Shown piece after piece: positions 1 to 52,666 of a stretch of DNA of 52,666 nucleotides (position 1 is its first letter; each line of letters starts with the position of its first letter). Source of the stretch: Anaerolineales bacterium (lineage in GTDB: Bacteria > Chloroflexota > Anaerolineae > Anaerolineales > Villigracilaceae); NCBI GenBank assembly GCA_014860745.1, contig JACZJC010000011.1:1-52666 (forward strand), read 5' to 3'. Below the pieces are notes generated by a model, which was not told where the DNA came from, made no database searches, and worked only from the letters and a program-made list of their open reading frames with translations. Both the position numbers and the translations under genes were made by a program.

Positions 1-141
1 TATATTCCGTAAGTTGAAAGTGTTTCGTATTTTGAGCGAGAGGTATCGTAATCGTAGAAAGAGGTTTGCTTTGCGCTTCAACCTGATCGCTGCTATTTAC
101 AACCTCGAACTCAACTCAATTTGACTTTTGCAAGAGGTCTA
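1..141 (+). mobile_element. right end of an IS5-like insertion sequence
   Basis: The window opens inside an insertion sequence. It holds the last 40 codons of a transposase and then a probable terminal inverted repeat around 123-139 (GACTTTTGCAAGAGGTC). The flanking TA at about 140-142 fits a short TA-type target duplication, as made by some IS5-family groups. The element interrupts the Rieske gene on the other strand. The family call rests on the transposase tail and is inferred; the left end and the full element lie outside the window. Confidence 0.7.
2..124 (+). CDS. IS5-like transposase, C-terminal fragment
   Basis: This is the 3' end of a transposase gene that enters the window already open; about 40 residues are visible before TGA at 122-124. 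The basic, aromatic stretch SERYRNRRKRFALRFNLIAA is the typical C-terminal tail of DDE transposases of the IS5 superfamily, where it follows the last acidic catalytic residue. The stop codon overlaps the start of the inverted repeat, as is usual in compact insertion sequences. No catalytic residue can be checked because that part lies outside the window. Confidence 0.7.
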   Translation: MFRKLKVFRILSERYRNRRKRFALRFNLIAAIYNLELNSI

Positions 142-492
142 ATGTCCCTGATCAGGATGCCAGGTGACACGGCAGCCAAGGTGGGTGCAAATGTCAGAGA
201 ATACCCTTACTTCGCTTTCACTCTCGTGCAGAACGAACAAGCCATAATTGGTCGCCGTCCGTTCCCAGCCATTGACCTTGGTGCGGGTAAATTCAAACCG
301 GGTTGGAATGCCAATCGGATATTTTTCCAGCGAACCGAGATCCACAAAGGAATCGTCTTCCGTTTTTTCAAGCGACGGTGAAAGCAGATAGAAAATGGAA
401 GGCAGTCCAATCCCGGCGCCGATCAAGCTGCCAATAAAAACAGTGACAGATTTGATGAAGTCACGACGGCTGATATCTGGCTTGTGTGTCAT
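139..492 (-). pseudogene. Rieske 2Fe-2S protein, truncated by an IS
   Basis: The N-terminal 117 residues of a Rieske iron-sulfur protein are present. Residues 9-10 are the twin Arg of a Tat signal (RRDFIKS), a membrane anchor follows at about 14-36, and the first cluster-binding loop CTHLGC is at 102-107. The second loop (usually CPCHG) is missing: the frame reads DQGH and then stops at the insertion sequence junction. Rieske proteins hand electrons from quinol to cytochromes or copper proteins outside the membrane; this copy cannot bind its cluster. It starts at ATG 492 behind a GGAGG site and is the last gene of the 1451-to-139 operon. Confidence 0.85.
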
Positions 493-504
493 CCTTACCT
501 CCTA

Positions 505-981
505 TTACTTCAACTCCCATTCAAAGATGCGGGTGGGAGCATCCACATCGGTGATGGTGAGGGTGAGTTTTGTCGCTCCAACCAGAATGGATTTACCATC
601 CTGCGTCGCGGGGAAGATCAATTTTCCTTCCACATGATGCCCGCCGCGCGGGGCATCCCACAGGGTTGAATTGACACTGACACCCGTATCGGTCGTGAGG
701 GTTGCGGTTGCAGCAAGGTCCATGCTGAGGTCAATTGAATGGGTGGTTAAGACAATATTGAATCCAAGGGATTCGGCAGTTTGGTTAAGATTGAGCGGAG
801 TGACTTCAAAGATGATCGCTCCCTGGTTGTCCATGCGAGTGGCAGAGTCAAATTCAGGAGAGGCTGATTCTGTAGAAACAGGATCAGATGGCGGCTGGGT
901 TGGAAGCGGGGATAAAGTCGTTGAACAGGCTGTGATAACGAAAATCAAAATAATAAGGACGGGAATTAAGAGGCGTTTCAT
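505..981 (-). CDS. predicted lipoprotein of unknown function
   Basis: This 158-residue protein has a lipoprotein signal peptide ending in VITAC with Cys19, followed by a Ser/Pro/Thr-rich linker and a beta-rich domain with no recognised family signature. The start ATG at 981 overlaps the stop of the upstream membrane protein in an ATGA arrangement, so the two are probably translationally coupled. A longer open frame extends upstream on the same strand, but the signal peptide and the overlap favour this start. Position between a metal-type membrane protein and a Rieske gene suggests a role outside the membrane in electron transfer or metal handling; that is inference only. Confidence 0.7.
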   Translation of the reverse strand: MKRLLIPVLIILIFVITACSTTLSPLPTQPPSDPVSTESASPEFDSATRMDNQGAIIFEVTPLNLNQTAESLGFNIVLTTHSIDLSMDLAATATLTTDTGVSVNSTLWDAPRGGHHVEGKLIFPATQDGKSILVGATKLTLTITDVDAPTRIFEWELK

Positions 982-1451
982 TTTGTCTCCAGAAGAACAG
1001 GTTGTAATTTTTGTCGTTCGCGATGGAGCACGAAGAGCATGACTCCAATTCCGATCAAGTTCATGGCGAGTCCGATGAGCATGAATGGACGTTGATAGCG
1101 GGTGAGAATACTGGCAGCCGCGCTCAGACCCAGAATTGGAAGGACATCCGTGACATGGTGAATGCAACACGCGACCATCGCAGTGGCGGATGTGCCTCCG
1201 CTCGCGCCCATCATGGAGCCGACATGTCCAGTAGATGTAACTGGAATGAATAGGCGAAATCGCAAGATGGAATAGAGCGCGGCTTGTACGCCGAAGCCGA
1301 GGATGATCGGGATGACGTACCATCGGTCACGGATGAATTGAGAAGAGGCGTACTCCCAGCCCTGCGCCCAGGAGAGGATGCCGATGTAGAACGAAGCGAT
1401 CAGGATGGAACCCATAAAAAATGCCGTACTGGGAATCAGGAAACGTTTCAC
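978..1451 (-). CDS. four-helix membrane protein with Cys-Cys-Ile-His-His motif
   Basis: This 157-residue integral membrane protein has about four hydrophobic segments (roughly 7-30, 44-64, 85-113, 121-141) and a Gly/Ser/Met-rich stretch leading into C95-C96-I97-H98-H99. A vicinal Cys pair beside two His at a membrane edge is reminiscent of small metal transporters such as MerT or MerC, but I do not recognise the family. The start codon is GTG with an AGGAGA site about ten bases upstream. It is the first gene of the Rieske operon and is preceded by a copy of the island operator with a correctly placed -10 element reading toward it. Confidence 0.65.
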   Translation of the reverse strand: MKRFLIPSTAFFMGSILIASFYIGILSWAQGWEYASSQFIRDRWYVIPIILGFGVQAALYSILRFRLFIPVTSTGHVGSMMGASGGTSATAMVACCIHHVTDVLPILGLSAAASILTRYQRPFMLIGLAMNLIGIGVMLFVLHRERQKLQPVLLETK

Positions 1452-1474
1452 AATAAAAATTTCTCCTTGCAGTC

Positions 1475-1543
1475 ATCATAGCCCCTACCCCCTGGCATGT
1501 CTTGAGCCAGATAGCCTTAACCGGGATAGGCAGAAATGCTTAC
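1475..1543 (-). promoter_or_regulatory. island operator plus -10 for the Rieske operon
   Basis: Read on the minus strand, the operator at 1543-1526 is GTAAGCA-N4-TGCCTAT and a TATGAT hexamer lies at 1480-1475, its edge 54.5 bp from the operator centre. The same distance is seen in seven other promoters of this island. No -35 hexamer stands out, which fits an activator-dependent promoter. The site could also act toward the YHS gene at 1597, but no good -10 is found at the matching distance on that side. Confidence 0.65.
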
Positions 1544-1596
1544 GGAAATTTTTGGGTTTCCTGTTAGCATCTGCAGCAATCACAGGAGATGTACTC

Positions 1597-1797
1597 ATGA
1601 ATAGTTTCAGCATGACAAAGTTCATTCCCGCCGGTCGGGCATTCGAGACCGACCCGGTGTGCGAAATGAAAGTGGACCCGGAACAACCACCATACAAAGT
1701 GGTTCATCAGGGCAAGACCTATTATTTATGTTCCGAGGCGTGCAAAATATTGTTCGAACGAACGCCCGAACAATATTTTAAGGAGGCGGAGGGATAA
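1597..1797 (+). CDS. small YHS-domain protein
   Basis: This 66-residue protein consists almost entirely of one YHS domain: DPVCEMKVDP with Cys22, then YYLCSEACKILF with Cys45 and Cys49. YHS domains are small Cys-based metal-binding modules, often found alone or at the N-terminus of copper ATPases. The start ATG at 1597 has AGGAG eight bases upstream; an open frame extends further 5' but lacks a ribosome site. Four related YHS sequences occur in this window (9751, 16577, 20122 and a remnant at 11076), so the module is a recurring part of the island's metal handling, probably copper. Confidence 0.8.
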   Translation: MNSFSMTKFIPAGRAFETDPVCEMKVDPEQPPYKVVHQGKTYYLCSEACKILFERTPEQYFKEAEG

Positions 1798-1813
1798 TCC
1801 TCAGGGAGTCAGG

Positions 1814-1882
1814 ATAGGCGATTCTGCCTATCAACAAATACGCCACGCGGCTCTCTAATCCCAATGGGAACATACCTACAAT
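1814..1882 (+). promoter_or_regulatory. island operator plus -10 for the 1911 gene
   Basis: The palindrome ATAGGCG-ATTC-TGCCTAT lies at 1814-1831 and TACAAT at 1877-1882, exactly 54.5 bp from the operator centre. The gene start follows 28 bp after the hexamer. Confidence 0.7.
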
Positions 1883-1910
1883 GGAAAACATCCAATGATA
1901 GAGGCGTTCC

Positions 1911-2264
1911 ATGACCACACTTTCCTTCCTGATTGTTGACCTGCCCTGCGATGTGGCTTTGCAGACGGCGAAGAAAAAAATATCGCAAGCCGGTATGCGG
2001 GCTTTGCAAACCTTTGACTTGCACACGGCGCGACATACCCAGCAGGATTGTCCCTGCCCAAATCACGGCACAGTAGATTGTGACTGCCAGATGGTCGTTC
2101 TGATGGTCTATGGGGAGACCGCCGAACCTGCCACTTTGATCCTGCATGGAAGTGACGGACAAACGCGCTTCTCCATTGCGGATGACCCATTCCAACGAGC
2201 GGACAGAAAACTGGTTGCCTCCATCAAAGAGGCGTTGGACATCAAGGTGGCAGTATCTGTCTGA
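1911..2264 (+). CDS. conserved Cys-rich hypothetical protein, DUF302-like N-terminus
   Basis: This 117-residue soluble protein is probably cytoplasmic, as it has no signal peptide. The first 40 residues (alternating strand and amphipathic helix, ending in QTFDLHTAR) resemble the fold of DUF302-type proteins. The centre has an unusual metal-site-like cluster: C47, C49, H52, C57 and C59 within DCPCPNHGTVDCDCQ. The start at 1911 has GAGG upstream. It sits alone between two operator-bearing promoters and just ahead of the multicopper oxidase. I do not recognise a characterised relative; a role in metal sensing or buffering is plausible but unproven. Confidence 0.6.
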   Translation: MTTLSFLIVDLPCDVALQTAKKKISQAGMRALQTFDLHTARHTQQDCPCPNHGTVDCDCQMVVLMVYGETAEPATLILHGSDGQTRFSIADDPFQRADRKLVASIKEALDIKVAVSV

Positions 2265-2271
2265 CTTTCAC

Positions 2272-2340
2272 ATAGGCATTATTGCCTATGCAGTCCCGCG
2301 CCAAATTGCGCTGGATGGATCAAGGGGAAATCCATATATT
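2272..2340 (+). promoter_or_regulatory. island operator plus -10 for the multicopper oxidase operon
   Basis: This is a perfect palindrome, ATAGGCA-TTAT-TGCCTAT (2272-2289), with TATATT at 2335-2340, again 54.5 bp from the centre. It is the best-conserved operator copy in the window together with the one at 11201. Confidence 0.75.
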
Positions 2341-2373
2341 TAAGTGCTATTCCAACTTTGCAGAGGAACCATA

Positions 2374-3429
2374 ATGAAGAAGATTTTATTTTTTACAATC
2401 ACAAGTCTGGTATTGATCTTATCGGCTTGCGCGCCCACCACAACACCTAATGGCAATTCCAACATGATGGATGCGACTGCCACCCCGGGCAGCATGATGA
2501 TGGACAACCCTGAAGCGGCTCATATGATGGAGCCGATTACCGCACCAAACGTCCAACCTGCCGCCGAAACGGAAGGCGGACAACGCCTGGAATACCGCCT
2601 GGAAGACGGCGTCAAGGTCTTTGAGTTAACCACCAAGGCTGTTCAATGGGAAATCCTGGATGGGGTGACCGTCACAGCCTTCACGTATAACGGAACCGTG
2701 CCCGGACCGATGATCCGCGTGACCGAGGGTGATCAGGTCCGCATTATTGTCAAGAATGAGTTGCCCGATCCAACCACGATCCACTGGCACGGTGTCGAAG
2801 TTCCCAACGCAATGGACGGCGTACCGGGTGTCACCCAGGACCCGATCCAGCCGGGCGAAACGTTTACCTATGAATTCACTGCCAAGCCGGCAGGAACCTT
2901 TATGTATCACTCCCATTATGAAGGTGATGTGCAGGTTGGCGCCGGGCTGTATGCGCCATTCATTATTGATCCGAAGGAACCTGTTGCCAATCCACCCGCT
3001 GTGGATAAAACGTTGATGATCTCGGAATGGCGTATGACGGATGATACGACCTATGCCGCCATGCCTATGAGTGGGATGGAACCCAATTACTTCACGATTA
3101 ATGGCAAATCTTTCCCTGCCACCGAAACCATCACCGTCAAGAAAGGCGATCTGGTCCGGCTGCGTTTCATCGCGATTGGTCAGTTCATCCACCCAATGCA
3201 TCTACACGGAGTTCCTTTCAAAATTGTCGCGACTGATGGGCATCCTGTCCCTGAGGCGGCGCAGTTGACCAAGGACACGGTCAGCGTTGCCCCGGGCGAA
3301 CGCTACGACATTGAGTTCGTCGCCACAGAGACCGGGCAATGGATGCTGCACTGTCACATCCTGCACCACACTACCAACGATAACGTCGAGCCGGGCGGCT
3401 TGATGTTAATGATCAATGTCGTTGACTAA
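2374..3429 (+). CDS. multicopper oxidase (two-domain laccase-like), lipoprotein
   Basis: This 351-residue exported protein starts with a lipoprotein signal (LILSAC, Cys19), then a Met-rich linker and two cupredoxin domains. The four copper-ligand blocks of multicopper oxidases are all present: HWHG (His137, His139), HSH (His179, His181), HPMHLHG (273-279) and HCHILHH (326-332) with Met344 beyond. Two domains of this length match two-domain laccases, which normally form trimers. In bacterial copper resistance such enzymes oxidise Cu(I) or phenolics outside the membrane; the substrate here is not known. An in-frame ATG 30 bases upstream exists, but the chosen ATG at 2374 has AGAGGAA before it and gives the signal peptide. 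Confidence 0.88.
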   Translation: MKKILFFTITSLVLILSACAPTTTPNGNSNMMDATATPGSMMMDNPEAAHMMEPITAPNVQPAAETEGGQRLEYRLEDGVKVFELTTKAVQWEILDGVTVTAFTYNGTVPGPMIRVTEGDQVRIIVKNELPDPTTIHWHGVEVPNAMDGVPGVTQDPIQPGETFTYEFTAKPAGTFMYHSHYEGDVQVGAGLYAPFIIDPKEPVANPPAVDKTLMISEWRMTDDTTYAAMPMSGMEPNYFTINGKSFPATETITVKKGDLVRLRFIAIGQFIHPMHLHGVPFKIVATDGHPVPEAAQLTKDTVSVAPGERYDIEFVATETGQWMLHCHILHHTTNDNVEPGGLMLMINVVD

Positions 3430-3454
3430 ACCAAAATCAAGGAGAGAGTTAAAA

Positions 3455-3853
3455 ATGCGCAAGTTTTTCTTTATCAGTATGTTCGTTTTGGCGTCTGTTC
3501 TACTGTCAGCTTGTGGAGGCGGGGCTGCTCCCGCCGCAGATGGCGCAACAGAAGAGAAACCGGTGAATATCCAGGTGGAAACCAGCCCCAGCCCCGCGAT
3601 GATGGGCGATGTCGAACTAGTTTTCACCATCACCGATGCAAATGGCAGCCCCATCGAAGGCGCGACCGTGGATGTCTCCGTGGATCACACCGACATGACC
3701 GGCATGGGCATGAGCGGAGTCGCCACAGACCAGGGAGGCGGGCAATATTCCATAAAAGCAGGTTTCAGCATGAGCGGAAACTGGAAGCTGACGGTCTATG
3801 TCCGCAAGGATGGGCTTGACTTCCAGGAAGACATCGATATTAAGATCCAGTAA
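3455..3853 (+). CDS. FixH/YtkA-like lipoprotein
   Basis: This 132-residue protein has a lipobox LLSAC (Cys20), followed by an Ig-like beta domain of the YtkA/FixH type. The pattern ends in GQYSIKAGFSMSGNWKLTVY, typical of this family, with a Met-rich stretch (DMTGMGMSG). FixH-like domains accompany copper P-type ATPases and oxidase assembly genes, so a periplasmic role in copper delivery is likely. The start ATG at 3455 has GGAGAG upstream, 25 bases after the multicopper oxidase stop, so the two genes form one operon. A long hairpin at 3863-3896 follows. Confidence 0.75.
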   Translation: MRKFFFISMFVLASVLLSACGGGAAPAADGATEEKPVNIQVETSPSPAMMGDVELVFTITDANGSPIEGATVDVSVDHTDMTGMGMSGVATDQGGGQYSIKAGFSMSGNWKLTVYVRKDGLDFQEDIDIKIQ

Positions 3854-3862
3854 CCAGCCTGA

Positions 3863-3896
3863 ATGACACGGATGCCAATTTTGGCATCCGTGTCAT
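3863..3896 (+). terminator. 14-bp hairpin after the multicopper oxidase operon
   Basis: ATGACACGGATGCC pairs perfectly with GGCATCCGTGTCAT around a six-base loop AATTTT. There is no T-run on the plus-strand side, so it may act as an RNA-stabilising or processing hairpin rather than a classical terminator. Confidence 0.6.
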
Positions 3897-3912
3897 TCAT
3901 CAGGGAAACCTT

Positions 3913-4491
3913 ATGTCATCCAAGACACAGCGACAGCAACAACACGAAAAGAAGCGCAGGCAAAAACTGAGATCGAATTTGATCTGGATTGGGGTCGGGG
4001 CAATTGTCCTGGCGCTCATCGGATTCATACTCTGGCAGGGCGTTCGCCCCCCAATGGGCGAGGCGATTCCCATTATGACCAGCGCGCCCCATCTTGCACC
4101 TGACACGAACCCCGGGGAGTACAACTCCGACCCGCCAACGTCCGGATTACATTATGCGACCGAAGCACAGGCGGGATTTTATGATGAGAATATCTATACG
4201 TATCCTGCCGGTTATCTTGTCCATAACCTGGAACACGGGTATGTGATCATCTGGTACAACTGCGACCTGTTGGATGAGACGGGATGCGCGGAGTTGAAAT
4301 CACAGATCCGCACGGTCATGGATGATCTGGGCGGCGTGAAACTGGTTGCGTATCCCTGGAATTCCATTGATGTTCCGGTCGCAATGACTTCGTGGGGTCG
4401 CATTCAAAAGTTTGGGATCTTCGACACGGAACAAGCCAAAGCCTTCTATCGCGCCAACCTCAATCGCGCCCCTGAACCGGATGCCCCATAG
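3913..4491 (+). CDS. DUF3105 family membrane-anchored protein
   Basis: This 192-residue protein has a basic cytoplasmic N-terminus, one membrane helix at about 24-41, and an extracytoplasmic DUF3105 domain. Family landmarks are YNSDPPTSGLHY, HNLEHGYV, and a Cys pair in NCDLLDETGCAE. The function of DUF3105 is not established; proteins of this family are common in Actinobacteria and Chloroflexota. It leads a tightly packed operon of DUF2085 protein, response regulator and histidine kinase, with only nine bases to the next gene. Confidence 0.8.
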   Translation: MSSKTQRQQQHEKKRRQKLRSNLIWIGVGAIVLALIGFILWQGVRPPMGEAIPIMTSAPHLAPDTNPGEYNSDPPTSGLHYATEAQAGFYDENIYTYPAGYLVHNLEHGYVIIWYNCDLLDETGCAELKSQIRTVMDDLGGVKLVAYPWNSIDVPVAMTSWGRIQKFGIFDTEQAKAFYRANLNRAPEPDAP

Positions 4492-4500
4492 CGGAGTGAA

Positions 4501-5271
4501 ATGTCAACAACCACCTTGAATGCTCCTAAAATAACGAATGCCTTTCAGTGGATAAGCACCCATTGGTTTGCCGCTTTTCTGACCATCTATGGTTTTTGGG
4601 TGTTTGTTCCCTTCCTTGCGCCTGTTTTCATGCAACTTGGCTGGACAGGCGCAGGCAAGGCGGTTTATTTCTTTTATTCATTCTTCTGTCACCAACTTCC
4701 TGAACGGTCTTTCTTTTGGTTTGGCGAAAAGACCATGTATTCCCTGGGCGAAATCCAGGCGGTCTGGCAGGACACTGCCAACCCAATGATCCTGCGCCAA
4801 TTCATCGGCAATGAAGCGATGGGCTGGAAGGTGGCGTGGTCAGACCGCATGATCTCGTTCTATACCAGCGTGTGGCTTTTTGCGGCATTGTGGCATCCAT
4901 TCCGACATAGGATAAGGACTTTGAGCTGGTGGGGATTTGCGCTGCTCCTGCTGCCGATGGCGCTGGATGGCGGAACACACATGGTCAGCGACTTTGCAGG
5001 GATCGGAAACGGATTCCGTGATACAAATGCATGGCTGGCAGTGTTGACTAATAACGCCTTCCCCGCAATGTTTTACGCAGGTGATGCGCTGGGATCGTTC
5101 AACTCACTCATGCGCTTCATCACCGGACTCCTGGCAGGCCTGGGTCTCGTCTGGCTTGCCTTCCCGTTCATATTTCAGTCACAAGTTTATAATCAGCAAT
5201 TGGACAAATTAAGCCGTGCCAAAATCATCGAGCAAATCAAAACCCAAAATACGCATTCTTCTGGCGGATGA
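4501..5271 (+). CDS. DUF2085 membrane protein
   Basis: This 256-residue polytopic membrane protein contains the DUF2085 signature FFYSFFCHQLPERSFFWFG near residues 57-75 and a later GGTHMVSDF stretch. About five membrane helices are visible. Its biochemical role is unknown; a Cys-His pair in the signature suggests a metal or redox site. Its 3' end overlaps the response-regulator start by 56 bases, a sign of translational coupling, so it may work with the signalling pair, perhaps as a sensor accessory. That last point is inference. Confidence 0.8.
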   Translation: MSTTTLNAPKITNAFQWISTHWFAAFLTIYGFWVFVPFLAPVFMQLGWTGAGKAVYFFYSFFCHQLPERSFFWFGEKTMYSLGEIQAVWQDTANPMILRQFIGNEAMGWKVAWSDRMISFYTSVWLFAALWHPFRHRIRTLSWWGFALLLLPMALDGGTHMVSDFAGIGNGFRDTNAWLAVLTNNAFPAMFYAGDALGSFNSLMRFITGLLAGLGLVWLAFPFIFQSQVYNQQLDKLSRAKIIEQIKTQNTHSSGG

Positions 5272-5905
5272 CCACCATATCGTCCGTGCAGGGGTGCGAC
5301 AACTGCTGGAAAGCGCAACCGATCTCCAGGTCATTGCCGAGGCGGGGGATGGCGAGGAGGCGCAAGCCCTCATCGAAAAACATAAACCGGATGTCGCCGT
5401 ATTGGATATCCAAATGCCGAAAGCCAGCGGTATCGAAGTGACGCGCTGGGTGCGGTCGCAATTCCCCGAAGTGGGCGTATTGATCCTGACGGCATACGAT
5501 GATGATCCCTATGTGATGGCGGTTTTGCAGGCGGGCGCCAATGGCTATGTTCTCAAGACCGGGCAGGCGGATGAACTGATCCAGGCAGTGCGCGATGTCT
5601 ATGAAGGCAAGTCGGCGCTCGACCCCGTGATCGCACGAAAATTGATGTCCACCATCTTCAAGGGACCTGAAAAAAAGATCGTCGAACCGCTCACTGACCG
5701 TGAACTGGACGTGTTGCGACTCGCGGCGAAAGGTTTCACCAACAAAGCCATTGGTGTGCAACTGACCATCAGTGACCGCACCGTGCAGGGGCATCTTGCG
5801 CACATCTTCGCCAAACTGCAAGCCAACAGCCGTACCGAAGCGGTCATGCGCGGGGTGGCGCTGGGGTTGATCTCACAAAGTTCGGGCAACATTACAGAAG
5901 AATGA
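5216..5905 (+). CDS. NarL/FixJ-type response regulator
   Basis: This 229-residue regulator has a receiver domain at about 12-125 (acidic pair D18-D19, phosphoacceptor D64 in AVLDIQMP, T92, K114) and a LuxR-type helix-turn-helix at about 158-220 (LTDRELDVLRLAAKGFTNKA and the recognition helix ISDRTVQGHLAHIF). The start is GTG at 5216, inside the preceding gene. It partners the histidine kinase that follows with a four-base overlap. It is the only DNA-binding regulator found within the operator-bearing island, so it is a reasonable candidate to bind the 18-bp operators, although nothing in the sequence proves this. Confidence 0.9.
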   Translation: MPKSSSKSKPKIRILLADDHHIVRAGVRQLLESATDLQVIAEAGDGEEAQALIEKHKPDVAVLDIQMPKASGIEVTRWVRSQFPEVGVLILTAYDDDPYVMAVLQAGANGYVLKTGQADELIQAVRDVYEGKSALDPVIARKLMSTIFKGPEKKIVEPLTDRELDVLRLAAKGFTNKAIGVQLTISDRTVQGHLAHIFAKLQANSRTEAVMRGVALGLISQSSGNITEE

Positions 5906-7596
5906 AGCGACTCCTGCCAGGCTGGCGCGGTCTGACGCAACTCTTTGCGGTCACGGTTCTGCCGCTGACGCTTTTGTTGTTGTTCATTGCGTTTGGCGGG
6001 GTCAACATGCACCAGCAGGACATGCGCACCCTGGTCGGAGAACGCGACGAACGTGCCGTGCAATCCGCAGCCGCCGCTCTGCAATCCGAACTTCATCACC
6101 GCATCGCGACCATCACGAGCATGACGGTGCTGGCATCCAAGGATATTTCCTTTAATGACATATTCGCCACCACCAATGACCTGGCAAAGGATTTCAATGG
6201 GGAGGTTGCCTTTCTGAGCTCGGACGGACACTTGATCGAGAAAACGGGGAATGACAGATTTTGGGGATGGGTATCTCAAAACTCCAAGTCGGTCAAACTC
6301 GCTTCTTCATCCAGCCCTCAACTTGTTTTCTCCGACCCGATCCTTGATCCAAACTCCAACCAACTTTTTGTCGTCATCTCAGCCTACTCTAAAACCCGTG
6401 ATGTGATTGTCGCCGGCGCATTTTCCCCCGAATCGCTGGCTTCCGAGACTTTGACGCCCACCTATCCAGCAGGCAGTCACGTGACCATCTATTTGCTGGA
6501 TAATTCCCGTCGTCTTTTGTTCGTCAGTGGCGCGCTTGAGCAGGAAAGTCTGGAGGCAGATCATCCAGGGGTGAAGGAAGCCTTAAGCGGGAAGAGCGGT
6601 GTTCTTTATGTGAAAAAGGAGGCAACCGAACATGTGGTTGCCTACAGCCCGATTGAAGCAACAGGCTGGGCGTTGATCACAGAGGAGGAATGGGAAATGG
6701 TGATCAGTCCCTCCCTGCAATTGACCCAGATGGCTCCACTCGTGGTCGTGCCCGCCTTCATCCTGGCGCTGATCGCCATCTGGTTCGGTGCCAAACAGAT
6801 CGTCCAACCCTTGCAAAAACTTGAGTCTCAAGCCTCCGCGTTGGCTTGGGGGGATTTTGAAGCCATCAAACAACCGGTTGGGGGAATATTGGAGGTCCAG
6901 CATTTACAACAGGAGTTGACAGAAATGTCCCGCAAGGTGCAGGCGGCTCAAGAGGGACTACACGATTATATTGGCGCCATCACCTCTGCCCAAGAGGAGG
7001 AACGCGCCCGTCTGGCGCGTGAGCTGCATGACGATACCATTCAAGCCGTCATCGCCTTGAAGCAGCGTGTTCAACTCTTGCAGAAATCCATCAAAGAACA
7101 GAACGGCAGACAATCCCTCAAGGAACTGGAGACACTTGCCGAACAGACGATAGAGAATTTACGCCGCCTGACGCGGGCGCTGCGCCCCATCTATCTCGAA
7201 GATCTGGGACTGGTCACGGCGCTGGACATGCTGGCGCGGGAAATCAGCCAGGGTAACCCCCTGACCGTGGAATTTCAAAAGACAGGTAACGAACGCCGGC
7301 TCTCACGCGAAGAGGAACTATCGCTGTATCGCATTGCGCAAGAGGCGCTCAATAATGTGGTCAAACATTCCAGGGCGACCTGTGTCGACTTGTCCATTCG
7401 TTATTCTGCTTCAGAAATAGCATTGGTGATCGCAGATAATGGCAGCGGCTTTGTCTCTCCAGCCAGCCCCACCGAATTTGCCTCCAATGGACATTTCGGA
7501 CTGCTCAGTATTCACGAACGCGCCGACTTGATCGGGGCAAGGCTTGAGATTGAATCCGCTTTGGGGCAGGGGACCAGGATCGAAATCCGCTTGTAA
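5902..7596 (+). CDS. NarX-like sensor histidine kinase with extracytoplasmic sensor
   Basis: This 564-residue kinase has a first membrane helix at about 12-32, an extracytoplasmic double-CACHE-like sensor (about 40-275), a second helix at 278-297, a HAMP-like linker, and a HisKA_3 block with phospho-acceptor His376 in ARELHDDTIQAV. The C-terminal ATPase domain carries a DNGSGF G-box. This architecture pairs with LuxR-type response regulators, here the gene immediately upstream with which it overlaps by ATGA. The signal is unknown; the sensor lies outside the membrane, as do most of the island's copper and redox proteins. Confidence 0.88.
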   Translation: MKRLLPGWRGLTQLFAVTVLPLTLLLLFIAFGGVNMHQQDMRTLVGERDERAVQSAAAALQSELHHRIATITSMTVLASKDISFNDIFATTNDLAKDFNGEVAFLSSDGHLIEKTGNDRFWGWVSQNSKSVKLASSSSPQLVFSDPILDPNSNQLFVVISAYSKTRDVIVAGAFSPESLASETLTPTYPAGSHVTIYLLDNSRRLLFVSGALEQESLEADHPGVKEALSGKSGVLYVKKEATEHVVAYSPIEATGWALITEEEWEMVISPSLQLTQMAPLVVVPAFILALIAIWFGAKQIVQPLQKLESQASALAWGDFEAIKQPVGGILEVQHLQQELTEMSRKVQAAQEGLHDYIGAITSAQEEERARLARELHDDTIQAVIALKQRVQLLQKSIKEQNGRQSLKELETLAEQTIENLRRLTRALRPIYLEDLGLVTALDMLAREISQGNPLTVEFQKTGNERRLSREEELSLYRIAQEALNNVVKHSRATCVDLSIRYSASEIALVIADNGSGFVSPASPTEFASNGHFGLLSIHERADLIGARLEIESALGQGTRIEIRL

Positions 7597-7609
7597 AGCG
7601 CAGAAACTC

Positions 7610-7678
7610 ATAAGCCATTTTGCTTACCGATTTCCCCGCCATCCTGCGCTCATGCAGGGGCGGGGTTTTGCGTATCAT
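7610..7678 (+). promoter_or_regulatory. island operator plus -10 for the ccdA operon
   Basis: The operator ATAAGCC-ATTT-TGCTTAC is at 7610-7627 and TATCAT at 7673-7678, 54.5 bp from the operator centre. A terminator hairpin of the upstream kinase operon lies between the two elements. Confidence 0.7.
7634..7669 (+). terminator. terminator of the two-component operon
   Basis: CCCCGCC (7634-7640) pairs with GGCGGGG (7659-7665), and CCTGC with GCAGG inside it, followed by TTTTG. It sits between the ccdA operator and its -10 element. Confidence 0.75.
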
Positions 7679-7709
7679 GGTGTCAAATCCTTATCGAACA
7701 GGAAGACTC

Positions 7710-8471
7710 ATGACCACAGATATTGTCAGTCCCCCCTTTCCCTCCCAATCTGAACGCTTGAAAATATTTTTGCACGCGCTACTTTTCGTGCTTGGCTTCT
7801 CATTGGTATTTGTGATCGGCTGGGGCGGCTCGGTGACGGCGCTTGGCCAATTATTTGGCGCATACAAACAGGTCATCGCGCAAATAGGGGGTGTGGTGGT
7901 GATCATGTTCGGGCTGGCAACTCTCGAAGTGATTCGCCTCCCCTGGTTTTATTATGATACCCGGGCAGAATACACGGGTCAGCGCGGAACCTATGGTGGG
8001 TCTGCTCTCATGGGCATTTTCTTCGCGGCAGGCTGGAGTCCGTGTATTGGCGCGACACTCGGCGCTATTCTGACAATGGGGCTCAGCCAGCAAACGGTCG
8101 GACAGGCAATGTGGCTGTCTTCAGGTTATTCGCTTGGGTTGGGCATTCCATTCCTGGCGATGGCAGTTGGACTGGAACGCGCTTCCGGCTGGCTCAAACG
8201 AATGCGCCCTTACCAAAAGTATTTCAAGATCGCCAGCGGCGTTTTCATCATCGCGATTGGCGTTCTGCTTCTCACGAACACCATGAGCCTGATCGCGATC
8301 TGGGCGTTCAAGAATGGGCTTTACATTGAAAAGTTCACCCTGTTCTCCGCTGCGCCGACGTATTTCACCGCCATCATCGCCGGGTTGTTATCCTTCCTTT
8401 CGCCCTGTGTCCTGCCACTTGTCCCTGCCTATCTTGGCTATCTGAGCGGACATACCATCCAGAGATCATAA
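7710..8471 (+). CDS. ccdA: CcdA/DsbD-type thiol transporter, circularly permuted
   Basis: This 253-residue six-helix protein belongs to the CcdA family, which passes electrons from cytoplasmic thioredoxin across the membrane to extracytoplasmic thiol partners. Both catalytic Cys blocks are present, but in the wrong order. GWSPCIG (Cys112) comes first, and the block LLSFLSPCVLPLVPAYLG (Cys233), which is the first helix of ordinary CcdA, comes last. Residues 20-60 match what is normally helix 2 onward. Start at ATG 7710 has AGGAAGA upstream. It heads an operon with a DsbA-like protein and a rhodanese. Confidence 0.85.
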   Translation: MTTDIVSPPFPSQSERLKIFLHALLFVLGFSLVFVIGWGGSVTALGQLFGAYKQVIAQIGGVVVIMFGLATLEVIRLPWFYYDTRAEYTGQRGTYGGSALMGIFFAAGWSPCIGATLGAILTMGLSQQTVGQAMWLSSGYSLGLGIPFLAMAVGLERASGWLKRMRPYQKYFKIASGVFIIAIGVLLLTNTMSLIAIWAFKNGLYIEKFTLFSAAPTYFTAIIAGLLSFLSPCVLPLVPAYLGYLSGHTIQRS

Positions 8472-8492
8472 GCTATTGGAGAGTAAAACTTC

Positions 8493-9239
8493 ATGGATTC
8501 CCCTGTACATTCGGAGGATACCATTACTTTTAAGCGCACCCATTTTTATTCGGTCCTGGTGGTACTGGCTTTTGCCATAGGCATACTGACCGGCTATATT
8601 GTCTGGGGACTTGCGCCCCGTTCACAACAAGCGATTGTCAATAATCCATCTGTTGCCCAGGGACCGGTTGTCGAAGCGCCATTAGCGACCCAGGCGTCGC
8701 AGTTCACCCGCTATGACATCCCATTCGATGGCTTTCCGAGCCAGGGCTCGATGGATGCGCCCATCGTGATCGTCGAGTTCAGCGACTTTCAGTGCCCGTT
8801 CTGCAAACGCTTCCAAGATGAGACGGCTGCACAATTGCTGTCAGCGTATCCCGGTCAAATTCGTTTTGTCTATCGTCATCTTCCCTTGACCTCGATCCAT
8901 CCCGAAGCCTTCCCGTCCGCGGAAGCCTCGATGTGCGCCAATGAACAAAATGCCTTCTGGGATTACCATGACAGAATCTTCGAGAACCAGAACAACCTTG
9001 GGCGCGAGCTGTACATGCAGATCGCCACTGACCTCGATTTGGATACTGTCTCCTTCGAAGAATGTTTGGACTCGGGTACATATAAAGACTTGATCCAGCA
9101 GGATATGGATTTTGCGCTCAACCTTGGCGTTCAATCCACCCCCACATTTTTCATCAACGGGCTGGCAATCGTTGGCGCACAACCCCTTGAAGCATTCAAG
9201 ATGATCATCGATCTTGAGTTGGCTGGACAGATTCCATGA
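8493..9239 (+). CDS. DsbA-family thioredoxin-fold oxidoreductase, membrane anchored
   Basis: This 248-residue protein has an N-terminal membrane anchor at about 17-40 and a DsbA/BdbD-type domain outside the membrane. The active site is CPFC (Cys101, Cys104) in FSDFQCPFCKRF, and the cis-Pro loop is STPTFFING. It is likely to form, break or relay disulfides, with the CcdA protein 21 bases upstream as electron donor or acceptor. The rhodanese gene overlaps its stop by four bases, so the three genes act as one unit for extracytoplasmic thiol chemistry. Confidence 0.88.
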   Translation: MDSPVHSEDTITFKRTHFYSVLVVLAFAIGILTGYIVWGLAPRSQQAIVNNPSVAQGPVVEAPLATQASQFTRYDIPFDGFPSQGSMDAPIVIVEFSDFQCPFCKRFQDETAAQLLSAYPGQIRFVYRHLPLTSIHPEAFPSAEASMCANEQNAFWDYHDRIFENQNNLGRELYMQIATDLDLDTVSFEECLDSGTYKDLIQQDMDFALNLGVQSTPTFFINGLAIVGAQPLEAFKMIIDLELAGQIP

Positions 9240-9658
9240 AACAAGTCGTCCTACTGGCATTATTTCTACTTCTGACACTGACCGCCTGTAAAGGTAAGGC
9301 GGTAGAGATCACAGGCAGGCAGGTTTCGGTCGCCGGAGGTTCCTATAAAAACATCACCCCCGCTGAATTGGATGTGATGTTAGTAAACAAGGATTTTGTC
9401 TTTATAAACGTGCATATTCCCTTTGCAGGATCCATTCAAGACACCGACCAGTCCATTCCTTATGACCAGATCAGTACCACTGAATATATGAACCAACTCC
9501 CCACAGATAGGAATGCAAGGATCGTGTTGTATTGCCGAAGTGGGCGCATGAGCGAAATCGCGGCGACGGAGCTCGTTTCGCTTGGGTATATAAATATCTG
9601 GAATCTCGAAGGCGGCATGGTTGCATGGGAACAGGCAGGGTATGAGATCGGGAAATAG
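9236..9658 (+). CDS. rhodanese-domain lipoprotein
   Basis: This 140-residue exported lipoprotein (lipobox LLTLTAC, Cys18) has a rhodanese domain at about 38-137 whose active-site loop is CRSGRM with catalytic Cys100. Rhodaneses transfer sulfane sulfur through a persulfide on this Cys. An extracytoplasmic copy beside CcdA and DsbA-like proteins points to sulfur or thiol handling on the outer face of the membrane. The ATGA overlap with the DsbA-like gene supports co-translation. The next operator begins two bases after its stop codon. Confidence 0.85.
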   Translation: MKQVVLLALFLLLTLTACKGKAVEITGRQVSVAGGSYKNITPAELDVMLVNKDFVFINVHIPFAGSIQDTDQSIPYDQISTTEYMNQLPTDRNARIVLYCRSGRMSEIAATELVSLGYINIWNLEGGMVAWEQAGYEIGK

Positions 9659-9659
9659 G

Positions 9660-9728
9660 ATAAGCAGAATTGCCTATGAAGACAGCCGTAATATGGCTCT
9701 CGTTGAAGCTGTCTTTTAATTGCATAAT
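9660..9728 (+). promoter_or_regulatory. island operator plus -10 for the 9751 YHS gene
   Basis: ATAAGCA-GAAT-TGCCTAT is at 9660-9677 and CATAAT at 9723-9728, 54.5 bp from the operator centre. A terminator-like hairpin (9679-9717) fills the space between them. Confidence 0.72.
9679..9717 (+). terminator. terminator of the ccdA operon
   Basis: AAGACAGC (9679-9686) pairs with GCTGTCTT (9708-9715) across a long loop and continues into TTAAT. It lies between the operator and -10 of the next gene. Confidence 0.55.
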
Positions 9729-9750
9729 TCAAAGAAAAGGAGACCCGCTT

Positions 9751-9930
9751 ATGACAACCACTGTACACGACCCCGTTTGCCACATGGATATCGATCCCGC
9801 CACCGCTGCCGGTACATCCGAATACAAGGGGCAGACGTATTATTTCTGCTCGCTCGGTTGCAAGAAATCCTTCGACAAGGAACCCGAGAAGTATCTTGGA
9901 AAAGCCGACGAACACGCCCACCATCATTAA
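9751..9930 (+). CDS. small YHS-domain protein with His tail
   Basis: This 59-residue YHS module has DPVCHMDIDP with Cys10, then YYFCSLGCKKSF with Cys33 and Cys37, ending in EHAHHH. The three Cys and the terminal His cluster suggest metal binding, probably copper. It has a strong AAGGAGA ribosome site and its own operator-bearing promoter. A decayed partial copy of the second half of this gene lies 1.2 kb downstream at 11076. Confidence 0.85.
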   Translation: MTTTVHDPVCHMDIDPATAAGTSEYKGQTYYFCSLGCKKSFDKEPEKYLGKADEHAHHH

Positions 9931-9956
9931 ATCGCTTTCCTCCTCTCCCCGAAATG

Positions 9957-9991
9957 GCCTGTCTTTTGGACAGGCTATTCTGCTTGTTTTC
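9957..9991 (+). terminator. terminator after the 9751 YHS gene
   Basis: GCCTGTC (9957-9963) pairs with GACAGGC (9969-9975) around TTTTG and is followed by a T-rich tail ending TTGTTTT. Confidence 0.65.
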
Positions 9992-10094
9992 GCCAGGCAA
10001 AATCCCGATAAGAACCTTCACTCACTTTTTGTCCCGCCTTTACAACTTCTTTAAACTCGCCTGGTATTCTTGGATCATCGAAAAGGAGCAAAGC

Positions 10095-10268
10095 ATGTTT
10101 TTTATGTGGATCGTCCCCCTGCTACTGATCGGTTTGATCGTTTACGCCATCTCTGGCAATAATCTTGTCAATGCGTTCAAGCCTGCTTCAAGCCGCGCCT
10201 GCCCTCATTGCCAAAAGCCCGCGCAGGCGGACTGGAAAACCTGTCCTCATTGCGGACAGGCGTTGTAG
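10095..10268 (+). CDS. membrane-anchored zinc-ribbon peptide
   Basis: This 57-residue protein has one N-terminal membrane helix (residues 2-20) and a short cytoplasmic zinc ribbon of two CPHC knuckles (Cys36/39 and Cys50/53). The start ATG at 10095 has AAGGAGC seven bases upstream. It is the first of three neighbouring genes that share this knuckle pattern (10278 and 10615). Function is unknown; such zinc ribbons usually serve structural or protein-binding roles. Confidence 0.75.
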   Translation: MFFMWIVPLLLIGLIVYAISGNNLVNAFKPASSRACPHCQKPAQADWKTCPHCGQAL

Positions 10269-10277
10269 GAGGTTCCC

Positions 10278-10565
10278 ATGTGCGGATGTATGTTAATGCA
10301 TGCGACAATGAACCATGAAGAACATCAGCCCGTTTCGCAACCTGGGAGCGCGCCCCTCGCGGCCGTGCCCGCCGCGTCTGGGCGACAGTGCGCGCATTGC
10401 GGTTTTTCCCTCAGACAGGGTTTCGCTTTCTGTCCCAACTGCGGCATGAGACTGCAGGAGACAAAATGCCCAGCTTGCGGACAAATTTCGGAGGCAATCT
10501 GGAAAACCTGTGCCTACTGCGGGTCGCCGCTCGGACAAACGGACGGACAGCGAATGCCCGCATGA
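10278..10565 (+). CDS. double zinc-ribbon protein
   Basis: This 95-residue soluble protein has four CxxC knuckles: Cys38/41, Cys52/55, Cys64/67 and Cys78/81, which is enough for two zinc ribbons. A separate CGC at residues 2-4 with nearby His and Met residues could be another metal site. It begins nine bases after the preceding zinc-ribbon gene, with AGGAGG overlapping that gene's stop codon, so they form an operon. The family is of the DZR type; no specific function can be assigned. Confidence 0.75.
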   Translation: MCGCMLMHATMNHEEHQPVSQPGSAPLAAVPAASGRQCAHCGFSLRQGFAFCPNCGMRLQETKCPACGQISEAIWKTCAYCGSPLGQTDGQRMPA

Positions 10566-10614
10566 TCGGGAAGCGATCTCTTCCCGAAGCGTCAAAGAAT
10601 CGGAGAAACAAAAA

Positions 10615-10962
10615 ATGAAAAAAGTTAATTGGACTGCGGTAGTAATTTTCGCCATTCTAGCCCTGCTCGTACTGCAAGTGGCGGGATACCTGCTGGGCGG
10701 TTCGAGATACGGCGGCTGGGGCATGATGGGACCTGGCATGATGGGCAGTTGGGGCTACTCTCCCTTCGGCTGGATCGGCATGTTCTTCATGTGGCTCATT
10801 CCCATCGGTGTGATCGCGCTAATCGTGTTTGGCGTCGTCTCGTTGGCGCGAAATTCTGGAAACCCCACGCCGCCAGCCCTTCACAATCCCTGCCCCAATT
10901 GTGGGAAGGGTACACAAGCCGAATGGCAGAATTGTCCCTACTGTGGGACGAAATTGAAGTAA
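10615..10962 (+). CDS. Gly/Met-rich membrane protein with C-terminal zinc ribbon
   Basis: This 115-residue protein has a helix at about 7-27, a Gly/Met/Trp-rich loop (GGWGMMGPGMMGSWGY, residues 33-48) and a second helix at about 53-77. A cytoplasmic zinc ribbon follows (Cys93/96, Cys107/110). The Met-rich loop would face outside and could bind Cu(I). A frameshifted paralogue lacking the ribbon lies at 12378. The start has GGAGA upstream, and the gene continues the zinc-ribbon operon that began at 10095. A strong terminator follows at 11025. Confidence 0.75.
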   Translation: MKKVNWTAVVIFAILALLVLQVAGYLLGGSRYGGWGMMGPGMMGSWGYSPFGWIGMFFMWLIPIGVIALIVFGVVSLARNSGNPTPPALHNPCPNCGKGTQAEWQNCPYCGTKLK

Positions 10963-11024
10963 CGCGAGATTTATCTCGCCCCGCGTCAGTGGCTTGAGGC
11001 GCGAGCCTTTCCACCCATCGTTCG

Positions 11025-11058
11025 CCAGCCAGCAGAACCCTGCTGGCTGGTTTTAATT
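11025..11058 (+). terminator. terminator of the zinc-ribbon operon
   Basis: CCAGCCAGCAG (11025-11035) pairs perfectly with CTGCTGGCTGG (11040-11050) around AACC and is followed by TTTTAATTT. Confidence 0.88.
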
Positions 11059-11075
11059 TCACTCATTGACAAACC

Positions 11076-11175
11076 TATTACTTCTGCTCGCTCGGGTGCA
11101 TGAAGTCCTTCGACAAGGAACCTGAGAGTATCTTGGTAAAGCCGACGAACACGCTCACCATCACTAAATCGCTCC
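11076..11175 (+). pseudogene. YHS gene remnant
   Basis: This stretch repeats the second half of the 9751 YHS gene and its 3' flank with only a few changes (YYFCSLGC, then KSFDKEPE). A one-base deletion in the codon after the CCT-GAG pair shifts the frame, and the first half with DPVC is absent. It cannot encode a working YHS domain. It is a leftover of a local duplication. Confidence 0.85.
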
Positions 11176-11200
11176 TCTCATCTTCATTTTTTTTATTTCT

Positions 11201-11218
11201 ATAGGCAATTATGCCTAT
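11201..11218 (+). promoter_or_regulatory. island operator, perfect palindrome
   Basis: ATAGGCA-ATTA-TGCCTAT is a perfect palindrome and matches the island operator. The nearest gene start is about 180 bp downstream. At the usual distance only GATAAG (11265-11270, 55.5 bp) is found, inside the loop of the hairpin at 11244-11286, so promoter function here is less certain than at the other copies. Confidence 0.55.
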
Positions 11219-11243
11219 CGGAGCTCCCCCCCAAGTGGCGGAG

Positions 11244-11286
11244 ACAAACACTCCCCGTTCGATGGATAAGGCTGGGGAGTGTTTGT
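11244..11286 (+). terminator. 13-bp hairpin in the 11396 leader
   Basis: ACAAACACTCCCC pairs perfectly with GGGGAGTGTTTGT around a 17-base loop. There is little T-run after it, so it may be a terminator or an RNA structure in the leader of the gene at 11396. Confidence 0.5.
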
Positions 11287-11395
11287 TGTAATATGGATGT
11301 ATTATCCACATATATTTATCTGACGTTCTGACAGAAGGGCTTTCGTTGCCTCGTTTACTACTATTTGATCAAAAGACGCAAAAGGAGAAATGACT

Positions 11396-11929
11396 ATGGA
11401 AATGAATGTGCGTGAAATCTGGACCGTTGTGCATGGCATGGTGTTCGGCTTTATCTTCCTGCTGGGCTTCAGCGGCGCGCTGTATGCAGTCTATAGCTTG
11501 AAAGCCGAATGGCTGACCACCGAAGGCATGACCAAGACCGTCAACATTATCAAAGTGTACCTTTGGGGTCTCGCCATTTCGGTGTGGGCCGCAGTATTTA
11601 CCGGTGCCTGGGTGGTTTACCCTTGGTATCGCGCCACTCCACCTGACGGTACCACCGATCTGAGCGCATTCCCCAGGTCTCTGCTTCTTGCGAACGAAAG
11701 CACTGCCCAGTGGCACGAATTCGGCATGGAATGGAAGGAGCATGTTGCCTTCCTGGCTCCGATCGCAGCGACAGTGGTAGCCTTCGTCGTCAACTACTAC
11801 GGCGCGCAACTAGCCAGAAAGATTGGCGAGCGCCGTGCAGTGATGATCTTCTTCATCTTCGCCTTCGTTGCAACGGCAATTGCCGGCATGTTTGGCGCCT
11901 TCATTACCAAGGCTGCTGCTGTCCGCTAA
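11396..11929 (+). CDS. four-helix membrane protein of unknown function
   Basis: This 177-residue integral membrane protein has about four helices (roughly 14-35, 56-76, 115-138, 149-172), a conserved-looking HG pair in the first helix and WHEFGMEWKEH between helices 2 and 3. No family with a known function is recognised; the layout is like small haem- or quinone-associated subunits, but no ligand set is clear. ATG 11396 is preferred over ATG 11390 because AAGGAG lies only two bases before the latter. It forms a pair with the membrane gene at 11963, 33 bases downstream. Confidence 0.65.
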   Translation: MEMNVREIWTVVHGMVFGFIFLLGFSGALYAVYSLKAEWLTTEGMTKTVNIIKVYLWGLAISVWAAVFTGAWVVYPWYRATPPDGTTDLSAFPRSLLLANESTAQWHEFGMEWKEHVAFLAPIAATVVAFVVNYYGAQLARKIGERRAVMIFFIFAFVATAIAGMFGAFITKAAAVR

Positions 11930-11962
11930 TCCCATAAAATTTACTTGAAAAGGAAAACGACT

Positions 11963-12304
11963 ATGGCTAGTGAAATGAATGACAAAGTCAACGGACCTGC
12001 CGCTGCTGCCCTGCTCGCTGGTGGAATTGGCTCCGCCGCAATGGGTGTCATCACCCTGATCTACGAATTGGATGACAAGTCTGGTTTCTCCAAGAGCATG
12101 ACCTGGTACAAACCGGTTGGAGGACTCTCAGGCAAATCCAGTTGGGCGATCATCATCTTCTTCGTCTCTTGGGCGATCCTGCACTTCATCTGGAAAGATA
12201 AGGATACCAATTTTGCCCGTATCTCCTCGCTGGCAATTGCCCTGCTGTTCGTAGGCCTCATCGGTACCTTCCCACCCGTCTGGCACCTGCTCAAAGGCAG
12301 CTAA
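11963..12304 (+). CDS. three-helix membrane protein of unknown function
   Basis: This 113-residue protein has three hydrophobic segments at about 14-36, 61-80 and 86-107, with the loop YELDDKSGFSKSMTWYKPVG between the first two. It has no signal peptide, Cys, or recognisable motif. The ribosome site AAGGAAAA precedes ATG 11963. It almost certainly works with the four-helix protein just upstream, since the two are closely spaced and similar in composition. The function is not known. Confidence 0.6.
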   Translation: MASEMNDKVNGPAAAALLAGGIGSAAMGVITLIYELDDKSGFSKSMTWYKPVGGLSGKSSWAIIIFFVSWAILHFIWKDKDTNFARISSLAIALLFVGLIGTFPPVWHLLKGS

Positions 12305-12316
12305 CAAATCTGGTTC

Positions 12317-12364
12317 AGGCAGAACCCCACAGAAAATTGTCCACATTGCGAACAGACACTATGA
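12317..12364 (+). pseudogene. zinc-ribbon gene remnant
   Basis: A short open stretch reads QNPTENCPHCEQTL and a stop, matching the end of the zinc-ribbon proteins at 10095 and 10615 (TCPHCGQAL type). There is no start or first Cys knuckle. With the YHS remnant and the frameshifted paralogue it marks a decayed copy of the 9.7-11.0 kb block. Confidence 0.6.
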
Positions 12365-12377
12365 AAGGAAATATAAA

Positions 12378-12685
12378 ATGCAAAAAGTTAACTGGTTGGT
12401 CGTTGGAATTATCAGCATCGTCGTCCTTTTGCTCCTGTTTGGAGGCGGCATGATGATGGGCGGCTGGGGCTATCGTGGATGGAGCATGATGGGACCTGGC
12501 GGTATGGTAGGACCTGGCGGCATGATGAATAATTGGGGATACGCTTCCTCTCCCTCTCCCCTCGGTTGGATCGGGATGATCTTCATGTGGCTGATTCCCG
12601 TGGGCTTAATTTAATTGTGCTGGCAGCATTCGGCGTCGTCTGGCTTGTGCGCAACACCGGCAACTCCAAGCCGCCATCTTCTTAG
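12378..12685 (+). pseudogene. Gly/Met-rich membrane protein, frameshifted paralogue of 10615
   Basis: The first 78 codons match the 10615 protein: MQKVNW start, helix, a Met/Gly-rich loop rich in GMM, then LGWIGMIFMWLIPVGL. A stop TAA at 12612-12614 interrupts it. Shifting the frame by one base restores a good match (LIVLAAFGVVWLVRN, then KPPSS) up to TAG at 12683-12685. The zinc ribbon of the paralogue is absent. It is either a recent pseudogene or a shortened two-helix form; a sequencing error at the shift is possible. Confidence 0.7.
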
Positions 12686-12867
12686 CGAGTGATTCTTGGG
12701 TCAAAAAATTTAATATGAGAAAAGAGCATTAACCATGGATGTTTTTTCCCGCAATCTCCGGGGTTAACACTTTTAAGAAAAAGTCCCTAATTGTTCTTCC
12801 TCAATTGTGGGAGGACGTGTAGTTAAAAGGTTGACTATTCATATATTCTCAAGCCAAGGAGTATCGA

Positions 12868-13338
12868 ATGAATATGATTATGAAAAATGAAAACGGGCAT
12901 TACAAAAAATTACTGATCATGGCTGGATTGTCTTTTATGTCCATGTACGTGCTTATGTATGCGATGGTCAATACATTTGCAAATGCGATTCCTAACATCA
13001 ATCAATTTTATATGGCCGGTCTAATGACAGCCCCCATGCTGATCATTGAAATGGTTTTAATGGGATCCATGTATATAGACAAGAAGCTCAATGCGATTGT
13101 TATCGCAATAAGTTCCATACTCTTAATCGTGTTCTTTATACTCATCAGGCAGCAGAGTGCAGTTTCAGACAGGCAATTTTTGAAATCAATGATCCCTCAT
13201 CATGCCTCGGCAATTCTAATGTGTGAAAAAACCAACCTGCAAGACCCTGAAATAAAGGAGTTATGCGAGTCCATAATTTCAAGCCAGCAGGAAGAAATCG
13301 ATCAAATGAAAGCTAAATTAGAAGAATTGGAAAAGTGA
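12868..13338 (+). CDS. DUF305-like membrane protein
   Basis: This 156-residue protein has three membrane helices in its first 95 residues and a C-terminal tail resembling DUF305 domains. The tail has MIPHHASAILMCEKT, then a Cys-containing helix and QEEIDQMKAKLEELEK. The HH-x5-MC arrangement is the usual DUF305 core and is linked to metal homeostasis in its neighbours elsewhere. The gene is clearly richer in A+T than its surroundings, which suggests separate acquisition. The start ATG 12868 has AAGGAG upstream. Confidence 0.75.
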   Translation: MNMIMKNENGHYKKLLIMAGLSFMSMYVLMYAMVNTFANAIPNINQFYMAGLMTAPMLIIEMVLMGSMYIDKKLNAIVIAISSILLIVFFILIRQQSAVSDRQFLKSMIPHHASAILMCEKTNLQDPEIKELCESIISSQQEEIDQMKAKLEELEK

Positions 13339-13439
13339 ACCGGTTTGGAAAAAATGAGGCCTTTAAGCGGACTCGTTTCAAATTTGGTTATCCATTTGAA
13401 GCGTGCATGTAACATCACCTCATTTTGGAGGAACCAGCT

Positions 13440-14750
13440 ATGAGCGAACAGAAAGACACTATTTTAATCACAGGCAGCAGTGGCAGAATCGGCTACCCGC
13501 TGGCCAAGCGATTGGCAGAATCGTTTAATGTCGTCGGCTTTGACAGACGCGCGCCGTCGCATCCCCCGCCCAGCGCCGAATGCCTTTACGTGGACCTAAC
13601 ACTCGACGAAAGTCTGCGCCGCGGGCTGGAAGCCATCCGCGAGCTACACGGCAACCGCATCGCCTCCGTGATTCATCTGGCCGCCTATTATGATTTTTCC
13701 GGCGCGTCGAGTCCGCTCTATGATGAGGTCACAGTGCGCGGCACCGAGCGCCTGCTGCGAATGCTGCAGGATTTTGAAGTCGAGCAGTTTATTTTTTCCA
13801 GCACAGACCTGGTGCATGCGCCCTCTGTGTCCGGACAGCGCATCAACGAAGATTCGCCGCTTCAGCCCAAGTGGGCCTATCCGGAGTCGAAAGTCAAAAC
13901 CGAGCAGGTCATCCATGCTGAACGTGGCAATATCCCTACCGTCATCCTGCGTATCGCCGGCGTCTACAATGACCTGTGTGATTCTATTCCGCTGGCGCAA
14001 CAGATACAACGCTTCTATGAACACGACATTACGGCCTATCTCTTTCCTGGCGAGGTCACTGCCGGGCGTCAAGCGTTCGTGCATAACGAAGACGTGCTGG
14101 ACGCGATCATGCTTGCCGTCGCACGTCGCAAGGAATTGCCGCCCGAAGTGACGCTGCTCATCGGCGAGTCTGAGTCACCTGGTTATGATGAACTGCAACG
14201 CATCTTCGGGCGTTTGATCCACAACGCCGAATGGAAGACACATTCCATTCCCAAACTATTCGCCAAAGGAGGTGCGTGGGCACAGGAGAAACTGCCGCTG
14301 GGCCGACCTCCCTTTATAAAACCATGGATGATCGATCTCGCCACCGACAATTTCGAGCTTGATATTACGCGTGCCCACACAGTACTGGGCTGGGAGCCCA
14401 AACGCTCGCTACGTGACACCCTGCCGAAAATGATACCGTCACTCAAAGCCGATCCGCTTGCGTGGTACCGCGAGAATGATATCAAGCCGCCGCTTTGGCT
14501 GCGTGAATTGGCATCCCCTGTCGATCAAACAAAGGAGATTGAGCCTCATGAATTGATGCGGTTGGGCAAAGAGGTTCAGCATACGATTGCGATGCCCAAA
14601 CCAAAGGGCATGAAGATGGAAAAGCATGATATGTCGAAAACGAACGATTCGAATGCAACGATTATCCCTAAACCAAAGGCAAAGCCCAAAGCAAAAGCAA
14701 AGCCCAAACCAGCAAAACCTGCGAAAGGATCTGGACATGCAAAAGCATGA
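13440..14750 (+). CDS. NAD-dependent epimerase/dehydratase (extended SDR) with basic tail
   Basis: This 436-residue protein starts with the Rossmann motif GSSGRIG, has the catalytic Tyr-Lys pair in YPESK and an SDR core of about 310 residues. The substrate is not evident, but such enzymes act on nucleotide sugars or related compounds. The last 60 residues are unusual: KHDMSKTNDSN followed by a Lys/Pro/Ala repeat tail. The KHDMSK part copies the N-terminus of the next gene. ATG 13440 is chosen because GGAGGAA sits upstream; a TTG in the same frame at 13425 is part of that site. It overlaps the VKOR gene by 14 bases. Confidence 0.8.
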   Translation: MSEQKDTILITGSSGRIGYPLAKRLAESFNVVGFDRRAPSHPPPSAECLYVDLTLDESLRRGLEAIRELHGNRIASVIHLAAYYDFSGASSPLYDEVTVRGTERLLRMLQDFEVEQFIFSSTDLVHAPSVSGQRINEDSPLQPKWAYPESKVKTEQVIHAERGNIPTVILRIAGVYNDLCDSIPLAQQIQRFYEHDITAYLFPGEVTAGRQAFVHNEDVLDAIMLAVARRKELPPEVTLLIGESESPGYDELQRIFGRLIHNAEWKTHSIPKLFAKGGAWAQEKLPLGRPPFIKPWMIDLATDNFELDITRAHTVLGWEPKRSLRDTLPKMIPSLKADPLAWYRENDIKPPLWLRELASPVDQTKEIEPHELMRLGKEVQHTIAMPKPKGMKMEKHDMSKTNDSNATIIPKPKAKPKAKAKPKPAKPAKGSGHAKA

Positions 14751-16401
14751 TATGTCAAAGATGGGTGATTCAAATTCAGGCAATCATGACTCAATGGGGA
14801 TGAATATGAGCGGGTCTGACAAAGACCATGATGATGTGCGCGCTAAAGAGTTACAAATCGAGCAGATGCGTGCACTGCAAAGACAGTTGGATCAGGCATA
14901 CCAACACGAAATAGCCGCTCAGAAAAAAGAAGATGCCCAGGCGCACGCGCTGATGGAGAGCGACCCGCGCGCGCATATTGCAATGATGAAGATGGAACAG
15001 GAGCATCGGCAATTGGCGCTTGAACTCCCACGCCTGTTGTTGCAGCACGAAGCGCATGTGTATCAGGAATTGCAAACTGCGCAGACCGCAGCCCAAACCA
15101 AAATGCCCGAAACCGGCAAGCTAATGATGGAGATGGTTGCGATGTCCCGCTGGTCGCAAATCCCGTTGCTTGTGCTGGGCTTATGGTTGATCGTCAGCCC
15201 ATTTTCACTCGGCTATCGCAGTGTCCCTATGATCTGGAGCGACGTGATCAGCGGTATTCTGGTGACGGTTTTGGCAGTGATTGCTTTTCGCACGAAGCTC
15301 GTCTGGGCTGCCTGGGCGACTACCTTCGTGGGCTTATGGCTGGCCTTCGCTCCGGTTGTTTTCCGAACACCGGATGCCGCCGCGTACGCAAACGATACTT
15401 TGGTGGGCATGCTCGTGGTTACATTTGCCGTGCTAATCCCGATGATGATGGAAATGCCGGGCCCTGAAGTTCCACTTGGATGGTCGTACAACCCATCGAC
15501 CTGGATGCAGCGAGCGCCCATCCTGGCGTTGGCCCTCTTTAGTTTTTTTCTGGCACGTTATATGACTGCATTCCAATTGGGTCATATCACTTCGGCGTGG
15601 GATCCAGTTTTTGGCGATGGCACCGTTCTGGTACTCGGTTCTGATCTATCCAAATCATTTCCCATCTCGGATGCGGGTCTGGGTGCATTCACGTATCTTG
15701 TCGAACTCCTGTCGGGATTTATGGGCGACCCGCGCCGCTGGCGCACAATGCCGTGGATGGTGGCACTTTTTGGCTTTATGGTGATTCCGCTTGGTGTTGT
15801 CAGTGTCGTGCTGATTATGTTGCAACCGATCATCATCGGTGAGTGGTGTACAGTGTGTCTCCTCTCCGCGCTGTTTATGCTGGTTATGATCGCGCTCTCG
15901 CTTGATGAAGTGATTGCCATGCTTCAATTCCTGGTGCAGACTCACCGCGCAGGCAAATCGGTTTGGCGCGCATTTTGGCTTGGCGGCGATGCTCTGGGAG
16001 ATAACCTGACACCGCAACGCCCGCAGACTGATCATCCAAGTCAGATGTTCTGGGGCGTGACGGTTCCATGGAACCTGCTCGTGACCGCGACGCTGGGCGT
16101 ATGGCTGATGATTGCGCCCGACGTCTATAAAACTCAGGGGCTGGCGGCAGACAGCGATCACATACTCGGCGCATTGGTTGTGACAGTCGCCATCGTCGCC
16201 TTTGCGGAAGTGACCCGCGCCGCCCGTTTCATCAACATCACCCTGGCGCTCGCCATAATTGTGCTGCCATGGGTATTCAGTGGAGCGACCCTCGCATCTG
16301 GTATCAACAATCTGATCATCGGTTTGCTGATCATCGCGCTAAGCATTTCGCCAGGCAGGATAAAAAATACATACGGCGGTTGGAATGCGCTGATTGTGTA
16401 A
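14737..16401 (+). CDS. VKOR-SPW fusion membrane protein
   Basis: This 554-residue protein has a Met/His-rich N-terminus (1-30), a coiled-coil stretch (about 35-120), an SPW-type pair of membrane repeats (about 138-240), a vitamin K epoxide reductase-like domain (about 255-400) with the redox pair Cys371-x-x-Cys374 in GEWCTVC, and a second SPW unit (about 440-550). VKOR proteins reoxidise DsbA-type partners using quinone. Only one Cys pair is visible; the usual second pair in the periplasmic loop is absent. ATG 14737 lies behind AAAGGAT. It is probably linked to the DsbA-like protein of the island. Confidence 0.8.
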   Translation: MQKHDMSKMGDSNSGNHDSMGMNMSGSDKDHDDVRAKELQIEQMRALQRQLDQAYQHEIAAQKKEDAQAHALMESDPRAHIAMMKMEQEHRQLALELPRLLLQHEAHVYQELQTAQTAAQTKMPETGKLMMEMVAMSRWSQIPLLVLGLWLIVSPFSLGYRSVPMIWSDVISGILVTVLAVIAFRTKLVWAAWATTFVGLWLAFAPVVFRTPDAAAYANDTLVGMLVVTFAVLIPMMMEMPGPEVPLGWSYNPSTWMQRAPILALALFSFFLARYMTAFQLGHITSAWDPVFGDGTVLVLGSDLSKSFPISDAGLGAFTYLVELLSGFMGDPRRWRTMPWMVALFGFMVIPLGVVSVVLIMLQPIIIGEWCTVCLLSALFMLVMIALSLDEVIAMLQFLVQTHRAGKSVWRAFWLGGDALGDNLTPQRPQTDHPSQMFWGVTVPWNLLVTATLGVWLMIAPDVYKTQGLAADSDHILGALVVTVAIVAFAEVTRAARFINITLALAIIVLPWVFSGATLASGINNLIIGLLIIALSISPGRIKNTYGGWNALIV

Positions 16402-16478
16402 ACTGGTTGTAGCGCTCACCGCGTGGTAACTAATTAAAGATACGGTCAACACACCGCAAAATAGCCTATTGAAATTAT

Positions 16479-16547
16479 ATAGGCCATTTTGCTTATATCG
16501 AATCAGGCAGAAAACCGCTCGTGCCCATCATCAAACGGATATACACT
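16479..16547 (+). promoter_or_regulatory. island operator plus -10 for the copA operon
   Basis: ATAGGCC-ATTT-TGCTTAT is at 16479-16496 and TACACT at 16542-16547, 54.5 bp from the centre; TATACA two bases earlier is an alternative. An additional half palindrome (ATAGCCTAT) lies just upstream at about 16461-16469. Confidence 0.7.
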
Positions 16548-16576
16548 AATGGTATCTCTTTACAAGGTAGGTAACT

Positions 16577-19213
16577 ATGACTCAACATGACCCAGTTTGT
16601 GGAATGGAAGTCGAACCCCAAAGCGCTTTCGCCAAACGCGAGCACATGGGGCAGACGTTATATTTTTGCTCTCAATCCTGTGTGGATCAGTTCGACAAAG
16701 ACCCCCACCATTACGTGATGACGTCTGCGACGACAGGCTTCAATCCTCAAATGTCGCTTACTCGCATCGAACTACCCGTGAGCGGACTACCGTTAAAGGA
16801 ACATTCGACTCACCTTGAATCGACTCTGCGTGCCGTGAATGGCGTGGATGAGGTAAAGGTCAATGCAACTACAAACAGGCTTGAGGTCCAGTATGACGCG
16901 CAGAAAGTGGATGTGTCCAAACTCGTAAGTGCGGTCAAATCCATTGGTTTTCAAGTTGGCGGGACAAAGGTCAAAATCGGAATCGAGAATTTGCGTTGCG
17001 CCTCGTGTGTGAAATTTATTGAAGATGAATTGAAATCCACGCAAGGTGTTTTGAATGCGACCGTCAATATTGCCACGCAGGAAGCGACGGTGGATTATCT
17101 GCCACAAAATACAACGCTGGCAGAATTGAACAAAGCCATTGAGACCTGGGGTTACAAGCCGCGCCAAGCAACAAGCGACGCGCCCGTGGATAAACAGGAA
17201 GAAGCACACGCCAATGAATATCGCAAGTTGATGAACAAGTTTTGGTTCGCCGCCGCGATCTCAGTGTTTGTGATGATAACGGCTTATTATCAGGTCGTGC
17301 CCGTTCTGCGGGATTGGAGCATGGACTCATTGCGATTATTGTGGGGTGTCACTGCGCTATTGACTCTGCCTGTTATGTTCTGGTCAGGCAGTGACTTTTT
17401 CACGGGCGCGTGGGCGTCATTCAAACATCGCTCTGCAAACATGAACACATTGATCGCACTCGGTACAGGTGCGGCATGGTTGTATTCGACCTTCGCAATT
17501 TTATTTCCATCGGTTTTCCCCGAAGGAACATCAGAACCATTTTATGATGTCGTTGCAGTGGTGATCGCATTGGTTGTGTTGGGACAGGCGCTTGAACTAC
17601 GCGCCAAGGGACAATCCAGTTCAGCCATCAAGAAATTACTCGGGTTACAAGCCAAGACCGCGCGCGTGATTCGCGATGGCAAAGAAATGGATTTACCCGT
17701 TGAAGAAGTGCTGGTCGGTGATGTGATTCAAGTCCGCCCTGGTGAAAAAGTTCCCGTGGACGGTGTTATCGTCGAAGGCAGTTCCGCTGTGGACGAGTCC
17801 ATGCTGACAGGTGAGTCATTGCCCGCTTCCAAAAAGATGGGTGATGAAGTCATCGGCGCGACGATCAACAAGACAGGCGCGTTCAAATTCCGCACAACCA
17901 AAGTTGGCAAAGACACTGCACTGGCGCAAATCGTCAAGATGGTGCAGGATGCGCAGAATTCCAAAGCGCCAATTGCACGGCTGGCAGACACCGTCTCGGG
18001 TTACTTTGTCCCAATTGTCATGATCCTCGCTGTGTGGACCTTCGTCATCTGGTTCGTGATCGGTCCGCAACCGCAGTTGGTTTATGCACTCGTTACAAGT
18101 GTGACCGTACTCATCATTGCCTGCCCATGTGCATTGGGACTCGCCACGCCCATGAGCTTGATGGTTGGTATCGGCAAAGGTGCGGAAAATGGAATTCTCA
18201 TCCGCTCAGGCGAAGCTTTACAAACTGCGCGTGCCATTCAAATCGTTGTTCTGGATAAGACAGGCACGATCACGAAAGGCAGGCCTGAATTAACTGACAT
18301 AGTTATCAGCGACCAGCCAACAGTGAAAGACGATGAGTTATTGAGGTTGGCTTCGTCCGTTGAAAAAGTCAGCGAACATCCGTTGGCACAGGCAATCGTT
18401 GAGGGTGCACAGGCGCGTAAATTGGAATTGGCGGAGGTACAAGACTTTGATGCCATTCCTGGTCACGGTGTTTCGGCAAAAGTCGAAGGACGAAGCATAT
18501 TGATCGGCAATCTCAAGTTGATGAACCGCGAAAATATTGCACTCGGCTCGCTGGAAGAAAAATCAAAATCGCTCGCCGATGACGGCAAGACACCCATGTT
18601 TATCGCGCTCAACGGCAAAGCCGCAGGTATCATCGCCGTGGCGGATACGGTCAAGGAAGATTCCGCCGAAGCCATTAAAGCCTTGCAAGGTATGGGCATC
18701 GAAGTGGTCATGATCACAGGCGACAACCGCCGCACCGCCGAAGCGATTGCTCGTAAGGTTGGCGTGACGCGTGTTCTGGCTGAAGTGCTTCCCGAAGACA
18801 AAGCCAAAAATATTCAACAACTACAAGCAGACGGTAAGAAAGTTGCCATGATTGGTGACGGCATCAACGACGCGCCCGCGCTCGCACAGGCGGATGTGGG
18901 TCTCGCCATCGGCACAGGTACGGACGTTGCCATCGAAGCTTCGGACATCACGCTCATCAAAGGCAGTCTCAAAGGTGTGGTCACAGCGATTGAAGTCAGC
19001 CGCGCCACAATGACCAATATTTACCAAAACCTGGTCGGTGCATTTTTCTATAATGTTTTGGGTATTCCTGTTGCAATGGGCGTACTCTTCCCTTTCCTCG
19101 GATTGTTATTGAGTCCATTGATTGCTGGCGCAGCGATGGCGTTCTCCTCCGTCACGGTTGTTGGAAATGCTAATCGTCTGCGCGGCTTCAAACCCAAGTT
19201 CAGCGTGAAGTGA
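16577..19213 (+). CDS. copA: copper-transporting P1B-type ATPase with N-terminal YHS domain
   Basis: This 878-residue ATPase exports Cu(I). In order it has a YHS domain (Cys8, Cys31, Cys35), a heavy-metal-associated domain at about 62-126 that has lost its CxxC, and a second one at 132-196 with Cys141-Ala-Ser-Cys144. The transport core carries the CPC ion site (Cys516, Cys518), the phosphorylation site Asp560 in DKTGTIT, the SEHPLA motif and GDGINDAP. It leads a run of small genes (19221-20331) that look like copper-handling partners. The CPC and SEHPLA motifs are those of copper rather than zinc or cadmium pumps. Confidence 0.95.
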
Positions 19214-19220
19214 GATTGCC

Positions 19221-19532
19221 ATGAAAATTGAACTTCTCTATTTCGATGGCTGCCCATCCTGGGAAAACGGATTGAAAAATCTCGAGGCTGCTTTGCAGGA
19301 AGAAGATCTGTCTGTTCCTGTGGAATTGGTCAAAGTAATAGACGATCAAAGTGCAGCTCAATTGAAGTTTCTTGGCTCCCCATCTTTCCATGTAGACGGT
19401 CATGATCTCTGGCATGAGGAACGTGAAAATTATTTGTTGAGTTGCCGAATCTATCCAACGCCAAATGGCATCAAAGGTTTTCCAACTGTTGTCATGCTGA
19501 GAGAACAACTCAAACAATTCAAAGGAGCATAA
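19221..19532 (+). CDS. DF-family thioredoxin-like protein
   Basis: This 103-residue thioredoxin-fold protein starts with the hallmark LYFDGCPSW (Cys11). Its second Cys is in SCRIYPTP and the cis-Pro region is GFPTVV. NCBI calls relatives DF family (seleno)proteins because some have selenocysteine at this position; this copy has Cys. It starts seven bases after copA and is probably co-transcribed. Its partners and substrate are unknown; a thiol or metal-relay function is likely from the motif and context. Confidence 0.8.
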   Translation: MKIELLYFDGCPSWENGLKNLEAALQEEDLSVPVELVKVIDDQSAAQLKFLGSPSFHVDGHDLWHEERENYLLSCRIYPTPNGIKGFPTVVMLREQLKQFKGA

Positions 19533-19533
19533 C

Positions 19534-19917
19534 ATGTCCAACCCGCAAATCTTTGTAATTCTTTCAGGCATCGTGCTGACCATTCTCATCACCTGGTATT
19601 TCTGGTTCGCGCCAAAAGCGCAGACCCGCGTTGCTGTATCCGCGTCGGGCGCACAGGAAGTAGCGATCACTGTGAAGGGCGGCTACACACCTGATGTGAT
19701 CGTGGTGCAAAAAGGTCGCCCCGTACGGTTAACGTTCACACGTCAGGAGAGTTCCGCATGTTCCGAAAAAGTGCTTTTCCCCGATTTCAATCAAAATGCG
19801 GACCTGCCAGAAGGCGAGCTGATAACCTTGGAATTCACACCTGATAAAGCAGGCGAGTACGGCTTTCAATGCCAGATGGGCATGCTACGCGGAAAATTGA
19901 TCGTGGAAGAAGGATAA
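19534..19917 (+). CDS. membrane-anchored cupredoxin
   Basis: This 127-residue protein has one N-terminal membrane helix (5-27) followed by a cupredoxin-like domain. Candidate copper ligands are Cys76 (SACSEKV) and, near the C-terminus, Cys113, Met115 and Met117 in FQCQMGM. There is no clear type 1 His pair, so a Cu(I)-binding rather than blue-copper site is likely. It begins one base after the stop of the thioredoxin-like gene and one base before the next gene, all downstream of copA. Confidence 0.8.
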   Translation: MSNPQIFVILSGIVLTILITWYFWFAPKAQTRVAVSASGAQEVAITVKGGYTPDVIVVQKGRPVRLTFTRQESSACSEKVLFPDFNQNADLPEGELITLEFTPDKAGEYGFQCQMGMLRGKLIVEEG

Positions 19918-19918
19918 A

Positions 19919-20125
19919 ATGAAACACCAAAGAATTCACCTGCCAATCCTTTCCTACATTGCGGCGTTTGTCATTGGCGCGATCCTGTTTGCTGTAATTT
20001 GGAAAATGGTATTTGGCTCAGCATCCAGTCTGGTGGTTCTGGCTGGCATGATTGGCGCAGCGGTCGCTGTGACTGCCTTCTGGCTCAGGAATGAAAATCA
20101 ACATCACATCAAAAAGGATGAATGA
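19919..20125 (+). CDS. small two-helix membrane protein
   Basis: This 68-residue protein has two hydrophobic helices (about 10-32 and 37-56) and a basic tail HHIKKDE. No family signature is seen. It is packed between the cupredoxin and a YHS gene, overlapping the latter by ATGA, so it belongs to the copA operon. A minor accessory role to the copper pump is a guess. Confidence 0.6.
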   Translation: MKHQRIHLPILSYIAAFVIGAILFAVIWKMVFGSASSLVVLAGMIGAAVAVTAFWLRNENQHHIKKDE

Positions 20126-20331
20126 TCTTGGATCAGACTCAAACAGACCAGCCCCTTGAGGAACCAAAATTCATTACTGCCTGCGGCGGGAAGATCAAGG
20201 ATCCATCCAAATATTCCAGCGCAGAGTATCGCGGCGAGCGAATATATTTCTGTACGCAGGCATGTTTGGACGTATTTCTGTTGGATCCCGATCCATTCAT
20301 GGCGGGTGAAATCGAACACCCTCTTGATTAA
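20122..20331 (+). CDS. small YHS-like protein at the end of the copA operon
   Basis: This 69-residue protein has a YHS-like domain: ITACGGKIKDPSK (Cys21) and IYFCTQACLDVF (Cys44, Cys48). It differs from the other island YHS proteins by CGG in place of the usual DPVC. Start at ATG 20122 overlaps the upstream stop; a TTG at 20128 is an alternative. It is the last gene before the terminator at 20381. A metal-chaperone role to CopA is plausible. Confidence 0.75.
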   Translation: MILDQTQTDQPLEEPKFITACGGKIKDPSKYSSAEYRGERIYFCTQACLDVFLLDPDPFMAGEIEHPLD

Positions 20332-20370
20332 TTCAATATGACAATCAGGAAATCATTCCTGATAAATATC

Positions 20371-20439
20371 ATAAGCGAATCAGCGCATTTCGAAACAGGT
20401 CGAAATGCGCTGTTGATTATTCCATGCGGGATGTAAGAT
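20371..20439 (+). promoter_or_regulatory. probable island operator plus -10 for the DoxX gene
   Basis: The left half ATAAGCG is good, but the right half AGCGCAT is weak, so this copy would not be convincing alone. TAAGAT at 20434-20439 lies exactly 54.5 bp from the centre, as in the other promoters. The site overlaps the copA-operon terminator. Confidence 0.45.
20381..20420 (+). terminator. terminator of the copA operon
   Basis: CAGCGCATTTCG (20381-20392) pairs perfectly with CGAAATGCGCTG (20401-20412) around an eight-base loop, followed by TTGATTATT. Confidence 0.8.
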
Positions 20440-20480
20440 GAGTTCGAAGCAAGACAAAATTCATCCTAAAAGGAGTAAAA

Positions 20481-21050
20481 ATGACTACTCAAACCATGAC
20501 CCGGGATTATCAACTCGCTGATGTTCCCTTTACGAAAACCCTGTTCGAAGGCAAGGCGTTTGCCTGGCTCTGGCTTGCCATTCGTTTGTATCTGGGATAC
20601 CAGTGGATCGAATCGGGCTGGGGCAAGATCACCAACCCCGCCTGGATGCAGGGCGGCGAAGCGCTGAAAGGTTTCTGGGATCGCGCCGTCCTCATCCCCG
20701 ATGCGCCTGCCCGTCCACTGATCGCCTTTGACTGGTATCGCAATTTCATCCAGTTTATGCTCGACAGCGGCAACTACGTCTGGTTCGCCAAACTCGTGGC
20801 GGTGGGCGAATTGCTGGTGGGCGCGGCATTGATCCTGGGTATCTTCATCTGGTTCTCCGCTTTTATAGGCGGTTTTATGAACTGGAATTTTATGATGGCA
20901 GGTTCCGCCTCTGTCAATCCTGTCTTCCTGATCCTCTCGATCCTGCTCGTCCTTGCCTGGAAAACTTCCGGTTGGCTTGGTCTGGACCGCTGGCTTCTGG
21001 TACAGGTAGGTACCCCCTGGCATCCCGGCTTGTTATTCCAACGCAAGTAA
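20481..21050 (+). CDS. DoxX/DoxD-like membrane protein
   Basis: This 189-residue protein has four membrane helices and the DoxX-family landmarks LAIRLYLGYQWIESGWGKI and GELLVGAALILGIF. DoxD-type proteins are the large subunit of thiosulfate:quinone oxidoreductase in Archaea, but most bacterial members are uncharacterised. It is a single-gene unit with AAGGAG before ATG 20481 and a strong terminator after it. In this island it may feed electrons into the quinone pool. Confidence 0.8.
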   Translation: MTTQTMTRDYQLADVPFTKTLFEGKAFAWLWLAIRLYLGYQWIESGWGKITNPAWMQGGEALKGFWDRAVLIPDAPARPLIAFDWYRNFIQFMLDSGNYVWFAKLVAVGELLVGAALILGIFIWFSAFIGGFMNWNFMMAGSASVNPVFLILSILLVLAWKTSGWLGLDRWLLVQVGTPWHPGLLFQRK

Positions 21051-21068
21051 TCAATATACTTAATTTGA

Positions 21069-21106
21069 ACAATCATCCCCTGAATTATCAGGGGATGATT
21101 GTTTTT
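21069..21106 (+). terminator. terminator of the DoxX gene
   Basis: ACAATCATCCCCTGA (21069-21083) pairs perfectly with TCAGGGGATGATTGT (21088-21102), loop ATTA, followed by TTTT. Confidence 0.9.
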
Positions 21107-21163
21107 GTGGGATGGAAATGAACAGAGAGCTTGATCTGTCATATATTAGCCATGATGTTTGAC

Positions 21164-21232
21164 ACAAGTCATTCTGCCTACTCACTTTTGCGCCATATCG
21201 CGCTACTTTGAATGGAATATTGCCTATAAGAT
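21164..21232 (+). promoter_or_regulatory. island operator plus -10 for the 21268 operon
   Basis: The operator ACAAGTC-ATTC-TGCCTAC (21164-21181) has a good right half and a weak left half. TAAGAT at 21227-21232 lies 54.5 bp away, overlapping TATAAG (21225-21230). A GCCTAT sequence nearby at 21222 is better read as part of the -10 region. Confidence 0.5.
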
Positions 21233-21267
21233 GGGTCAACTTTGCAGAATAAGGAGCTGGGCTTTTC

Positions 21268-21942
21268 ATGGCTAAAAAAATATCAGGAATCACCACCCGA
21301 ATGGTCATCATTGCAATGCTTTTGATGGTCTTTCCGGGAACCGCTCTTGCTGATGGTGGGGATGGTGGATATGAAGCGACCGCAAACGGATATCACATTA
21401 CGCTCGTATTTTCCGAGCCTGTCAAAACAGGTGTGAATGAATTTCACGTGCTGATCGCTGACTCGATGGGTCTGCCGGTCTCCGATGCCATCGTGGAAGT
21501 AGTCGCCATGCCAGTGGAAGAACAATCCGATCATTCAGAAGAACCTGCCGAGGAAATGCATGGCATGGAAATGGCTACCGAAACCCCAGCCACGGAAGAT
21601 GCACATGGCATGTCAGGGATGGATGTGTCCGAAGAACCCGAAACCAACGAGCATGAAGATGCCAGAGAGGTTGCCCATGAGGAAGAACCCGTCACGGTAA
21701 CGCTCGCAGGTGGGCATGAAGACGGGGAATATTCAGGAGAGATTCACCTGGATGCTTCCGGTGACTGGACCTTCAATATCCACTTTGCCCTGGATGACCA
21801 TTTGACCGAGGTCGAAATTCCCGTTGGGGTTCCCCGCACCATTTCCAATTATGGTATCTTGGCTGGCTTTTTCGGCATCAATGCAACGGTGATCACCGTT
21901 GCCGCCATCACAAAACGCAAATCCATTTCTCCAAAGGCTTAA
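21268..21942 (+). CDS. FixH/YtkA-like exported protein with acidic His/Met-rich insert
   Basis: This 224-residue protein has a signal peptide (cleavage near ALA-DGG at about 29), a YtkA/FixH-type beta domain split by an insert (about 85-145) very rich in Glu, His and Met, and a C-terminal membrane helix at about 192-213. The insert (EEMHGMEMATET, then HGMSGMDVSEE) has the look of a copper-collecting segment. It precedes the polyferredoxin gene by 12 bases, so the pair probably delivers metal or assembles a redox partner outside the membrane. Confidence 0.75.
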   Translation: MAKKISGITTRMVIIAMLLMVFPGTALADGGDGGYEATANGYHITLVFSEPVKTGVNEFHVLIADSMGLPVSDAIVEVVAMPVEEQSDHSEEPAEEMHGMEMATETPATEDAHGMSGMDVSEEPETNEHEDAREVAHEEEPVTVTLAGGHEDGEYSGEIHLDASGDWTFNIHFALDDHLTEVEIPVGVPRTISNYGILAGFFGINATVITVAAITKRKSISPKA

Positions 21943-21954
21943 GAGCTTATACCC

Positions 21955-23334
21955 ATGACAACATCTCTTCCAACACCGCCCCTCTCCCTGCTGAATGGCG
22001 GAAACCTGCTCAGCAACAAATGGATCGACCGTTTCCTGCGCAGCCGCTGGTACCCCGGCATCATCCAATGGCCAACCCTGATGATCTTCATGGTCATTAT
22101 GTTCGAACTCATTCTGGGACCTGAATCTGCGCATGACAACTTCGGCACCGCGCTGACCTGGGTATTGTGGTGGCCAATCATCCCGATCATCTTCCTTTTT
22201 CTCGGACGTTTCTGGTGCGCAATCTGCCCATTCGCCAAGATCAATGACCTTGTGCAAAACTTTGTCGGCAACAATCGCCCCGTGCCAAAATTCCTGAAAA
22301 AATACGGCATCTGGATTATCGATGCGCTTTTTATCTTCATCACCTGGAGCGATCATGTCTTTGGGGTGGTGGAAAATCCGCTGGGTTCGGGTGTACTGAT
22401 GTTGACCCTTACCACGGGTGTGATCGTCTCGGGTGCTTTTTACGAACGCCGCACCTTCTGCCGATATGTCTGCTTTCTGGGTGGTCTTTCAGGCAACTAC
22501 GCCCGCAATGGCATGTTGAGCCTGCGCGGAACTCCGGAAATATGCGCCACCTGCACCATCGCTGCCTGTTACAAAGGCACAGATCAGTCCATGCCCTGCC
22601 CTTTGTTCGAGTTTCCCAAAACCATGACCTCCAGTGCCAACTGCGTGCTCTGTGCGGAATGTATCAAAGGCTGTCCTAATAACTCCATTCAATTGACCGT
22701 GCGTCCGGCCACCAGGGAATTGTGGTTCATTCGCAAGCCGAAGATGGAAGAGGCGTTCCTCTCCGCCGTCATCATGGGCATCGTTTTCGTGCAAAATGTG
22801 ACTATGCTGGAAGTGTGGGGTTCGATGTTGAAATGGCTGGAGAATGCCGTAGGCACAACCAATTACGCAGTGACCTTCAGTATTACTTTCGCAATTTCCA
22901 TTGCCATTCCCGTGTTGCTGCTCGGACTGACCTCCTGGATCGCAAGTAAATTCAATAAAGCTACACTAGTTGAAAACTTTGCCCGTTTTGGCTACGCCAT
23001 CATCGCACTGGACATGGCGGGACACATCGCGCATAACCTGTTCCATCTGCTGGCGGAAGGCAAGTCCATTCTGTACACCGGTATGGCATTGTTTGGGATG
23101 GAAATCCACGACGTGTCACCTGCCATTCTCAGCATGCAGGAGATCCAGTGGCTTCAATTCGGTTTGATCACCCTTGGCTTTGTTGGATCGCTTTACACTG
23201 CCTATCGCATCTCCCTATCGAATCATTCCGGCGAAAAGGTCTGGGGAACATTTGCACCCTTTGCGGTGTTGATGGTCGTCCTGACCATCATGAACGTCGT
23301 TCTCTTCACCTTGCCGATGGCAATGAGAATGTAA
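21955..23334 (+). CDS. NapH/NosR-like membrane polyferredoxin
   Basis: This 459-residue membrane protein is of the NapH/YccM/NosR C-terminal type. It has N-terminal helices, CxxCP in FWCAICPFAK (Cys88, Cys91), FCRYVCFLGG, a cytoplasmic ferredoxin part with CATC and CVLCAECIKGC 4Fe-4S motifs (about 198-245), then further helices. Such proteins carry electrons from quinol to partners outside the membrane, as in periplasmic nitrate and nitrous oxide reduction. No nap or nos catalytic subunit is present in the window. It lies between a FixH-like gene and an HMA gene. Confidence 0.85.
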   Translation: MTTSLPTPPLSLLNGGNLLSNKWIDRFLRSRWYPGIIQWPTLMIFMVIMFELILGPESAHDNFGTALTWVLWWPIIPIIFLFLGRFWCAICPFAKINDLVQNFVGNNRPVPKFLKKYGIWIIDALFIFITWSDHVFGVVENPLGSGVLMLTLTTGVIVSGAFYERRTFCRYVCFLGGLSGNYARNGMLSLRGTPEICATCTIAACYKGTDQSMPCPLFEFPKTMTSSANCVLCAECIKGCPNNSIQLTVRPATRELWFIRKPKMEEAFLSAVIMGIVFVQNVTMLEVWGSMLKWLENAVGTTNYAVTFSITFAISIAIPVLLLGLTSWIASKFNKATLVENFARFGYAIIALDMAGHIAHNLFHLLAEGKSILYTGMALFGMEIHDVSPAILSMQEIQWLQFGLITLGFVGSLYTAYRISLSNHSGEKVWGTFAPFAVLMVVLTIMNVVLFTLPMAMRM

Positions 23335-23366
23335 TCAAATTTATATCTTTTTCAAGGAGAAATCTC

Positions 23367-23687
23367 ATGGATCAAAATTGTCATGTCGAACCCATTCAAA
23401 AAACTGTCTTGGATAGCGTACTAAAAAACGCAGACACAACTCTGCTGGCAGTTTCCGGGATGGGTTGCCCGAATTGTGCCGCCCGTGTAAGAAACGGACT
23501 TGTTTCCCTGGAAGGTGTTCATCATGCCGAGATCCATCTGGACACAGGATTGGCAGAAGTGTCTTTTGACAGCGGCAAAGTCACTCCGGAAATGCTGATC
23601 GATGCCGTTGCCTTTGCCGGCAATGATGGGCGGCATCATTATGAAGCAGTGGTTGCGGGTCAATCATTCCACATAGAATCTAGGTGA
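23367..23687 (+). CDS. HMA-domain metallochaperone
   Basis: This 106-residue cytoplasmic protein has a heavy-metal-associated domain at about 24-92 with the metal-binding loop GMGCPNCA (Cys34, Cys37), plus an extra N-terminal Cys-His (NCH, residues 4-6). Such domains shuttle Cu(I) or other soft metals. It is the last gene of the operon begun at 21268; ATG 23367 has AAGGAGA upstream. The context suggests it serves the polyferredoxin/FixH pair or CopA. Confidence 0.8.
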   Translation: MDQNCHVEPIQKTVLDSVLKNADTTLLAVSGMGCPNCAARVRNGLVSLEGVHHAEIHLDTGLAEVSFDSGKVTPEMLIDAVAFAGNDGRHHYEAVVAGQSFHIESR

Positions 23688-23695
23688 TGTTCGTC

Positions 23696-23763
23696 ATAAG
23701 CTAGATGGCGTATAGATTTACCGCCATCCTACGCTGGAAACAACTTAATGGTCAGACTACTAT
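23696..23763 (+). promoter_or_regulatory. island operator plus -10 for the CuA operon
   Basis: ATAAGCT-AGAT-GGCGTAT is at 23696-23713 and TACTAT at 23758-23763, 53.5 bp from the centre, one base off the common distance. The gene start follows 28 bp later. Confidence 0.55.
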
Positions 23764-23790
23764 TGAGCCATCCGAATACGGAGGCTCAAT

Positions 23791-24237
23791 ATGTTTTCTA
23801 AAACACACAAATTTATATTCCTGTTGATCGTTATGGCGCTGGTAAGTACCACAGTATCAGCCTGTTCCACATCGAGTTCAAGTGAAGTCCATCTTGTTAT
23901 GGCGCCTATGGATCAGATGCCTATGGATGTTCAGTCCGCGCCTGTGGCGGTGCAGGAAGCCTATCAATTTAACATTGCCAATCCCGGCATCATGCAAGAT
24001 ATTCCCTGCTATTGTGGATGCGGCGACATCGGCCACGCCTCCAATTACGATTGCTATGCTTCTGATGTAGATGTGAATGGCAGCATCATCTTCGACAATC
24101 ATGCCCTCGGCTGCTCGATCTGTGTGGACATTACCCAGGATGTGATGCGCATGTTGCGGGATGGTAAAACTCCACAGGATGCCAGGGCATACATAGACAA
24201 CACCTACTCAAAATACGGACCTTCAAACATCCCTTAA
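23791..24237 (+). CDS. PCYCGC-motif lipoprotein
   Basis: This 148-residue exported lipoprotein (lipobox VSAC, Cys25) has the signature IPCYCGCGDIGH (Cys73, Cys75, Cys77), a further Cys88, and CSIC (Cys108, Cys111). It belongs to the PCYCGC-motif family, which has no firmly known function. Its seven extracytoplasmic Cys, including the lipid-anchor Cys, and a Met-rich stretch (MAPMDQMPMD) point to metal binding, most likely copper. It heads the operon with two CuA proteins and a polyferredoxin, where it could deliver copper to the CuA sites. Confidence 0.85.
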   Translation: MFSKTHKFIFLLIVMALVSTTVSACSTSSSSEVHLVMAPMDQMPMDVQSAPVAVQEAYQFNIANPGIMQDIPCYCGCGDIGHASNYDCYASDVDVNGSIIFDNHALGCSICVDITQDVMRMLRDGKTPQDARAYIDNTYSKYGPSNIP

Positions 24238-24241
24238 CCTC

Positions 24242-24685
24242 ATGCGCTTTCGTATCTCTCTTCTCCTCTTTGTAATGGCTGGACTGGTGGTGGCATTCGC
24301 GCCCTTGCCAGTTCCAGCCATTGCGCCTCAGGAGCGGACCTTTCAGATCGATGCGCACCAATTTGCATATTCCCCCTCCGAACTAAAAGTTAATGAGGGC
24401 GACACCGTGATCATCCAACTGGTCAGTTCAGATGTCGTACATGGCATTTATGTGGATGGCTACGATATTTCTGTCGAAGCCGATCCAGGTCAGTCTGCAA
24501 TCTTGACTTTCGTTGCCGACAAACCAGGCTCCTTCCGCTTTCGATGTAACGTCACCTGCGGTGCCATGCACCCGTTCATGATCGGCAAGTTGACGGTCGG
24601 CCCAAACAACTGGCTCTATCGTTCCATCGGTTTGGCAGCGTTGGCTGTGCTTGGTGTGACTGTATCCAGAAAACAAAAAGTGTAG
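24242..24685 (+). CDS. CuA-type cupredoxin, membrane anchored
   Basis: This 147-residue protein has a signal peptide or anchor at about 5-27, a cupredoxin domain, and a C-terminal helix at about 126-140. It carries the full CuA ligand set of cytochrome oxidase subunit II and NosZ: His67 (DVVHG), then Cys102-x3-Cys106-x3-His110-x2-Met113 in CNVTCGAMHPFM. CuA is a two-copper electron-transfer centre. No oxidase subunit I is nearby, so it probably passes electrons between the polyferredoxin that follows and another extracytoplasmic partner. It starts four bases after the PCYCGC gene. Confidence 0.88.
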   Translation: MRFRISLLLFVMAGLVVAFAPLPVPAIAPQERTFQIDAHQFAYSPSELKVNEGDTVIIQLVSSDVVHGIYVDGYDISVEADPGQSAILTFVADKPGSFRFRCNVTCGAMHPFMIGKLTVGPNNWLYRSIGLAALAVLGVTVSRKQKV

Positions 24686-24692
24686 TCTTATC

Positions 24693-26024
24693 ATGGCGAA
24701 GATCGAACTTACCCGTATCCCCTTTATAAAGAACGCCCTCAAAAGCCGTTACCCGCAATTGGCAGTCTTTATTGTGATGCTGATCGGATACATCTTTGCC
24801 ATCCTTGCAGGACTCATCGGGACTCCAGTTGGTAGTCATAACTTTAGCATTGTCTTTGTGTGGATCGCATGGTGGGCGATCCTGATCCTGGTCGCGGTTC
24901 CCTTCTTCGGACGTGGCTGGTGTGCGGTTTGTCCGATCCCGCTGCCAGGTGAGTGGTTACAGCGCGGCGCAGTCTTGAGTCCTCCCGACAAAAGACCGAA
25001 ATGGCTCAATCTCCGCGTGCCAAAGATGTTCCGTAATATCTGGTTGCAAAATATTTCATTTCTTCTTCTTGCTCTCTTCAGCAGCGTACTGCTTACGACC
25101 CCGAATATCACCGGCGTTGTGCTTGCCACCATGCTCTTTGCCGCTATTAGACTTAGCACAGTCTTTGAACGCCGCGCCTTCTGCCGCTATCTCTGTCCGG
25201 TTGGTGGATTTATCGGTCTGTATTCCCAAACCGCCCCCATCGAATTGCGCATCAAAGATAAGCAGGTCTGTGTTACTTGTGAAGGCAAGCCCTGTTATAA
25301 CGGTTCGCAAGCTGGGTACGGCTGTCCGTGGGACGTCTTCCCCGGCGGCTTGACCAAGAACACCTATTGCGGCTTGTGCATGGAATGTATCCGCACCTGT
25401 CCGCACGATAATATCGCGGTCAACCTGCGTCCCTTCTCGGCTGATCTCGCCAAACCTTCCACCCGCATGGACGAAGCCTTCAAAGCCTTCATCATGCTCG
25501 GCTCGGCAATGATTTACGCGGGCATCCTGCTCGGTCCGTGGGGCATACTCAAAGACGCGGCATACAATGTCGGCACCGACGCATGGTTCACTTATGTTGC
25601 CGCTTTTCTTGCCATCATCTTCGTTGCTCTGCCTGGCTTGTTCACGGTTGGTATTCTACACACGAAAAACACCTTGCCGCTCAAACAACGTTTTGCATCG
25701 CTCTCAACCGCCCTCATTCCATTGGGTTTGATGTTCTGGGTTGCATTCAGTCTGTCCTTCGTTCTCACCAACGCCTCCTACATCCTCACCGCCCTCTCCG
25801 ATCCGCTGGGCCTTGGCTGGAATCTTTTTGGCACAGCGAATGCAACATGGCAACCGATGCTCACCTCCATGCTTGCGCCCGCGCAAACCCTGGCGCTGGT
25901 CGGCGGCTTGATCTGGTCTGCCCGCACTGCCCAAAAAGCCGCAGGGGAAGTGAAAGTTTCACCCATCCCAGTGATCGTATATTGTTTTATCGCCACATGT
26001 CTCATGCTCTGGTTATTACTATGA
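24693..26024 (+). CDS. second NapH-like membrane polyferredoxin
   Basis: This 443-residue paralogue of the 21955 protein has the same layout: GWCAVCPIPLPGEW near residue 72, then FCRYLCPVGG. Two ferredoxin clusters follow, CVTCEGKPC and CGLCMECIRTCP, and then five or so further helices. It is placed between two CuA proteins, eight bases after the first, and overlaps the second by four bases. The arrangement implies an electron path from quinol through its iron-sulfur centres to CuA. Which terminal acceptor is served is not shown by the sequence. Confidence 0.87.
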   Translation: MAKIELTRIPFIKNALKSRYPQLAVFIVMLIGYIFAILAGLIGTPVGSHNFSIVFVWIAWWAILILVAVPFFGRGWCAVCPIPLPGEWLQRGAVLSPPDKRPKWLNLRVPKMFRNIWLQNISFLLLALFSSVLLTTPNITGVVLATMLFAAIRLSTVFERRAFCRYLCPVGGFIGLYSQTAPIELRIKDKQVCVTCEGKPCYNGSQAGYGCPWDVFPGGLTKNTYCGLCMECIRTCPHDNIAVNLRPFSADLAKPSTRMDEAFKAFIMLGSAMIYAGILLGPWGILKDAAYNVGTDAWFTYVAAFLAIIFVALPGLFTVGILHTKNTLPLKQRFASLSTALIPLGLMFWVAFSLSFVLTNASYILTALSDPLGLGWNLFGTANATWQPMLTSMLAPAQTLALVGGLIWSARTAQKAAGEVKVSPIPVIVYCFIATCLMLWLLL

Positions 26025-26992
26025 ACCGCTCCGAACTTATCTCCCGTTTTCTGATCGTCACAGGAATTCTCCTCTCGGTTGGCGCTCCATTATTCCTTTG
26101 GGCACGCACGCCTTTGATTCACGCGCGGATGGCGGAGGACGGTGGCTGGAATCCCGATATCATTCAAGCGGAAGTTGGCAAGCCCCTTCATCTAAAGATC
26201 ACTTCCGATGATGTTGTACATGGCTTTGCAGTCGGTCAAATGGAGATGCAAAGTGTGGATGTCCTCCCTGGCAAAGTTACCGACATCACATTGAACTTCG
26301 ACAAGCCCGGGATCTATACCTTCTTCTGCACGCGCTGGTGTGGACTCAATCACTGGCGGATGCGTGGCACGATAGAAGTCAGCGGCTCATCCTCGGACCC
26401 CGAGCCTGCTTCATCGCTTCTCTACGTTTCCCTCGACCTCGACCTTGACGCTCCGCACGACGCGCCTGTTGTCCCAAATGGAAAGCCTTCGGCGACCAAC
26501 GGTCAATTACTGGAAACCAATTTACCAATTGACCTGTCTGCTGAATACTATCGTTCTCATTCACCCTATCAGGTTTTCAATGAATTGTCCGCAACAACAC
26601 TGACCGAATCCCAACGCTGGGATGTGGTCGCCTATCTTTGGCAGACCAACACGACATCCACGTCCCTCGTCAACGGTAACCAACTTTATGCCCAGAATTG
26701 CGCCGCCTGTCATGGGGAAAACGGCGCAGGAGATGGTGTTTTTGCCGACGATCTGGCGGCAGCAGGCGAGTCTTCCATGCAAACGATGGAGGGTGCAATG
26801 GATATGGTGATGCAAAGCCCTGTGAATTTCACCGATCCCCGACGAATGCTTGGTGCAAGCCCTGCCTTATTACAAGGGAAAATCTTACGGGGCGGCATGG
26901 GCACAGGCATGCCCATGTGGGGTTCGATCTTCACCGAAGAACAAATCTGGGATCTAGTCGCGTACATCTATTCGTTCCAGTTTGAATATTAA
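26021..26992 (+). CDS. CuA-cytochrome c fusion protein
   Basis: This 323-residue protein is anchored by an N-terminal helix (about 10-28). It has a CuA cupredoxin (His67, Cys103, Cys107, His111, Met114 in CTRWCGLNHWRM), a Pro/Ser-rich linker, and a class I cytochrome c domain with CAACH (Cys227, Cys230, His231). Met residues near GMGTGMPMW could supply the sixth ligand. A CuA next to a haem in one chain is known from caa3-type oxidase subunit II, but no catalytic subunit is present here. ATG 26021 overlaps the polyferredoxin stop; a much longer frame upstream is just the shadow of that gene. Confidence 0.88.
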   Translation: MNRSELISRFLIVTGILLSVGAPLFLWARTPLIHARMAEDGGWNPDIIQAEVGKPLHLKITSDDVVHGFAVGQMEMQSVDVLPGKVTDITLNFDKPGIYTFFCTRWCGLNHWRMRGTIEVSGSSSDPEPASSLLYVSLDLDLDAPHDAPVVPNGKPSATNGQLLETNLPIDLSAEYYRSHSPYQVFNELSATTLTESQRWDVVAYLWQTNTTSTSLVNGNQLYAQNCAACHGENGAGDGVFADDLAAAGESSMQTMEGAMDMVMQSPVNFTDPRRMLGASPALLQGKILRGGMGTGMPMWGSIFTEEQIWDLVAYIYSFQFEY

Positions 26993-27007
26993 GAATAAGG
27001 AGACTCT

Positions 27008-27463
27008 ATGAGCAAAAAACATAGGAGACAGAAACAAAAGTTTCCGTGGATGTTTCTGGCGCTGGGCGGGGTGTTCGTTGCCCTTGCCGTATTCCTGTTC
27101 GCACGCCAAGGCGGTGACGGCGGCGGCACGCCATCCATAGCGGTGGATCAGCAGAGGATCGATTATGGCGATGTAAAGTTTGGTGTCAATAAAACTTTTG
27201 CGATCAAAGTCACCAACACAGGGGATGGCACATTGCGACTCAAGGAAGAACCGTATATCGAAATTGTCGAGGGATGCTGACCCCCCGAATTGACCATCGG
27301 TTCGATGGTACTCAAACCCGGTGAAAGCACAATTGTTGAGTCTAGTGTCTTTATGATGCATGAAGGCATGGACGGTCCACATAACTTTGCAGTCCATCTT
27401 AAAACGAACGACCCAAACAATTCTGATTTGGTTGTGAACGTATTGTCCAATTGGATACCGTAA
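27008..27463 (+). CDS. DUF1573-like protein, candidate selenoprotein (TGA at codon 91)
   Basis: One frame of 152 codons is broken only by TGA at 27278-27280. Reading TGA as selenocysteine gives a 151-residue protein: an N-terminal helix (13-32), then a DUF1573-type beta domain with EGC-U-PPELTIG (Cys90, Sec91), MMHEGMDGPHNF and KTNDPN. From my knowledge of the family, homologues often have Cys-Cys-Pro-Pro here, so Sec replaces the second Cys. A hairpin with a 7-bp perfect stem follows, at a distance suited to a bacterial SECIS. A nonsense mutation is the alternative. It is the last gene of the CuA operon. Confidence 0.72.
27278..27309 (+). promoter_or_regulatory. SECIS-like hairpin after the DUF1573 TGA
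   Basis: TGA (27278-27280) is followed by ACCATCG (27293-27299) pairing perfectly with CGATGGT (27303-27309) around loop GTT. Nineteen bases separate the TGA from the loop, and the loop begins with G. Both points meet the usual description of bacterial SECIS elements. Confidence 0.6.
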
Positions 27464-27475
27464 GATCACAAGGAT

Positions 27476-27519
27476 CAAAACGGCGGCGAGACTGTACAAA
27501 CCTCGCCGCCGTTTTGGTT
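27476..27519 (+). terminator. terminator of the CuA operon
   Basis: CAAAACGGCGGCGAG (27476-27490) pairs perfectly with CTCGCCGCCGTTTTG (27502-27516). It carries A's before and T's within the stem, so it can work in both directions. Confidence 0.88.
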
Positions 27520-27630
27520 ATGCTATTCATAAAGTTTCATCGTTGCAATAAGTTGCAATTTCTTAACGACACTTCGGCATCACCTATTCAGTAGCTCATG
27601 TATCGTTGAACTGGCAGGTTTTATTTTCTT

Positions 27631-29253
27631 ATGAAGGGTTTTCAAATGTCTGGCAGAGCAGTGATCTACATCCGTACCTCTTCAGAATCACAAGGGGCAA
27701 ATTCCAGCCCAATTGAGCAGGAAACCGATTGCTTGCATCTGGCTCAAGAAAAGGGATTGCAGGTGGTTCGTGTTTATCGCGACGTGGAAAAATATCGGGT
27801 GGGCAACAAACTGGTCGAACCTTCGGGCAGTCGTTCAGATCGACCCGGTTTATTAGCCATGCTCAAAGATGCCGCCAGAGACGAATTCGATGTCATTCTT
27901 GCCTGGCGCGAAGACAGACTGTATCGTGGAATACGAGCGATGTTGACGGTCTTGGAAACCGTCCAAGACTATAAGATCGAAATCTTGTTGGCAAAAGAAC
28001 ACTTCGATCCCAAGATCGCTCCCATCCGTGCCTGGGTAGCCCAAATGGAATTGGAAGGGATGAAAGAACGGATGACAATGGGAGTGATTGCACGGCTCAA
28101 AGCCGGCAAAGCAAACACAGGACAGGATCGCTACGGATATGTCCGAATTGGCGAACAGATCCACATCCTGGAAGAAGAAACAAAATGGGTACGTCAAATC
28201 TTCGCATGGTACATCCAAAAAACTCCCCTCATGCAAATTCGACAACGCCTGATCGCTGCCAATGCTCCACAAAAGGGGAGCAGCATTCCCCGACACATCC
28301 AATGGTCCCGGTCCAGCATTCAGGCTATACTCCGGTCTGCCAGAGAATATGCTTATGGTTTCAAAACATATTCCCGTGCAGGACAGACCTTCCAAATCCC
28401 GGTTACACCCATCATCGATATACCCACCTATGAATTGTTTGTGAAGATGCGAGAAGAAAACAAAACCTACCCAAAACACCGCAGGCAAAATGATTACCTG
28501 CTATCCGGGCATCTGAAATGTGCCTGCAATCTGACCTGGCGGGCACGCACCGCAACCCATCGCAACAGCCGCAAGGGGGAGTGGGTGAAGCGCAAAACCC
28601 CGATCAGTACCTATTTCTGCCCACAACCTCATAAGGAACTCAGACCGCCAGAATGTCCCAAATCCGTGAGCGCCAAACGAGCAGAAACACAGGTCTGGGA
28701 AAAATTATATGATTTCATCATGAACCCGGAATTCCTGCATGCACAAGCCAGAGACCTGGTCAAGCAACTCCAGCAAAGGTATGAACACCTACAAAAAGAT
28801 CGGGGACAGATTCTTGAAGAACTGGAAAAAGAGTCCACCAAGCGTCAGCTAGTGATCACGGAAGCCCGCAAAAAAATGAGGGCGGATGCCAAATTTGATG
28901 CGCGGATGCGTGAACTGTATGCAATAGAAGGACGATTGAAGCGCAGGTTGACTGCCCTGGAACAAGAGATGGACACCTATGCCAGATTGGATTGGGAAGA
29001 AAAGGTCAAGGGTTATGTGATGGACCTTCAGGCAGGGATCATAGAATTGAACAAAGCTATCCCCAAAACTCCCGAAGAGCAACACCGTGTCTTTTTGATG
29101 AAAAAGCAACTGGTAGACGAGCTGATAGCCGAAGCGACGATTGATGGCAAGCGAGACATTCAGGTGGAGTTTCGAGCCAAAATCATGGATCAGGAAGTGA
29201 GAAAAAAACTACTGGATTTTCCGAATGGTGGTGAAATTGTAGCTCGGCTGTAA
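27631..29253 (+). CDS. large serine recombinase
   Basis: This 540-residue site-specific recombinase has a resolvase catalytic domain at about 8-150 (catalytic Ser in YIRTSSESQ, with LAWREDRLYRG further on), a recombinase domain at about 165-270, a zinc-ribbon region (HLKCAC, then CPQ and PPECP), and a long coiled coil at about 365-460. This is the layout of phage and ICE integrases that use short att sites. ATG 27646 (MSGRAVIY) is an alternative start. It stands alone at the right edge of the copper island, facing away from it, and may once have mobilised it. Confidence 0.88.
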   Translation: MKGFQMSGRAVIYIRTSSESQGANSSPIEQETDCLHLAQEKGLQVVRVYRDVEKYRVGNKLVEPSGSRSDRPGLLAMLKDAARDEFDVILAWREDRLYRGIRAMLTVLETVQDYKIEILLAKEHFDPKIAPIRAWVAQMELEGMKERMTMGVIARLKAGKANTGQDRYGYVRIGEQIHILEEETKWVRQIFAWYIQKTPLMQIRQRLIAANAPQKGSSIPRHIQWSRSSIQAILRSAREYAYGFKTYSRAGQTFQIPVTPIIDIPTYELFVKMREENKTYPKHRRQNDYLLSGHLKCACNLTWRARTATHRNSRKGEWVKRKTPISTYFCPQPHKELRPPECPKSVSAKRAETQVWEKLYDFIMNPEFLHAQARDLVKQLQQRYEHLQKDRGQILEELEKESTKRQLVITEARKKMRADAKFDARMRELYAIEGRLKRRLTALEQEMDTYARLDWEEKVKGYVMDLQAGIIELNKAIPKTPEEQHRVFLMKKQLVDELIAEATIDGKRDIQVEFRAKIMDQEVRKKLLDFPNGGEIVARL

Positions 29254-29274
29254 TGAGCAGCCTATAAAAAGGAT

Positions 29275-29325
29275 AACGCCTTGGTTATCCCTCAAAAGAG
29301 AGTGGATTATCAAGGCGTTTTTTCT
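29275..29325 (+). terminator. terminator of the recombinase gene
   Basis: AACGCCTTG (29275-29283) pairs with CAAGGCGTT (29311-29319), with further partial pairing inside, followed by TTTTC. Confidence 0.8.
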
Positions 29326-29406
29326 ATTAAGTTTGCACTTCCAAGTAGGAGGGTGGGGCATGATCGTTTATGAGAGAAATTCCATTCCTGTACACGATCA
29401 TTCAGC

Positions 29407-29451
29407 TATATGGAGAGTATTATTCTATTCTTGGCACCATATCTCCATATA
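29407..29451. repeat. 10-bp inverted repeat downstream of the recombinase
   Basis: TATATGGAGA (29407-29416) is repeated inverted as TCTCCATATA (29442-29451) with 25 bases between. It runs into the palindrome CCATATATGG. Its place about 150 bp after the serine recombinase stop makes it a candidate recombination site; this is inference. Confidence 0.4.
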
Positions 29452-29473
29452 TGGGGGCATCGTGTGGTATGTA

Positions 29474-29878
29474 TTAAATGTGGTTCAATGTGGGGCGAAA
29501 CTTATATCCATAAACGATCAATCCGCGCTCATCCCCGTCATTTCTCATCTTGCGGGTGACCATTTCAACGGGCATGCCGATCTGCACTTCGCTGTTGTCT
29601 ATATCGGTCAATTGAGCCGTCAGCATCGGGCCTTCATCCAGTTTTACGATGGCCACGGTGTATGGGGCATTTGCTTCGTACCCTGCCGGGGCTTCATAGA
29701 CCGTCGTATAAGAGTACACCTCCCCTTTGCCACTGAAGGTAAATAAATCCTTGGCCTCGTCGCCGCAGTTGGGGCAGACATCACGAGGCGGGAAGATCTT
29801 GTGATCACAATGCGGGCAGACCTCTCCCACAAGTCCATATCGTTGTTTTTTGAGGCGCCAATGTCTAGGGATTTCCAT
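29474..29878 (-). CDS. DUF35 OB-fold/zinc-ribbon acyl-CoA-associated protein
   Basis: This 134-residue protein has a rubredoxin-like zinc ribbon at 21-39 (CPHC and CPNC) followed by an OB-fold (GKGEVYSYTTVYEAPAGYE, then PYTVAIVKLDEGP). In Archaea such DUF35 proteins bridge acetoacetyl-CoA thiolase and HMG-CoA synthase and channel the intermediate. Here those two genes lie 8-10 kb away at 37818 and 39465 on the other strand, so the link is by family knowledge rather than adjacency. Confidence 0.85.
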   Translation of the reverse strand: MEIPRHWRLKKQRYGLVGEVCPHCDHKIFPPRDVCPNCGDEAKDLFTFSGKGEVYSYTTVYEAPAGYEANAPYTVAIVKLDEGPMLTAQLTDIDNSEVQIGMPVEMVTRKMRNDGDERGLIVYGYKFRPTLNHI

Positions 29879-30266
29879 TCGAATTATCCTTTCTTCAATG
29901 GTAATTCTATCCCGCGCGCCTATCAGAAACTATCAGGCTTGGAATCCCTTTGGCCTTACTTTTTTGAAATTTCCAAACACCACGAACATCATTTAGACTT
30001 TCGCTTCCCACTTACCTCTGGCCTGTTCCAGTTATTCTCGAACCTGGTCAGTGGCTGTAGCGGAGCCGAACACAGATCGTAGGTTGAGCCTTCGCCAGCG
30101 GAGAAAGGTCCGCGTTCTTCGGCAAGTTCAATGCTAGTTTCATCGGATGGTAACGGATAAATTTCATCACCCGCGCGCCTTAAGAAAAATATTGCCTGAA
30201 GTTTGTTGGATTAAAAAAACAGACACACCATGGGTGCGCCTGCCTGAAATTTATTTTTCCTGTTTT
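29879..30266. other. intergenic region between dnaA and the DUF35 gene
   Basis: There is no confident gene in this 388-base gap. On the minus strand a stretch of about 60 codons without a start (RAGDEIYPLPSDETSIELAE) and, in another frame, LEQARGKWEAKV look like weak traces of a decayed coding sequence. No terminator, tRNA or DnaA-box cluster is seen. Confidence 0.4.
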
Positions 30267-31604
30267 TTATGCCGCTGCGACTTTATTTGATAAATTATGC
30301 CAAATACTATCTGCTCGCCTTTTGAGTTTCTCATCACCCGCAATCTTTTTTATCCCATACAATACTGTGCTGTGATCGCGTCCCCCGAGCAACTCACCAA
30401 TTTGGGGTGAAGAAACATCATTGAATTTATCCAAAATATACATGGCTAATTGACGAGGAACAGCAATTTTTGCCGAACGGCTTTGACCAAGCAATTCATT
30501 AATGTCAATTTTTGCATCGGCAGCAACCGCCTCAAGAATTTTATTGGGAGGAACATTACGATTCTGAGGTAACAAATCCGCGAGGGCTACCTCCACCAGG
30601 CTGGGCGTGAGGGAGGAGCCGCTTAAATCCGCAAATGCAATAATTCGATTCAATGCGCCTTCCAGCTCACGGATATTGGACTGAACCTGTTTGGCAACGC
30701 TTTCCAGAATTTCATCCGAGATCTGGCGGCCAGTGCGTTCGGCTTTGGAGCGGAGAATGGCTAATCGGGTTTCAAAATCGGGAGCTTGAATATCGGCGGT
30801 TAAGCCCCATTCAAAACGGGAGCGCAAGCGCTCCTCAAGCGTAATGAGTGACTTGGGAGGCCGGTCAGACGAAACAATGATCTGCTTGTCCTGTCCGTGG
30901 AGTGTGTTGAATGTGTGGAAAAACTCTTCCTGCGTGGATTCTTTGCCGGCAATGAACTGGATATCATCCACAAGGAGAACATCCGCCGAACGGTATTTCT
31001 CGCGGAATGCCTGTGTGGTGTGGGTCCGAATGGCGTTGATCATGTCATTTGTGAATTCTTCAGAGGAAACGTATAAAACATTAAGGCCGCTGGTATGACA
31101 GGCGTTGCCAATGGCGTGCAATAAGTGCGTTTTGCCAAGTCCCACGCCCCCGTAGAGAAAAAGTGGATTGTAGGCGCGGGCTGGCTTCTCGGCTACCGCC
31201 TGGCAGGCCGCGTGAGCAAGCCGATTCCCTGAACCGACCACGTAGGTATCGAAGGTGTAGCGCGGATTCAAGGTTACATGACGGGGTTTTGGGTTGGGCG
31301 TGGTAATTTCAATGGAAGAGGCACCAGGCTCAAGGTCGGAAGAAGAGGCGGTTTCTTCCGATTGGGAAACAACGAACTTCACCGAAACGTTCGAATTAAG
31401 GATATCGATCAATAATTTGCTGACGTTGGTCGCAAGGCGGCTTTCGAGCCAGTCCCGCGCATACGCATTGCGGACGCCGACGGTGATCATGCCGTTATCG
31501 TAGGCCAATGGACGGGTATCACGCACCCAGGTATCGAATGAAGCGCGGGGCATTTCCATTTGAAGTTGAGTGAGTACAGATTGCCATGCCTGCTCTGCGT
31601 TCAT
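30267..31604 (-). CDS. dnaA: chromosomal replication initiator DnaA
   Basis: This 445-residue protein is full length for DnaA. It has domain I with MPRASFDTWVRD-type residues, a short linker, the AAA+ domain (Walker A GGVGLGKTH at about residues 150-158, Walker B VLLVDDIQF), and the C-terminal DNA-binding domain with GGRDHSTVLYGIKKI. ATG 31604 gives the standard N-terminus MNAEQAWQSVL; a longer frame upstream is not needed. dnaN and other replication genes are not adjacent, and no perfect DnaA box was found in the flanking intergenic regions, so oriC is probably elsewhere. Confidence 0.97.
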   Translation of the reverse strand: MNAEQAWQSVLTQLQMEMPRASFDTWVRDTRPLAYDNGMITVGVRNAYARDWLESRLATNVSKLLIDILNSNVSVKFVVSQSEETASSSDLEPGASSIEITTPNPKPRHVTLNPRYTFDTYVVGSGNRLAHAACQAVAEKPARAYNPLFLYGGVGLGKTHLLHAIGNACHTSGLNVLYVSSEEFTNDMINAIRTHTTQAFREKYRSADVLLVDDIQFIAGKESTQEEFFHTFNTLHGQDKQIIVSSDRPPKSLITLEERLRSRFEWGLTADIQAPDFETRLAILRSKAERTGRQISDEILESVAKQVQSNIRELEGALNRIIAFADLSGSSLTPSLVEVALADLLPQNRNVPPNKILEAVAADAKIDINELLGQSRSAKIAVPRQLAMYILDKFNDVSSPQIGELLGGRDHSTVLYGIKKIAGDEKLKRRADSIWHNLSNKVAAA

Positions 31605-32122
31605 AAGCGGTCCTTGTTTTGTGAGATGTGGTGCCTGTTTTTCGTATATTGAACTAACCCGCCTGTTCGCTGCACCCTGACAGGGGTCGGGTCTTGTGCA
31701 GTTTATTTGTCGCGGCTTAGTAATTGGTTTTATTTCTTTTTGAAAAGAGTCTTGCAGGGATTCGGATCCGAAGGGCAAACATCCTTTATATCAGCGTGCA
31801 TCCATTCTAGCAGATACTTTGAAATGCTAACAGGCGTTCAGCCTACGATAAGTTAAAAAGATGTGTTTTTTTAAGGTTGGTAAATGTTAAAGAATCATTA
31901 CGTACTCATGCCGCATTATGGATTGGTTTAGAACGAGTGTTTCAGGCACTCACACCTGTCTATCTGCTACCACCCCCCATATATGGGCATCTATGGCATT
32001 TTAAAGACATGGAAGGCATATCTATCTTAAAAAATGGTAAAGGAAAACTTTTTTGATTCATCGATAATGAGACTCGAGTTCCGGAGATTCAATTTATATA
32101 AATCCGCGATTCATGTGATTCA
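31605..32122. other. AT-rich intergenic region upstream of dnaA
   Basis: This 518-base gap lies between the dnaA start and the 3' end of the kinase gene at 32123. It must hold the dnaA promoter, but no clear -35/-10 pair stands out. It contains the palindrome CCATATATGG within CCCCCCATATATGGGCATC (about 31972-31990), similar to one at 29445. No 9/9 DnaA box (TTATCCACA) is present. Confidence 0.4.
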
Positions 32123-33796
32123 TCATTTAATTTCGCGTGGAACCCACACAAGTATGGTCGTTCCCTCCCCGATCATCGATGAAATATCGATATCACCGCC
32201 CACTGCATGGGCGCGGGTCTGCATATTTGCGAGTCCATGACCGATGGAAGCCTGCATATTCTCAAGATCGAAGCCTTTCCCATCATCACGGACCTCCATC
32301 AGAACGCGGTTATCGGAAGTCCAAACGGCAACTTGTACGTTTTTTGCTTTGGCATGCTTGGCAGCGTTGGCCAAAGCCTCCTGGCAGATGTGAAATAACA
32401 CCAATGACTGGGTTTGCGGGAGGTCTTTCAGGTCCGATTCGGGGCCGGTGAAGCTGGCTTCAGAGAAAGTGTTGGCGCGGTATTCAGCAATGATGCGCTT
32501 TAACCCGTTCATTAAACCATCTGAACCCAATTGGCGGGGTTTCAGGTCCAGTATATAGGTGCGGATATCCCGAATGGCCTGGTTTAATCCATTAATCGCA
32601 TGATCGATACGTTCTTTCGCAGCTTCCGGGTCTTCGTTGAGCGTCAGTTGGACGCCCTCCAAAGCCAAACCGACCCCATAAATGGATTGGATGATGCCAT
32701 CATGCAGGTCCATTCCGATTCGGTCACGTTCCTCAAGCACGGCCAGACGCCGCGCATTGGCATGTAAACGGGCATTTTCAATGGAAAGACCCGCCCAGGC
32801 GCCCACTGCCGTGAGCATTTGAATATTCCTCTCATCGAAAGGAGTGGTGGTGCGGGTGGCAACGCTCATCACCCCCATCAAATTATCGCCTGAAAGCAGA
32901 GGAATACAGGCAATTTGCTGAAAACCCGCCTTCACAACCGCCTCCCGCAGGAAATTCGGATCCTGTGAAAGCTGGCTACTGATTAACGGCTGGCGGGTTT
33001 TGGCAACCAAGCCAATAGAACCGTCGCCCACATTAAATATATTCTTCGCCCAGAAGGCCTCGGCGGCCTGCCCGCGGTGCAAAACCATGCGCAGGCTGGT
33101 TTTATCCTCTTCGAGCAGGAAGATCTCCCCCGCTTCCACTTTCATATAGTTCATCACAAGCCCGAGGGTCTTGTTAAGAATCTCGTCCAGTTCCAGGCTG
33201 GAGGTTAAGGTGGAGGCGATGCCGTTCAGCAGGGACATATCCACATTGCGGCGGGTAAGCGCGAGGTCCCGTTCCCTCATCTGCTCGTATAATTGCGCAT
33301 TGGTGATGGCCGTTGCCGCATACCCCGAAAGCATCTGGATGATCATTTCATCATCCGAAGTGAATTCCGACGCCTCTATTTTATCGGTGAGATAGATCTG
33401 GCCAAGCTGCCTGTCTCCCGAGCGGATCGGCACCCCCAAAAAGGAGACCATCTTCGGGTGATCTGATGGAAAACCAACCGAACGCGGATGATCCTGAAGA
33501 ACCGCCAGGCGGATGGGATGCTCAGTATTCATCAACTCGCCAATCAATCCCCTGCCCATAGGCGGGTGGGCAATCCTTTTTATCTGTTGATCGGACATCC
33601 CAACGGTAATAAATTTCTTTAATTTTCCATCCTCATCCAGAACCCCGAGTGCGGCATAGCGGGCATCAACCTGTTCACAGGCCGTCGTTGCGATTCGTTC
33701 AAGCAGGGTCTCAAGCGAAACATCGTTCACCAATTCCAGGCTGGCACGATGAAGCGCAAATAAACGCTCCTGCAATTGTTCGCGGGTTAATAACAT
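32123..33796 (-). CDS. GAF-domain sensor histidine kinase (DevS/NreB-like)
   Basis: This 557-residue cytoplasmic kinase has two GAF domains (about 18-170 and 190-345), a HisKA_3 dimerisation block with the phospho-acceptor His in GMDLHDGIIQSIYG near residue 365, and a C-terminal ATPase domain with DDGKGF. It has no membrane helix. GAF domains bind haem, nucleotides or other small ligands; which one cannot be told. The partner LuxR-type regulator is not adjacent, so it is an orphan kinase in this window. ATG 33796 is chosen. Confidence 0.9.
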   Translation of the reverse strand: MLLTREQLQERLFALHRASLELVNDVSLETLLERIATTACEQVDARYAALGVLDEDGKLKKFITVGMSDQQIKRIAHPPMGRGLIGELMNTEHPIRLAVLQDHPRSVGFPSDHPKMVSFLGVPIRSGDRQLGQIYLTDKIEASEFTSDDEMIIQMLSGYAATAITNAQLYEQMRERDLALTRRNVDMSLLNGIASTLTSSLELDEILNKTLGLVMNYMKVEAGEIFLLEEDKTSLRMVLHRGQAAEAFWAKNIFNVGDGSIGLVAKTRQPLISSQLSQDPNFLREAVVKAGFQQIACIPLLSGDNLMGVMSVATRTTTPFDERNIQMLTAVGAWAGLSIENARLHANARRLAVLEERDRIGMDLHDGIIQSIYGVGLALEGVQLTLNEDPEAAKERIDHAINGLNQAIRDIRTYILDLKPRQLGSDGLMNGLKRIIAEYRANTFSEASFTGPESDLKDLPQTQSLVLFHICQEALANAAKHAKAKNVQVAVWTSDNRVLMEVRDDGKGFDLENMQASIGHGLANMQTRAHAVGGDIDISSMIGEGTTILVWVPREIK

Positions 33797-33884
33797 ATAC
33801 CAGACACCTCGCAGACATTATAATCAATTCACGCCTTTTTGATAGAAATTGAAAGAAACCCAAACTATACTTGAGGCAATTAAT

Positions 33885-35177
33885 ATGACAACCTCCCGAA
33901 TTTCCAATTTTTACAATAAGACCATCGCTGAACGCCGCTCGAAACTGGCGGAAGCGATTGCGCCTCTTTCCCCGCCCGATCTTGCCCCGTGGACAACCGG
34001 CGGACTCTCCCCCGAGGCCGCCGACCACATGATCGAGAACGTCATCGGCCTGCACAGCCTGCCGCTGGGCATCGCGCTCAACTTCATTGTGAACGGACGC
34101 GAGGTTCTTGTGCCATTCGCCATCGAGGAACCCTCCGTTGTGGCTGGGGCCTCATTCATGGCAAAACTTGCCCGCGCCGGCGGCGGATTCTTCGCCACCA
34201 CCACCGACCCGTTAATGATCGGCCAGATGCAGCTGATCAATCTCATCAACGTGGAAGAAGCGAAGCTAAAAATTTACGAGCATAAAGCGGAACTGCTCGC
34301 CATCGCGGATGAAATCGACCCGATCCTCAAAAAATTCGGAGGCGGCGCACGGGACTTGGAAGTCCGCGTGATCGACGACTCTCCCATCGGAGCGTTCATC
34401 GTCGTTCACCTTATTTATGATGTGCGCGATGCGATGGGTGCGAACGCTGTCAACACGGCTTGCGAAAAACTCGCCCCGCAGATCGAAGCCATTACGGGCG
34501 GGAAAATCCACTTGAAAATTCTCTCCAACCTCGCGGACAGGCGAATTGCCCGTGTGAGAGCCACCATCCCTGTCAACGAATTGGCAATGAGCGCCGATGC
34601 CTTCGACGGTGAATCTGTCCGTGACGGCATCATCGCCGCATATGCCTTTGCTGCCTCCGACCCGTATCGCGCCGCCACCCATAACAAGGGAATCATGAAT
34701 GGAGTGGATGCTGTTGTCATCGCCACGGGTAATGACTGGCGCGCAATTGAAGCGGGCGCTCACGCTTATGCCGCTCGTTCAGGCAGGTATACTTCACTAT
34801 CAACCTGGGGCAAAGACAAGGACGGCAACCTCGTCGGCACGCTGGAAATGCCAATGGCGGTCGGAATCGTCGGCGGCGCGACCAAAGTCCACCCTGCTGC
34901 GCAAGCCGCCGTCAAATTGATGGGGGTGAAAACTGCCAATGAACTCGCGCAGATCATCGTCTCGGTTGGTCTCGCTCAGAATCTGGCCGCGTTACGTGCT
35001 CTCGCAACTGAAGGAATTCAACGCGGGCACATGTCGCTACACGCAAGACAAGTCGCTATTGCCGCAGGGGCGAGCGGAGATTTGATCGAAAAAGTCGCCG
35101 CGCAGATGGTCGTGGAAAAGGTTGTGAGAATTGATAGAGCGGAAGAAATATTGAAAGCGTTAGAAAGTGGAAAGTAG
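33885..35177 (+). CDS. mvaA: class II HMG-CoA reductase
   Basis: This 430-residue enzyme reduces HMG-CoA to mevalonate (or the reverse). Class II motifs are present: ENVIGLHSLPLGIA, EEPSVVAGAS with the catalytic Glu, DAMGANAVN, GNDWRAIEAG, VGIVGGATK and the C-terminal LHAR with the catalytic His. The length matches the bacterial class II enzymes. Clustering with HMG-CoA synthase supports a role in mevalonate synthesis rather than degradation. ATG 33885 has TTGAGG upstream; an in-frame TTG at 33849 is a poorer start. Confidence 0.95.
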   Translation: MTTSRISNFYNKTIAERRSKLAEAIAPLSPPDLAPWTTGGLSPEAADHMIENVIGLHSLPLGIALNFIVNGREVLVPFAIEEPSVVAGASFMAKLARAGGGFFATTTDPLMIGQMQLINLINVEEAKLKIYEHKAELLAIADEIDPILKKFGGGARDLEVRVIDDSPIGAFIVVHLIYDVRDAMGANAVNTACEKLAPQIEAITGGKIHLKILSNLADRRIARVRATIPVNELAMSADAFDGESVRDGIIAAYAFAASDPYRAATHNKGIMNGVDAVVIATGNDWRAIEAGAHAYAARSGRYTSLSTWGKDKDGNLVGTLEMPMAVGIVGGATKVHPAAQAAVKLMGVKTANELAQIIVSVGLAQNLAALRALATEGIQRGHMSLHARQVAIAAGASGDLIEKVAAQMVVEKVVRIDRAEEILKALESGK

Positions 35178-35209
35178 AAAGTGGAAATTGCCAAAATGAA
35201 AGAAGAAAG

Positions 35210-35899
35210 ATGAAAGACGAAAATATTCTCTGGCAAATCCGACACTTTGTCTACAACCACTTCGCGGACACAACCCGTCCCCCAAGCGTGGAAGAAACCG
35301 CCGCGCACTTTAATATCTCCACCGAAGAAGCCAGCGAACTTTTCAAGGAATTACACAACCGCCACGCCTTCTTCCTCGAACCAGAGACATTGACAGTCCG
35401 CATGGCAAACCCGTTCTCAGGCATTCCTACGGACTTCAAAGTCCACGCGAACGGCAAGACTTACTTCGCCAACTGCGCCTGGGACATGCTCGGCATCCCC
35501 GCCGCGCTGCAATGTGATGCAGTCATTGATGCTGTTTTCACCGAGAGCAACGAGTCGGTTCAGCTGGAAGTCAGGAATGGACAGCTTACCGATTCCCAAT
35601 CTACCAATTCCCAATTACTAATCCACTTCCCCCTGCCCTTCGCCCGCTGGTATGATGACCTCGTCTTTACCTGAGCGACCATGCTTCTCTTCCAGTCGGA
35701 GGAATGGATTGATAGATGGTGCAAGCGAAATCATCTCGAACGCGGGGAAATCCTGACGATTAATCAAGTTTGGGAACTCTCCAAACTTTGGTACAGCAAC
35801 CGCCTGTCCGCAGATTTTCATGGACGAAGCCTTGAGCAGGTTGCAGAGGTTTTCAGGCAGGCTGGGTTGACGTCAAAGTTTTGGTATATTCAGAAGTAA
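35210..35899 (+). CDS. MerB-like organometal lyase, candidate selenoprotein (TGA at codon 155)
   Basis: One frame runs from ATG 35210 to TAA 35899 with a single TGA at 35672-35674. Reading it as selenocysteine gives 229 residues: a winged-helix N-terminus (5-60), FANCAWDMLGIPAAL with Cys89 and Asp92, then WYDDLVFT-U-ATMLLFQSEEWIDRWC. MerB cleaves carbon-mercury bonds with Cys96, Asp99 and Cys159. Cys89, Asp92 and position 155 align with these in order and spacing, so Sec155 would replace the second catalytic Cys. A SECIS-like hairpin follows the TGA. Substrate is unproven. Confidence 0.78.
35672..35707 (+). promoter_or_regulatory. SECIS-like hairpin after the MerB-like TGA
   Basis: After TGA (35672-35674), TCTTCC (35688-35693) pairs with GGAGGA (35698-35703) around loop AGTC, with one G-T pair. 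An outer helix CCAT/ATGG (35679-35682 with 35704-35707) leaves a five-base bulge on one side. Nineteen bases separate TGA and loop, as in the DUF1573 case, and the loop has G in second position. Confidence 0.6.
35853..35887 (+). repeat. 35-bp direct repeat, copy 1 (inside the MerB-like gene end)
   Basis: This is the 3' end of the MerB-like gene (TCAGGCAGGCTGGGTTGACG and on to TTTTGGTAT). It recurs at 36817-36851 with three mismatches in 35 bases. The two copies flank the nucleotidyltransferase gene pair. Confidence 0.88.
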
Positions 35900-35901
35900 C
35901 T

Positions 35902-36156
35902 ATGGAAAAGCAATCACTTACATCAGAAGACATATCCAAAATCGTGGACGGATTAGGTCCCATTGACTGGGTTCAATTGGATTTGCTTGCCAAAATGCCT
36001 TTAAAAAAACGCTTGTTGCCCGGTCTCAATGCTCAGGAATTTTCCATGTCAGCGCTACGCGGTACATTCCGCAGGAAATTCCCCGACCTTTCAATGCCTG
36101 AAATCAATATGAAAGTATTGGCTTATCTAACCCCCATTCGCATGGAGATAAAATGA
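35902..36156 (+). CDS. small partner protein of the nucleotidyltransferase
   Basis: This 84-residue protein is mostly helical (LTSEDISKIVDGLGPIDWVQ, then MPLKKRLLPGLNAQEFSMSA) and has no recognised family. Its stop overlaps the start of the nucleotidyltransferase gene by four bases, so the two are a unit, in the style of toxin-antitoxin pairs with an AbiEii-like enzyme. ATG 35902 begins two bases after the MerB-like stop. The A+T-richer composition differs from the flanking mevalonate genes. Confidence 0.6.
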   Translation: MEKQSLTSEDISKIVDGLGPIDWVQLDLLAKMPLKKRLLPGLNAQEFSMSALRGTFRRKFPDLSMPEINMKVLAYLTPIRMEIK

Positions 36157-36770
36157 CAGCCGTTTCGTTCTATATACAAATCGTTAAGGCATTGGATGAA
36201 ATTGGCGCACCCTACATGATTGTTGGTGCATTTGGTGGTTATCCTTTCGGGATTACTCGCGTAACCTTTGATATTGACATCCTTGTTGACTTACGAGCAC
36301 AGGATTTCGAATCACTTTCGCAAAAATTCCCACTACCGCGATATTATGCTGACCCTGAAATGATGAGAAATTCCGTACAAATGGGAATCATGTTTAACAT
36401 TATTGATACGAACGAAGGTATTAAAGCCGACCTCGTGCCTCTAAGACGCGAACCTGACTATAAACTTGCTTTTGAACGGCGGCTTCGTCGTGAGTTTGTT
36501 GATCCAACAGGAAATTCCTTTTCCGCATGGGTCGCACAACCCTCTGACATCATCATTGGAAAATTGTGGGCATGGAATGAAGGCAAGTCAGATAAACACC
36601 CAAAAGATATTTACGCCATGCTTGTTTTTGACTTGATTGGTTCCAGCGATGTATCAATTGATTATGACCTAATCGCAAAAGAAGCCAGGCGGATCGGACA
36701 AGAAACCCTGGAAATGTGGAAGCAAGTTTTTGCAAAAGCAAAAGAGGAAGTTAAGAAACACAAGAAATAA
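36153..36770 (+). CDS. nucleotidyltransferase-fold protein (AbiEii/DUF6036-like)
   Basis: This 205-residue protein has the nucleotidyltransferase fingerprint GAFGGYPFGITRVTFDIDIL: a Gly-rich loop followed about ten residues later by Asp40-x-Asp42. DLVPL later could supply the third acidic residue. Relatives include AbiEii-type toxins and DUF6036 proteins that modify RNA or protein with nucleotides. The gene sits between the two 35-bp repeats with its small partner and looks inserted between the MerB-like and hydrolase genes. The exact activity cannot be told. Confidence 0.75.
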   Translation: MTAVSFYIQIVKALDEIGAPYMIVGAFGGYPFGITRVTFDIDILVDLRAQDFESLSQKFPLPRYYADPEMMRNSVQMGIMFNIIDTNEGIKADLVPLRREPDYKLAFERRLRREFVDPTGNSFSAWVAQPSDIIIGKLWAWNEGKSDKHPKDIYAMLVFDLIGSSDVSIDYDLIAKEARRIGQETLEMWKQVFAKAKEEVKKHKK

Positions 36771-36816
36771 ACGCCCGCCTCGCCCCTCTCCTAATGGAGA
36801 GGGGCTGGGGGTGAGG

Positions 36817-36851
36817 TCAGGCAGGCTGGGTTGACGTCCACATTTTGGTAT
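36817..36851 (+). repeat. 35-bp direct repeat, copy 2
   Basis: This matches 35853-35887 in 32 of 35 bases. It is followed by GTAGAATGA, which would end a MerB-like protein as FWYVE. It is preceded by an inverted repeat, CCCCTCTCC and GGAGAGGGG (about 36783-36804), of the kind scattered in such genomes. Confidence 0.88.
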
Positions 36852-36902
36852 GTAGAATGAAGCAACAGAGCAATAAACGCGTTACAAATGAAACGGAGAA
36901 AA

Positions 36903-37784
36903 ATGCCCAAACTTGATCAGCAGTTTCAATTACCCGATGGTCGCAGACTTGGCTATGACGAATATGGCCCGTCAGATGGGAAGCCGCTGTTTTACTTTCA
37001 CGGCTCGCCAAGTTCGCGCGTTGAATCCACACTGTATATAAATGAAGAGCTATTGCTGCCGCTCAATGTTCGGTTAATTGCAGTTGACCGTCCAGGCATG
37101 GGGCTGTCCGATTTTCAAACCAACCGCCGAATATTGGATTGGTCACAAGATGTTATCGCGCTCGCAAATCACTTGAACATGGAACGTTTTTCCATCCTTG
37201 CCTATTCGCTCGGAGGTCCTTACGGCTTGGCGTGCGCGTTTGCCATTTCTGAACGCCTGCATAAAGTTGGCATTGTCAGCGGAGCTGCGTTGTTCAATGA
37301 ATCAGAGTTGATGAACAACATCAACGAAGGGACACGCCAATACCTGACCATGCCGCGCGAAAAACCCTGGCTCTCGCGTCTGTTTTTGTGGATGATGTTG
37401 GGCGTTATGCCGCGTATTGCTCCCAACAGATTCATTGCGCAGGCCAATTCACTCCTGGCCAAACCTGACCGTCCCATTGTCGCCGCCGACCCTGTATTCC
37501 AACAGGGATTCCTTCGCATGCTGCGCGAAGCCTTGCGGCAGGGAACGCGCGGCGCGTTTCATGAATCCCTGCTTTCAGTATCGGATTGGGGATTCCGTTT
37601 GCAGGATATTCAAATACCCATAAACCTCTGGCACGGGGAGGCGGATCAAAATATTCCCGTGGAGATGGCTCGTTTTGCCGCGTCCGCCATTCCGAAGTGT
37701 GAAGCGAAGTATTATCCGAATGAAGGACATCTGTCGCTGTTCAAAAAGAACGCGAAAGAAATCATCTACACGTTGGTAAATTGA
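36903..37784 (+). CDS. alpha/beta hydrolase
   Basis: This 293-residue soluble hydrolase has the oxyanion-side HGSPSSR, the nucleophile elbow AYSLGG (Ser in a variant A-x-S-x-G), a cap region of about 100 residues, an acidic residue in LWHGEADQNIP, and the catalytic His in EGHLSLF near the C-terminus. The substrate is not evident. ATG 36903 is chosen because CGGAGA lies just upstream; ATG 36888 in the same frame is possible. It is not obviously tied to its neighbours. Confidence 0.85.
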   Translation: MPKLDQQFQLPDGRRLGYDEYGPSDGKPLFYFHGSPSSRVESTLYINEELLLPLNVRLIAVDRPGMGLSDFQTNRRILDWSQDVIALANHLNMERFSILAYSLGGPYGLACAFAISERLHKVGIVSGAALFNESELMNNINEGTRQYLTMPREKPWLSRLFLWMMLGVMPRIAPNRFIAQANSLLAKPDRPIVAADPVFQQGFLRMLREALRQGTRGAFHESLLSVSDWGFRLQDIQIPINLWHGEADQNIPVEMARFAASAIPKCEAKYYPNEGHLSLFKKNAKEIIYTLVN

Positions 37785-37817
37785 TTATCATCATCAAGCA
37801 AGTATTAAGGTAACTAA

Positions 37818-38900
37818 ATGACAACTCCTCAACATCAACACTCCCCCACCCTCCTCAAGCCCATCAAGCCAGTCGGCATTGTTGGCTACGGCGCATACGT
37901 GCCGCGCTACCGCTTGCCCGCAAAGGAAGTCGCGCGCGTATGGACAGGCAAGACGGGCGGGCTTCCCATCAAAGAGAAAGCCGTGCCCGGCCTCGATGAA
38001 GACGTGATCACCATGTCCATCGAAGCGGCGCGCAATGCCATGCTCCGCGCTCAAATTGACCCAACAGAACTGCGGGCGGTCTGGGTCGGGTCTGAGTCGC
38101 ATCCGTATGCGGTGAAACCAACTTCAACGTTAGTCGCAGAAGCGATTGGCGCTGTTCCGAACACGCAAGCCGCAGACTGGGAATTCGCATGTAAGGCTGG
38201 CACCGAAGCCCTCGTCGCTGCAATGGGATTGGTCGGCTCAGGCATGGGCCACTATGCCATGGCCATCGGCATGGACACCGCTCAGGGCAAGCCCGGCGAC
38301 GCGCTTGAATACACCGCAGGCGCGGGCGGCGGCGCGTACATCCTCGGCCCCGCCGAAGAGTCGCTCGCGATCATCAACGCCTCATATTCCTACGTCACCG
38401 ATACGCCTGACTTCTGGCGGCGCGAATATCAAAAATATCCCGAGCACGGCATGCGCTTCACTGGCGAACCCGCTTACTTCAAGCACATCACTGAAGCCGC
38501 CACGCATCTCATGGAAGCCAGCGGCACAACCGCCAAGGATTACAAGTGGGCCGTTTTCCACCAGCCCAACGTAAAATTTCCACAGCGTGTGGCGGGGCAG
38601 CTTGGTTTCACCGCAGAACAAATCGAACCGGGCTTGCTCGTCAGCACGATCGGGAACACCTACGCTGGCGCGGCAATGATCGGTCTGACCGCGACTCTCG
38701 ACATCGCCCAACCTGGTGACCGAATCCTCGTCGTCTCTTTCGGCTCCGGGGCAGGGTCAGACGCCTTCGACATTCTCGTCACTGACAAAGTGACTGCAAA
38801 GCAAAGCCTTGCCACGATGACGCGTGAATACATTGCCCGCAGAACAGAAATTGATTACGCTACATACGTGAGATTCCGCGGCAAGCTGGCGATGAAGTAA
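37818..38900 (+). CDS. HMG-CoA synthase, archaeal type
   Basis: This 360-residue enzyme condenses acetyl-CoA with acetoacetyl-CoA. It opens with [14 protein letters not shown], has the nucleophile Cys125 in [14 protein letters not shown] with the catalytic His, and GNTYAGAA. The sequence is of the archaeal type that works with an OB-fold DUF35 protein and a thiolase. It lies 1.3 kb before the thiolase homologue and 2.6 kb after HMG-CoA reductase, so the mevalonate genes form a loose cluster. Confidence 0.93.
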
Positions 38901-38921
38901 AAAAAATAGAGGAGAAGCCCC

Positions 38922-39440
38922 ATGCTTAAAGAGACTGTTCAGCTTGAAAAAATGCGCCAGAAAATCGAAGACCTGAATTTCCAATCGGGAGACCGGGCGA
39001 ATTTCATCGACTACGGAAAACCCAACTCAGCACAGTTAAAGGAAGCCCAGGAAACCATCAAGAGACTTGAAGCTGAAGCCAGGTCAACCCAGGCAGAATT
39101 AAAACAAATTCTCGATACCCTGCGCAAGCAACAACCACAGGTCATCGAGGAATGGGTCAAGTACCATGTCAGCATGCTGGAATTGATCGTCGCTGAAAAC
39201 TCAACGGATAGGAATGCAGGAACCCGCAAGTATGTGGCGAAAGAAACGATCGCCAACTGGGAAAAGGTCCGCTCGGGCGAAATGGAGTATGTCGGTATCA
39301 ATGAAAGTTTCCTGAAGGACTATAAGCTCCACGTCCGCTCGATCAATGAAAATTCTCAAATCGGCGAACCCATTAAAGCAACGAAAACTGTTAGCCCGGC
39401 AAAGCCAAAAGGCAAAGCCTGGTGGCAATTCTGGAAGTAA
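38922..39440 (+). CDS. coiled-coil protein of unknown function
   Basis: This 172-residue protein has heptad-like helices at about 3-20 and 38-70 (ETIKRLEAEARSTQAELKQI), a middle region with a possible fold (EEWVKYHVSMLELIVAE), and a Lys/Pro tail ending KGKAWWQFWK. It has no signal peptide or known motif. It lies between HMG-CoA synthase and the thiolase homologue with short spacers on both sides. A role in organising the acyl-transfer proteins is a guess. Confidence 0.6.
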   Translation: MLKETVQLEKMRQKIEDLNFQSGDRANFIDYGKPNSAQLKEAQETIKRLEAEARSTQAELKQILDTLRKQQPQVIEEWVKYHVSMLELIVAENSTDRNAGTRKYVAKETIANWEKVRSGEMEYVGINESFLKDYKLHVRSINENSQIGEPIKATKTVSPAKPKGKAWWQFWK

Positions 39441-39464
39441 CTACATAAAGGATTCACTGACAAC

Positions 39465-40625
39465 ATGACAGACGTTGTAATTGCAGGCATCGGACAAACA
39501 GAAGTCGGTGAGCATTGGGATATTGGCCTGCGCGACCTTGCCTACGCCGCCATCCATGACGCCATCCAGGATGCGGGCGGGCTCAAGCCGCAGTCGCTGT
39601 TCGTGGGCAATATGCTCGCGCCGAATCTTTCTCGGCAGGCACACGTCGGCGCGCTTATCGCGGACTATGCTGGCCTGACTGGCATCGAAGCGGTGACCGT
39701 TGAAGCGGCTGGTGCTTCAGGCGGAGCAGCACTTCGCCAGGGTTATCTTGCCATCGCCAGCGGCATGGTGGATGTGGCGCTCGTTGTGGGTGTGGAGAAA
39801 TTCACCGACAAGGTCGGCTCGGGTGTGGATGAGGCGCTAGCCACCACAAGCGATTCCGATTTTGAAGCTGTGCAGGGCATGACTCCAACCTCGCAAGCCG
39901 CGCTGCTCATGCGTCGTTATATGCATGAATATGAAGTGCCGAAAGATGGATTCGCAGGGTTTGCACTGACCGCGCACACGAATGGGGTCGCCAACAAAAA
40001 TGCCATGTTCCGCAAAGCCATTAAAGCCGAGACCTACGCCAAAGCGGAAATGGTCAGCGACCCGATCAACATGTTCGACATGGCGCCCAACGCGGATGGC
40101 GCTGCCGCGCTTCTTTTGACACGCCGCGAGCTGATTCCGTCCAACTGGCAGAGTCCACTCGTGAAGATCGCCGGCTCCGCGGCATCGTCTGATACGCTGG
40201 CATTGCATGACCGCAAGGACATGTTGTACTTTGACACCGCGCAAATCTCTGCTGGTAAAGCCATGAAGCAGGTCGGCTTGACGCTGGATGGGATTGACTT
40301 CTTCGAATATTTCGACATGTTCAGCATTTATGCAGCACTGCAACTCGAAGCGGTTGGGTTTGCAATTAAAGGAAATGGGTGGAAGCTTGCCGCGGATGGT
40401 TCGATTGGCCTGAAGGGAAAAATCCCCTGTGCCACGATGGGCGGCATGAAAGCGCGCGGATTCCCCGGCGGCGCTGCGGGCGTGTATCAAGCCGTCGAAG
40501 CGGCGATGCAGTTACGAGATCAGGCTGGAGCAAACCAGATCGCAGATGCGAGGTTCGGGCTGATCCAGTCGCTCGGCGGCCCCGCCTCCACAGCAGTGAG
40601 TCACATCCTGCAACGATTAGATTAA
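39465..40625 (+). CDS. thiolase-fold protein lacking catalytic residues
   Basis: This 386-residue protein has the overall fold of archaeal-type acetyl-CoA acetyltransferases (SCP2-thiolase group), but its three catalytic positions are changed. The nucleophile Cys in the usual EAACASGG is Gly83 (VEAAGASGG). The His of the usual HDAF is Phe283 (EYFDMF). The His of the usual GHP motif is Phe333 (ARGFPGG). It therefore should not catalyse the normal reaction. It remains next to HMG-CoA synthase and may act as a scaffold or a substrate-binding subunit. Confidence 0.85.
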   Translation: MTDVVIAGIGQTEVGEHWDIGLRDLAYAAIHDAIQDAGGLKPQSLFVGNMLAPNLSRQAHVGALIADYAGLTGIEAVTVEAAGASGGAALRQGYLAIASGMVDVALVVGVEKFTDKVGSGVDEALATTSDSDFEAVQGMTPTSQAALLMRRYMHEYEVPKDGFAGFALTAHTNGVANKNAMFRKAIKAETYAKAEMVSDPINMFDMAPNADGAAALLLTRRELIPSNWQSPLVKIAGSAASSDTLALHDRKDMLYFDTAQISAGKAMKQVGLTLDGIDFFEYFDMFSIYAALQLEAVGFAIKGNGWKLAADGSIGLKGKIPCATMGGMKARGFPGGAAGVYQAVEAAMQLRDQAGANQIADARFGLIQSLGGPASTAVSHILQRLD

Positions 40626-40627
40626 GC

Positions 40628-40660
40628 AAAAACGTCGCGTTCATCACGCGACGTTTTTTA
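40628..40660. terminator. bidirectional terminator between thiolase and anti-sigma genes
   Basis: AACGTCGCGT (40631-40640) pairs with ACGCGACGTT (40646-40655) around TCATC, with A's before and T's after. It can serve the converging genes on both strands. Confidence 0.88.
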
Positions 40661-40661
40661 T

Positions 40662-41027
40662 TTAATCCGTTAATTCTCTTCGCAAATATGGAATGGTGAG
40701 AGCGGAGAAAAATGCAGCCGCGCCAAACAGCACAGCGGGGAGAAGCCAGCGGGCGTTGACGACAATATCCTGATAGAGAAGAATTCCTTGAATGCGAAGT
40801 TTTGCCAGCGCAACAGGCGGCAGACTTTGGATGGCAATAAATGAAGCGCCAATGGTGAGCGCAATAACGAGGGCGACGGCGAAATCAGTCCATGTGAAAA
40901 GGCTTGGACGTTTTTCCATTTCAATACGAGCCATGACACTGGCAGTGATGTCATGCGGCATGGGTGCGAGCGGATAATTTTGGAGCGCATCTTCGATGAG
41001 CGCATCCTGTTTTAGGCGGTTATCCAT
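40662..41027 (-). CDS. probable anti-sigma factor, membrane protein
   Basis: This 121-residue protein has a cytoplasmic N-terminus of about 45 residues and two membrane helices (about 47-67 and 93-112). Its start overlaps the end of the ECF sigma gene by 16 bases, a common arrangement for sigma/anti-sigma pairs. There is no zinc-binding HxxxCxxC anti-sigma motif, so the assignment rests on gene position and topology. Confidence 0.7.
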   Translation of the reverse strand: MDNRLKQDALIEDALQNYPLAPMPHDITASVMARIEMEKRPSLFTWTDFAVALVIALTIGASFIAIQSLPPVALAKLRIQGILLYQDIVVNARWLLPAVLFGAAAFFSALTIPYLRRELTD

Positions 41028-41578
41028 GTTTCCTCCAATTGGGCGAGCGATTTGCGGAGCTGTTCCTTTGCGCGGAAAATGCCTGTTTTGACGGTACCAA
41101 GCGGCAGGTTAAGAGTCGAGGCGATCTCTTCATAGGAGAGTTCGTTTTGGTAGCGCAGGGTGATTAGTATTTGGTAATTTGAGTCAAGGGATTGGATTGC
41201 ATCCTGCAAATGTTGTTTCGTTTCGTTTTCCTCGAAAGTTTGGTCTGGGGTGACCCAGTGCGGCTCGGGGATTTCTTCCATTACATCGTCGCCGAGATCG
41301 TTGAGCGAGCGGCGCAGGTTGGGCAGGCGGTTGTAGCACAGGTTGGTGACGATACGATATAACCACGTGCGGAATTGCGACTGACCTTTGAAATTGGGCA
41401 GAGCTGTCCAGGCGCGCACGAAGGTCTCCTGTGCCAGGTCAAGCGCTTCGTTCTCATCTTTGACGACGCGCAAGGCAAGGTTGTAGACGTATCTTTGGTG
41501 CTCATTCACAAGGGCGGCAAAGGCATCGGGGTCGCCTTTTTGCGCCTTTTGGATGAGGGTCTGCTCGGAGTCTGCCAT
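41012..41578 (-). CDS. ECF-type RNA polymerase sigma factor
   Basis: This 188-residue sigma factor has region 2 at about 22-90 (EALDLAQETFVRAW, FRTWLYRIVTNLCYN) and region 4 at about 125-180 (LRYQNELSYEEIASTLNLPL). The protein lacks regions 1 and 3, as expected for an ECF factor. Its own start is only a few bases downstream of the predicted -10, so the mRNA would be nearly leaderless. The identical promoter pattern on the divergent side indicates self-regulation and control of the gene at 41791. Confidence 0.93.
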   Translation of the reverse strand: MADSEQTLIQKAQKGDPDAFAALVNEHQRYVYNLALRVVKDENEALDLAQETFVRAWTALPNFKGQSQFRTWLYRIVTNLCYNRLPNLRRSLNDLGDDVMEEIPEPHWVTPDQTFEENETKQHLQDAIQSLDSNYQILITLRYQNELSYEEIASTLNLPLGTVKTGIFRAKEQLRKSLAQLEETWITA

Positions 41579-41586
41579 ATCTGTAG

Positions 41587-41616
41587 GTTAGACAGGGGAA
41601 ATACGAAAAAGTTTCA
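41587..41616 (-). promoter_or_regulatory. ECF-type promoter of the sigma gene
   Basis: On the minus strand TGAAACTTTTTCG (41616-41604), eight bases, then CTGTCTAAC (41595-41587). The same elements with the same spacing appear on the plus strand at 41705. The predicted transcript starts only a few bases before the ATG at 41578. Confidence 0.72.
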
Positions 41617-41704
41617 TTTTTGGACGACGGACCATCGACCATAGACGATGGACAAGCAAATTGCCTTTTCCATGGTCAATCGTCCATAGTCCATTGTCCG
41701 ATCT

Positions 41705-41734
41705 TGAAACTTTTTCGCGAATTGCCTGTCAAAC
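41705..41734 (+). promoter_or_regulatory. ECF-type promoter of the DUF4097 gene
   Basis: TGAAACTTTTTCG (41705-41717), eight bases, then CTGTCAAAC (41726-41734). It mirrors the minus-strand promoter element for element. The gene starts 57 bases downstream. Confidence 0.72.
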
Positions 41735-41790
41735 GTAGTAGAAAACATAATACCGCTTTTTGCGGCACTTCGTAACCAAGGAGCAACAAA

Positions 41791-43080
41791 ATGAAAAGAC
41801 CTGTAGTAATTGTATTATTAACCGTGGCACTATTGTTCGTGCTGGCTGGAATCGGCGCAGTGGTATTCTTTTCCATCCGCGGGGCAGATTTTGCTTTCAA
41901 TATAAACCTTGTCTCTGCCACGGCGGAGGAGAGCAAGACCCTCAACGTGGATACGGAAAAGCCGGTGATTCTCAGTGTGGACGATGATGCGGGCGAAGTA
42001 TCCGTCGTCGGCGGGGATGTGGAGGCGGTGGAAGTCAGGATCGTCAAGACGGGCAATGCGCCCACCCAATCCCGCGCGGAAGAGGACTTGAAAAAAATCA
42101 AGTACGAGATCAAGCAAAACGGCAATTCCATCACCCTGCTTTACAAACTTGACGGGATCCAGTCCAATCACATCGACACAGTGGATTTTATCGTGACCGT
42201 CCCGACCGAAACCGTGGTGGAGATTGAAAACAACCTCGGCAAGGTGGATGTGGCGGATGTAAAAGGTAGTGTGAATATTGCCAGCGACTTCGGTGATGTG
42301 ACCGTTAAGAATATCGAAGGCGCGTTGTCGCTGGAAAATTCCAGCGGCGGGATCGAAATCAGCAACGTGGATGCAGGCGCGCAGGATGTGAAGGTTGACG
42401 CTGATTTCGGCAATATCAAGCTGGAAAAGGTCAACGGCAGGGATATTAACATCAAATCCAACAGCGGCAAACTGACTTTCATCAACGTTCGCGCCACGGG
42501 AGACCTTTTTGCAAAATCGGATTTCGGCGATGTCACCTTTGAAAACGGCTCGGCTGCGTCGGTCACCCTGGATACAAACAGCGGAAAGATATCGATCACC
42601 CGGGTCAACATCCGCGGCGCGTTGACCATTACCAATGACTTCGGCGAGATCGAATTGAATCAGGCCATGGCAGGCTCCTACGACCTGAAAACCAACAGCG
42701 GCAGCGTCACCATCGACGGCGCAAAAGGTAAACTCAAAGCCCACACCGATTTTGGCAATATCAATATCCAGAATGCGCAATCGGTCACCCTGGATATCAA
42801 AACGAACAGCGGTACCATCGATTTCAGCGGTTCGTTAGGCGAAGGGCCTCACAGTGTCATTTCGGATTTCGGCGGAATCGATCTCGCTCTGCCGGCAGAC
42901 TCGAAATTGAGCGTCGACCTCAAAACTGATTTTGGAAATATCTCTTCAGACATCCCACTCACCGTCACGCTGGACGGAAGTTCTGAAAAGAATCGCCAGG
43001 TTGGAACGATGAACGGAGGCGGCGGCCAGCTCATAGTGAAAACCAACAGCGGCGGCATCAACATCACCGCCATCAAGTAA
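41791..43080 (+). CDS. DUF4097-like beta-helical surface protein
   Basis: This 429-residue protein has an N-terminal membrane helix (about 5-28) and a long extracytoplasmic domain made of short repeats with alternating SDFGD/TDFGN and TNSGK/TNSGS turns (roughly every 20 residues, from about 145 to the end). This is the pattern of DUF4097 right-handed beta-helix proteins. Its gene is divergent from the ECF sigma factor and has an identical promoter, so it is likely part of that sigma factor's envelope-stress regulon. Binding partner unknown. Confidence 0.85.
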   Translation: MKRPVVIVLLTVALLFVLAGIGAVVFFSIRGADFAFNINLVSATAEESKTLNVDTEKPVILSVDDDAGEVSVVGGDVEAVEVRIVKTGNAPTQSRAEEDLKKIKYEIKQNGNSITLLYKLDGIQSNHIDTVDFIVTVPTETVVEIENNLGKVDVADVKGSVNIASDFGDVTVKNIEGALSLENSSGGIEISNVDAGAQDVKVDADFGNIKLEKVNGRDINIKSNSGKLTFINVRATGDLFAKSDFGDVTFENGSAASVTLDTNSGKISITRVNIRGALTITNDFGEIELNQAMAGSYDLKTNSGSVTIDGAKGKLKAHTDFGNINIQNAQSVTLDIKTNSGTIDFSGSLGEGPHSVISDFGGIDLALPADSKLSVDLKTDFGNISSDIPLTVTLDGSSEKNRQVGTMNGGGGQLIVKTNSGGINITAIK

Positions 43081-43121
43081 AATAACAGGGACTGGAGAAA
43101 TCTCCAGTCCCTGTTATTTTT
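43081..43121 (+). terminator. terminator of the DUF4097 gene
   Basis: AATAACAGGGACTGGAG (43081-43097) pairs perfectly with CTCCAGTCCCTGTTATT (43102-43118) around AAAT, followed by TTTT. Confidence 0.9.
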
Positions 43122-43135
43122 CCAAAGGATTTCAC

Positions 43136-43471
43136 ATGAACGATCTCATCCCCTGCCTCGGTGTTGTCGGCGTCCTCGCCATTATCTTCGGTTTTCTCGC
43201 CTTCATGCGTTACATGAATTACAAGAAAACCATCGCCCTTGCTGAAAAGGGATTGTCGCGCCCTGCAAGTAAATCTGGCAAAGGCCTGCTGCGTTGGGGA
43301 ATTGTCATCTCCGCGCTTGGATTCGCCCTCTCACTCGGACTCTATCCATTGGGCTTTGACTCTGGGAACAACTATCCGCTTCATCTCGGACCGTGGATGC
43401 TGGGCGGCTTCGTCCCGCTTTTTCTTGGCTTGGGGCTGGTGCTGCTCCATTATTTGACAGAGAAGGAATAG
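43136..43471 (+). CDS. DUF6249-like membrane protein
   Basis: This 111-residue protein has three helices (about 5-23, 50-70 and 80-104) and the cytoplasmic stretch MRYMNYKKTIALAEKGL, typical of the DUF6249 group of small proteins found near ECF sigma genes. Its function is unknown. It follows the DUF4097 gene by 55 bases, but a strong terminator separates them. A run of imperfect short repeats (CAGTTGGCAG, GACCAG type) fills the gap to the next gene. Confidence 0.7.
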   Translation: MNDLIPCLGVVGVLAIIFGFLAFMRYMNYKKTIALAEKGLSRPASKSGKGLLRWGIVISALGFALSLGLYPLGFDSGNNYPLHLGPWMLGGFVPLFLGLGLVLLHYLTEKE

Positions 43472-43541
43472 TTGGCAGCAGGCAGTTGGCAGTTGACAGT
43501 GGACAGCGACCAGTTACCAGTGTTCAGTGACCAGAGATCAG
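43472..43541. repeat. imperfect short tandem repeats
   Basis: About seven degenerate copies of a unit like CAGTtGaC or CAGTgaCC (GCAGTTGGCAGTTGACAGTG and so on) lie between two converging genes. Similar sequence is common between genes in such genomes. No coding potential. Confidence 0.6.
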
Positions 43542-43542
43542 T

Positions 43543-45639
43543 TTAGGGTAAGATGACCTTAGTTCGGTTTACAAAGAGGGTATTGTCTTTCAATTCAATG
43601 GAGTCGTTTTCAAAACCGAAGAAAGTCCAGAAGCGGACGGTGGGTTGATGTGCCTCAAGCAGGAGGGAAATGCCTGGCTCTTTGTGACCGTAATAGCGTG
43701 AACGCCATCCGCGGGTGGAGGTGGGGTCGGAACGATCCACAGAGAATTTGCCTTCACCGTTTGTTAGACCAGTTTGGACTTTGTACATCCTCGCTTCATA
43801 TTTCAGGTGAAGCAAGTTTTTGTTTTCTGTAAATGGAACATCATTTAGCAGCCAATGCAGGGCGTAGTGATGTGGCTCATTTGCGGAAAGGTCATCGATC
43901 ACCAGCCAGCGGTCACCTTCCAATGCCATGACCGTGCGTTTGTGGCGGACAGGTTTGTAACCGTCATGTTCGCCTTGCCAAAAATCATCACTGTGCTTGA
44001 GGACTTTGCCCTTCGCCCAATTCGTCCATGTGAAGCGGCTGGCCATAGTCATTTGGTCGTTGCCGTCTACCGTCACCGTATTGTGCGCGGAGGTGCGGGC
44101 GAGTCCGTTGCGCCAAATGCCTTCGCCAGAATAAAGGTAGGTTCCTGCATCAATGGCGATGTTGTGACTGCCCATCCATAAATCCATGTGGAGTTGGTCG
44201 GCGTGCGAGGGGCGGGAGGTGAAGTCGGTGCAGCGAATCACCGCTTTGCTATTTTCTCCATGAAGGATATAAACTCCTCCATCGGGAAAGGCATCGCCAA
44301 ATGACTTCTTTCTTCTTTCCTCTTTCTTTTCTATCTCCACTCCACACAGCCAATAGACATCTTCATCCCAAGCGCCGGGTTCGAAGATAGGCTGACCAGT
44401 GGTGATGACCGAGCCTAATTGCAACAGCGGACGGTAGTCGGTGAAGTCACAGTTGTTGAGCGGGAGGACGAGGGCGCCGTCGTTGGAGCCGTAAACGGGC
44501 ATTTGTCCTGTGGCGGGGTCGATGAGGTGGGAGAGATATTGGATGGAGGTGGAAATTCGTGGAAGTACGAGACTGGAGATTGGAGATTGGTTTAATTCGC
44601 CCAGTCGAATCGCGTAAAGGTATATTTGAAGGATAAAACGATGATAGTTTAGAGAATACATTGAATAACTACCATCTGGGAAAATCTGGGCAATGGCTTC
44701 CTGTTCCAGAAGTTTGCGTCCGAGAGAAAGATACTTTTCAGCGTTTTTCAATTCTGGGAAAAGCAGACCAACCATCCATAGTCCGAAGGCTTCGCTGATG
44801 GTGTGGTTGCTGCGGGTGGAGATGGCGTAGCCGATGTTGGCATGGATCCGCTCGGCTTGGGCGGCGAGGTAGGTGGTAAATTGGGAAATTTGCAGGTTGG
44901 TTGTGGATGGGGAATGGACGAAGGCGTAGAAGCCGAATGTCCATGCCATGAGACGCAGGGCGATCTCTTGTCCGTCTTTCCAGTTGGCGCTGGTGTTGGG
45001 GGGATTGTGCTTCGCCCAATCTTGAATTAATTGCCAGAAGGCTTGGGGATATTTTTCGTCGCCGGTGGCGGCGTAGGCACGGACGAGGGTGTAGACGAAG
45101 GCAAAGCGATTTGGTTCCCAGACATACTTAATATCCACATGTCTTTGCGAGGCGGGCTCTTGTTCTTCCCGCCGAAGCAATCCCCTGTTATGAGGAGACT
45201 GTTTCGGCAAAAACCAAGAGCGCCTCGCAGTGACATGATCGTCGGAGATTTTGGACCAGTGTTTTAGTTGCCCACCATGCCAAACGGGAGGAAACCCTGT
45301 TTTACGATATTCGTGTGAGAAGTATTTGAGTTCGCCATTGAGAAGTTTGTTTGCTTCTTCGATGGTGTTGTTGCCATAATCAGGGCGAGGGGACCTCGCC
45401 CCTACGTTGGGAAAAAATTTTGGGGCTTTTTGTTTGCGCCAAGTTGCATAGGCGTTTGATTCGGAGGGGATGTTCGGTTTGAGCCAATAGTTAAGCGGAC
45501 GATCTGCCCATGCGTATTGCGGCGTTTGCAGGCGGATGAGTCCGCTGCGGAGGCGGAAGGCGTAGGCGAGGCGAAAGGCTGACCAGCGCAGACCAAGGTC
45601 ACGGTAGAGGGAGGCGAGGGTTTTAATCCGATTGAGCAT
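43543..45639 (-). CDS. heparinase II/III-like polysaccharide lyase
   Basis: This 698-residue protein has an N-terminal alpha-helical toroid (about 95-400, with RSNHTISEAFGLWMVG) and a C-terminal beta domain (about 430-690) holding SRPSHADQLHMDLW and ARTSAHNTVTVDG. Both are features of the heparinase II/III family, which cleaves uronic-acid-containing glycans. No signal peptide is evident, so it may act on polysaccharide in or near the cytoplasm; several such genes sit in exopolysaccharide clusters. The start is ATG 45639; a GTG nine bases upstream is possible. Confidence 0.88.
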   Translation of the reverse strand: MLNRIKTLASLYRDLGLRWSAFRLAYAFRLRSGLIRLQTPQYAWADRPLNYWLKPNIPSESNAYATWRKQKAPKFFPNVGARSPRPDYGNNTIEEANKLLNGELKYFSHEYRKTGFPPVWHGGQLKHWSKISDDHVTARRSWFLPKQSPHNRGLLRREEQEPASQRHVDIKYVWEPNRFAFVYTLVRAYAATGDEKYPQAFWQLIQDWAKHNPPNTSANWKDGQEIALRLMAWTFGFYAFVHSPSTTNLQISQFTTYLAAQAERIHANIGYAISTRSNHTISEAFGLWMVGLLFPELKNAEKYLSLGRKLLEQEAIAQIFPDGSYSMYSLNYHRFILQIYLYAIRLGELNQSPISSLVLPRISTSIQYLSHLIDPATGQMPVYGSNDGALVLPLNNCDFTDYRPLLQLGSVITTGQPIFEPGAWDEDVYWLCGVEIEKKEERRKKSFGDAFPDGGVYILHGENSKAVIRCTDFTSRPSHADQLHMDLWMGSHNIAIDAGTYLYSGEGIWRNGLARTSAHNTVTVDGNDQMTMASRFTWTNWAKGKVLKHSDDFWQGEHDGYKPVRHKRTVMALEGDRWLVIDDLSANEPHHYALHWLLNDVPFTENKNLLHLKYEARMYKVQTGLTNGEGKFSVDRSDPTSTRGWRSRYYGHKEPGISLLLEAHQPTVRFWTFFGFENDSIELKDNTLFVNRTKVILP

Positions 45640-45674
45640 TTTCACCACAAAGGGTCACGAAGTGACACAAAGGT

Positions 45675-46676
45675 TTAATTTAATTTTCTCACATATCGAG
45701 AGAGAAGCAACCACAGAAGTGGAAGTCCGATGATGATGAGAGGCGGGGCGAAGGGACGTCCCCAGGACCAGGCGTAGGCGAGGGCGGCGGCGAGAAGGGT
45801 GAGGAAAATATACAGAGTGCTGACCGTTGCGTGTTTGTAGCCGCCGATGACGAGACGTTGATAAAGGTGGTCGCGGTGCGGGGCAAAGACATTCTCGCGT
45901 TTGAAGGCGCGGCGGATGAAGGTGACGCCCGCGTCCATGATGAAGGTCCACATCAGGAGGGTGCCGAGCATGAGGGCGTCGCCGCCTTCGTCGGCGGAGA
46001 GGAGGGGCAGGACGGCGAAGGTGTAGCCGAGGAAGGTGCTGCCTGCGTCGCCCATGAAAATTTTGGCGGGTGACCAGTTGTGAAAGAGAAAGCCCAAACT
46101 ACCCGCGGCGACGGCGAGTGCGACCCAATAAACAAAGTGCTGATTCGTGTTTGCGGCGAGGAACATCCAACCGAAGGCAGCAGAGAGCGCGACACCGCCC
46201 GCAATGCCATCGATGCCGTCCATGAAGTTGTAGGCGTTGGTGAGACCGACGATCCACAGGAGGGTGATTATGAAGCCGACCGCGCCGAGCTGCAGTTGAC
46301 CGACGAGTGGAATGGTGACCGATTTGAAATAGCCCATGCCGAGCACGGACGCGAGTGCGACCAGCCCTTGCACGGCAAAGCGCACCCGCGGACTGAGCGA
46401 ATGGACGTCGTCTCGCCAGCCGAGGTAGGCAACTAGCGCGCCGCAGACGAGGTAGATGAGGCTATGAATTAGGTTTGCTTGAAAGGCGGCGACACATCCT
46501 GCCACGAGGACGACAATAACGATGGACAAGCCCCCGCCTCTCGGAGTGGGCGCGGAATGCGAACTGCGCTCGTTGGGATGATCCATGATGCGGCGGCGTT
46601 CGGCGTATTGACGGATGATCCACACGCCGAGGGCGGAGAGGATGGTGAGGAGTGCGAAGATGAGGATGGAGGTCAC
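45675..46676 (-). CDS. WecA/MraY-family glycosyl-phosphate transferase
   Basis: This 333-residue polytopic enzyme transfers a sugar-1-phosphate from UDP-sugar to undecaprenyl phosphate. Family motifs are HPNERSSHSAPTPRGGG, NAYNFMDGIDGIAGG (catalytic Asp pair) and FMGDAGSTFLGY, and the His-rich loop FAPHRDHLYQRLV is present. About ten helices are visible. It would start lipid-linked assembly of a surface polysaccharide, fitting with the lyase and glycosyltransferase genes nearby on the same strand. Confidence 0.93.
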   Translation of the reverse strand: MTSILIFALLTILSALGVWIIRQYAERRRIMDHPNERSSHSAPTPRGGGLSIVIVVLVAGCVAAFQANLIHSLIYLVCGALVAYLGWRDDVHSLSPRVRFAVQGLVALASVLGMGYFKSVTIPLVGQLQLGAVGFIITLLWIVGLTNAYNFMDGIDGIAGGVALSAAFGWMFLAANTNQHFVYWVALAVAAGSLGFLFHNWSPAKIFMGDAGSTFLGYTFAVLPLLSADEGGDALMLGTLLMWTFIMDAGVTFIRRAFKRENVFAPHRDHLYQRLVIGGYKHATVSTLYIFLTLLAAALAYAWSWGRPFAPPLIIIGLPLLWLLLSRYVRKLN

Positions 46677-46808
46677 GGAGGTGATTCTAAACGAGAATTC
46701 AGCTTGTGATTAATCTAAAGGGCATTTTGTTCCTTGGACTTGGTTCCGCTTTCCAAACAATTCAAACTAGATATCAAAATCCTCAAAACTTTTTGTTCTT
46801 CAAAAAAC

Positions 46809-47807
46809 TTAAATAATGGATTTTTCAATAAGCCATTTTTCAATCATTGGTGATAATGTCTCATATAATTTCTCAGTATCAAAAGGTTTATATAATCTAC
46901 CAATCAAGTCAAACGGGAGTAGATTTAATGTAGAGTCCTTTAACAAAAGAACCGGTTTATCTAATGCCATCATAAAACCAACCTCTAAAGAGACATTAGG
47001 ATTATGAGAGTCACTTGATACACGTTCAAATATCGCTACGCCTTGTCCGCAACCGTACATATACGTCTTAACATTTGCAAAAAGATCGTCTGAATAAGAT
47101 TTATCGTCAGCACGAAGGGCTACTATCCCATAATTCAAAAAAATATTCTTGACTACTTTAACAACTTCAGAATGAAATTGCCTATTCCCAAACGCCATCA
47201 TGATAAAAACGCACTTATGGGGGTCAGGGTAATCTGCCTTAAATTTTTCAATGAAAGGCTTAATTTCTTGGGGGATTTTTAATAGATCAACCTGTTTTGA
47301 TTTTATCGACCTGGGACCAAGTATGTATTTCTTATTTTCGGATCTAGTTAGGATTTCCGCAGTACACAATATCTTAATTATCGCCTTTCCACCTGTTATA
47401 GTATCTCGAACAATTGGGGTATCAGATAAATTAAATATTTCACTTAATATTTTTTCTTCAGAAGTAATTTTCTTTGAGGAAATATTCTTAATTAATTCAT
47501 GAAAGAAAGGTGTTTCAGAAACAATTTCATACCATGCATCCTTAACTTCATTGTTAAAAAACATTAAAGACTTACCTAATCTCGCCCCTGCATCAGAAAT
47601 TATTCTTTTTTCGTCTCCTTTTCGTCCTTTCAAGATACCTAAATCAATTAAAAAGCCGCTAGCTACACTAACTGATGCCTCTCTAATGTTAAATTTCTCA
47701 GAAATATCCTTAATTGAAGCACTATCACGATATTTTGTATAACCAATTATTATTTCAGTAAGTCTCTTGTAAGATTGTTGCGGTATTGATAATTTATTTT
47801 CCACCAT
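46809..47807 (-). CDS. AT-rich protein with winged helix and TIR-like nucleotide-binding domain
   Basis: This 332-residue protein has a winged-helix-like N-terminal half (about 10-165) and a C-terminal domain at about 195-320. That domain has KCVFIMMAF, GIVALRADDKSYSDDLF, GVAIFERVSSD and NPNVSLEVGFMMALDKPVL. The last pattern is typical of TIR-like and deoxyribosyltransferase-like domains with a conserved Glu; these are often immune effectors. The gene is much richer in A+T than its neighbours and appears acquired. No companion defence gene is next to it, so a defence role is inference. Confidence 0.65.
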   Translation of the reverse strand: MVENKLSIPQQSYKRLTEIIIGYTKYRDSASIKDISEKFNIREASVSVASGFLIDLGILKGRKGDEKRIISDAGARLGKSLMFFNNEVKDAWYEIVSETPFFHELIKNISSKKITSEEKILSEIFNLSDTPIVRDTITGGKAIIKILCTAEILTRSENKKYILGPRSIKSKQVDLLKIPQEIKPFIEKFKADYPDPHKCVFIMMAFGNRQFHSEVVKVVKNIFLNYGIVALRADDKSYSDDLFANVKTYMYGCGQGVAIFERVSSDSHNPNVSLEVGFMMALDKPVLLLKDSTLNLLPFDLIGRLYKPFDTEKLYETLSPMIEKWLIEKSII

Positions 47808-48007
47808 AATTAACTCCTATATCAATATGATTGAGGTCTTATTGTTTTGATGATTATAAACCGTGTGGATTTGGCGACTTAATGAAATAATAAGTCCACC
47901 CGTTTGGTGCGACGCACTTCACGCTATCTAACAATCTCTCTCACTTGCAAATCCGAGTAGGCAACGCCCAAATTCGTCTCGCCGTTGGGGTAAGGATCAA
48001 CTCAATT

Positions 48008-48433
48008 TTATCCCAATTCCTTCGTCAAAAAATACCTTTGATGCCCTCGCGGGAAATCTTTCAATTCCCCAAACACCTGATAGCCCTGCTTCTTGTAAAA
48101 CTCAGGAGCCTGAAAACTGAACGTATCCAAATAGGCGTGTTTCGCGCCGCGTTTGCGGGCTTCCTCTTCCGCGAGTGCCAACAGACGGCTGCCATAGCCG
48201 CGACGGCGCAGGTCCGCCCGCAGCCACATCAGGTCGATGTAGAGCCAGTCCCAGTAGGTTAATGCGATCACCCCGCCAGCGATTTTTTCGTCCGCATCGT
48301 AGACGACGAAGCAAATCCGCTTGGCGTTTTCTTTGCCTGCCTGCTCTTCGTTGAACGAATTGATCCCGCCGCCGATGGCTTCCCAGATGGGGTCTTCGAT
48401 CTTTTCCACTTGCTTGATCTGATAATCGTCCAT
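48008..48433 (-). CDS. GNAT-family acetyltransferase
   Basis: This 141-residue enzyme has the GNAT acetyl-CoA-binding pattern RRRGYGSRLLALAEEEA (R/Q-x-x-G-x-G/A) and the C-terminal YLDTFSFQAPEFYKKQGYQV typical of the fold. The substrate is unknown. ATG 48433 has GGAGG just upstream; an in-frame ATG 27 bases earlier (48460) is less likely. The upstream SDR gene ends 54 bases before this start, so the two may share a transcript. Confidence 0.85.
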   Translation of the reverse strand: MDDYQIKQVEKIEDPIWEAIGGGINSFNEEQAGKENAKRICFVVYDADEKIAGGVIALTYWDWLYIDLMWLRADLRRRGYGSRLLALAEEEARKRGAKHAYLDTFSFQAPEFYKKQGYQVFGELKDFPRGHQRYFLTKELG

Positions 48434-48487
48434 GAGTGCCTCCACTCTTTCATCATACACCCACTGGGAAGGTTTGAATTTACCGGT

Positions 48488-49351
48488 TCATTGGATATTG
48501 GAAATCTCGGTTCTTATCCCCTCTTCAAACCCACGCGGACTGAAGCCAAAATCCCTTTGGGCTTCTTCATTGGAAAATGCCTTGTTTTCATTTAATCTCA
48601 GCACTTGTTCGGCTTTGATGGGCAGGCGTAGTCGTATCTGCTCGGTGAATTGCAAAATGCGCACGATGGGCATGTAAGGCAGGTGAAGTTTCCAGACGCG
48701 CCTGCCGAGGGCAGATGCCACCGTGTCGATGACCTGGTTGTAGGCCAGCGGGGCTTTGCCTGCGATGTTGTAACTCTTGCCAATGGTCGCGTCCGTTTGC
48801 AGGGCGCGGAGGACGGCTTGAGCGACATCGTCCACGAAGATGGGCTGCTGCAGTGACTCGCCGTCACCGAAGATGGGCATGACTGGTGTCAGGCGCAGCA
48901 AGCGGATCAGCCGCCACATGTTGCGGTCGCGCGGACTGCCGTAGATCATGGTCGGGCGCAGGATGGTGTAGTCCAGTCCGCTGGCTTGGATGGCTTCTTC
49001 GGCGGCGAGACGCACGGATTTACTGCCCGCGTTCAACTGGGTGAAGATGGCGGTAGTGCTGATGAAGATCGCGCGCCTCACTCCCGCCTCTTTTGCGGAC
49101 CTCAGAATTGAGTCTGCGTGCCCGAAGCCGAGTGATGCGATGTTGACGAGGGCGTCCACGCCGCGCAGGGCGGCGGCGAGAGTTTCGGGGTTGGATAAGT
49201 CACCAGTCACCCACTCAACTGTCAGCGCGGAAAGAGGCGCGCGGTCACTGGTGGCACGAGTCAAACAGCGGACTTGGTATCCGCTTTGTAAAAGAAGAGG
49301 GACGACACGTGAGCCGGTAAATCCTGTCGCGCCTGTGACGAGTACTTTCAT
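48488..49351 (-). CDS. NAD(P)-dependent sugar epimerase/reductase (atypical SDR)
   Basis: This 287-residue Rossmann protein has TGATGFTG at residues 7-14 and a C-terminal substrate domain with FVDDVAQAVLRAL. The typical catalytic YxxxK is not obvious, so it may be an atypical SDR of the NmrA or complex I 39-kDa type. ATG 49351 is the start; a GTG 15 bases upstream is possible. It follows the glycosyltransferase gene at 49398 on the same strand. Confidence 0.83.
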   Translation of the reverse strand: MKVLVTGATGFTGSRVVPLLLQSGYQVRCLTRATSDRAPLSALTVEWVTGDLSNPETLAAALRGVDALVNIASLGFGHADSILRSAKEAGVRRAIFISTTAIFTQLNAGSKSVRLAAEEAIQASGLDYTILRPTMIYGSPRDRNMWRLIRLLRLTPVMPIFGDGESLQQPIFVDDVAQAVLRALQTDATIGKSYNIAGKAPLAYNQVIDTVASALGRRVWKLHLPYMPIVRILQFTEQIRLRLPIKAEQVLRLNENKAFSNEEAQRDFGFSPRGFEEGIRTEISNIQ

Positions 49352-49361
49352 AAAAGATTCA

Positions 49362-49415
49362 ACCACAAAGGGTCACGAAGGAAACCCTTTGTGATCCTTA
49401 GTGCTCCTTTGTGGT
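49362..49415. repeat. inverted interspersed repeat
   Basis: AACCACAAAGG is repeated inverted as CCTTTGTGGTT about 45 bases on. The element CCACAAAGGGTCACGAAG is also found at about 45645-45662 before the heparinase gene. It is a small dispersed repeat that can form a hairpin between genes. Confidence 0.6.
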
Positions 49416-50624
49416 TAATGATTTTAGCAAGTTGAGCGTTTCATTCAATTTATCACGTCGATCTAAATTCTTAACTAAATACTCGCGCGCATTTGCGCCC
49501 ATCTCTTTGACCTGCGCAGTGTTTTGTGACAGTTCGAGAATCTTCTGCGCGAGCATGGCATCATCTGCCGGATGGACGTACACGCCACCCTGCGAAGACT
49601 CGATCAACTCGCGCGTGATGCCGTCAATGACGATGATGCTGGCACGTCCCGCCGCCATGTAGTCGAAGACCTTGTTGGGGTAGGTGGTGCGGAAGGCGGG
49701 GATGTCCTGCAAGATGGCGAGGCAGACATCCGCGGATGCGACGATGCGGGGCATATCCTTTTTCGGACGCGTGCCTGCAAAGAGGATGTTGGTGAGGTTT
49801 AGGCGACGCGATTCGGACTCAAGCCGTGCGCGTTCCTTGCCATCGCCGAAGAGGACAAAATGAATTTTGTCGTACGGTTTCAATCGTTCAGCAGCGCGGA
49901 GAAGTGTATCGATATCGTTCGCCTGACCAAGCGCACCCGCATACAAAACCACGAATTTATCTTCGACGTTGAGTTCCCTGCGAATGGACGAGCCATCAAT
50001 GGATGGATTGAACATATCCACGTCTGTGCCGTAGGCGATGTAGGTCACTTTGTTTTCGGGCACGCCTTTGGCAAGCATGTAATCGCGGTACGCAGGCGAG
50101 TTCACCAAAATATGATCCGCGCGTTTATACAAAAAGGTTTCCAGCCAGCGCGAGAGCGCAATGATGAGCGGATTCTTCAACACGCCCATGCTGATGCCGA
50201 ACTCAGGCCACAGGTCACGCACTTCGAGCAGGAAGGGCTTTCCGCGCAAAGTCGCCACCACCCACGCCGAAACCGCCTGAAAGATCGGAGGCGTGGTGCC
50301 CATTACCAGGTCCAGGTCTTTGACGCGCAGCGCGGTCAAGATCGAAGAGAACATAAAACTAAAGAAGGCGATCACGCGCCAGACATAATTACGATGAATT
50401 GCGGGGTACATGAACGAACGCAATACGCGGATGCCATCGAAGACTTGCTCGGCATAGAGTCCGCGCCGCTCCACCGTGCGTTGACCGGTCTGATAATTCA
50501 AATCACTGGCGACGATGACGAGTTCATGTCCGCGTTCTTTGAGGTACTTCCCCATCTCAAAATGACGTGTATGCCCCGGCTCTTCGGGAGAAACAAAAAC
50601 CTGGTTGATAAGTAGAATTTTCAT
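49398..50624 (-). CDS. GT4-family glycosyltransferase
   Basis: This 408-residue enzyme has the N-terminal GT-B start MKILLINQVFVSPEEPGHTRH and a donor-binding C-terminal half with VVLYAGALGQANDIDTLLRA, LFAGTRPKKDMP, and the conserved acidic stretch of YPNKVFDYMAAGR. It resembles WbuB/Fnl-type transferases of polysaccharide clusters. The start ATG 50624 is chosen because the longer open frame upstream has no signal or site. It likely adds a sugar to the lipid-linked unit begun by the WecA-like enzyme. Confidence 0.9.
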   Translation of the reverse strand: MKILLINQVFVSPEEPGHTRHFEMGKYLKERGHELVIVASDLNYQTGQRTVERRGLYAEQVFDGIRVLRSFMYPAIHRNYVWRVIAFFSFMFSSILTALRVKDLDLVMGTTPPIFQAVSAWVVATLRGKPFLLEVRDLWPEFGISMGVLKNPLIIALSRWLETFLYKRADHILVNSPAYRDYMLAKGVPENKVTYIAYGTDVDMFNPSIDGSSIRRELNVEDKFVVLYAGALGQANDIDTLLRAAERLKPYDKIHFVLFGDGKERARLESESRRLNLTNILFAGTRPKKDMPRIVASADVCLAILQDIPAFRTTYPNKVFDYMAAGRASIIVIDGITRELIESSQGGVYVHPADDAMLAQKILELSQNTAQVKEMGANAREYLVKNLDRRDKLNETLNLLKSLTTKEH

Positions 50625-50666
50625 GCGAAATGGAATTATAGCATCTGATGAATCCTCATAAACCCC

Positions 50667-50695
50667 TTGACAGACTAGAACAAGTGTTCTAGAAT
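50667..50695 (+). promoter_or_regulatory. sigma-70-type promoter with LexA box in the spacer
   Basis: TTGACA (50667-50672), 17 bases, TAGAAT (50690-50695). The palindrome TAGAACAAGTGTTCTA (50676-50691) matches the Gram-positive/Chloroflexota LexA box GAAC-N4-GTTC and covers the spacer and the first two bases of the -10. A repressor bound here would block RNA polymerase. Confidence 0.8.
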
Positions 50696-50730
50696 CCCCG
50701 CCATCCATCCAATTCGACAAGGAGGTCGAA

Positions 50731-51564
50731 ATGAGTACATATCGTCGTAATCCACTTGGAGATGGCTTGAGAAATCTCTGGAACAGCCTCGTCCATAACC
50801 GTCAATTCAACCGGGGCGCGGCCTGGGGCGTCATGATCGTCGGTGCCCTGCTAGCGTTCGAAGTCTTCAACTTCAGCACCACTCAATATGCGCTGCACGA
50901 TATGCTCGGGGACCTTGAATTCGCGGGTCTCCGCTGGGCTACCATCCTCGCCATCGCCTTCTGCGGCATCGATTTTGCCGGCATCGCCCGCATCTTCACC
51001 CCCGAACAGGGACGCGACGAACCGGCCGAAGTCTATTATCTCTTCGGCGCGTGGGTCCTGGCAGCGGGCTTTAATGCCTCGCTTACCTGGTGGGGCGTTT
51101 CTGTCGCAATTATGAATAACGGCAACCTGCAATCCACTGCCGTGCTAAGCGCGGAAACCCTGACCAAAGCTGTGCCTGTCTTTGTCGCCGTGATGGTCTG
51201 GCTGGTGCGCCTCTTGATCATCGGCACTTTCTCGCTTGCCGGCGACCGCATCTTCACCACTGCAAATATTCGCCAAGGCCAATCTTCCTACCAAACCCAG
51301 CGCCCATCCTACAATGCTCCTCAGCCCCGTCCGTCTGCCTCCTACCAAAGCTCGCGCCCGGTGAATCAACCCATCAACCAGCCGGTGTTACGTCCTGCAT
51401 CGCAGATCAACCGACCCGCCAACACCACAACCAATTTCCGCCCGGCACCCAAGCCCGTTTCCTCGCAGCAATCCTCGTTCATCCCGCCGGAACCCACCTA
51501 CCATCCCGTCTCCTATGAAGCACGCAGCAATTCCGAAAGCGGAGACCGACGCTACGACGCATAA
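50731..51564 (+). CDS. membrane protein with Pro/Gln-rich tail, probably LexA regulated
   Basis: This 277-residue protein has four membrane helices (about 33-50, 68-86, 106-128, 146-168) and a disordered C-terminal third rich in Pro, Ser, Gln and Asn, with repeats such as RPVNQPINQPVLRPASQ. No known family. GGAGG precedes ATG 50731. The LexA-box promoter suggests expression during DNA damage; such genes are often part of mobile elements. It precedes a lytic transglycosylase on the same strand. Confidence 0.75.
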   Translation: MSTYRRNPLGDGLRNLWNSLVHNRQFNRGAAWGVMIVGALLAFEVFNFSTTQYALHDMLGDLEFAGLRWATILAIAFCGIDFAGIARIFTPEQGRDEPAEVYYLFGAWVLAAGFNASLTWWGVSVAIMNNGNLQSTAVLSAETLTKAVPVFVAVMVWLVRLLIIGTFSLAGDRIFTTANIRQGQSSYQTQRPSYNAPQPRPSASYQSSRPVNQPINQPVLRPASQINRPANTTTNFRPAPKPVSSQQSSFIPPEPTYHPVSYEARSNSESGDRRYDA

Positions 51565-51641
51565 TTTACCAGGTTCGACAACTTCATAAAACTCATTTCG
51601 AGCCCGGGTCCTTTAGCCGACCCAGAAAAGAGAAAAATTCA

Positions 51642-52376
51642 ATGCCCCGCGCTCGCTCCACAAAAAAGTATCAGCATGTTTTGCGAGCCGCTCCCGAGGA
51701 AGATTTAGGGAGCGGCTGTTTTTCTGGTTTCACCATCGTCCCGCTCGCCGTTATCTTCATCAGTGCAGCCCTCGCCTCCCTCGCATTGAAATCAAACCCC
51801 ATGCCTGCAAATGAAATCCAAATGGGCACATCCATCACAGCAGTTTTTCCGGTGGATATGCCGCCCGATTCCATCGCCACCGGTATTTCTCCCATCTTTC
51901 GAATGGAAGTTCAGCACTGGGCTGGTTCCATCTCGGAGTGGGCGGCCGCTGCGGGACTTAACCCGAACCTGGCTGCCACCATCATGCAGATCGAATCCTG
52001 CGGAGACCCCCGTGCTGTTTCCAGCGCCGGCGCCATGGGACTCTTCCAGGTCATGCCGTTTCATTTCTCCGCCGTCGACGACCCCTTCAATCCGAACACC
52101 AACGCCGCCCGCGGACTCGCCTATCTTGCCCGCTCGCTGACAGCCGCAAACGGGGATGCGCGACTTGCCATGGCCGGTTACAACGGCGGCATCGGCGTCA
52201 TCCCACGCGCCGAATGGACCTGGTCCGCGCAGACGAAGAGATACGTTCAATATGGCGCGCCAATCTATTCGGACGCGGTCAGCGGGCTTGACTCAAGCTC
52301 CGCGTTAAATGATTGGTATACCAGCTATGGGGTAAGTTTATGCAGGCAGGCTCATCAACGCCTGGGATTGCCGTAA
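51642..52376 (+). CDS. lytic transglycosylase (SLT family)
   Basis: This 244-residue protein has one N-terminal membrane helix (about 27-46) and a lytic transglycosylase domain at about 100-230: AATIMQIESCGDP with the catalytic Glu, SSAGAMGLFQVMP, and AMAGYNGG, all standard SLT motifs. It cuts peptidoglycan. It follows the membrane protein by 77 bases and may share the LexA-controlled transcript. In mobile elements such enzymes open the wall for DNA transfer, but here the role could be housekeeping. Confidence 0.9.
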   Translation: MPRARSTKKYQHVLRAAPEEDLGSGCFSGFTIVPLAVIFISAALASLALKSNPMPANEIQMGTSITAVFPVDMPPDSIATGISPIFRMEVQHWAGSISEWAAAAGLNPNLAATIMQIESCGDPRAVSSAGAMGLFQVMPFHFSAVDDPFNPNTNAARGLAYLARSLTAANGDARLAMAGYNGGIGVIPRAEWTWSAQTKRYVQYGAPIYSDAVSGLDSSSALNDWYTSYGVSLCRQAHQRLGLP

Positions 52377-52379
52377 GAG

Positions 52380-52406
52380 GGCGGCCTCATCTGAGGTCGT
52401 CTTTTT
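52380..52406. terminator. bidirectional terminator after the transglycosylase gene
   Basis: GGCGGCCTC pairs with GAGGTCGTC (with two G-T pairs) and is followed by TTTTTATTT on the plus strand. It separates two converging genes. Confidence 0.7.
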
Positions 52407-52665
52407 ATTTCAAAATATTTAACCAGATCACAAATGTCGTCCCCTTCCCTTCTTTTGACTCAACCTTGATCTGCCCGCCGTGATGTTCCACGATCCAATG
52501 CGCAATGGATAACCCCAGCCCAAAGCCGCCAGCCTTCGAACGCGTGCGCGATTTTTCCGCGCGATAGAAACGGTCGAATATGTGTGGCAGATCTTCGGCA
52601 GGGATGCCCGGACCCGTGTCCCGCACAATGACACGCGCCTGGTCGCCTAATTTTGACAGGCTTAG
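52405..52665 (-). CDS. sensor histidine kinase, C-terminal fragment
   Basis: This is the 3' end of a histidine kinase gene that leaves the window; about 86 residues are visible. The ATP-binding domain motifs DTGPGIPAEDLPHIFDRFYR (N/G1 and F boxes) and GGFGLGLSIAHWIVEHHGG (G2 box) are clear, and the protein ends in VIWLNILK. It is of the ordinary HisKA/HATPase type with a classic F box, unlike the HisKA_3 kinases elsewhere in the window. Confidence 0.92.
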   Translation of the reverse strand, partial: LSLSKLGDQARVIVRDTGPGIPAEDLPHIFDRFYRAEKSRTRSKAGGFGLGLSIAHWIVEHHGGQIKVESKEGKGTTFVIWLNILK

Positions 52666-52666
52666 G

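Follow-up and report, generated by a model that had tools for sequence, protein, structure and literature searches.

A predicted selenoprotein with a Cys-Sec pair encoded beside CuA-type protein genes in an Anaerolineales bacterium

The window analysed here, a stretch of 52,666 nucleotides, includes a gene at the end of a set for CuA-type proteins in which an otherwise open frame is interrupted once, and the question is whether the TGA concerned terminates the protein or is read as selenocysteine (Sec). Translation of this gene (Table 1) gave 151 codons and TAA with a single internal TGA at codon 91, in the segment VEGC*PPELTIG, confirming the layout on which an earlier note, made from the sequence alone, had based a candidate selenoprotein. 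Gene prediction under the standard code would truncate the product after residue 90. As judged by comparison of relatives, and with no Sec peptide or expression data to hand, we are highly confident that this is a true selenoprotein gene in which TGA is read as Sec. The inverted repeat that follows the gene is, from its sequence, probably the terminator of the operon.

Table 1. Positions in the window of the predicted selenoprotein gene, its local features and the genes preceding it
Feature	Position	Strand	Remark
PCYCGC protein (PF13798), commonest neighbour of Cys forms	23791..24237	+	
Small CuA-type protein (COX2 / Cupredoxin_1), CuA1	24242..24685	+	
Membrane Fer4_5 protein, weak NapH-type similarity	24693..26024	+	
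CuA domain fused to cytochrome c (COX2 + Cytochrom_C)	26021..26992	+	ATG overlaps preceding stop; own stop at 26992
AAGGAG, likely ribosome-binding site	26997..27002	+	read off sequence
Predicted selenoprotein gene	27008..27463	+	ATG at 27008; 151 residues; TGA codon 91 predicted to be read as Sec; TAA stop
Predicted N-terminal membrane helix codons (residues 14-33)	27047..27106	+	AlphaFold model
Predicted Sec codon TGA, immediately 3' of Cys codon (GC-U-PP)	27278..27280	+	
Putative SECIS hairpin ACCATCG-GTT-CGATGGT	27293..27309	+	conserved core = six outer pairs
Codons 117-125 (M-H-x2-M-x-G-P-H)	27356..27382	+	alignment, 37 diverse copies
14-bp inverted repeat, T-rich 3' arm	27477..27515	+	read off sequence, no tool scan

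Codon 91 in relatives of the gene

Matches were obtained in 25 of the 61 genomes first searched, and 33 of the 35 matches carried one TGA, the two without it being short pieces. A profile search matched 83 of 396 genomes of the class, 80 of 85 loci were kept from a GTDB scan, and 21 of 400 genomes searched across the phylum matched, nine of them outside the class. When the fetched loci were read and identical copies collapsed, 106 distinct copies with a GC?P motif were obtained; many profile matches beyond 30 loci are not counted here. Codon 91 was TGA in 93 of these, TGC in eight and TGT in five, and nothing else. One of the 93 is the N-terminal piece of a frameshifted copy (L167), the C-terminal piece of which (>60 bits, no GC?P motif) was left out, as were DUF1573 relatives at ≤60 bits. 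The genome concerned (G021, a single contig; G021:C1:4125077-4125534) holds an intact copy of the gene as well as the broken one.

As the same TGA occurs in 93 distinct copies, an assembly error, which would have refuted the earlier note, cannot explain it. The Cys-Cys-Pro-Pro form that the note gave for related proteins does exist, 13 of the 106 copies having Cys at codon 91, and TGA alternates with TGC or TGT in the alignment of orthologues. In a tree of 104 rows built with the trait residue masked, seven Sec/Cys changes were required, at least three of which are forced by well-supported branches; the alignment has few columns and many forks are unresolved. Sec and Cys copies share one contig in two genomes (G187:C380, L150, and G303:C338, L157) and are neighbours in the former. 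The Sec form was also found in L133, L137, L148 and L086, whose records carry the labels Acidobacteria, Actinomycetes, Acidimicrobiia and Pseudomonadota; these are contigs of MAGs and may have been misbinned.

Under the standard reading of the genetic code, the TGA would be a real stop, leaving a 90-residue protein followed by a dead tail. However, the family character that the earlier note had seen beyond the TGA is retained: in an alignment of 37 diverse copies, seven of them Cys forms, the invariant columns include P92, P93, M117, M121, H125 and W149 in addition to G89, C90 and Sec/Cys91, and H118 and H130 are nearly invariant. Furthermore, the part after the TGA is kept in all of the 93 TGA copies except the frameshifted one, the Cys versions read through, and the hairpin considered below is kept only with TGA. 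A real stop is hence very improbable. Comparison of the copies demonstrates, within the limits of that approach, that UGA recoding is under selection and that Sec/Cys exchange occurs; that Sec is actually made in the cell is an inference.

The downstream hairpin and the Sec machinery

The earlier note had placed a perfect 7-bp hairpin with G at the start of its loop 19 nt after the TGA. The hairpin and its loop-initial G were found as described, and the distance is right for the loop G but not for the stem, which starts 12 nt past the TGA. A stem of six pairs, always at the same position, was complete in 80 of the 86 distinct Sec sequences and lacked one pair in the remaining six, whereas none of 13 Cys sequences formed all six (five pairs in one, four in one, three in two, two in six and one in three). 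Synonymous recoding of the same peptides would give all six pairs with a mean probability of 0.09. The third-position bases of codons 5 to 9 after the TGA (C, C, T, G, G) were invariant in all 86 Sec sequences, as were the loop G and T. In one Cys form (L134), the peptide TIGSM is identical, the codons differ and the stem is absent.

For 60 distinct sequences, 98.3% of cells were paired as compared with 88.7% in shuffles, and 54 cells were changed on both sides as compared with 19.2. None of 500 shuffles reached the observed pairing, double-sided changes or covariation score, but the counts of double-change pairs and of pair types were the same as in shuffles (470 and 489 of 500 as high, respectively). 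Sliding the stem partner by 1-3 columns left just 2-66% paired. Three stem pairs covary, and the same six pairs were predicted by RNAalifold. The 12 loci from outside the class, which took no part in the definition of the stem, provided 11 rows for this check (L200 gave none); these 11 copies, from nine genomes, formed six pairs in nine cases and five in two, and in five of the 11 a C-G pair that had previously been invariant was replaced by A-U or G-C. The window RNA folds as the hairpin at -8.7 kcal/mol when 23 nt are taken, with 3 of 200 shuffles as good, and a competing hairpin is the minimum-energy fold when 43 nt are taken (z -1.16). An Rfam scan of the window gave no match. By comparison, not by experiment, the hairpin is a bacterial SECIS element.

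The genome from which the window derives (82 contigs, 98% complete) encodes SelA (PF03841, 442.8 bits), SelB (TIGR00475, 347.3 bits, over the cut-off), a tRNA-Sec (68.5 bits against a gathering score of 47; anticodon tca by ARAGORN) and two SelD proteins over the cut-off, so that the search for selA, selB, selC and selD proposed in the earlier note, where failure would have refuted a selenoprotein, was answered in full. Both SelD genes (L170 and L171, on contigs C41 and C2 of genome G000) include one in-frame TGA, each with a 7-bp hairpin 26 nt downstream whose loop region, GGTTC, is identical to that of the hairpin studied here. Thus, a well-known selenoprotein gene of the same genome also needs TGA as Sec.

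The presence of this machinery is only a weak discriminating test between genomes. SelA is so common in the class Anaerolineae (318 of 396 genomes) that its co-occurrence with the Sec form says little; compared by eye, it was present in 56 of the 64 genomes of the class that carry a Sec form (the 27-residue scrap of G340 not counted) and in two of five Cys-only genomes. In the eight Sec-form genomes where a SelA match at E ≤ 1e-60 was missing, seven have tRNA-Sec and/or SelD, and G390 (75% complete) had neither a tRNA-Sec nor a SelD match. Two Cys-only genomes, G302 and G308, possess SelA and tRNA-Sec. No SelA, tRNA-Sec or SelD match was found in G380, a Cys-only genome in a single contig, which fits the Sec reading but is one case.

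A full-length protein would likewise result if the TGA were read by another route, namely reassignment to Trp or Cys, near-cognate readthrough or a suppressor tRNA. Code reassignment was rejected because TGA ends other genes, including the orthologues L006 and L011, and the tRNA-Sec with anticodon tca, the covarying hairpin at a fixed distance and the exchange only with Cys point to Sec. These other routes are barely credible. Reading as Sec would proceed in the usual manner: SelB would bring Sec-tRNA(UCA) to the UGA at codon 91, the SECIS hairpin 12 nt downstream marking this UGA, and recoding would yield the full-length protein of 151 residues, a scheme that rests on comparison and not on biochemistry. 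The features by which bacterial selenoproteins are recognised, an in-frame TGA with conserved 3' sequence, the Sec machinery, Cys homologues (13 of 106) and a selected hairpin shortly past the TGA, were all met, the last by comparative tests that did not include bSECISearch. The candidate is therefore supported by the Sec machinery, by the alternation of TGA with Cys codons and by a covarying hairpin that is not kept in Cys forms.

The predicted protein, its gene neighbourhood and possible function

The AlphaFold model consists of a helix at residues 14-33 and a beta domain (block pLDDT 94-98); a single membrane helix at the N-terminus and an Ig domain of the ASH/PapD-like type are predicted for the product. 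The basic N-terminus before the helix suggests that the Ig domain lies outside the cell. From the strand order in the model, GCUPP is inferred to occupy the CD loop and MMHEGM the EF loop, at the same end of the sandwich. Structure matches were 2qsv (Z 13.2, rmsd 2.1, 103 aligned), VesC (Z 11.7) and a HYDIN-type chain (Z 11.2), and Foldseek also matched ASH/PapD-like Ig domains. Sequence matches to HYDIN in the PDB were sums of many weak stretches and were excluded as evidence. No Pfam or NCBIfam model was passed at its cut-off: DUF1573 (PF07610) scored 19.9 bits against a gathering score of 26.1, the HYDIN/CFA65/VesB-like Ig model (PF22544) 24 against 25.5, and the only NCBIfam match, choice_anch_D, 21.2 against 45. 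The description of the protein as DUF1573-like in the earlier note is hence a fair statement of likeness, but membership of that family is not established.

The CuA setting given in the earlier note was borne out, as two genes upstream of the selenoprotein gene match COX2 (CuA domain) over the Pfam cut-off and a CuA neighbourhood recurs around relatives. Upstream in the window are genes for DoxX, YtkA, Fer4_5, HMA, PCYCGC, COX2/cupredoxin, Fer4_5 and COX2 with cytochrome c, and further upstream for a P-type ATPase with HMA domains, VKOR, a DsbA-like protein and a DsbD_TM protein. Homologues of window genes were counted within 8 kb of 83 Sec and 15 Cys copies (98 in all), a set that includes short contigs and some records in which the same contig occurs twice. 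The CuA/cytochrome protein was near 73 of the 83 Sec and 8 of the 15 Cys copies, CuA1 near 62 and 9 (cross-matches to the CuA/cytochrome protein included), the second Fer4_5 protein near 61 and 9, and PCYCGC near 65 and 14, respectively. Three gene orders occur, the selenoprotein gene standing at the end, at the start, or between CuA1 and Fer4_5, and in some loci PCYCGC alone remains beside it. At one locus (L125), matches to CopA and rhodanese lie close by, together with PCYCGC.

A serine recombinase gene (Resolvase, Recombinase; 27631-29253) lies directly 3' of the gene in the window, and a recombinase match is also found just downstream in L071, L086 and L169. TGA at Cys positions of neighbour proteins was seen only in scattered cases, in other loci. 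DsbA-like relatives in L117, L163 and L165 have TGA (FQ*P.C) where the first Cys of CPFC stands in the window protein and, on this alignment, are probably selenoproteins; in the PCYCGC proteins of L162 and L165, TGA takes the place of a later Cys in the alignment (as in LG*SIC), and these are probably Sec forms of the PCYCGC family. A CopA-like ATPase relative in L127 has TGA instead of the second Cys of its CPC motif.

Given the gene set and the soft ligands, a copper-linked role was inferred, in which the selenoprotein would serve the CuA-type proteins of the set; with no Cu-binding data, the case for such a role is evenly balanced. The Ig domain would bear the Cys-Sec pair (GCUPP) and the conserved M-H-x2-M-x-G-P-H loop, and either these soft ligands would hold Cu(I) and pass it on to the CuA-type proteins, or the protein would reduce cysteine pairs or Cu(II) ahead of CuA assembly. 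Carrier and reductase cannot be separated. Evidence against a copper role is that the source genome has two Sco-family genes elsewhere, that the protein matches no copper-chaperone family in Pfam or NCBIfam (neither Sco nor PCuAC was among its Pfam matches up to E = 1), and that some copies are accompanied by PCYCGC only. Replacement of a missing Sco was rejected, as two Sco-family genes are present. It is tentatively suggested, as an unlikely but possible refinement, that Sec is a direct Cu(I) ligand, in a site built from the Cys-Sec pair and the M-H-x2-M-x-G-P-H loop, and that the Ig-like protein is a membrane-anchored carrier loading the CuA proteins of its gene set. If true, this would be a selenium-based metallochaperone spread over Chloroflexota.

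The frequency of PCYCGC near both Cys and Sec copies, and its position as the sole partner in some loci, would agree with thiol redox activity without direct copper contact, the selenoprotein reducing or isomerising disulfides of PCYCGC or other secreted proteins, and DsbA-, DsbD-, VKOR- or rhodanese-like genes are near in the window and some other loci. However, CuA/cytochrome, CuA1 and Fer4_5 matches lie beside most Sec copies, and the conserved Met and His residues are inferred to be more in keeping with a metal site than with a plain thiol site. Purely thiol-based activity is a real possibility, albeit one that we are inclined to doubt.

Comparison with known systems

The predicted protein shares its fold with the ASH/PapD-like Ig domains of HYDIN, OCRL, VesC and 2qsv, at low identity (21% to 2qsv, 17% to VesC and 10% to HYDIN), and to our knowledge none of these has a Sec or copper role. 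Sco and PCuAC copper chaperones are analogues in so far as the studied protein, too, is proposed to serve CuA sites outside the membrane, but it has no Pfam match to either.

The closest known selenoprotein is that of DUF1573 (PF07610), with the motif UGC, listed in PMC9312934 and PMC13188914; the string 'Chloroflex' is absent from the main text of both. The two proteins are alike in the DUF1573-like Ig domain, in a Sec near Gly-Cys and in a related profile, and differ in the motif, which is GC-U-PP in the protein studied here. Alignment to DUF1573 neighbours gave two registers, in which Sec falls on G or T of CGCT and not on the first Cys, and exact placement of Sec on the CGC motif failed. 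In L122 and L134, the locus that holds the selenoprotein gene or its Cys form also encodes a DUF1573-like protein having a CGC motif. Members with Sec are known in the CYCXC / PCYCGC family (PF13798, NF041379). PCYCGC is a different protein, although it is encoded beside the studied gene in most loci; in the window its gene encodes Cys at every such position, and its score of 63.5 is below the NF041379 cut-off of 90. None of the nine new selenoprotein families reported in PMC12013277 is like the studied family, and its authors' method can, as noted there, miss selenoproteins without Cys homologues.

The literature search found no report of the studied family, but Haft and Tolstoy 2025 and Deng et al. 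2026 were outside its scope, and an earlier mention is therefore not excluded; no NCBIfam model (June 2026) names the family. The natural Sec/Cys exchanges, the two genomes with both forms on a single contig and the recurring gene set make this a good system for the question of Sec versus Cys. The work adds a selenoprotein family, mostly from Chloroflexota, and links selenium to CuA-type copper proteins, which, if the copper reading is true, points to an undescribed role of selenium in bacterial copper handling. As compared with known systems, we rate it as the usual recoding mechanism in a new selenoprotein family with an unusual copper setting.
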